From assembly GCF_965363235.1 (NCBI RefSeq), contig NC_134842.1, positions 36,745,958 through 36,809,957 of the forward strand: a DNA stretch of 64,000 bases, written 5' to 3'. Under the pieces are notes generated by a model, which was not told the DNA's origin, made no database searches, and saw only the letters and a program-made list of their open reading frames with translations. Shown here piece after piece: positions 1-64,000 of the stretch; the first letter of the stretch is position 1; each line of letters begins with the position of its first letter. Origin of the DNA: Mytilus galloprovincialis (Eukaryota > Mollusca > Bivalvia > Mytilida > Mytilidae). The position numbers and the translations under genes were made by a program.

Positions 1-61
1 TTATTTGCCTTACGTGAAACTATTGTCGGAAGTATATGATAAAGAGATTACAAAAATGTAC

Positions 62-168
62 TACATGGCCTTTTACATATTAGCCTGGGTATCATCCCTC
101 GACCCATATCAGCACCTCGACTCCGTTTCGGGATGATACCAAGACTGATATGGAAAAGGTCATGTATT
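62..168. repeat. hairpin (inverted-repeat) element, family shared with 41 kb
   Basis: The left arm (62-102) and right arm (125-168) are imperfect reverse complements. Both carry TACATG...CTTTT...CATAT and GGTATCATCCC, around a short loop. A related hairpin with the same TTACATGGCA and GGTATCAGCCC motifs lies at 41008-41139, so this is a dispersed foldback or MITE-type repeat. No coding content is seen. Confidence 0.7.
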
Positions 169-199
169 AATTCCTATGTATTAGACGTGATAAGTCAAA

Positions 200-2329
200 T
201 ATATCATCCGATCAGTTATTGTAGCAGGTAATGATTATGATATTTGAATGTTCAACAAAATCTTATTATAAATCGTACTTCGTATATCTATTTGTTTTTG
301 ATTCAATCAGTATCTATATCATTTGGGATAAGTCACCAATATTGAGTCCAACTTTAAAATTTTATTTAAGTCGTTTATACATGTTATTTAAGATTCCGGT
401 CATATATAAAAGCCAAATAAAGTATGATAGCATTAAAAAAAAGTGCATATCAGAAACATTGTCTTTCAGTTTAATGTTTGATTTAGAAAATAAACTTTGT
501 GTCAAAAGACAAAAGACATAGTCAAACGTTTTTTTTTTTTTTATGTAATAAGCCTTTTTAAGCGTGAATGTTAATTGTTTGCAAATGGAAACAATTACTT
601 TTCAAATTTGTTGCAACTACTCTAGTTATTTTAAGAATAACTTGATCATTGTCGTCAAATATCAAATACATTTCCACTTTCGACAAATTTGTTTCCCATT
701 ATTTTTGTGCGTTTTCAAACAATAACCGTTTGTCATTTATATTTTACCAATACATGTATTTATAATATTTTTTTTTTTTCAAATTGACGGTGTTACCAGT
801 TTTGTAAATTGTAATTTGTAAATTTGATTAGCATGGAAGTTGATTGAATAGATCAGTTAGTATGATTACAAGTAGAAATTATTAATTGCTTTGTTCTGTG
901 TTCTGTGTTATTTGTTGTAGTCTTTAGTGTTTATAACATTATTATTTTTATTTTTTACCCATAAATATTTATAAAAAAAAATGGCAGAATCGTTTTCGAT
1001 TAGAACAGAAATAAATGTTTGAAATGTTTGATGACCAAAATGAAACTTAAGATGGCAAAGATGAATATGTTATAATTTGATAACTCGTACGAAGTTACAT
1101 AGTTCGTGTCAAAGATCATATATGGACTTATTCTTTTTGTTATTAAGTTTTATCATTTACCTGTCTTAAAAAGTATTTTAACACGTGACAGGTAAAATCT
1201 ATTTGTTCTTACTGTGCTAAAATCTGGATAATGCACAGCAAAGGTGTGCATTAACTACCTCAGATATAGTGCACAGTTCAACAGTACTCTGACCCTAGAG
1301 GGCGGTTCCTGGATTTTAAAAGGGGATTTATTCTTTAAAATTACAAAAATATCACCGAGTATAGCGAGACTTAACAAACAATTTTATGCTAAAACATGAT
1401 AAGTTTTCCAATCTAATGGTGGGACGCACAATATTTTATAAAATTTTGTTTATAATGTAATTTAGAATCTCAAATCAGTGTTTCACCGTCAAACCAGATA
1501 ATAATTATTTTTTGTAAGTTCTGCCAAAAAAGAAGCGTATTTTAGAATATCAAAACAAATAAAATTTGACTATTTCGGATTGAATTTAATGAGGATCATA
1601 TTTAAGTTTGTACCAAAACAGCGGGGAGAGGGGAGAAAAGTGGCAGATCAATTGTTAAGATGCGACATGTCTTAAAAAATCAATATAGTAGAACAAAAAT
1701 AGAAGGGGAGGAGGGAGTCAAAGATTGAAAAATGAAACAGTTTTTTTTTTTGTTAACTTTATATTCTAAATTTAGGTACATCTTCTCTGTTTATCTTCCT
1801 CTAAGCATATAATTTAGGGAAAGAAAGGCAATTAATATATATTCAATAACCCTTTCAGTTATGATTTTGCAAATACGAATTTAAAAGTACACCACACTGA
1901 ACCAGGACATGTAAGACAGCAATCAAACGACAAAAACAAACTAATGACTACTAGAGGACAACAAATTCGTCATATAGTATAGTTTTTCAACAAAAGATAG
2001 GTATCTACATAATATGTCAATTTCTAAATCGTTACTAATTTTTATAAATTAAAATTGTGAATAAATTTAACAGAAAGAAACGTTTAAAAAATTTACCATT
2101 AAATCGCAATTCTACATCATGTACAAATAATATGATGTAACAATTGACGAAAAAGCCTAAATATAAAAAAAAGTGAAAATATCTTAATACTTATCAACCT
2201 TTATTTACATAAATGCGTATTTCCCCCTTTTTTACCCTACAATAAAACTTTAATACGAGCCATGGATTGCGGAATACCGTCCGCATACTCAAAATGTTCA
2301 CGTAAATTGATGACGTCATGTGTTAAAAC
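200..2329. other. gene-free AT-rich stretch
   Basis: I see no credible coding exon. The short open frame near 231-521 is low-complexity and has no recognisable domain. At about 1895-1990 there is a fragment containing AGACAGCAATC and AACGACAA, which also appears near 13975, so it is an old dispersed repeat. Poly-T and poly-A runs are common. Confidence 0.5.
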
Positions 2330-2472
2330 AGTTATTGGCCAATCAATCGGTATATATAATTTAATCTGCTATCTCAGGATGACCCTTTAACCCGAACTCC
2401 TACGTCGTACGGGTTAGTAAGGGTCGCCTGAGCTGTGCATATTAAATGATATATACCGACTTGCTTGGTCAA
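2330..2472. repeat. long hairpin element with CRE-like and CCAAT motifs
   Basis: The outer arms (GGCCAATCAATCGGTATATA on the left, its near reverse complement ending at GCTTGGTC on the right) enclose an inner palindrome built on GACCCTTTAACCCG and CGGGTTAGTAAGGGTC. A TGACGTCA octamer lies just left at about 2308, with CCAATC and TATATA in the left arm. This looks like a foldback or MITE copy. Whether the promoter-like motifs do anything is unknown. Confidence 0.65.
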
Positions 2473-3354
2473 TAACTATAACATAATATCATTATTATTA
2501 GCGCATTTATATATATGTTTGTTTTTTATGATGTATAAATATAAACTGATTATTGTTTTTCGAATTAATTGCATATTTGTCATCCATTATTAGATATAAG
2601 TTGTACAGTTTGACTGGTCATATGCAATTCCCATTGTCATCCTGATTGTCCGATATTAGATAAATAATTGCAAAAGGAAAAGTCTTTGACAATTGCCAAA
2701 ATTTAAGTGTTGAATTATTAGGAATACTTTGTCGTGATGTTCTGTGTAAATAGATTGACGTATACTTGCAATGTATCATGTTAATAAATGTGCTTCTGAT
2801 TTAAAAAGATGTTTTATATTTAGTTGTGTAAGAAAGAGATTTTATATTAATGAGAGTTTCGATTAAAAGAATCAGCCAGAATATTAAAAGTTATGGGATA
2901 TTCTGGTATTGATGATATTACGCGAACGTGAAATATTTCACCTAAAATTCATTTAAACAAAAGATGACTGTGAAAATGATATTATCTAAGAGAGAGAAGA
3001 AATAAGATTGGAAAAGTTAAAAGAACCGGAATGATATATGTGTGTATGTGTGTGAGTGTACATTATATCGACCATACTTGCCTATTAGGAAATATTATAC
3101 AAATCTAAAAGTTAGTAATAACAAAAGAATGGAAGAAACTTGTAATCATCTTAGAGAAAAACAATAAATACAAAAAAAAATATGTACAGAAACAGAAACG
3201 ATATCATTCCTGTAGCTATTGTTATATATTGTTGGCATTTTGTAACCAAACTGTAATTATAATCAAACATTAAAAAATAGTTGAACATAATTTATTTTTG
3301 TACATAACACCATTGAAGGTACATCATGTATTACGTAACCGGAAACTCAGCATA
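2473..3354. other. gene-free stretch
   Basis: AT-rich sequence with no exon-like frames and no clear repeat beyond short simple-sequence tracts such as TGTGTATGTGTGTGAG near 3041. Confidence 0.45.
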
Positions 3355-3975
3355 TTATATATATGTTGTGTACAAGATGTAAGTTTGTACAGAGTTTTTG
3401 TACAAGTTATAAGTTTTTTGACACACAGTGGCGGATCCAGGGGGGGGGGGGGGTTCCGGGGGTTGGAATCAATGCATTTGAATGGGAGCATATAGTTGGA
3501 ACCCCCTTTACTCTGGGTTGGGACCCCCCTTTTTTTTAAATGGCTGGATCCGCCACTGACACATACCTTATTGCACCAGATGATACAGTTTTGTCTTCTA
3601 AAATGTACTAGTTTAATGTTTAAAATTCAAATTTATATACTTCAACCTAACAATTATTGCTATTCTACTTGTCATCCAACTGGAAATGAGGATACCTAAA
3701 TGATTTTAATTCAAATTTTATTTTTCACTTGATACCATATTCATATCCATAACAAGTCTTTTTGTGGTCTTATAATGTTTTTGTATCAATGCTCAGTATT
3801 AGATTGTATCATGTAGTTGTGAAAATTTGACAGAAATATATGTAAAACAAAAGACTGTGTGCTTGAATCAGCCATTTGTGTTGAGCAGTTCATAAAACAC
3901 TGATAACTTGTTCAAAATATCTGTACAAATTATAATTTGTACAACATTACAACTTGTACACAACATATATAACAA
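3355..3975. repeat. element with about 60 bp inverted ends, carrying a nested repeat
   Basis: Left end (about 3357-3420) and right end (about 3906-3972) are imperfect inverted copies sharing ATATATGTTGTGTACAAG and repeated TTGTACA motifs. Between them sits the separate GGCGGATCC palindromic repeat (3431-3560). This is most simply a MITE-like element later invaded by another. No transposase is visible. Confidence 0.6.
3431..3560. repeat. GGCGGATCC palindromic dispersed repeat
   Basis: Begins CAGTGGCGGATCCAG and ends with its reverse complement CTGGATCCGCCACTG, with a G-run and C-run interior. A second, more diverged copy is at 46870-46988, and a fragment with the GCGCCACTG end is at about 23037-23175. 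I know this motif as a very widespread repeat in molluscan genomes. Confidence 0.8.
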
Positions 3976-4240
3976 TACAAAGGGAGACAAGCAGTTCACA
4001 TACATTGTTCCAACACATTATAACAGAGTTATCTCTCTTACTTTACTGATATACTAAAACATACATAGCAAACACTACCAACACTACAATCAGGGTTGTA
4101 TGACGTCCTTCTGATCGAGTCTTGAAAAGGATTGAATGAAAACGAATATAAGAGAACCTTTTGCTATCAACAACTGTTTCTTCCGGTGTCGTACCAGGAT
4201 TAAAAACTACTTTTCTGAATAGTCAATGCACTATTGTTAT

Positions 4241-4341
4241 AGATAATCGTTGATCATCTCAACGAGATTGTTTTTCTCGCTTGAGGCGCCGATACGGCGA
4301 AAGCGAGAAAAGCAATCGAGGTGAGATGACCAATGATAATC
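4241..4341. repeat. hairpin element, family shared with 34.67 kb
   Basis: Arms 4241-4284 and 4300-4341 are reverse complements (GATAATCGTTGATCATCTC on the left; GAGATGACCAATGATAATC on the right; TTCTCGCTT against AAGCGAGAA inside). One arm of the same family recurs at 34665-34716. Confidence 0.7.
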
Positions 4342-5170
4342 TGTTTGTCGCTATTTTACCTATGACGACGTTGTCAATTTCATGTCAATTTCATTAGCAA
4401 CGCCACGTGCCTCCTTAGTTTTGAGCGATAATTTTCCATCTCAAGCGAGTAGCATGATATGAAAAATTATCACACAAAAAAAAGATCAATGGAAAATGCA
4501 CAAAAAAGCGATAATTGTCTTTATACTGCAATCTAAAACAAAACATTCCAATTGTCGTTTAATGTGTTTATGTTATTATTTGATCTAAATATTGTGAAAC
4601 TTCCCCCTTTTATAAAAAGGCCTCATATCATGCAGGAGGAGAAATATACAACACAATGAAATGTACATCACCTGTTGAAACTCACAATCGAGGGTGAACG
4701 AGTTTGTTTGAGAATGAACTAAAATATCAACAATAAGCATAAAACACAATGATTTATAATAGTTTGTAAACCAAAAATATTAGCAAGTGAAATATGTTTT
4801 TTTTTTTAACATTGCAAAAGAAATAAGTTTGAGTCATTGGAAACAAGAACAGGTTGAATAGGTCGTATGAATGATTAATTACAATTTCGACAATTTCTAT
4901 TTAGATATTCATGAGGAAAAGGGATATCAGGTCAGTGACTGTATATGACATAGAAATATACGGTAAACGCATTTTGATTGCTCAAATAGAACGAGTGCAG
5001 TATAAATGCTCTTTAGTATATTTCAAAGAAAGGAAACCTACTAAGAAAACAGTATGTCTAAACGTGTTATCACACCGTTATCAAACCGATATACAATCCA
5101 AGTATAATCAGAAGGGTTTATTTGAGAAGGATTACACATATAACTGTATGTTCTTGATCTTAACTTTTAG
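4342..5170. other. gene-free stretch
   Basis: No coding exon recognised. The 111-codon open frame at 4911-5246 runs into the repeat that begins near 5176 and has no domain I recognise, so I do not call it a gene. Confidence 0.45.
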
Positions 5171-5175
5171 ACTTA

Positions 5176-6060
5176 GTGGGAGATATAATGGACATAATTG
5201 TGCAAATCGTGATACAAGCATGAAATTTGGTATAAAGGTTAACTAAATGATACTTATAAAAAATCCGCTGCTGGCCAGAAAAAAAAATCATTTTTTCAAG
5301 ATGGCCACCACACATTTTGAAAATGGCGTAATAACAAATTAGCCATTATTTGTTAATCCTTTGAAAGGTGTGTTATATGTAAAAATCCATTGTTAAATTT
5401 GATAAAAAGAAAATGACAGTTCATAAATTACGACTAGACAATACATTAATGAAACTTTAGGTGACTTCCGGTTTCAAAATCTCGGCTAACGAGTCAAAAA
5501 TTTCGATTTTTTTTTACTTTCAAGCAATTTTACAAGGGATTTTAATCCTTGAAAGGTGTGTCATGTATAATCCAATGTAAGATATGATAAAACGTTAAAA
5601 ACAGCTCCTTAGTACGACAAAACAACACATAAAAGAAAAAAAAATAGTGGTTTCCGGTTCCAAATTAGAGGCAAATACTTAAAAAATATTTTAATAATTT
5701 TCATCAACTTAACAAGTAATAACACAAGCATGAAATACAAGCATGAAATTTGGTATACAGGTGGACTAAACGATAATTAAAAGAAATAAGTGTGCTGGCC
5801 ATAAAAAAATTCCATTTTTTCAAGATGGCCACCGATCATTTTGCAAATGGCGTCATATCCAGAAGTAAATCTTTGAAAGTTGTGTAATAGGTATAATCCA
5901 ATGTAAGGTTTTATTAAGCTTTAAATTACAGTTCTTAAAGTACAAAAAACAACACATAAATGACAAAAAAGAGTGATTTCCGGTTTCAAAATGGCGGCAA
6001 AATTTTGGAAAACGTATTTTTTTTTATAATTTTCATCATTAAACTTAACAAGTGATATCA
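5176..6060 (+). repeat. degenerate tandem repeat with CAAGATGGCCACC motifs
   Basis: Related blocks recur: CTTTGAAAGGTGTGT-type segments at about 5361, 5544 and 5872, each followed by TTCCGGTTTCAAAAT-type segments at about 5461, 5650 and 5971; and ACAAGCATGAAAT...CTGGCCA...CAAGATGGCCACC at 5212-5310 and 5725-5835. The first block has an inverted copy at 8842-8997, so 5176-8997 may be one composite insertion. Confidence 0.65.
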
Positions 6061-6194
6061 CATTCTTTGTTAAGATTAAATGCCTAGTTTTGTTAGAAAG
6101 ACAGGTTCGGTATCTTAAAATTATCGGACAGTAGCCAATAACAAAACTCGTACAAGAAAGGACAGAACGGTAGCATTTACAGTCACCAACACAA

Positions 6195-7685
6195 TAGGAT
6201 ATTTCGCCTCCTCATTTCAAAAGTTTCCGACAGGAGGATGCAACTTTAACGGCAGCCGAAGAAGTCCTCGATTTGTTTCTTTCATCCAACCCCAGTGTTC
6301 ATGAATTGGTACATAAATTAGGCTGAGCCCAAACTTATCCTCCTTGATACGCTGCTCTTTGGATGTCCTCCGAAAAAAAACTCTTGTAGGCGGAACTACA
6401 TCACAATGCCGCTGCTTCCTTGGTAAAAATTTACATCGTGCCTCGTTAACAGCAAATAGTGATGTTGTTCTGTCATACATGATGCAAACAAATGCTTATT
6501 TTGTGTCCTTGTATGTGTTTTTATACTTCAGCAAAGAAATAAGTACGTCCCTTACATGTTGAAATACTTCCCATGTCATCCAAACTTACCTAGTCCCTTA
6601 GTGTCATATGCACTGAATGTATGAATGAAAGGAAGAGTAGCTACACGAGGACCAAACGCATTTGATATATCACGTACAGGAAGCCATCAAAAGTCTTCAT
6701 TCCTGCCAAAACCTATTCACAGTTTGTTCCACCATATTTTTGGAGTGCTGCAATTTTTAATACTACTACATCTGTGTCGGTGCTACCTTAAATTACCGTC
6801 CTACAACAATTTTCATAATCAGGCCGAACATGGACAAAAATTCGTATATCTGTTTCTCCATGCTTACAAGGGATAGATGGAAAGTATCCTTATTAGTCTC
6901 TACAGAAGCATTTCTGTCGGCAAGACACTTCGTTTCATTGTCATCTTCATAGAGAAAACTACTCCAAAACCCAACTTTTGTCTTCTCACATCTAGCCTTT
7001 CAATGATCCATTTAGTAAATCTAACACAATATCTACTCTTGAATACTTATCGATGCAATATTTTATTTAAGGCCGTATAACACAATTGCAAAATCATCCA
7101 ATATTGTTCCCTACAAGGTGGCCTGGAATTATCCATTGCTGCTCTATCAACGATAAATGCGTCAGAATTTGGATCTGCAAATTGCAAAATGTTTCAAGTT
7201 TATCCAGTTGCACCGATTTAATACCACTGTTTAAAATGACATCCGAAGACAAAAACGGAGGAGCAGTTTGTCTTTATAGATTAAGAAATATTCCAAATCA
7301 ATTTGTCCACTGCGACAAGAAATAAAAGTCTAGAAAAGATATCTAAGGTTCTCTAGCTTTGTTTTTTACAAAAACGTTTACAGTTTTATTTTACCGACAT
7401 AATAGGAAGTTGTTCTTTTTGATCTGTTTATAAGAAACCGGTTCTCCTTTGTTTTGTATTTGCTTCAAACGATCTACAAATTATTTGCCTTTGATCTTTT
7501 TAAAGAAATCCTTTTGTGTTCATTAAGTCGTTCATCTATTATAGAATGCCTCAAACTACTAGATCTTGCAAATTCTTCTGATAGTCTACTGACTTCTGGT
7601 CTAGCTATCATCAATACGTCTAAATGAGGGCTTCGGTTAAACCTTTGACAACACATCGCCCTTTACAATTGCATTATTCTGTTTT
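6195..7685 (-). pseudogene. relic 1 of a multicopy gene family (YDRT...NEAR / PEVSRL type)
   Basis: Reading the minus strand from about 7685 to 6195, pieces line up in family order: ILMIARPEVSRL-like text near 7580, a segment with FADPNSDAF...SRPPCREQYW near 7150-7090, a DTDVVVL-like segment near 6770, then a clear block at 6217-6480 with MYDRTTSLFAVNEAR, VVPPTRVFF and HEHWGWMKETNRG. From memory, this order matches a large uncharacterised multicopy family in molluscs and cnidarians that ends in a cysteine-rich CXC tail. The pieces lie in different frames with several interruptions, so it is broken. A second relic of the same family is at 54.5-56.6 kb. The molecular function of the family is not known to me. 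Confidence 0.7.
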
Positions 7686-7689
7686 TGTC

Positions 7690-8840
7690 TGATCAATTGT
7701 GTTATAAGAAAAAATATGTTCTGGTCTTACGTACAATAAAATTATCATTTTCAAAATCAATTGCCACCTGTGAGTGACTTAAGAGAAGGAAAGCCATATC
7801 TTGGAGAAGGTCGGTCGCGATCGAGAATATGTTACACGATCAAGACCTAAATGAATACAGTATCATGCTTTATATGGACTGTTTGTACAAAATCTGACTC
7901 ATGAAATGAGCATACTACCAAATTCACAAGAAGTTCTTATTTTATAATTTAACGCCAGGAATTGAACTGTGGTAGAGATGACTATATTTTCTTACGCCAG
8001 TCTATCAAATCATTGAACGTCACAGAGTCATGACATGATTATAATTTCTGTGTTTAGCTTTCTTAAGCCGATATATACCTTTCAAGCTAAAACACATAGA
8101 GTTATCTGATGCGCGTGTCTAGTCCTAGGTACATTTGAACATACATACAAGAATATGCCGTTCTATGTGTTGCAATACTGGTTTTAGTGAGGACACATGA
8201 CACATGTGTCCATCTACCTTCACGTTATATATCACCCAGAATTTTATAACAAGTCATTTCAATGTGAAATCCACCTTACAATCCTCTGTACAAAGCAGGC
8301 AATTCCATTACCAAAAGTGGCTGATCTGCCGTTACTATCGATGTTTTTCTCGTTTTTACCACATTTTCCGTCTTATCCATCAAATACCTGATTATTGCAA
8401 CTGAATGGGCTTGTTTTTAAACAGTGGTTTCATAGATTTTACACTTACTTGCTTTTTAGAGTAATGAGATGAACTACGATTTATACCAGTTTGCCCTGGT
8501 AGTGCATACAAATCACTCATTATGTCTATAAATAGTTTGCGCATGCGCAAAATTGTTAAATCAGATATGTCATAACCTTGAAAAATGTTATCAAACCAGA
8601 TCATAATATCATTGAAAATCCCTAATGACTTATTTTATATTAAATAGTTGAAATATTTTTAAATGAATTTTGTAACATTTTCGCGCATGCGCAAACCCTG
8701 TATGTGTCAAATATTCATGTCTAGTGCATTATTCACATGTGAGGAAGGTAGCTACCAAACCTGACAGTAGTTTTTCACTAAAAGAAGGTAAACGAAAAGT
8801 TTTCCAGAAAAAATCAGTATTTTCAAACTGAAAAAAACAG
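7690..8840. other. gene-free stretch with two GCGCATGCGC palindromes
   Basis: No coding exon recognised. Two copies of the palindrome GCGCATGCGC lie at about 8540 and 8683, about 145 bp apart. This is the core of the known NRF-1 binding consensus, but no gene start is visible nearby, so regulatory use is only a guess. Confidence 0.4.
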
Positions 8841-8841
8841 C

Positions 8842-8997
8842 CATTTTGGCGGTGGCCATCTTGAAAAAATGATTTTTTTTAATGGCCAGCAGTTGTTTTT
8901 TTAAAAGTATATAATAATGATGCTTTGTGGTAATTTTCATGCTTGTATCATCATTTGCACAATTCCCTCGATTTTGCCTGCTAATATCTTCCACTAA
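8842..8997 (-). repeat. inverted copy of the 5176 repeat block
   Basis: The reverse complement reads AATTGTGCAAATGATGATAC, then ACAAGCATGAAA, CTGCTGGCCA and TTTTTTCAAGATGGCCACCG, closely matching 5195-5310 in the opposite orientation. With relic 1 between the two, they could be the ends of a composite element of about 3.8 kb. Confidence 0.7.
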
Positions 8998-8999
8998 CT

Positions 9000-10000
9000 T
9001 GATAATATTTAATCATGTAAAAGGGATGCTTAATATAGGTCCCAATACACATTTTTCCTAGCTTGTGTCAATAATTTTCTTTACTGAGGTTCATTTCGTC
9101 AATAACGAAATATTATAAAATGAGACACCACATTTGGAATATTTACAAAAACCTTGATTGTAATAGGGACTAAATTGATTTAGATCAATAGCATATTAAT
9201 TTGGAAACTGTTAGACTGATTCCTTTGTACCTGACGATCCGTCAGTGTCCTTCTTAAGACATAATTCTTTTTATTGTGTTGAATTTGTCACAGCTACTAC
9301 AAATCTATGCTGCTTAATCTTCATCTGTTTGTGCAATATCGTAGAATTTAATGCCATACACATACATACATATTAGGTGAATGAAAGAAAAATATAAACT
9401 TTTTTGGTATGAGGCTAAGAAACTTGGGAAAAGCGAGGTTCTACCGGGCCCTTCCCTTGTTTTGCGCCGAGTACAAAAAAGTTTACATTTTTATGACATT
9501 GACCTAATATTGTTTTTATACTGCAACATGAACATTGATAGCTTTTTAAATTATAACACAAGTTTCAAACTTATTTTCATCCCTTAATAAACCCCTGATT
9601 AAGGAAAAAGTGATCCATGATGAAATTGACATTTATTTATACAAAATACAGCTATGTTACTATATTTAGGAAATAAACACAACTAACTGTAGTTACAGTA
9701 TGAATGAAATTTAATTTATCCTGCAATTAGCCAACAATTGTACAAATAACAGGTATACACATATTTTTTGGCGTTATTTGTACTACTTGTACAAATAATG
9801 TCTTCTGTTACCCCACTTCCACGTTGAGCAAGTGGCATTATGAATATTTCTGTTTTCAAACCAGTTCATTTCGGGGTCCTCTTCGCGGTCCGCGTTTCAA
9901 CGATGTCGATTTCTTCGAGAAATTTAAGAGAATGATCTTAATTTTTTATAACTAAAGTTTCAATTGTTGGGAGTAATTTCAGGATAAAAACAATATATAT
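9000..10000. other. gene-free stretch
   Basis: No exon-like frame with a recognisable domain. Short repeats of TTGTACAAATAA in both orientations occur at 9738-9800. Confidence 0.4.
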
Positions 10001-10137
10001 ACATAGTCGGAAATTATAAAATTTATTTGTACTCGCTATGAAACAGGAGAAAAGCTCGGCAGAGCCTCGCTTTTCGTCCTGTTTCTAAAGCTCATACAAA
10101 TGAACTTTATATTTTCCGACAACATACATATATTGTA
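10001..10137. repeat. hairpin element
   Basis: Left arm (AGTCGGAAATTATAAA...TTTGTACTCGCTATGAAACAGG...GCGAGG-type core) and right arm (CCTGTTTCTAAAGCTCATAC...TTTATATTTTCCGAC) are reverse complements around a short loop near 10060. Typical foldback or MITE form, with no coding content. Confidence 0.7.
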
Positions 10138-10139
10138 TA

Positions 10140-11080
10140 TTTACATTTTTATCAGTAACTACAAGTCATGTATTCTTGAAATATTGCTTCACCCGTCATC
10201 TAGTTTTGACATGCAGCATGAATCTGACTTTTTTTCATTTCCTTTATGTTCTTTTTACTGTTCGCCAAAACCGTCTTTCGTCATATTATCATGCACATGG
10301 GTGAAAAGTATGAGCAGGCCACTGTTTAAACCAAAAAGAAAATAATCCATTTATTATCCTGCGACATCGAAACAAAGGATATGAAAGTTGGTAGAAACGA
10401 AGAGGAGAGTGTTTCTGTCCCTGTTGGTATTTCGAACTGAAATAAACAAGTTGGACAGGGAAAGTAAACTGATCGTTAATATCTATAGTGTTCAGTAAGT
10501 AACACAAAACATCTCATCCTTGTCAAAGGCCTCACTAAGGTATAAATATCTTCTAAAACATTTACGATAAATTATGGCAGTAAAATTGGGTGCAAAAGGG
10601 TAAGTTAGATTGTTTGTATTGCATGGGAAGAAACAAATACGTAGTTCCAGTGGCAAATATTTCAAGCATGGTCCGAATCCGAACAAATTTTACCAAATGG
10701 ATGCACTGAAATCTAGGGCAAAGAATTTAGAGAACCACTGCATGGGGGAACAAGATTCAAAAGCATGTTGGAAATGAGTTGACTTTTTTCCTGCAACATG
10801 TCACTTCTAAGAGCTGATGCAAAAGATCTTTTACGTCCAGACTGCATAACACTTTCCGTACACTAAATATAAGACATCAACCGTACATGACTATGTGTTT
10901 AAACATCCCGCACACTCACAATGACTCACTTCATTAGTATTGGTACCTGCCTGATGGGAGAGGTCGAAGTGATCTTATTTGTATACTTCAGAAAACCTTT
11001 GTTTGGGGTTTATGTTTTAAATGCTATTTTAAGGGATATAAACACAGAGCTAGCGCTTCGTTTTGCGTAATGAACTAAAA
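10140..11080. other. gene-free stretch
   Basis: No exon recognised. The segment about 10340-10850 is less AT-rich and looks like decayed repeat sequence. The opposite-strand open frames at 10289-10507 and 10492-10686 have no domain and no splice context. Confidence 0.35.
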
Positions 11081-11084
11081 AGAT

Positions 11085-11330
11085 TGAGAATGGAAATGGG
11101 GAATAGGTCAAAGAGTCAACATCCCAACCAAAGAGCAGATAACAGCCGAAAGCCACCAATGGGTCTCCAACGCAGCAAGAAAATTCAGCACCCGGAGGTG
11201 GTCCTCGTCATGCCCCTAAAAATATGTGTTCTAGTATAGTGAATATGGACGTCATACTAAACTCCAAAACATAACAACGAACTAAAATTTAAAAAAAAAC
11301 ATACAAGACTAACAAAATATCTTGACCTAT
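11085..11330 (+). repeat. dispersed repeat (second copy at 24525-24955)
   Basis: Contains GAGAATGGAAATGG, AAAGAGCAGATAACAGCC, AAGCCACCAATGGGTC and ACTAAACTCCAAAACAT in order. The copy at 24525-24955 has the same order but is split by a 201 bp insertion. This uninterrupted copy shows the pre-insertion state. Confidence 0.75.
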
Positions 11331-11529
11331 AATGGTTTACTTTAATATAGTGTGACTTGAATGGAGAGGTAATTGTCTTATCGGCCCTCATACCACATCT
11401 TACTATATCTTATACTATTACTAATAACATAGGCCAGATGCAATCTTGGACAAACTACATATGGAAAAGATTTGTATATGTAATTTGGACAATTGTTGCC
11501 GTTATTATAAATTTTAAAGTAAAATAATA

Positions 11530-12370
11530 CCGGCGTCACACATCAGCGTAAAGCTCCGACGTACACAGGGCGTGGTAAAAAATCATTTACGCTGCCTATA
11601 CGCTATTATATTAAGTTTGGATGCATTCAACCAATCAATCATATCTGTATGGTGTGCACAAAAAGCTTTAAGCGTGTATTGGTCGTACAAGAAGCATACC
11701 TAAGCGTTTACCGGACGTTCAAGTAACGCATGTTGGCGTATGTCTGGCATTTGTCTAACGTAGATGGAATGCACGCTACGAAGGAAAAAAATCTCTTGAA
11801 CGTATTTGAGACGCGTCCCGGTCGTATCTGGGACGATAATTCGTGCTTTCAGCGTGTCTGGGACGTTTTATTATGGGGTGTTTGTTACAAATACACTCGC
11901 ATACCTTTTAGTTAAAGTCGAACGATCTTGAAGCGTATACAACGTGCCATAAACCCAACTTCGGACAGTGATCGTTTCCGTTCCGGAACTATTTTCCTTT
12001 ACTCCATAGTGTAGAGTAGTATGCGGACCCGTATTCGGATCGGAACTGGAACTGCTGGGGAGTTTGGCCGTAAACGTGTCTCGAACTTATCTGTAGCATT
12101 TTCAACGCGCTTGTACCGTATGTATTACGTGCGTGTACCGTTAAGGTATACGTTAGACAAACGCTTGAGCTGGATGAAGATTTCCTGGAGTTATAGCGTT
12201 CACCAAGCGTATACCTGTGCATTTCTACGTACTATCAAACTTATGCAACGCGCGTCTAACGATTGCTAAGCGTTCCTCCGGCGTGCAAATAACGTATACC
12301 GACTTGGTCAATTTTCTCTGTTCGTCTGGTGCACGCCGGTCTATATCTATACGCCAATGTGTAACGCCGG
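11530..12370. mobile_element. CpG-rich element with terminal inverted repeats, no transposase
   Basis: Ends CCGGCGTCACACAT at 11530 and ATGTGTAACGCCGG at 12370 are inverted repeats matching at 13 of 14 bases. The 841 bp interior is richer in GC and CpG than its surroundings and is studded with GCGTAT/ATACGC and ACGT-type words on both strands (for example near 11730, 11935, 12140, 12205, 12293 and 12350). The short open frames inside are not gene-like. I read it as a non-autonomous DNA transposon; superfamily unknown. No clear target-site duplication was found. Confidence 0.7.
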
Positions 12371-12374
12371 CATA

Positions 12375-12640
12375 AGCGAGTGACAGACGTAAATATATTC
12401 TGGAATACGTGTTCATTTAAGGGGTCATAAAATTAAAAGTGTATTATACCCTAGAAATGAAAACAAATCAAGCTCTTACTAGTATGAGTAAAAGTGCATG
12501 AAACAGCTGGCATCAAACTTGAAACTTTGTGAACTTTTAACTCGAGAAAAGTAATGAACGGCGGGAAAGCGCTGTTCTCCTGAAAACCACTTTACAGTTT
12601 TGTAACGTCACAAAGATGGAGCGTCAATGCGGTTTTGGTG
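12375..12640. other. short gene-free stretch
   Basis: Nothing recognised except its position immediately upstream of the P450-like exon fragment. Confidence 0.35.
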
Positions 12641-12641
12641 C

Positions 12642-12708
12642 TGCAAAACAAGAAACAAATACTATGATGACTTTTGACCCCAAGCTATCATTTTGAAATA
12701 CCAAACTT
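12642..12708 (+). pseudogene. P450 exon fragment (copy of the [10 protein letters not shown] exon)
   Basis: CTTTTGACCCCAAGCTATCA followed by TTTTGAAATACCAAAC nearly matches the intact P450 exon at 19557-19595 (CTTTTGACCCCAGGCTTCCA, TTTTGAAATACTCAAACC). Weaker similarity extends upstream to about 12642. No open exon or donor surrounds it. It is probably a remnant of a second P450 copy, or of a partial duplication, just upstream of the surviving gene. Confidence 0.6.
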
Positions 12709-12892
12709 TGTGTTACAGATTATTGCAGGTAAGAACTGAGAGTAAAATTAATAACATTGAATATGAAATAAGTTACTGAAGTAATGGCATAGTTTGTTTT
12801 TATGTTGTATTGTTACTTCACTGTCCCAGGGAAGGGTTGAACGCTCACAAACTTGTTTACCACGCCACATTATTGATGTGCACGTCCCAAGT

Positions 12893-13155
12893 CAGGAGCC
12901 TGTAGTTCAGTGTCTGTCGTTGGTTCATGTCTGACCTATTTGTTTTACATATAGTGTTTTGTTCTAAATAAGTCCGTCAGTTTTCTCAATTGAATTATTT
13001 CATAATTTGTATGTCGTAATCTTTTATAGGCGACCACACGGTATAGGGTTTCTCTCATTGTTGAAGGTTGTATGGTTGCCTATAATTGCTTACATCCACT
13101 TCATTTGAACTTTGGTGGATAGTTGTCTCATTTGTTAACATACCACATCTTCTTA
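12893..13155 (+). repeat. dispersed SINE-like repeat ending CATACCACATCTTC, copy 1
   Basis: Starts GAGCCTGTAGTTCAGTG, contains CGACCACACGGTAT, CTCATTGTTGAAGG and GATAGTTGTCTCATT, and ends CATACCACATCTTCTTA followed by TTTTATATATA. Copies 2 and 3 are at 18926-19175 and 27396-27525. The start weakly resembles a tRNA A box (TAGTTCAGTG), but no convincing B box is seen, so the SINE label is provisional. Confidence 0.65.
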
Positions 13156-13159
13156 CTTT

Positions 13160-13715
13160 TATATATATATTTAGTGTGTGAATATACGGTTATCTTAAAT
13201 TTTGATATACATTGACCGGTTATACATTGAGCGGTTTTGAAAATGTCAATCACACACGTATCAACCAGATAAAAATTAAACAAAAAACTGTATATATATA
13301 TATAACATGACAACGAGTTCTCGGGTTGTGTATTACGAGAGGATAAAAAATCATCTTTTTTCAAATTTTCAGATTTGGGAAGAGGAAAACTGCGATTTTT
13401 TTTATTTCTCTGCAATAAGATTCATTAAATTGTATAAAACTTGAAAGTGAAAATAAAATTGGGCCTGAAGCGTGGTTTTATATACCTCTCCATATCATAC
13501 AAAGCTTGTAAACATATGAGATGAATATCTTTTTTTTCTGACAATGGTTTCATTTCTAAATCTTATATTGAAATGAAAATAGAAATTTTCTAAATAAAAT
13601 TATAAAAACAATGAAAAATAAAAGTGGAGGGTGTTAGTTATCAATTTACGACAACGTTAGTTCTTTCTTTGTCAAGTTCCTTACTTATATTTCAGTTCTT
13701 ACATGTTCATGTACA
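13160..13715. other. gene-free stretch upstream of P450 exon 1
   Basis: The region directly 5' of the P450 start has no strong TATA box or clear 5' UTR intron that I can place. The reverse open frame 13128-13415 has no recognisable domain. Confidence 0.4.
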
Positions 13716-13728
13716 TTGAATTTCAGCA

Positions 13729-33421
<19,693 letters not shown>

Positions 33422-33439
33422 AGCAGAATAGTCTACTCA

Positions 33440-33445
33440 AATAAA
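33440..33445 (+). terminator. candidate poly(A) signal of the P450 gene
   Basis: AATAAA begins 18 bases after the TAA stop (33419-33421). This is close, but it is the first match. A later AATAAA is near 33821. Confidence 0.4.
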
Positions 33446-33449
33446 ATAC

Positions 33450-34330
33450 CAAAACAGAATTTACTAATAAACAACAGAGATACTGTAAATACGTAGATCA
33501 ATGTCTGAAAAAAATGTGGCTGTCAACAGCATCATTTTTTAAGCTTTATTTTGAAGATGTTGGTCCAGTTTTCTCCCTGTCATTTGATAACTTTGACACC
33601 TTTGTTACTTACGTTAGATTATCAGTGTCATGTACTTTAATGAAATCAGGAATATTTGTATCGACATTAGGTTCGTGGAATACTAGTAATAAAGATAATA
33701 ATAATTAAAGAAGACGATCATAGTTTGGAAGTACATGACCACATTTAAATCTGAAATATGATGTTATTATCTCTATTATATATTTTTAGATTTATAATCA
33801 ATTTAAGTTATAAAAAGAAATAAAAAGAGATGTGGAATATCTGTAAAAGTGCTCTAAAGAACATAAACAAATCAAACAGAAAAAATAATAAACGTCATTA
33901 TCATTGAGCAGGACATTTTTACGAAGAATTCAAATCAAGTAGTGGGTATTTAAGCAACGAAATTATCTGATTTCCGGTCGATAACATGAGCATTCATAAT
34001 ACTTGTTTTCGCTTAAATGTTTTGTTTTAAAAGTATTGCGCTTCAACGTCTGTTTTTTTCTTCTCTGAAATGTATTGTCTATTCCGTCCTCCGCTGAGGT
34101 CAAAATACAGTTTTCATCACCAAAAAGTGTCTATTCAATATGTCAAACTCTTAATTGTTCCAAGGCCTGTCTAGATCTGCTATCACCACAAATCCCCGAG
34201 TGGACAAGTTATTTGGAAATGAAGAGTTTTTTAATACTTGAGAAAATTAATATACACCAATCATTATATCAAATACTAAAACTTAAAATGGATATTCATA
34301 TATCATCAATCGATGAAAACTTTTAATATT
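33450..34330. other. gene-free stretch downstream of P450
   Basis: The open frames at 33514-33708 and 34075-34326 have no recognised domain. Nothing else supported. Confidence 0.4.
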
Positions 34331-34334
34331 TTAT

Positions 34335-34610
34335 AGCTGTATTTCAAACACAGTTTCACTGGTATTAATTACGGTAATTCAATTGCAATTGGATCTAATT
34401 GTGCACACTACTGGTCTATTTGCTATTGTACTCATATGAAACAGATTTCACACAGAAACTTTTCAAAGACAGGAATAAAACGCATCTTGGAAAGTTCTTT
34501 AATTCCCCTTTCAAAAGTACTATTGATTTCCTGTCACTCAATCACCCACATTTCAACGAGAACCTACATCTCATCATTTATCCTATTGAACAGAATAGAG
34601 GATACTAACG
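34335..34610 (+). mobile_element. decayed Penelope-like fragment on the plus strand
   Basis: 34399-34608 reads LLLYSYETDFTQKLFKDRNK, FFNSPFK, then SLNHPHFNENLHLI with YPIE. This aligns with LFLYSYEAEFIQNLLKDKKK, FFNFTFR and SLNNPYFSQYLHLI of copy 1. Upstream, VFQTQ...GSNCA-like pieces match VFQQTVGIPMGTNCA. It is broken and in the opposite orientation to the other copies. Confidence 0.75.
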
Positions 34611-34664
34611 GAACATGAGAGATATATCGTTTGTCAATCTAAATATGATAGCTTTATTTCAATA

Positions 34665-34716
34665 CTCATAAATTATCGTTGATCATCTCAACGAAATTGA
34701 TTTTCTCGCTTGAGCC
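34665..34716 (+). repeat. single arm of the 4.2 kb hairpin family
   Basis: AATTATCGTTGATCATCTCA, ACGAAATTG and TTTTCTCGCTTGAG match 4243-4288. The second arm is absent. Confidence 0.65.
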
Positions 34717-34719
34717 AGT

Positions 34720-35500
34720 AAATTTTTTTCAATTGATGGTTGAATACGACTAACTAACGTGTATATATATTCTCTTAAAATCTGCTTAAGTGACACTTTG
34801 ACAATGTCGTTTTACACAACTAAGTGTCCGGTTATTATGTTAATTTTCCTCATAGTTGAAAGTGAGGATTATGTGAGTTTACATATTTTATAAAAGTTTC
34901 AGTATCATTTCAACTTAGAAAAAAAAATTCCTTAATCTATTTTATAACAAAATTCAGTCAAACACAAACATTAATTACATGATACTAGGTACATGGGATT
35001 GACGTGAAAAAGTAACTTTCTTTGGATTTTTGAAATAGTCCGAATGCTTACTTTGATTTTTCTGTGGACATTTTTTACTTTGCCAATTCATATATACTAT
35101 AACGGTTATCTCTGCAAAATTAATCATATATGTTTGTGTAAAATACGACTGAAAAAGTAACCCAGTACATAGGTTCCTTTAAAGAATAAAACAAAAGCTA
35201 ATTTTAAAAGTATGTGAATATAATATGGAAATCACTACAAAGTAGGGATCTTCAAATATTCAGTGGATTTTTTGTTTAGCTGTGATGTGTTAATGACATG
35301 ATTATTTACTGTATTTTAATCTGCCGTGTATTTTTTTTAAAGACATACAACTACGAAATTGTTGGCTGCTGTGTTGGCTGGTACGAACACAAAGCACACT
35401 GCGAGAACTTTAATCTTGTTTTTAATCTTTTTCTGTTTGTCCTGTATGGATAGTTAAGCAATCATGTAACTTCTCCTTACTTTTAAAGCTTTGGTCCATT
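34720..35500. other. gene-free stretch
   Basis: AT-rich, with no exon or repeat I can place. Confidence 0.4.
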
Positions 35501-35506
35501 ATTTAT

Positions 35507-37135
35507 TTAAACAAATAATACTAGAAAAAGAGGAACGAAAGATACCAAAGGGACAGTCAAACTCATAAATCTAAAACAAACTGACAACGCCATGGCTAAA
35601 AATGAAAAAAACAAACAGAAAAACAATAGAACACATGACACAACATAGAAAACTAAAGAATAAACAACACGAACCCCACCAAAAACTAGGGGTGATCTCA
35701 GGTGCTCCGGAAGGGTAAGCAGATCCTGCTCCACATGCTCCACATGTCTCCTATAAGTATCGTTGTGGTATATAGGAATCATAAGTGTTGCTTATGTGAT
35801 TACAAATCCGGTAAACAGTCTAATTCGGTAGGTCACATTCATGAATTTACGAAGGGATGATTTCAACTTCACCATTTGGAACTCTTGGTTTAATAGCTTC
35901 CTTGTGAGCAGTAACCCTCTATCAAGAAAATCATGATAGGAAATGCAAGCACGGGAATATCGTATCAATTGGGAGAAATATACCCCGTATGCAGGTTCTG
36001 CTGGAATGTTGCTACTTAGAAATGGAAAGTTCACAATTGGAAAGCTGAAATCATCTCTTTTGTCGTAAAGTTTTGTTTTCAACCGACCCTATTGTCAATT
36101 TCTAGATGTAAGTCGAGATATGAAGCCGACTTAACTGTATCTGTAGTATCCTTTATCTCCAATTCGATGGGATAGATGCGTTCCACATAGTCACCAAATT
36201 TTGAATTGTTTAGTGAAAGAACGTCATCTATATAGCGGAAAGTAGAGTTAAAGGATATTGCTAACTTCTTATCTTTCTTCCTAAGAAGTTCCTGCATGAA
36301 GTCAGCCTCATAATAATAAAGAAACAAGTCGGCAAGTAGAGGGGCACAGTTTGTTCCCATTGGGATGCCGACAGTCTGTTGAAAAACACGTCCTCCGAAC
36401 GTTACAAATATGTTGTCAATCAAGAAATCAAGCATCTTGATACTATCGGTTTCAGAGAATTTTTTGTTTGAATCAGAGTGATTCTTTACAAAGTATGATT
36501 TATCCCTCCCTAAGACAAGATACTTGTATCTACGTTGGCCATTCTTTTTTATGAAGCAAAGTAATACCAACTCTTTCAATTTGTCTTTTAGTTTGGAATG
36601 TGGAATACTTGTGTAAAGAGTAGAAAAGTCAAATGTTTTAATACTGTTACAAGATGAAAGAGAGTTAGATTGTATGAACATAAAAGATCTTTGGAATTTT
36701 TAAGTCTCCACATCTGATTCACGCCACCTCTAGAATAGGCAGTTTCACAATAACTTTGAAGCCCGTCTTTGATTGCTGATAAAATAGATGTTAATAATTT
36801 AGAAAGAGGTTTCGTGGAGCACTTGGAAGACCCAGCAATGTACCGTTGTTTGTAAGGACACTTATGTAGTTTAGGTATCCAATACAGTGATGGAAGATCC
36901 AGTTCTTCATCTTTGGTTGAAATACCTGAGGAACAAAGAACAGACCTATGATTATCCAGGATTTCCTCTTTGGTAAGTGTCGTGAGGGTATATGTTGAGT
37001 TTCCAAGTGAATTGTCTATACCTAATTCGTTTATCAAGCAATTAATGTAGTGACTTTTACAGACAAAAACGATGTTATTTGGGGCTTTGAAGTGATGCCT
37101 TGTATTCTGCACTATTGTGTTGGCTTGAAATATGA
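35507..37135 (-). mobile_element. Penelope-like retroelement, copy 3 (partial, broken)
   Basis: The minus strand from 37112 holds SLYWIPKLHKCPYKQRYIAG, FDFSTLYTSIPHSKLKDKL, GIPMGTNCAPLLADLFLYYY, FRYIDDVLSLNN and LIRYSRACISYHDF in order, spread over more than one frame. The 3' region (35507-35782) matches that of copy 2. The N-terminal third is missing, so it is 5'-truncated. Only a few breaks and high similarity to copy 2 suggest it is fairly young. Confidence 0.87.
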
Positions 37136-37314
37136 TTCCTATGTTCTTTTTCTGTAAATTTTTGATTAATCATGATGCTAAGGTTTGTCTATACTTAGAC
37201 ATAGATTGCCTGGGCCATGTTTAGGACAACTTTTCGAAATGTTCTGTTTTTGGTGCTGTAGTATTTGTATATGATATGGCCTTCTAACTATTTTGATTTG
37301 AACCCAACTGATGA

Positions 37315-37375
37315 TCTGTCTTTGTAGACATAACACGCGTCTGGCGTAAAATAAACTATGAGCTTGGTATCTTTA
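37315..37375 (+). repeat. decayed hammerhead-repeat fragment
   Basis: CAACTGATGATCTGTC, TGTAGACATAACACGCGTCT and GGCGTAAAATAAACTATGAG follow the order of the 53.2 kb repeat (CTGATGAG, AGACGAAAC, GTCTGGCGTATT, CTGGTA). The GAAA box is degraded, so it is unlikely to be active. It lies next to the truncated end of Penelope-like copy 3. Confidence 0.6.
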
Positions 37376-37534
37376 TTGAGTGTTTATCCCCACTGAATCC
37401 TTTTCCCCTTTTAAAGTTCCTCTGAATCTATTAAACTTTTTACAGTAATGTAGTAGCCAGAATTGCAGAAATTGAAAAGTTTATATTTTAGGTCGTTGTC
37501 TCCTATAAGTATCGTTGTGGTATATAATGTAGAT

Positions 37535-37840
37535 TTTAACAATCTGAACACCTCTGCCCTGTCAGATTTTCTTCTATCTTTAAAGGTTTATAAGATAAAA
37601 GACAATAATTGCTCTGTTATATTTTAGCCTTAATGACCGCATTTGTTGGTAGACGATGGCAAAATACACTTTAATTAACTAGATACTCCAAGGCATAAAG
37701 ATGTACTCGATCATCACGTGACGGCGTTAAACCAATCACAACGTGATAGTTTACCCACGGTGCGATAATGTTTTTCATAAGTTAAAGAGTGTATTGATAC
37801 TTTGATATTCATTATAAGTTATATTTTTACAATTTTGTTA
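37535..37840. other. intergenic, between Penelope-like copy 3 and the lectin/vWA gene
   Basis: A short region with ATCATCACGTGACGG and AACCAATCACAACGTGAT (37710-37750) resembles the imperfect palindromes of other hairpin elements. No gene. Confidence 0.4.
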
Positions 37841-37842
37841 AT

Positions 37843-37848
37843 TTTATT
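37843..37848 (-). terminator. candidate poly(A) signal of the lectin/vWA gene
   Basis: TTTATT on the plus strand is AATAAA on the minus strand, about 63 bases past the stop codon at 37911-37913. Confidence 0.5.
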
Positions 37849-37910
37849 TCAATCTATGTGAACTACTTATATATGTAATACGCATGTGCATAAAAAGCTG
37901 AAAGACATTC

Positions 37911-40900
37911 TTATGGATACAATTGAAAAACAGAATCATTACACACATAATATGACGTCATACTAGACACAGCTTTCAAGCAGTCAAAAGGATCAGTGTG
38001 CGACTCTTTAGGTATAACTAACAACTGACTTGTATCTAAAAGTATTTCTGTATAATTAGTAGAAATAGGCTCATTATGGTTTGTGGCGACTCCCAAAACT
38101 TCAATATCTGATTGGTTTAGATTTAGTATTTGGTCTCTGATTTCCGCGGAATAACCAGTGAATAAAGATGAAAACATCATAACTATTTTCCTAGCCAGAG
38201 GTCGTCCACCATTTGAACTACGAAAGGCATCAACGCCTACAAATTGAAGAGTATGGCTTAAATTAGATTCAACAGACACCTTGTCTAACACAACTTGAAA
38301 GGCAGCTGCAATACGGCTGTGAACGTTGTTCGACCATGATAATTTAAATACATAATCAGCATGATCTGAGTATGCAACCATACCTATTTGTACGTTAGGG
38401 TTATCGTTATATAAATCTTCAAGTAATTTCCTGATGGCTGTTTTTCGGTATTGAAACCCAAAACTCGACTGATTCTTTTGAACATCTAAAATTACGATGA
38501 TGTCAGCTTCTGTGTTACGTACGCACACTAAAAATGAAGTAAATGGTTAAAGTTAGTTATTAAATAAAAAATATAACTTAATTGAGTCAAGACTTCATTC
38601 AGATTTTACCGTTAAATGAAATCAAGGCAACACCAATTAGAGAATGATTAATATGCAGTATTTTTTCAAAGAAGAAAAGAAAGATAAAATATCCGTTTTA
38701 ATTGTTATTAAAATTTACTTAAAATAAAGGAATTTGCCGTTGAGATCAAGAAACATGTTATGGGCGTCACAAAGTTTTGACTGACTCTGCCTTCGTCTTG
38801 TAAACTTTGAAATTTAGCTAATATCGAAACATATAATACTCTTTTGAACTGTTTTATATCATGAAAAACTTCCCAAATGACAAATTTTAAAACATGTTAA
38901 AAATTAAAAAACAGTGAAAAGCTATTCTCAAAAATATATATATTTGAATTTAAAATAGAATATATATAAAATAGATTTTGAAATAATCATCCAGTTACCA
39001 ATTTTTTGTTGTAATTCAAAGAGGAGATTAAAATTTTTCAAAAGCTATTCTACTCATTTTTTGGGGGTATTTTTAGAAAAATATAACAAGAATCCTAATT
39101 TTGGCTAAGGATTTATCACATTTGTAAAAGGTGGCTTTTTCGACACTTTTACATAAATCCAACTCTTCTTCCAAAGGTTAAGTTGGAAGGCATAATGCAA
39201 ATTTTCTATAAACAGCGTATACAAATATCTACCCTGTCGTCTGACGGGGCCATGTCTTGTATACAACTGAAGAATGTTTTCTAAATTTTCGAACTTTTTA
39301 TTTTTTAATTGAAGGGACCAAAACAGTGGGTTTTTTAATTACTATAGATCAGTTATTGTGAAACTAGCATTTCAAGGACAATTGTTTAAAAAAAATGTTT
39401 TCGTTTATTTTATATGAATTAAGACGGAGGGTAAGATGCATTTTTCAATTTGTTAATTCGTTTATAAAAATTCAAACAGTTTGCTTGAAGTTTAATTAGA
39501 TAACTTTACACATGAGATGTCGACAAATAGTGTATTTGTTAAGCATGTGGTAGAATTGGCACTCATACCACATCTAGTACCGTTAATTTTATTATCATAT
39601 CTAGTAGTATTGTAAAAAAGCATTAGGATTATATAAGTGTATGTAGCTAAATATCTACCTGGACAACTGACGTCTATACTGTCTTGTATTAGCTGGTTGT
39701 AAATATCATCTAGGTGCATATGGGTGAACGCGTAATATTTACTGAATGCAATGTTTACAATCTCATCGTGAGAAACTGCATTCCCAATGCCTACTGTGAA
39801 AAGTTTTATTCTTTTTTCTCTCATTTTTTTGGCTTGTGATAATGCGTTCATTCTATCAGATGACAAACCATCATAAATTAAAATGACGTATTTGTAAGCA
39901 GAGATACGAGATCCAGATGACTTGTCGTGAAATATCTGCAATTAACGAAAAATGAAAACCATTAACATGATAAGCACTGAAAGTTTCAGAAAGATACTCA
40001 TCGATAAAGTGAATTTTACTCCTTGTTAACCTCTCCCTATAGATTTGTTCACATGCCTAAGTCGAATGGTAAACAATAAGATTAAAAAGAGCCTTCAAAT
40101 CAAAACTGAAGACTTATAATCAAGAGTATTATCGCACGACCCGGGGTTAATTAGTTTTAAAAGTTAACAATTTGAAATATTGTTTGTTATATTTGAGAAG
40201 TTTTGTAAAATGTGTTTTTTGTATTATTTTTCATACCTCGTCTGCTTTTTGTAAGGCCTCACCAGTATTTGTTGGTCCATTAGAAATGTGTATTTCATGA
40301 AATGCAGATGTAACTGATTGTACACTTTTATATTCTACAAAGTTAAAGACAAGCGAGGGATGGTAGTTGTATTTCATCAGAGCAATTTGAAAATCTTCAG
40401 ATCCTATAGGCAACCTTTTAACAATGTACGTCATAATTTCGATAGTTCTATTTAGATGACCTTCTGTACTGGTAGATGTATCTACTATGAAAAGAATATC
40501 AGCTGGCCCGGGTCTACAGTCTATGAAAAAAAGTTATAGTTCATGCGATACATTATTAACATAATTCATAATCTGTAGGCAAGTAAACTAATTATTATTC
40601 TTATTTACTTGCACCATTTTCTGTATGTCTGCTGAATGACCAGAATTCGTCGCATATTTATAGTGTCAATAATTCTGCAATTTATTGATTAATGTTGTCA
40701 AAAGATGAAAATAATAATGGCAGTTTCATGAGCCACAAATGTTTTTATCACTTTTCTTTTCTTCATTTTTCTTCTTTTGAGGGTAAAAAAAGGTAACCAT
40801 TTCCATAATAAAGAATACTAGTAAACTTCAAAACTTCATCAGCATTATATCTTAATATTGGTTTCTGGCAACATATTGATAAACTATCTTAACATTATAC

Positions 40901-43900
40901 AATATTCCAAACATTAAGAAAGAACCATTATGTAGCTTCAAAGAATAAAAGGCTAGAATAAAAAACGATTATCTTTTACTCTGATAAATAATTATAGATT
41001 ATTACATGGCATTTTTCATATTGCCCTGGTATCAGCCCTAGACTCCAATATCAAGCCAGAGGGCTTTAGCCCGAGGGCTTGATATGGGTCGTGGGCTGGT
41101 ACCAGGGACCATATGAAAAATGACATGTAATAATCTATTTATCACATATTTTTAAGCAAGAGAAAACAAATAGCTTACACCAAATTATGTTTGATATTTC
41201 ATCAAAAATCAAAAAGATATTTAACGAAAATAAAATAAAAAATGTATCACTGTGAGTTTAAAAAAAGTTCGTATCACAGTAGGTAAACAACGTTTTGTGA
41301 AAAGTTTCAGAAATGATTAACAATAAATATATTAATTCTAAGAATTGCAAATATTAAACGACTTTAAAATGTTACATTACAAATGTTAAAAATGCTTAAG
41401 AAGAATCCTATATCGCTACTCATTCCAGTGTGGCGTCATATATTTTATAAATTCTTTATGACGTCAAAATTTTACGGGAACTTTTGTGATTTTCACTGTT
41501 GATTTCTACTTTTTTCTTCTACAGCAGATTCGTAACTTTCTAAATTTCTTTTCATTGTGTTCAACTTGTTTACAAATAGTCTTTGATTGACAGTTTACCG
41601 GAAGTTAAACTCGGGGGCTTGATATGGATTTCGAGGGCTGATATCGATATCGGCCCCGAGGGCTGATAACCAACCTTGACTTCCGGCTATTATTGGCCAT
41701 GCAAAAACGTACATATCAGTACAAAATATGTGATAAGATATTTTAAAATCTAAATGTTGCTTTGGACAAGATAAAAATGTTTATACCAGGTTTACAAACA
41801 TTCCACTGTATCTTTTTCTGACCATTACAGTTAAAATTATCCACGTTTGTGTCATTACTGCATGTGATGTTATAATCATTCAAATCACAGGGTTTACCTG
41901 GAAAAAAATGTGAATGAGTATGTTGAGTATGTTAAACTGTCCCGTTATTTCAGCAAATATCTTTAGGTTATAAAAGTTACATATAAAACTTCTATTGCAT
42001 AAAACAAGAGTACAATGAGGCTGACAGAACTATAACAATATATCAAGGGTTTAGTTTTGTTAATCGATGTTTGGCTTTTGGGTAGTCTTTTTTTGGGTCA
42101 TTTCTGTTCCGACAAAACCAATAAAAGTCTACTTTGACAGGAAGTAGCAATATATAAGGAGTGAGCCCGGATGAATGCGGCTTTTCTTGGATCTAAGCTT
42201 ATACGAGAGCAAGACACTAGGTCTAAAAAGTATTTTTTTATCCAGTAATAACACAGAGACAGAGTCAATTTTATTTCAATGAAGAAACTGTTAACTTATC
42301 AAAGATACTAGGATTTAAATTTTGTATTAAATGAACTGCACAAAACTATCTTAAATTCAAGCGTATACGAGCGAAAGACACTATGTTTTAAAAGATGTAA
42401 GAATATTGCTTTATCAAGTTATAACACAAAGACAGATACGATTTTATTTCAATGACGAAAATGTAAATAAAGTTACCTTAGATATCAGGATTGAAATTTT
42501 GTATTTAATAAACTCTACAAATTGACCCCTTCAACAAAGTCACATAGTATAATGCTTTAAAACAATAATACTGAACTTCAAGGTAAATACAAAAAGAAAA
42601 AAGAAAAAAAAATGACATCATCACACGTTATTAACAAACGGAAGGAGTAAAAATCAATTGTCACATTCCTGACTTGGTACTGGCATTTTCCGAAGAGTGA
42701 TAACAAATTACTGTTTTGTACATTGGGAACCATTGCGTAACACTTCGTTTGGGATACTCTGTTGCAGGTGTTGAAGATCGTCTTTCGGTATACGATAGAG
42801 GAGAAAAAACCGCTATAGATTGTTCATTATAGAATTTCAAATTTTAGAATTTCTATGGATAAAGAGACTCTTTTATATGAACTGACGAACGATGAAATTG
42901 CAAGTTCAGGGTTTCTTTGGATATCTCTCACTTTACATTTCAAATGTTTAAACACTGTCATTATCACAGATGTCCACGTATACTGACAAGACTGTAACAT
43001 AAGTAATTTATTCGCATAAGATGGGAAACGTTTTCAAATGTTATGGATGAGCTCATGCTTGATTTTCTCACTCTTCGTCATTTTGAATGAATGTTGTCTC
43101 AGTCTTGAACAAGAATTTTTTTCTTGATTTTTTTTCGATCGACTTAAGAATATGCGTTCTCAACAATTACCAATCCCTTTATATTTGCATGGACTTGTAA
43201 TAGATACTTATGTTATGTTACTACGCTGAACATGAAAAACTACAAGATACTTATGTTATGTTACTACGCTGAACAAGAAAACCTACAAGATACTTATGTT
43301 ATGTTACTACGCTGAACAAGAAAACCTACAAGATACTTATGTTATGTTACTACGCTGAACATGAAAAACTACAAGATACTTATGTTATGTTACTATGCTG
43401 AACATGAAAAGCTACAAGATACTTATTTTATGTTACTTCGCTGATACATAAACATGAAAACCTACAAGATACTTTATGTTATGTTACTACGCTGAACATG
43501 AAAAGCTACAAGATACTTATGTTATGTTACTACGCTGAACAAGAAAACCTACAAGATACTTATGTTATGTTACTTCGCTGATACATAAACATGAAAACCT
43601 ACAAGATACTTTATGTTATGTTACTACGCTGAACATGAAAAACTAAAATATACTTATGTTATGTTACTACGCTGAACATGAAAAGCTACAAGATACTTAT
43701 GTTATGTTACTACGCTGAACATGAAAAACTACAAGATACTTATGTTATGTTACTACGCTGAACAAGAAAACCTACAAGACACTTATGTTATGTTACTTCG
43801 CTGAACATGAAAACCTACAAGATACTTATGTTATGTTACTACGCTGAACAAGAAAACCTACAAGATACTTATGTTATGTTACTACGCTGAACATGAAAAA

Positions 43901-46900
43901 CTACAAGATACTTATGTTATGTTACTTCGCTGAATAAGAAAACCTACAAGATACTTATGTTATGTTACTACGCTGAACATGAAAACCTACAAGATACTTA
44001 TGTTATGTTACTACGCTGAACAAGAAAACCTACAAGATACTTATGTTATGTTACTACGCTGAACAAGAAAACCTACAAGATACTTATGTAATGTTACTAC
44101 GCTGAACATGAAAAACTACAAGATACTTATGTTATGTTACTACGCTAAACAAGAAAACCTACAAGATACTTATGTTATGATACTTCGCTGATACATAAAC
44201 ATGAAAACCTACAAGATACTTTATGTTATGTTACTACGCTGAACATGAAAAACTACAAGATACTTATGTTATGTTACTACGCTGAACATGAAAAACTACA
44301 AGATAATTATGTTATGTTACTACGCTGAACAAGAAAACCTACAAGATACTTATGTTATGTTACTACGCTGAACAAGAAAACCTACAAGATACTTTATGTT
44401 ATGTTACTACGCTGAACAAGAAAACCTACAAGATACTTATGTTATGTTACTACGCTGAACAAGAAAACCTACAAGATACTTATGTTATGTTACTTCGCTG
44501 ATACATAAACATGAAAACCTACAAGATACTTATGTTATGTTACTACGCTGAACATGAAAAAATATTCAAGATATTTATGTTATGTTACTACGCTGAACAT
44601 GAAAAGCTACAATATACTGATGTTATGTTACTACGCTGAACAAGAAAACCTACAAGATACTTATGTTATGTTACTTCGCTGATACATAAACATGAAAACC
44701 TACAAGATACTTATGTTATGTTACTAAGCTGAACATGAAAAACTACAAGATACTTATGTTATGTAACTACTCTGAAAAAGAAAACCTACAAGATACTTAT
44801 GTTATGTTACTAAGCTGAACAAGAAAACCTACAAGATACTTATGTTATGTTACTACGCTGAACAAGAAAACCTACAAGATACTTATGTTATGTTACTACG
44901 CAGAAAATGAAAAACTACAAGATACTTATGTTATGTTACTTCGCTGATACATAAACATGAAAACCTACAAGATACTTATGTTATGTTACTACGCAGAACA
45001 TGAAAAACTACAAGATACTTATGTTATGTTACTACGCTGAACAAGAAAACCTACAAGATACTTATGTTATGTTACTACGCTGAACATGAAAAACTACAAG
45101 ATATTTATGTTATGTTACTACGCTGAACATGAAAAACTACAATATACTTATGTTATGTTACTACGCTGAACCAGAAAACCTACAAGATACTTATGTTATG
45201 TTACTTCGCTGATACATAAACATGAAAATCTACAAGATACTTATGTTATGTTACTAAGCTGAACATGAAAAACTACAAGATACTTATGTTATGTTACTAC
45301 GCTGAACATGAAAAACTACAAGATACTTATGTTATGTTACTACGCTGAACAAGAAAACCTACAAGATACTTATGTTATGTTACTTCGCTGAACAAGAAAA
45401 CCTACAAGATACTTATGTTATGTTACTACGCTGAACAAGAAAACCTACAAGATACTTATGTTATGTTACTACGCTGAACAAGAAAACCTACAAGATACTT
45501 ATGTTATGTTACTACGCTGAACAAGAAAACCTACAAGATACTTATGTTATGTTACTACGCTGAACAAGAAAACCTACAAGATACTTATGTTATGTTACTA
45601 CGCTGAACAAGAAAACCTACAAGATACTTATGTTATGTTACTACGCTGAACAAGAAAACCTACAAGATACTTATCTTATGTTACTACGCTGAACAAGAAA
45701 ACCTACAAGATACTTATCTTATGTTACTACGCTGAACAAGAAAACCTACAAGATGCTTATGTTATGTTACTTCGCTGATACATAAACATGAAAACCTACA
45801 AGATACTTTATGTTATGTTACTACGCTGATACATTAACATGAAAACCTACAAGATACTTTTGTACGACTTTGCCCCCTGCACAGCTATAGAAAAATAGCA
45901 CATTAACGGGTGTTACACGGACTCTTTTTAAACGATACACGGACACTTTTTAGTTGTAACACGGACACTTTTTATGAATAGAATCACTCGTGCATGATCA
46001 GTGAGTTTATGGGCACTTTAACTTTCAATTAGATTTGAATTTTTTGTTTCACCGACTTATTTCCTGTCTTTTTATTGAACAAAATATTTACGTTAGCATC
46101 AATATCTTTTTTCAAACATTTCCAGTTAAATACTATTTATATCAGTACACTAAGGGATTAGACATTTAACTTCAAAAAGGGGGGGGTATGGTTTTCCTCT
46201 AAAATAGATATTTTGATCCCAAATTTGATGAGAAAATTTTATGGTCAAGCAGATGACAAATTAATGTTTTGCATGATTCCTGATTTTCCGAATACCGTTA
46301 ATAGTGCTAATTTATACAAAAACATTTGGGTGATGGCGTTGTAAAGTAAATAGTTAATATACTAATAAAAGAACATACCGCCCCCTTTATGAAGCAAAAT
46401 ATTTGGTCAATAAATGTTTTCTTCAATATATGGACATTGCTGAAAGTAAAGAAATGATGATACTGACGTGTATATTTCAATAAAAATAAGACAAGAAATA
46501 AGCAAATAAAAATCAAATCTAATATCAAAAGATAAAGTCCCTATCAACTCACCTATGCACGATTGATCCTATAACCAAAAAGTGTTCATGTAATACACGT
46601 CCAAATAAGCAGCAAATCTAGAAAAAAATCATTCAACTTATGTCATCAATTTTGGGCGGTAAGCTGCGATTGGATCATATATTAACCCGTGTTTAATCCC
46701 GATCAACACTTGCAGATCTAGAGACGAGCATGAATTAACAAAAAATCAAAGTATATGCCTGAATATATAATATTAAGACAAAATCCATTTTTTCATAAAC
46801 ATTTCATTCACTATTGAAGCAGGAAATTCATTCTTTTGATACATTTATATTTTTATCGAATTTATATCAGTGGCGGATCCAGGTCCAAATCCAGGACAAA

Positions 46901-49900
46901 ACAGGGGGGTCCAACTTTATGTCCCCGTTTAAATGCATTGCTCGTCCAAAAAAGGGTTGTCCCAACCCCTGCGACCTCCACCACTGAATATTAAATTCAT
47001 GTATTTGGCAACAAACGCGCGATTTTACGAAATTTTTTTATGGGGGGATGGAATGGCACATCCTACATTTTTTCATCAAAAATAAAGATCACAGCCTGTT
47101 TATTTAAAAATGAATTAGACCTCCCCCTCTCCGCTTTCCGTTTCATTCATAAAAATCAAACGTTATCTTACTTACCACTAAAATATTTCTTTAATATATT
47201 ACTTTTTTACGAAGTTGCATTTAATAAATCTTAAATGCGTACAACATTTATCTTTTACTTGAAATGGTTCTTTTTTTTTATCAAATTATTAGGTTCCTGA
47301 TTTTTTTTCCTTGTAAAAAAATCTCGGTTGAAGGGAAAAGAAAAACAAATGTGTTTATACTATAACTTACATTTACTCCTTTATGGCTATCTGAGTTTCT
47401 CAAATGTTTAGTCTTGCTAAAAGTATTATTACTTTCTTGAAACTATCGCCTCGGACCTTGACCTGACTACTTTTGCAGAAAAGCTATCCGGCAACGATTG
47501 TTATCGGCCGGTTTCTTTGTTACCTTTGTATTTTATCTAATACATGTTATGTTACTTCGCTGATACATAAATATGAAAACCTACATTTTTGACAAATAAC
47601 TGGGAGTTTAACTGACTGTTCATTACAAGGCAAATCATTCCATTCTGAGTTCTGATGTAAATGTCCGCAATTTTCCATCCCTTTAGCGTTATCAGGCTGA
47701 TCTGTCAAAATTGAATTTCAGAACATAACATAAATATACATTTCATAGTACTGTGACAGTGCAAAAAGCAGCTTCGTTTATTATTTTGGACTTTAATTTA
47801 AAATTCTCAATTTTGATATTTAAGACTTTAATTCTCTGTGTTTTATAATTCATTTTATTTTATAATTTCGTTTCTATTTACATTTCATATCCAGGACTTA
47901 AAATCAACATGCTTTGATATGCAATTTAATTCTTAGTTTGGACATTGAGTGACATGTTTCAATCTGTTAGCTAATTAGTGACATTTTACCTTATTCATAA
48001 TGTATGTTCTTAATTGTCTTAATCAGATTATCATTTAATATTTATTCTTCAAGTTCTAAAAATAGTTTAATCTTTGTCAGTGAACAATATTACTCAAATT
48101 AACTGTTATTTGTTATGTCTATACTTGTTATTTCAATTGTGTATAAATACTTGTTTATAATTTCTATAAGCAAGATTCGGACTCAGGACTTTACCCTGAA
48201 CACAGTCCATCTGTAATAAAAGTAATAGTATTCCATGCTGAATTATTGGTTTATTCATCGCTAGTTCCAGAGTCTCAGTAGTTAGTTTTCACCAGAGTTT
48301 CAGTCTCAGAGTTCTCATTGCTATTCACAGCAATCATTCGTTGTGTGATCAGGTGCATCACACAGTTTCAGTAACAAGAGACCATTCAGTCAGGCTCTTG
48401 TTACATACCCGACAAGTCACCCAGTTTCCCCGGCATCTTCACCATATGTGACAGTGCAAAAAGCAGCTTCGTTTATTATTTTGGACTTTAATTTAAAATT
48501 CTCAATTTTGATATTTAAGACTTTAATTCTCTGTGTTTTATAATTCATTTTATTTTATAATTTCGTTTCTATTTACATTTCATATCCAGGACTTAAAATC
48601 AACATGCTTTGATATGCAATTTAATTCTTAGTTTGGACATTGAGTGACATGTTTCAATCTGTTAGCTAATTAGTGACATTTTACCTTATTCATAATGTAT
48701 GTTCTTAATTGTCTTAATCAGATTATCATTTAATATTTATTCTTCAAGTTCTAAAAATAGTTTAATCTTTGTCAGTGAACAATATTACTCAAATTAACTG
48801 TTATTTGTTATGTCTATACTTGTTATTTCAATTGTGTATAAATACTTGCTTATAATTTTAATAAGCAAGATTTGGACTCAGGACTTTACACTGAACACAG
48901 TCCATCTGTCATAAAAGTATTAGTATTCCATGCTGAATTATTGGTTTATTCATCGCTAGTTCCAAAGTCTCAGTAGTAAGTTTTCACCAGAGTTTCAGAG
49001 TTCAGAGTTCTCATTGCTGTTCACAGCAATCGTTCGTTGTGTGATCAGGTGCATCACACACTTTCAGTAACAAGAGGCCATTCAGTCAGGCTCTTGTTAC
49101 ACGACCTGTTAGGATGTGTAACAAGAGCCTGACTGAATGGTCTCTTGTTACTGAAACTGTGTGATGCACCTGATCACACAACGAATGATTGCTGTGAATA
49201 GCAATGAGAACTCTGAGACTGAAACTCTGGTGAAAACTAACTACTGAGACTCTGGAACTAGCGATGAATAAACCAATAATTCAGCATGGAATACTATTAC
49301 TTTTATTACAGATGGACTGTGTTCAGGGTAAAGTCCTGAGTCCGAATCTTGCTTATAGAAATTATAAACAAGTATTTATACACAATTGAAATAACAAGTA
49401 TAGACATAACAAATAACAGTTAATTTGAGTAATATTGTTCACTGACAAAGATTAAACTATTTTTAGAACTTGAAGAATAAATATTAAATGATAATCTGAT
49501 TAAGACAATTAAGAACATACATTATGAATAAGGTAAAATGTCACTAATTAGCTAACAGATTGAAACATGTCACTCAATGTCCAAACTAAGAATTAAATTG
49601 CATATCAAAGCATGTTGATTTTAAGTCCTGGATATGAAATGTAAATAGAAACGAAATTATAAAATAAAATGAATTATAAAACACAGAGAATTAAAGTCTT
49701 AAATATCAAAATTGAGAATTTTAAATTAAAGTCCAAAATAATAAACGAAGCTGCTTTTTGCACTGTCACAGTACAATGTTGTATGTTGATGACGTTCTTG
49801 TTGTTTTCCTCTTTCAATATATATTTATTGAAACATGGGATAGACAATTGTTTGTACACCGCAATCGAAATAGGGATTTGCCATTGGTTAGTCTAGTCCA

Positions 49901-52572
49901 ATTACATGTGTTTACAATAGATTGATTTTATGATAACCGAAGAGGCAAACGAATTGCAATTGCAGACCTTTTTATAGAAGTAAATGCATCTATTTAGTTT
50001 TATAGACAGTGTTTTCTCTATTGACTGGATAACTTTATGCTCGCTCACATACTTGTACTTAATGTCAATGTTATAAATGATGTGAAAAATGTGTTGGAAA
50101 ATGTATTTGAATATTTGTCATTTGTCGTTCGTCATGGAATATAAATCATGTTAGCCATTGAATTAAAAACAAGCAACAAAAAATGTACATACTTTTTCCC
50201 CAGTTCATATCTGTTTTATTAACTGGAGATCCATCTGCCCATATCCAGTTTCCTTCTATACATTTATCGTTTATGCCAATCCAACCATTTTCGATACCAT
50301 TCCTTAAATATGAAAAACAATACTCTCTCCAGAATTAATTGCTGGTCTTAGAAAATAATGTTCATGTAACGCAATATAGATTACTATTTACTTAGTCTCA
50401 CTTAAAATCATGAACCTGAAGACCCTATCATGGTACATGTATTGGGTAGATGAGTTTAATGGTATGGATACCAAATTTTCATTTTCTTTTAAAAAACGTG
50501 ATAGAAATAAAATACATAATGCAGTGTTAATAAAGGAATAATTCGTTGGAATGAAAGTTTTATCTATATAGTAAAAGGTCAAATATATTCATTTTAAAGT
50601 ATCTTGATAAATTCGAACTCGATATTATCACGGTAACAAGCAATATACAAACTTGTATGTTGTTTGTGAAGTATTGATAGTGCTTGTTATGTATAATACA
50701 CCACGTCCTACAACATAGAACATATTGTTGTATAAAACTCAATTCACCTTCTTAAAAAATCTATGTTCCAAATATTCATATGTACAGTCGGGGAAAATAA
50801 AATAGCGTCTTCCTTGTCACACATCACGACAGCTTTCTCCCATGTTTCTTTGATTGCACCTTGCTGGTCTTTAAGCACCGCGTATAACTTACCATTGTGT
50901 TCTTCCCAGTTGTCACTGCCCTTAACTGTTAATTGAAACCAAAATTATATGCTGATTTATATACAATGCTGCTTTTCCATAATATAGATTTATTTTTTCG
51001 TTTTTCATTAAAATTTAATTATTGTCCAATTATGTATATTGTAGATAAACAAAAATTGAAAAATGAATATTTCTGTGACTTGTAAAATACTCCCCCGACT
51101 AGTTACAATTGATAATTTAGTCTACAATATTAATAATGCTATAATTAAGGATCGGATATTGAACTTCAATGATGCTGTATCATTATAGATTGAAATTCAA
51201 ACTTCTGCTTATAATACATTATAGATTTCAAAGTCGGTACATTTTTAGATATTTTCAAAACATGACGATTTTGCTTGAACAGGTTGGAAACTTAGGAAAA
51301 TGTTTTTGCTATTCGCCGAAATTTTCACGTATGCCTTGACCTTTACTATAACCTCTCACTAAAAATTCGAATAACACACAGTGCAAGTAGAAATGTAAAA
51401 AAGTAAAATCACAAAAATATCTAATTCCAAGGAAAATTCATATCAAAACGGAAAGTCCCTAATCAAATGTGAAAATCAAAAGCTCAAACACATCAAACGA
51501 ATGAATAACAACTTTCAAATTCTTGACTTGGAACAGCCATTTTCTTATGTAGTAAATGGTGGATAAAACCTGGTTTTAAATCTATCTAAAAATCTCACTT
51601 GTATTTATATTACAGTCACATCAAATTCCATTATATTGACAACATTGTGTAAACAAAACAAACAGACACAACAGGTAAATATGTCACAAATAGGGTTACA
51701 ACAGTAACACAAACCCCACCAAAAACTAGGATGATCTCAGGGTCTCCGAAAGGGTAAGCAGATCCTGCTACACATGTGTTGCTCATGTTATTACAAAGCC
51801 GGTAAATAGTCTAAAAGCTTGATAAACGAATATAAACAAACGTTCACTGTTAGGTAAATAGTAATAACTGATTTAAATGACAAATTTGATAAAACAAATT
51901 ATTTGACAAATGGTATAGAAAGGTTTAATTACCAAATGCAATTGTGTAGAAAATATAATTTGAAAAGAAAGCATGCATGACACTTTTAATTCACTTATTT
52001 GTCATATGATTGGCTCTATGTAAATTCATTATCAAGATCACGATCCGGTAAAAGTCGGCAACAAACCCGAAATTTAATTAGCTTACGATCAACAATCGCA
52101 AAAGGAAACATTAGTTAAACATTCGTTATAGATTCGTAATATTTTAACAAAAAGTTGCATACATGACTTTGTTTGATATATATATGCATAGATTGGTTCA
52201 ACAGTTTCGATATCATTGAAATTTCAAGCTTAAGACAATCGTTCCATATGACTTTAAATTACACATTTATTCAACGGATTGTGTTAACACTCAATGTAGT
52301 TGAACTGCAAATAACGTTTGGTCAACTATTTCCAGCTGGTATCTGTGATTTCCATTTACATTTAAGAGTCGAAGAGTATCCTTCACAAATTTCTTTAAAT
52401 AAAGCTACACATCGCTATTAAGTAGAAAAACGTTTCGCTCGTATAATATCAAGAAAGAGATTGTTTTAAAAAACAAATTTCTTTATAATACATTACCTCC
52501 GATAATAACTTTTGTCAGAAGACTTGTAATCATAATGCTGTAAAACACTATCATCTCTTTTTGTTCCATCAT
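37911..52572 (-). CDS. secreted C-type lectin / double von Willebrand A domain protein
   Basis: Seven exons join in phase: 52572-52497, 50925-50748, 50302-50193, 41897-41787, 40520-40237, 39935-39659, 38527-37911 (550 aa). Exon 1 is a signal peptide (MIVFYSIMITSLLTKVIIGG). Residues about 28-158 form a C-type lectin fold: ETWEKAVVMC, NGWIGINDKC, WIWADGSPVN, then KPCDLND and QWNVCK. Residues about 160-345 are a vWA domain with a full metal site: DTSTS (172), the TNTG threonine (243) and YDGLSSD (272). Residues about 350-545 are a second vWA domain in which the DxSxS motif reads DVQKNQSS, so metal binding is probably lost. An extracellular adhesion, matrix or immune recognition role is inferred. 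Intron 3 is 8.3 kb and carries the minisatellite and LTR cluster. All junctions are GT/AG. Confidence 0.9.
38530..39655. other. intron of the lectin/vWA gene
   Basis: AT-rich. A fragment containing GGCACTCATACCACATCT at 39555-39580 (in the exon 6 read-through) belongs to the SINE-like repeat end. No other feature. Confidence 0.45.
41008..41139. repeat. near-perfect hairpin element, family of 62-168
   Basis: AGATTATTACATGGCATTTT ... GGTATCAGCCC on the left faces GGGCTGGTACC ... AAAATGACATGTAATAATCT on the right. A second inverted structure with GAGGGCTGATA and TATCGGCCCC lies at 41590-41670, between ACCGGAAGT and ACTTCCGG. The whole 41008-41735 interval may be one element. Confidence 0.72.
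42185..42525 (+). repeat. two-copy tandem repeat, about 170 bp unit
   Basis: AAGCTTATACGAGAGCAAGA with CACTAGG, and ATTTTATTTCAATGAAGAAA, recur as AAGCGTATACGAGCGAAAGA with CACTATG, and ATTTTATTTCAATGACGAAA, in tandem. The two copies have diverged. Confidence 0.68.
43198..45866. repeat. minisatellite of about 60 units (43 bp)
   Basis: The unit is ATACTTATGTTATGTTACTA then CGCTGAACAAGAAAACCTAC then AAG. Two linked variants occur (GAACAAGAAAACC and GAACATGAAAAAC), plus a longer unit of about 50 bp reading CTTCGCTGATACATAAACAT. The 43 bp length is not a multiple of three and no long frame results, so it is non-coding. It sits in intron 3 of the lectin/vWA gene. The stretch 45335-45745 is about ten nearly identical units. 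Confidence 0.93.
45905..45975 (+). repeat. short repeats of ACACGGACACTTTTTA
   Basis: TTACACGGACTCTTTTTAAA, ATACACGGACACTTTTTAG and TAACACGGACACTTTTTATG are three adjacent copies of about 25 bp. Confidence 0.7.
45980..46865. other. intron sequence, nothing recognised
   Basis: No exon or repeat supported. The small frame at 46307-46528 is low-complexity. Confidence 0.4.
46870..46988. repeat. GGCGGATCC repeat, diverged copy
   Basis: CAGTGGCGGATCCAGGTCCA at the left and CCTCCACCACTGAATA at the right. The right palindrome arm is decayed compared with 3431-3560. Confidence 0.7.
47540..47586 (+). repeat. single displaced minisatellite unit
   Basis: ATGTTATGTTACTTCGCTGA followed by TACATAAATATGAAAACC is the long variant of the array unit, 1.7 kb beyond the array end. 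Confidence 0.8.
47752..49770. mobile_element. LTR retrotransposon fossil: three LTR copies, last one inverted
   Basis: Three nearly identical copies of about 655 bp: 47752-48405 and 48447-49101 (same direction), and 49117-49770 (inverted). Each runs TGTGACAGTGC...CTCTTGTTACA, so it has the TG...CA ends of an LTR, plus TATAAATAC and AATAAA motifs inside. Spacers of 41 and 15 bp separate them, and no internal coding region remains. The cluster is flanked by GTAC on both sides (47748-47751 and 49771-49774), consistent with one insertion site. High identity suggests a young age. The family cannot be assigned from LTRs alone. Confidence 0.8.
49775..50190. other. intron sequence, nothing recognised
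   Basis: No exon beyond the lectin exon that ends at 50193 on the minus strand. Confidence 0.4.
51415..51820 (+). repeat. dispersed repeat joined to a Penelope-associated 3' repeat
   Basis: 51415-51700 matches 31850-32120. 51705-51810 (ACCCCACCAAAAACTAGGAT, GGTAAGCAGATCCTGCT, ATTACAAAGCCGGTAAATAG) matches the 3' region of Penelope-like copies 2 and 3 at 25190-25300 and 35670-35815. No RT sequence is attached. Confidence 0.7.
51830..52490. other. first intron of the lectin/vWA gene, nothing recognised
   Basis: The plus-strand frame 52173-52421 has no domain. The region lies between exons 1 and 2 of the minus-strand gene. Confidence 0.4.
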
Positions 52573-52840
52573 GACAAGAACATTGGCGATACAAAATCAA
52601 AATTTGCTTTTGACATCGTACGTAATATATGAAAAACAAATTGCAAATTTCGCAAAATCTTTACTTTTGCTACAAAAACAACAATTGAAAAGTATTAATC
52701 TAGACAGTTTTTACTGCAAATATATGAAATGGTTCTGGAAACTTCTTTCAACTTTTGATTAATTATACACGGCAACATAGGTATAACCTTAAACTTGTGT
52801 CAAGACGAAAATAGTGATAATTTATTTGTTAAATTGAAAC
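52573..52840. promoter_or_regulatory. upstream region of the lectin/vWA gene
   Basis: This is the 5' flank of the minus-strand gene, between its ATG (52572) and the hammerhead repeat array. No clear TATA box or initiator could be assigned, so a promoter is placed here only by position. Confidence 0.3.
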
Positions 52841-52844
52841 AGAA

Positions 52845-53645
52845 CACTACCACTCTGTAAAATTGTAGACGAAACGCGCGTCTGGCGTATTAAATTATAA
52901 ACCTGGTACATGTGGTATCTTTGATAACTATTTACACCACTGGGTCGATGCCACTGCAAGTGGACGTTTCGTATCCAAGGTCATCACAAGCCGAATCGTC
53001 ATCACTTGGGTTGACATGAATATAATCATTTTATTTTTATAAATTTCCTGATTGCAATACTTTAAATTTTCGAAAAACTAAGTTATTTTTATTACAGGCA
53101 TTGGTAACCTTAGCCGTATTGGGCCCACACTTTTGGAATTTTTGGTTCTCAATGCTCTTCAACTTTGTACTTATTTGGCTTTATAACTATTTTGATCTGA
53201 TCATCACTGATGAGTCTAATGCAGACGAAACGGCGTCTGGCGTATTTAATTATAATCTGGTACCTTTGATAACTATTTACACCACTGGGTTGATGCCTCT
53301 GCTGGTGGAGTTTCGTCCCCGAGGGTATCATCACCCCAGTAGTTAGCACTTCGATGTTGACATGAATATCAAGTATATGGTAATTTTTTTTTATAAATTT
53401 CCTGATTGCAAAACTTAAAATGTTCGAAAAATCTACGGACTTTCTTATCCCAGGCATAAATTACCTTCGCCGTATTTGACACAACCTTTTGGAATTTTGG
53501 ATTATCAATGCTCTTCAACTGTGTACTTGTTTGGCTTTATAACTATTTTGATCTGAGCATCACTGATGAGTAATGAATTTCATGTAGACGAAACGCGCAT
53601 CTGGCGTTTTAAATTATAATCCTGGTACATGTGATTCCTATTTGG
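52845..53645 (+). ncRNA. tandem repeat with hammerhead-ribozyme cores (retrozyme-like)
   Basis: Related units of about 360 bp each contain GACGAAAC at 52868, 53224 and 53587 (spacing 356 and 363). Units 2 and 3 also carry the catalytic box CTGATGAG at 53207 and 53563. Unit 2 has a 4 bp stem II (GTCT/AGAC) between the two boxes. GAAAC is followed by a short GC palindrome and an NUH cleavage triplet (GTC in units 1 and 2, ATC in unit 3). The first unit has lost CTGATGA. Tandem units with type I hammerheads and tiny stem III are described for small circular-RNA retrozymes of metazoans, including mussels. The unit body also has GGGTCGATGCCACTGCAAGT and TTCCTGATTGCAA. Confidence 0.75.
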
Positions 53646-53649
53646 CAGA

Positions 53650-54515
53650 ATTAACTGCGCAATTTATCAATAATCCTCAATAATGGTATGCAATTTATCT
53701 TTTTGAAGTATCCAAAATAGATAAGTGTCAACCTAACTGTTTTTAATGCTTAACAAAAGTGTTATCGGGGGTTAGTAAATGATATGAACACCATGGAAAC
53801 TAGTGTCAACTACATGTCCCCGTGGCATGTATAATCAGTGTATTTAAGGTAACGTATCATAAAATTGTAAAATATCGTTGAATTTCAATCAATCGTGTGT
53901 GTTTTGATACGACATAACTTTGTCGGCAGGAAATCTATCGATTTATGACGAACTTTAAATTGAACTCATTTTTCTACATCAAATGTGATATAACAAAAAA
54001 AAAGATAAAAGAAACGTTATCATAATTGTGTATTTGTACGAGATTTACGTTTATTACAAAATTACATTATGTAAGTTCTTTTATTTTTCGAATAGTATTG
54101 TATAAGTTTGCTGTAATGTACACTCATCATTTGTATCGGTGTTATTTCTAAATGTTTTAAAGACAGATGTCGTATATATTGTATCAATGAGAAGCACCAA
54201 AATTTTAAGATCTTAAAAAATAAAAAATGACAAAGAAAAACTAGAAGTAATCAGACATATATACCGGAATATACAGTTGTTTCAAAAAATAATGTAAAAG
54301 CAAATTTAAAAACAAGCTATCTATAATTTTGTACCAGATTAAAATAAAATATAACTTGTTCTAACATTATTTTTTTTCCAAACTGTCTTTGATTTTAAGA
54401 ATCCGATTTTGACTCTTTTACATGTAGCTTCATACAATGGAGGTTAACTTTTATTGTAATTAGTTTTTAATATATTGATAAAAAAGAATACAGTTTCTAA
54501 AGTACTAAAACATCT
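53650..54515. other. gene-free stretch
   Basis: AT-rich with no recognised exon or repeat. Confidence 0.4.
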
Positions 54516-54519
54516 TTAG

Positions 54520-56560
54520 AATTACCAATATATGACCGACAATACATGTCTACAATCACAACAACAACATATGGCAGTGCACGGTAAACTCGATTTTCCA
54601 CATTTACAACGGCCGCGACATCCTTTCTTATAACCACGATATCAAAGCTCTCTACAAGATGACAAGGCTTTAAAATGAGATGTCCAAAAGGGTTTCCATT
54701 GATCATCTTGGTCACTTCGCAATACATAAGCTACTGAAATATGTCGTATATGAACCAATCTCAATCTCCTTCTTCATACATATCCACCTTGGTATATTGC
54801 ACGTTTTGCATGCTAGGAAAGACTAGACCGAGTCGGCAGAATAGCCTCAATAAATCTTCTCTGTTGTGCAAACAGTTGTTTGATTGCTTCGTTAACCCAA
54901 TCTGATGAGTTTGTTTGATCGTACATCAAAAACCATGTATCGTTCTAGCCATGACATAATCAAATCCATATCTGTGATGTAGGACGATCAAAGTCACATC
55001 GACAAATGCCATCCATGTCTCACACGCAGCAATTTTTCCCTTTCCAGCAACAAAGACATCGTTTCACAAACTGTTTAGGCATGGAACACAGGAAGTGTGT
55101 GTGTGTGATCGTGCAATGCCTTGTGCACTTGAAAGGTCAGGGATATAAATATCAAAAATGCTTTCTCCATTCCAAAATGCAAGCCATAGTTCATCTGCCC
55201 CTATGTCACGTACTAGCGAAACAGCAATTGTAGGAACTTCAGTATCGACTGTTCGAATCATGACTGGTTTAAGTCCGTGTTTCACTGCATCAGACAGATG
55301 CACCATGTTTCTTGTGTCATCCTCTTCTTGGTGCTAAACTTGAAACATCATCTCACCGTGGATAACATAGAACATCCTGATCATTTGTGCTTCACCTCCC
55401 TTTCCTTAAAGCTTTGTTGAGCAACTTCTTTCTTATTGTTGCAATCTCTCAGAAAACTTTGCCAATTTTTAGGATTTTTTTTACCCTGGACTCGTCTGCG
55501 TATTCCCCTTTCCGTCTTGCTTTTTGTGGAAATCTTCAAAATATTGGCTATATACGCATCCCAGACTACAATCGCTATTGTTACAGATTCAAGATCTAAT
55601 TTGGTTCCGAGACGCATTTTCCCATTCTGACTCAATACTGGTGGATTTAAATAATTTTCATGGGCATAGTAGTCTACAGCGGTGCCACTTCTGCTCTGAC
55701 ACAAAATATAGAGCATTGAAAATAACGACAAATCAGTATTCAATTTATTTTGTCCTTCATTGTCAAAACAGTCTTCCCATTAGGAGTTCTAAGGAATGCC
55801 ATTCCATTTTCCTAAATGGGGTAAAAATTGGGAACAGTTCGTTTTATCAGTCTGTCTATATGTGTACTTTTCATACTGTGGATAACTGATCTTCTCTATT
55901 TGGCTGAAAGTATCTACGACAAATATAAGTGCTATATCTTCCGTATCAAGGACAAGCAAAACCTGAATATTTTCCAAGAACTCATTACATCTACCGTTGA
56001 CCAAACATCCTATAAAAATGACTTTGGAACACTTTACTTATCTTTGTGGTGTTGTTCGTTTTGTTCTACCTAAAAACCGCCTATAGTGCGCTCAAATTCA
56101 TGTGTCAGCCATTCCATTTCTGACCTTGCAATTGTCCATCACCGTTAATATACAGGATTTGAGTTGATTCAACTACACAAACATAATTCTTCATTATTAT
56201 ATTGTTCTACTCATGAACATTTTCTATTGCTATTGCAGAAAAAATTCTTTTCGTTTTGAGAAAATAAAATTCCCTGATAAAAACTCAACCAAGGGATAAT
56301 TCTAGTGCATCTATGTTCAGTTAATAAGTCCTTCGCTTATGGCGGTGATAAAATGAGCGCATCTCGTTCAAATTTCAGAGATAGAAACCAGTAATTGAAC
56401 TGAAGTCTTCATTGAAAGCACTACTTCTCCGTCAAATTGATGATCAACTTTCTCATTGTCAATATCTTTCTAGAAAGCAGCCTCCAGCAAGATGTAAACA
56501 CATGCAGATATCTGATGAGCACGTGTCGTCCTTGTTTAGTGACTAGCATTCACATCAAAA
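54520..56560 (-). pseudogene. relic 2 of the same multicopy gene family as 6.2-7.7 kb
   Basis: The minus strand, from about 56000 down, contains YPQYEKYTYRQTDKTNCSQF then LPHLGKWN, DLSLFSMLYI and SQNGKMRLGTKLDL (55743-55381), GIRRRVQGKKNPKNWQSFLR, then TVDTEVPTIAV...GADELWLAF (55306-55064), MMYDQTN...VNEAIKQLF near 54910, and a C-terminal cysteine cluster KKGCRGRCKCGKSSLPCTAI near 54600. This covers most of the family from the N-terminal part to the CXC tail. Several stops and frame changes mean it cannot make the full protein. Its function is unknown to me; the cysteine tail resembles tesmin/TSO1-type zinc-binding sequences. Confidence 0.75.
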
Positions 56561-56599
56561 TTGACATAAACTTTGCAAATGGGTAACGATACGTTTGAT

Positions 56600-57130
56600 T
56601 TTCGTTAAGGACAAATCATAACGGCAATTCTTGTGTATTATGAGTCTGCAATTAGTATAGATATATCAAAAATTTTATGACAGTTTAAAAATCTGATGAA
56701 GCATGTCACTTTTTTTTCAGGTTTTCAAAATGGTGTATATTGATAAAAGAATATGTGGTATGAGTGCCAATAAGACAACTCTCCATCAAAATCACAATTT
56801 ACATATTTAAGTAAACCATTATAGGTCAAGGTACGGTCTTCAACACGAAGCCTATTATATATTTAGGTAAAAAAAGCACGAGACAACTGAAACAGAAAAA
56901 AATAAATGAGTTGGTACAGTTTTTTTATTTGTTTTTGATGACGAAAATTGTCTAGATAAGAAAAATCAATAAAGACCCATCTGTTACTAATGTCCTTAAA
57001 TATACACGAACTAGAAAACATTGCATGTCTAAAAATAAATCAGTATTATAATTTCACTCAATTTTAATATTTGAAAAATTCCTCTTGAATATGTATTTTT
57101 ATCTGCTTCTTAAATTCATTTTTTTTTAAA
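56600..57130. other. upstream of the TPR-like gene; repeat fragment inside
   Basis: 56753-56850 (GTGGTATGAGTGCCAATAAG, ACAACTCTCCATC, ATTATAGGTCAAGGTACGGT, CTTCAACA) is an inverted fragment of the SINE-like repeat. A splice-acceptor-like tract TTTTTTTAAATTCTAG ends at 57136. Confidence 0.5.
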
Positions 57131-57186
57131 TTCTAGTGGTGTGCAACATCACAATATTGAAGAGGTACCGAACAACAACATCACGA

Positions 57187-58119
57187 ATGGAACAGTCTTC
57201 TCAAATTGAAGATTTAATGAATGAGTTTGTTCGACAGGGGCATGATCCCGCAACAATGTATCAAAGAAAGCCTGTAAAAATCGAATTGAGTATGATATCG
57301 GCTTGTCTAGACTCGCCTACTGGTCGGAAATACTTGACTGCATTTGAAATGTTTGTTCAAGCTAGCTCGCAACTATGTCAGTATACAAAATTAGAGATAG
57401 AAACAGACAGTGACTATGACTTCCTACAGTCTGCTTTTCACGGTTATGCCAAGGCATATATGGTCGATCAAATCTGGTATGACAATTTCAAACCTCCTTT
57501 AAATGCATTCAACTTTATAGATCAGTACATGCAACATAGGCCAGATGACATATTGTCGGAATATTGTAAAAAAATCTTTGTTTGTCGATCACATCAAAGT
57601 GGTAATGGAAGTGAATTTTCAAAATTTAAAGGTTTACAAATATCCATTCGTACATATGAAATATTTGCGATGAAAGTAGAGAAAGCTGATACTTCTTCAG
57701 ATATTCGACGTCAAATTCTTGCAACATTGTTTAACAGTTTAGGTTCGTACTATAGTATTACAAACCAAAGAATCCGTGCAATCGATTCCTTTGAGAAAGC
57801 ATATAATATTAACAATGAAGATCTTGAGTCTTTATTTGGTGTTGCGTGGTGGCACCGTAGCGAGGACCCAGAAAAGGCTATAAAATTGTTTCATCAGTAT
57901 TTAGATGCTGCACCAGAATGTGATAAGAAATATTACGATGCATATTACTCCCTTTCATATATTTATTTTTCGGTTTATAAAGATATAACAAAAGGTACAG
58001 AATACTATTACAAGGGATTAGACGCCGAAAAGAAACAATTGCCGTGTTTACTCGCTTACGATACAGCTTCCAAACTTTATGCAAAATTGAAAATGGTGAA
58101 TCTTGGAATACATGTATAA
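57187..58119 (+). CDS. TPR-like helical-repeat protein (single long exon), function unknown
   Basis: The reading frame is open from an AG acceptor at 57135-57136 to TAA at 58119. The first good start is ATG at 57187 (MEQSSQIEDLMNEF), giving 310 aa; upstream exons could extend it. Residues about 185-295 contain three degenerate TPR-like helix pairs: FNSLGSYYSITNQRIRAIDS with FEKAYNIN; LFGVAWWHRSEDPEKAIKLF; and YYSLSYIYFSVYKDITKGTE with YYYKGLD. The first 180 residues are predicted helical with no motif I recognise. There is no signal peptide or membrane segment, so a cytosolic location is likely. Codon use and uninterrupted length support a real gene. TPR repeats mediate protein binding; the partner is unknown. 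It is not adjacent to any functionally related gene. Confidence 0.75.
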   Translation: MEQSSQIEDLMNEFVRQGHDPATMYQRKPVKIELSMISACLDSPTGRKYLTAFEMFVQASSQLCQYTKLEIETDSDYDFLQSAFHGYAKAYMVDQIWYDNFKPPLNAFNFIDQYMQHRPDDILSEYCKKIFVCRSHQSGNGSEFSKFKGLQISIRTYEIFAMKVEKADTSSDIRRQILATLFNSLGSYYSITNQRIRAIDSFEKAYNINNEDLESLFGVAWWHRSEDPEKAIKLFHQYLDAAPECDKKYYDAYYSLSYIYFSVYKDITKGTEYYYKGLDAEKKQLPCLLAYDTASKLYAKLKMVNLGIHV

Positions 58120-58350
58120 TTCCATCCGAGCATTAGACAAAATAACTTTTTGATTTTGGTATTAATTGATAACTTTATTAGGTCTTTTCACTTTTCCGTG
58201 GTGATTTTGTTCTGATTACTATATTTAGTATCAGGTTTGTCCACTTTTTCGTGGAAAGACCTTTTGCCGTTGTTCTCATTATAAAGTCTTTCTTTTTTTA
58301 ACCACATTTATATATTTATTCACCAAATATGTTTTTTACATTGTTACTTC

Positions 58351-58356
58351 AATAAA
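58351..58356 (+). terminator. candidate poly(A) signal of the TPR-like gene
   Basis: AATAAA lies 232 bases after the stop, the first match downstream. Confidence 0.5.
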
Positions 58357-58359
58357 TCA

Positions 58360-60830
58360 AACTTTTCTTGATGTATCCTGTAATATTCCATTGATAACCC
58401 AGGTTAGTAGTCAGCTGCTGGTATATATTTATGTACACATTACTTGAAATACAATTGTACAACAGTTAAATGCATTATTTTTTTATCTATTCAATAGTCA
58501 ATTCTCCTTTTTAGATTTGGCTTTTGCTTTAACTAGATATTTATACATGACAAAGTCATTATAGGAGGTTGCAAGCCATATGACCTTGGAAAAGCCAACA
58601 GAAAATGACCTTGTGTAAACTGGAAGTAGCTAATTTTGAACTTATCTATGTAAACGTATATAGATTTATATATTTTGGAAATCAGTGTCAAGTAAACTAT
58701 CAAATATTCCTAGCTGTGACATTTCTCCGACAGGAGGTAACAAATTTTGTTCCTTTTTTCATACAAAAGTGTTAACAAATCATGTCGAAATATTGTCTGG
58801 GATCTTGTGAAATTGCATGTTGAAAATCTGACAAAGGCTCTTTAAAGCATCCTGTTCTTGTCCAAGATTTAACATATTCGTATTGCATCATAGTTATTTT
58901 GTGCAACACGTTATACTTAATATTTTTTACCACAAAAATATTAACTTGCATGTTTTCTTTGATTAATGAGTGTTGTTAGATTGTTCTCTCATTTGTATGC
59001 ATCAAATATGTCCTTTCAGTTGTAATATATTTCAAACATATTCATAGCAAACATATCATAACACAACCCATAACCTTATTAAGAAGTACATTGATCCTAT
59101 CAATAAATACACAAGAATAATATCATCAAAATGATGGACTTTTTCCATTTTAGTTGAATTATGTGCCAACTGTGAAACTCCATAGGACAACTTGTTTTTG
59201 TTCCAAAATGAATCAGAATTCATACATAATTTTGTCCAAGACAAAAAGAAAAAGCCCTTTTGTAAAATTTCGTAAATTTCCCTTACAAATATATTTATGA
59301 TGTGAAGATGGCTCATGTGCCTTCCTCCATCTTGGATTTAACAAAAGTCTACAAAAAAAAACCACAATCGGTTTAGAAGTTTAACGAAATTTGCAAATAT
59401 CGAGAGTAGGTTGTAATTATTGTCTAAGGTTTTTCTTTTTAATATGGAAAAGTAAGTCTTTCATCATAACAATGGCTGTATTATACCAAAATAAAATGTT
59501 TTTTTTTTCAACTTTACAACATAGTGGTGGTAAATAAGATTAATAGGAAGATACTCAAATAAAGTAATTTTTATAATATATTGTGTTGTGAATTTACTTT
59601 TTAGCAAGATAACGATTGAGGTGACCCGATTTTGTTTCTTTTTCTTATATGAAAGCATATTATAACAGCTATCTTCTCATATTTTATCTCCGAATTCTAT
59701 CAAAATATGGTTTTCAATACATAATTAATACAAAATCTGACAAATTTTGCACAACTACAAAATGTAGTAGCATGAAACAATGCCTAATGACCCATATTTT
59801 TAGTCATCTTTTTGAAAACGGCATGATGAAAACTACATTTTTATAAATTATAAAGAAATGCTATGGATTAGACCCCCTATATATCTTAAGTCACATAATT
59901 ACTCAGATGTCAGCGAGAGCTTGCATCTCCCAGTGCCATTGAGATTATCAATACTAGAACATCTTTTTGATATTTCAACATGTTTAATATTGTTAGATAC
60001 TGAGAGTCATGGATTACATCAAACACGAATCTATACCAAATATGATAATGTCAACTTTCAAATTGTCAACTTTTTCATTTTGTTTCAGTAACACACCATC
60101 TCCCCTATCGTTTTGTGTTTAAATTTCACTAGATATATTACGATGATTGTGAAAGGCCCTACTACATTGACTTCATTGTAAGTCGTGTTATCTATTAACA
60201 AAAGCTTGGTCTACAGAGTTAATGGGAAAACGACTGAAATTGATACATCTGAAGGTTAACGGTACACAAAACGATTCGGTTGACTGCTATGATATTTCCA
60301 AGTAACTCACCATCGACATGGTTTCGAGGTCGGAAATCTCAAGAGCATAAAAAGATAAAAATCCCCCGTTTTTTTTTCAAGATTTTGACACTAAGCCAGT
60401 TTTGATATGCACTTTAGAAATATGCAGTGATAAAAATAACCATAATGACTTATTTTGGGGGATATGTCAGTGTGAAATTTGCAGTTTTCATTAAAATAAA
60501 ACACGAAGTTTGATTTTTCAATACTTTTTTTTTCTTAATTTTCTTGAAGAATTTTCAATGTTCAAATATTTTTTTCTGAAATCATACGATTATCGGAAAT
60601 AAAAGACGTAGACAGTTGTGTTACTACATCTGATGCATATACTAATTGTTTCTTGCAATTTCGGTAAAAACCAATCTTAAAGTAGAACATAGTCAATTGA
60701 GAAAGAAAAAAATAGGGGTCGATATATGCTCATAGTTTCCCTTACTTATAGAAAACGTTGTATTTTTAATGTTTGAGCACCCAATTTCTTTTTTTTTTGG
60801 CTCTCACTGGATTCCTAATGCAAGATCATC
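58360..60830. other. gene-free stretch
   Basis: Several short frames on both strands (59056-59316, 59464-59658, 59858-60091) lack domains and splice context. No repeat family is recognised here, unlike the rest of the window. Confidence 0.4.
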
Positions 60831-60901
60831 TTTCAGTTTTTGCCACCGGACATCAAAACACAATACGAAATGCTGTCATATATGATAAGGAGGATAGAAA
60901 G
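60831..60901 (+). other. possible isolated small exon
   Basis: The acceptor CATCTTTCAG is followed by an open segment reading FATGHQNTIRNAVIYDKEDR and then AAAGGTAAATAT (donor). It weakly recalls LDL-receptor YWTD-type repeats. No partner exon was found before the window end, so this is a low-confidence call. Confidence 0.25.
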
Positions 60902-61511
60902 GTAAATATAATTCCTTTATACCGAAATTCATTTCCCCGAATCATATTTTTCGTGCTTACATTTTCAGCGAGTTTTGAATGATTATCATTTGTAACGTTG
61001 CAAAAAAACGCGTTACATTTGGATACATGATTATCCGCCCTTGCTTCTGTATCTTATACCCTTCAGATACATTTTGTAGTCTTTAAATCTGTTATTGTGT
61101 CGATTGTGTCGTATGACTGATTGTGGATTCGCATTGCGGGTGATGCATACATATCACAACTCACTCACCGCACTGGGTTTGCTACCTTCGGAGGTCATGC
61201 CATTTTGTCAGATTTTGCTTCATAATATTGTTTTAAATCTTCAATGTGAGAAATAAAAAAAAATCAGGATACACGTATTGCAATTAGTTTTCTATCATTT
61301 GCATTTCTAAAGTATTCAGATCAAAAGTCTCACATACTATCAACCATTTTGCATCCCCGGATATGATCACTACTAAAACGGAAGAAGTTGTGAAAATGTG
61401 CCGTGGTTAGTACTTTCATGCATTTTAAATGCGATAGCAAGAGGTACATTCGCCTCATATATATATTGTCATGTTCATGTTTATTCAAAGTACGTTTTCA
61501 TTTTTTAACTA

Positions 61512-62428
61512 AAGCCCCGGTCACAACAGATCGTACGATGTTTTGTCGTGGAAGATCTATAAAACAGTTGTCGTGGCACTGTCGTGCAAAATGTCAAAAA
61601 ATATTTCGACTGGTCACATCAGCTACGACATGTCCACGACGAGTACATGACATTGAAAAAAAGACTTGGTAAGTCGCAAGTCGGTCGTGCGACAGTCGTA
61701 CGACAATTGTGATTTGTTTGGGGCTATTTTTCAGGTTTTTATGTCATGGAATGCACGTGTCACTGTCGTGTCACTGTCATACGACTGTCGTGCCACTGTT
61801 TAGAAACATGCCAGGCTCCATCTGCATGAATCAAACTAAATCACCGGCGGATTCCCGTTCCAACTCTTGCATCAGTGTATAATATACTGCCTTAACATCC
61901 GGCGCCGTTCGATCCTTGGTTTATCCATCAACGTCGGGCGTTTCGCTGGTTCCTAAACTGTTCATGGGCTCGAATCAACGCTAACAGGACCATATTTTGC
62001 TCTTGCTGTACGTTCCGGCAAGGCGCATATTCAGCGGGGCCATGCGCAAGTGTCTGGTGGAATAACCATCATCTTTAAACGGTACACAGTATGTTTTTCC
62101 AAACATTTATCTCGCCGAATTGTATTCTTCTAAATAAAACAAAAATATGTTGCACGACGAACGTACCACTTTCATACGACAGACAATCAATGTTGTGCGA
62201 GCATCGTACGAAGTTTGGTATTCGTGAGAAAATCATGCAACTGTACCATGTCTTGCGACAGTCGTAGGATTGTCGTACGACTGTCGTGCAACAGTTGTAC
62301 GATTTTTCTTTAATAAAATGGTTTATTTTACTACCCACGACAATGATGATCACATATGACCCACGATTTGTCCAATTTTCATGTCGTGGCGCTGCATATA
62401 TGTGTCGTGGGTTCGTTGTGACCAGGGC
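61512..62428. mobile_element. TIR element saturated with GTCGTACGAC-type words
   Basis: Ends AAGCCCCGGTCACAAC (61512) and GTTGTGACCAGGGCTT (62428) are inverted repeats matching at 15 of 16 bases. The 917 bp interior repeats TCGTACGA, GTCGTGC and ACAGTCGTACGACA on both strands, densest at 61530-61800 and 62160-62310. No transposase frame is seen. It resembles the 11530-12370 element in design but not in sequence. Confidence 0.75.
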
Positions 62429-62429
62429 T

Positions 62430-63185
62430 TAAAGCTGAATTATAAATTCGTTTGATGTCTTTCAGCTTTTGATTTTGCCATTTGATTAGGGACTTACCTT
62501 AAGTTTATGGATTTTCCTCGGAGTCCAGTATTTTTATGATTTTACTTTTTACCGGTTCGGACGGAGGACAATGCATGATTTGTGTTACCGTAAATGTACT
62601 TCCTTATTCGAATGATTGTAATCATCGAAATATAACTTCCATCAATCTCATTCATTTTTCCTACGTCCGCAATAACGTTAATGAATATTGCTGAAGGTGT
62701 ATCGAAAATGATAGGGTGTTTACGGGTAAGACCTTTAAATAACCAGGATAACGTTAACATGCACGATATGAATATTATAAAATAATTAAACCAACCACTA
62801 AATCAAATCAACACATATTATACTGTTAACTCAGTTTATGTTGATTGTTATCCTTAAAGTATTATTGACTTATGTTAACCACTGATTTATGGTGAAAAAT
62901 AGAAAGGTATCTTATAAAAATCATTGATTGAAGGATAGCAATAATTTTGTACGGATTTTCAAATCATAAATTGTATTTCATTGACGAAGGATAACATTTG
63001 TTTTACAGTAGACGAACTGAGTTAAATGTGTATAAACCTCAGTTGGTCATTAAATTTGTAAGTTGATAGTTCAAAGTTTTAAGTTTTAAGTTTATTGAAT
63101 AGATTGATTGATTGGTTGGTTTATATTTAACACAACCTTTAGCATGAGGAATAATGGTGTAACGGTTAAAGAATTAAAAGGATTT
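62430..63185. other. gene-free stretch with a weak inverted repeat
   Basis: TGTTAACTCAGTTTATGTTG with TTATCCTT (62824-62855) faces AAGGATAACATTTG...AACTGAGTTAAATGTG (62988-63030) as imperfect arms. Nothing else is supported. Confidence 0.4.
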
Positions 63186-63189
63186 TTTT

Positions 63190-63660
63190 ATTATATAATT
63201 TTAAAGGTTTCAGAGACTTTAATTGCTTGTACACAAACCGGTTTTTAAGTATTAATGTATCCATATCTGATCCACAACGTTCTAGAGTATGTTGTTTAAC
63301 ACTAGTTCTAAAACCTGGCTTGATTACTGATAATATAAATGTGGATAATTTAGAGAGAGGTTGTGAGGATTAATTAGCAAACCCAGCAATATAAAGATCT
63401 TTTTAATGGACCTTGTTTAACTTTGGTTTCCCATAATCTGAAAGAAGATCTGGTTCCTCATCTTTGGTAAAAAAAAAAGTTACATAGAACAAACCTATGA
63501 TCATTAAGAATTTTCTCTTTAATAAATGATGAGGATTATGCTGAATCTCCATGTTAATTGTCAGTTCTTTTTTTCCCTATATGATGCAGTTTATGTAATT
63601 CATAAACAAAATAATGGTGTTTAAGGCCTATTTTGAGGAAACAACATCATATATGAAATA
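63190..63660 (-). mobile_element. decayed Penelope-like copy
   Basis: Segments match the minus-strand RT of copy 3 in order: GATAATTTAGAGAGAGGTTG, AACCCAGCAATATAAAGATC, TTCCTCATCTTTGGT, AGAACAAACCTATGATCATT, and AATTCATAAACAAAATAATG with GTGTTTAAGG against 36800-37090 (AATAATTTAGAAAGAGGTTT, GACCCAGCAATGTACCG, TTCTTCATCTTTGGTTGAAA). No open frame remains; much older than copies 1-3. Confidence 0.8.
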
Positions 63661-63664
63661 TGCT

Positions 63665-64000
63665 TACCAATATGTTGGTCTATGGTGATACATGTTTCTT
63701 GTCTTATTCTATTTTTTCGGCTTCATGTTTCCCTTTTTCCTATTAAATTTCTAACTGTCTCGTGTCTATTTCACAGCATAAACTTATAATTAGACATGAG
63801 CACTAACATGATAAACTCTACATTAGGACATTTATGGTATCCATAGATAAATCTTAGAGTAGAAGGTTTGGTTAGATGTTACTAATTATTAGCTGTTTAT
63901 CACAATTGTTTTTATATCAATACTTAAGTTTCTTTTGGGAATTTTGTATTTGTTTAATGTTGAGGGGGTTTGTACTAAATAACCTTAAGTTTGTAAATGG
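63665..64000. other. gene-free window end
   Basis: Nothing recognised. Confidence 0.4.

What the first reader, a model, noticed from the sequence alone, without database searches (positions are those of the whole stretch)
52845..53645. Tandem hammerhead-ribozyme repeat (retrozyme-like) upstream of the lectin/vWA gene
Seen: units of about 360 bp, two with both conserved boxes CTGATGAG and GACGAAAC in the right order and spacing, and a pairing stem II in unit 2. Known: type I hammerheads occur in Penelope-like elements and in small metazoan retrozymes that make circular RNAs. Inference: a transcript from this array could self-cleave to units of about 360 nt. The very short stem III suggests it works best as a dimer.
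Basis: partly seen in the sequence, partly recalled or inferred. Interest (0 to 1): 0.7.

Follow-up and report, generated by a model that had tools for sequence, protein, structure and literature searches.

The report
Decayed mussel retrozyme with hammerhead ribozymes
This is an old, worn-out copy of a very common mussel-type jumping element that carries self-cutting RNA motifs; the copy itself is ordinary, but its thousands of relatives in the same genome suggest how such ribozyme circles are written back into DNA.

Summary
The array is real: window 52864-53643, two near-full units plus an 81-nt partial one, with two hammerhead cores (53207, 53563) and a 5' half-core. It is an old member of an abundant family in its own genome (1.38 Gb, 14 large contigs; mussel-like): 31,180 cores at up to 2 mismatches. 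Size, ribozyme type and G+C fit published mussel non-LTR retrozymes. This copy is decayed: its units are 87% alike, stems I and III are damaged, and Rfam gives 14.7-18.8 bits against 33 for intact relatives. It probably makes no circles. Across the family, 38 of 44 insertions end at one 3' region, about 40 nt past the ribozyme cut site, while 5' ends scatter over the unit. Copy number falls from 26,966 to 9,757 across that point. Single short insertions span the cut site, so the template was circular or uncut. Best reading: reverse transcription, probably target-primed, from a fixed site on a circular RNA. The helper element was not found; one Penelope-like family shares no tail. No lectin/vWA gene was found beside the array.

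The parts
52864..53643 (+). Whole retrozyme insertion: 5'-truncated tandem of two near-full units plus a partial third
   Evidence: TRF 52867-53643, period 356; limits from family units
52864..53206 (+). Unit 1, 5'-truncated inside the ribozyme (starts near unit position 14)
52868..52888 (+). 3' half of a hammerhead (GACGAAAC GCGCGTC TGGCGT); the 5' half is missing because of truncation
   Evidence: sequence
53199..53243 (+). Hammerhead a: core intact, stem II pairs, stem III 2 bp with a 3-nt loop, stem I with a C/A mismatch; predicted cut after 53237
   Evidence: sequence read by eye; 18.8 bits to RF00008 at 53196-53230, below its threshold of 48.5
53207..53562 (+). Unit 2, full length, 356 bp
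53557..53607 (+). Hammerhead b: core intact, enlarged stem II, stem III down to 1 bp, stem I C/A mismatch; predicted cut after 53601
   Evidence: sequence read by eye; 14.7 bits to RF00163, below its threshold of 34
53563..53643 (+). Partial third unit ending at the family's fixed 3' point (decayed ...CTATTT)
   Evidence: family units match through 53643; end read by eye

Best explanation
The array is an old, 5'-truncated insertion of a non-autonomous, mussel-type non-LTR retrozyme. Shown: family membership within this genome, decay of this copy, a preferred 3' end with scattered 5' ends across the family, and short insertions that cross the predicted ribozyme cut site. Inferred: an RNA transcribed from some intact copy was cut by its type I hammerheads and closed into a circle of about 355 nt; a reverse transcriptase supplied by another element started at one site (...CTTTGATAACTAT(T)), about 40 nt past the cut site, probably primed by nicked target DNA, and copied the circle for a fraction of a turn up to 20 or more turns. 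That gives tandem DNA with a constant 3' end and random 5' truncation. This copy ran about 2.2 turns and has since decayed, so it is most likely not an active source now.
For: Own genome: 115 matches with only 40 of 14,568 candidates scored, and 31,180 hammerhead cores at up to 2 mismatches with a reversed control of 0. 3' ends: 38 of 44 arrays or fragments end at unit position 65-81 (KS against uniform p=4e-14; the 65-81 band was set after seeing the data), while 43 5' ends are compatible with uniform (p=0.15). Copy counts at up to 2 mismatches, unit positions: 13-40 26,429, 45-72 26,966, 72-99 9,757, 104-131 10,068, about 259-286 14,882, about 282-309 14,962; reversed controls 0 in each. Of ten hand-picked places, six (L067, L070, L073, L074, L075, L076) end at unit position 73-75, among them L075, where only the last 29 nt before the junction are present. 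Predicted cut after unit position 32, so short insertions such as L070 (position 303 round to 75) span it. Within-array identity median 98.9%, between arrays 95.2%, and in 6 of 35 arrays all full units are identical. Intact hammerheads 33.0-33.3 bits against 14.7 and 18.8 here. Published circular RNA and cleavage for mussel repeats of about 350-390 bp.
Against: Target-site duplications are weak: of three windows tried, only the narrowest gives p=0.0025, the others 0.042 and 0.117, over 36 arrays, and a wider scan is close to its null (mean 5.63 against 5.17, 38 arrays). Six of 44 ends are not in the fixed region: L018 at 210, L013 at 58, three fragments of half a unit or less, and the window copy itself, whose decayed tail the unit BLAST did not join. 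Four of the ten hand-picked places do not end there: L068 about 20 nt earlier, L071 diverged near the end, L069 and L072 run on. No autonomous partner was identified. A linear uncut multimer as template would also cross the cut site.
Confidence: 0.8

Rival explanations
1. Same fixed start site, but the template is a linear, uncut multi-unit transcript rather than a circle; the ribozyme would then be incidental to integration.
For: Short insertions cross the cut site, which an uncut transcript also allows. Some arrays carry repeating two-unit patterns (L038 FGFGF, L015 ABABCB, and L043 with lag-1 22.8 and lag-2 8.7 differences), which a transcript of an existing mixed array could give.
Against: Arrays reach about 23 units with nearly identical units (L024: 19 of 22 full units of one type), easier to get from repeated turns on one circle. 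Mussel RNA of this kind is reported as mostly circular.
Confidence: 0.15
2. Ordinary satellite DNA spread by unequal crossing-over, with hammerhead boxes as passengers.
For: Head-to-tail units and some higher-order patterns.
Against: Dispersed copies on all 14 large contigs, some shorter than one unit; clustered 3' ends and scattered 5' ends; nearly threefold drop of copy number at the junction; ribozyme core preserved in most of the units that one search printed.
Confidence: 0.03
3. Part (pseudo-LTR) of a Penelope-like element with a minimal hammerhead.
For: The genome has many GIY-YIG matches (147, from 150 of 1001 candidates scored), some in open frames of up to 911 aa, as Penelope-like elements have.
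Against: In 20 such loci fetched (about 1.5 kb each side of the match, so 5' ends were not covered), the only hammerhead match lies in a separate retrozyme copy in L064. Apart from the retrozyme copies in L064 and L066 and one weak 4-edit match in L051, no tail is shared. Stem III has 2 bp and a loop rather than the minimal Penelope form described in PMC7761336 (passages).
Confidence: 0.02

Closest known systems
Non-LTR retrozymes of Mytilus galloprovincialis (Cervera & de la Pena 2020, PMC7229834)
   Same: Type I hammerhead, tandem repeats of about 350-390 bp, low G+C, thousands of copies
   Different: The published letters were not available here, so identity was not tested. The paper counts about 5000 hammerheads; this genome gives 31,180 cores at up to 2 mismatches. 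In the parts I read (parts 1-4 of the paper, passages of the 2020 review) no fixed 3' end is described.
Newt and axolotl hammerhead repeats (retrozymes of about 330-350 bp)
   Same: Type I, short stem III, tandem units
   Different: Reported to need dimeric ribozymes; the mussel repeat is reported to cleave as a cloned single repeat
Penelope-like elements with minimal hammerheads
   Same: Type I hammerhead, tandem and truncated insertions, insertions without target duplication known in a rotifer (passages)
   Different: Encode RT and GIY-YIG; in the one family compared here 8 of 11 printed copies end by eye in (TA)n, and none shares the retrozyme tail

Membership tests
Metazoan non-LTR retrozyme | Type I hammerhead in the repeat | tested here: met
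   Family: RF00163 33.0-33.3 bits in intact units, one unit 36.1. Window copy: recognisable but decayed, 14.7 bits
Metazoan non-LTR retrozyme | Tandem units of about 150-450 bp with G+C below 45-50% | tested here: met
   Mostly 353-363 bp units; G+C 0.36-0.39
Metazoan non-LTR retrozyme | Dispersed insertions, no coding frame | tested here: met
   Matches on all 14 large contigs; longest stop-to-stop frame in the window array 106 aa
Metazoan non-LTR retrozyme | No LTR, primer binding site or polypurine tract | not tested
   No LTR-like pair was seen by eye at the array ends, but no dedicated search was run
Metazoan non-LTR retrozyme | Target-site duplications where present | tested here: inconclusive
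   Short 5-7 nt repeats in a few arrays; p=0.0025 to 0.117 by choice of window
Metazoan non-LTR retrozyme | Linear and circular monomer RNA in tissue | not testable with these tools
   No RNA data; published for M. galloprovincialis
Penelope-like element | RT plus GIY-YIG frame joined to the repeat | tested here: not met
   No RT or GIY-YIG hit among the ORFs tested at 45.9-64 kb (10 of 20 listed); a weak RVT_1 hit lies 16 kb away; no clear shared tail in 20 GIY-YIG loci

The most novel reading that the evidence does not exclude
Mussel retrozymes are integrated by reverse transcription that starts at one fixed 20-30 nt site (...CCTGGTACCTTTGATAACTAT(T)) on a ribozyme-made RNA circle and runs for any length, from 29 nt to more than 20 turns. 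Two-unit periodic arrays (L038, L043) would then record circles of two units, in L043 with one of the two ribozymes dead. The site would be the missing handle for finding the helper element, which a 2020 review says metazoan retrozymes lack.
Probability: 0.5. Interest if true: 0.65.

Novelty: new member of a known kind. Interest (0 to 1): 0.42.

Why it matters
The window copy itself is ordinary. The family-wide pattern bears on an open question: how ribozyme-made RNA circles return to the genome, and with whose enzyme. A fixed start site with random 5' truncation, supported by copy counts over tens of thousands of sites, turns the published proposal of a primed circular RNA into something testable and gives a sequence tag for finding the helper element.

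Tried and rejected
Rfam at gathering threshold on the window: no hit; not taken as refutation because intact relatives miss the cut-off by about 1 bit. In one search the window stretch (L046) gave no match at E up to 1. A second, shared-tail family was considered because copy counts jump from about 15,000 (position 282-309) to 31,180 (position 1-32). The ten small loci showed instead short, truncated or altered copies of the same family, and no foreign body with the same tail; ten loci cannot exclude one. A different, related hammerhead with another body was seen once, next to an array in L011. Dead-ribozyme explanation of two-unit arrays: fits L043 only; in L038 and L015 the alternating cores look intact. 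Penelope as helper by shared tail: not supported for the family examined. Circular folding of seven units or pieces: no strong excess stability, z -0.4 to -1.5. Exact scans of viral contigs and genome contigs and a distant phage search: nothing. Literature: searches. I read parts 1-4 of 6 of PMC7229834, passages of PMC7761336 and PMC3846280, and only listings with abstract starts for the rest. I saw no report of a fixed 3' end in these; subscription journals and supplements were not searched.

Full report
What is there. The window holds a tandem of two near-full units and an 81-nt partial unit at 52864-53643. Two hammerhead cores lie at 53207 and 53563; the 5' end begins inside a third. The boxes are more than chance. 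Stem pairing was read by eye: in the first core stem II pairs well, stem III is 2 bp with a 3-nt loop, and stem I has a C/A mismatch; in the second, stem III is down to one pair, stem II is enlarged and stem I has the same mismatch. Rfam gives 18.8 bits (type III model) and 14.7 bits (type I), both below threshold. Three other weak pieces of the family lie in the window.

What it belongs to. The window's own genome (1.38 Gb, 331 contigs, 14 of them large) holds the family in very high number: 115 matches from 40 of 14,568 candidates scored and 31,180 hammerhead cores at up to 2 mismatches (15,432 + 15,748; reversed control 0). I fetched 38 stretches, one of them the window's own. Units are mostly 353-363 bp. 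The commonest ribozyme is tgatatgagcgtca CTGATGAGTCTTATGTAGACGAAAC gcgcgtctggcgta. In seven loci scanned at a loose threshold, intact units score 33.0-33.3 bits, about one bit below Rfam's cut-off, and altered ones 24.9-29.3; in five loci scanned at the cut-off, one unit passes with 36.1.

State of this copy. Its two units match at 282 of 323 aligned bases, with 32 gap columns, and unit 2 is on average 89.5% like units of other arrays (best 91.6%). Units within one array have a median identity of 98.9% and units from different arrays a mean of 95.2%; in 6 of 35 arrays all full units are identical. So the window copy is old, while other copies look recent.

How the family inserts. Of 44 arrays or fragments whose 3' end lies inside the fetched stretch, 38 end at unit position 65-81, just after ...CTTTGATAACTA(T)(T). 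The 43 5' ends are compatible with a uniform spread (KS p=0.15; 3' ends p=4e-14); three of the 5' ends at position 1 may be set by the BLAST match rather than by a real end. Those arrays were found by similarity to the window, so I also used counts that do not depend on that choice: positions 13-40 26,429, 45-72 26,966, 72-99 9,757, 104-131 10,068, about 259-286 14,882, about 282-309 14,962. The count drops nearly threefold at the junction and climbs back along the unit, as expected from a fixed 3' end and 5' truncation. These six 28-mers were matched in 98-100% of full units, averaged over 35 fetched arrays, but older copies may differ in how well each k-mer survives.

Small hand-picked sample. 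Ten places on C1 were taken from the k-mer lists: five with an exact core but no exact body k-mer listed nearby, and five with an exact tail k-mer but no exact core listed nearby. That choice favours truncated or altered copies, but does not choose the 3' end. L067, L070, L073, L074, L075 and L076 end at unit position 73-75. L068 stops about 20 nt earlier, L071 is diverged near the end, and L069 and L072 run on past the site. L075 holds only the last 29 nt before the junction.

Mechanism. The predicted cut lies after unit position 32, about 40 nt before the junction. A linear monomer cut there would have these two parts at opposite ends, yet single short insertions contain both, so the template was circular or uncut. 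Circular RNA and cleavage at about 0.1 per min are published for mussel repeats of about 350-390 bp (PMC7229834, parts 1-4 read). The same paper proposes that a primed circle gives tandem cDNA; the 2020 review states that metazoan retrozymes show no conserved motif pointing to their helper (PMC7761336, passages). The fixed end may be such a motif. Target duplications are weak, which leaves target priming as inference; a Penelope insertion with a microhomology junction and no duplication has been described in a rotifer (PMC3846280, passages).

Helper. PF01541 gives 147 GIY-YIG matches from 150 of 1001 candidates scored, with frames up to 911 aa, consistent with Penelope-like elements. In 20 loci fetched, the only hammerhead match lies in a retrozyme copy in L064; L066 also has a retrozyme copy nearby. 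No clear tail is shared, apart from those copies and one weak match in L051. Eleven copies of one family were printed, and 8 of them end by eye in (TA)n. Other RT families were not examined.

Two-unit arrays. L043 and L038 show alternating unit types (lag-1/lag-2 differences 22.8/8.7 and 18.1/11.7) and L015 alternates by about one difference. In L043 one of the alternating ribozymes has a broken core. Two-unit circles would explain this; so would later exchange between units.

Verdict. This copy is a fossil, its place next to a lectin/vWA gene is not supported by the ORFs tested, and the wider value lies in the insertion pattern of the family.

Noticed in passing
window 15238-15519 (-), 19861-19906 (+), 37178-37395 (+): Further degraded pieces of the same retrozyme family (best matches 72-83% identity).
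   Followed up: partly
window 29162-29885; L031 flanks: A 161-bp tandem repeat; by eye the same repeat flanks the retrozyme insertion in L031, which seems to sit in it with little or no target duplication.
   Followed up: partly
window 43202-45834: A 43-bp tandem repeat of about 60 copies, 90% matches.
   Followed up: no
window 20152-21073: A 166-bp tandem repeat of 5.5 copies.
   Followed up: no
window 36079-36699 (-): Weak reverse transcriptase hit (RVT_1, 27.7 bits, below cut-off) near a vWA ORF at 37911-38546 (-).
   Followed up: no
L011, minus strand near 7979: A related but different hammerhead repeat (core ...GGCTTTTGTAAACGAAACGCCCGTC...) with another body, directly after a retrozyme's 3' end; perhaps the second published mussel family.
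   Followed up: partly
L074: Right after the fixed 3' end follows, by eye, an inverted copy of the same tail (tail to tail).
   Followed up: no
G000, e.g. C13:29486141(-)/29488874(+), C8:49535925(-)/49540784(+): Several GIY-YIG matches lie as close inverted pairs, a known oddity of Penelope-like elements (recalled).
   Followed up: no
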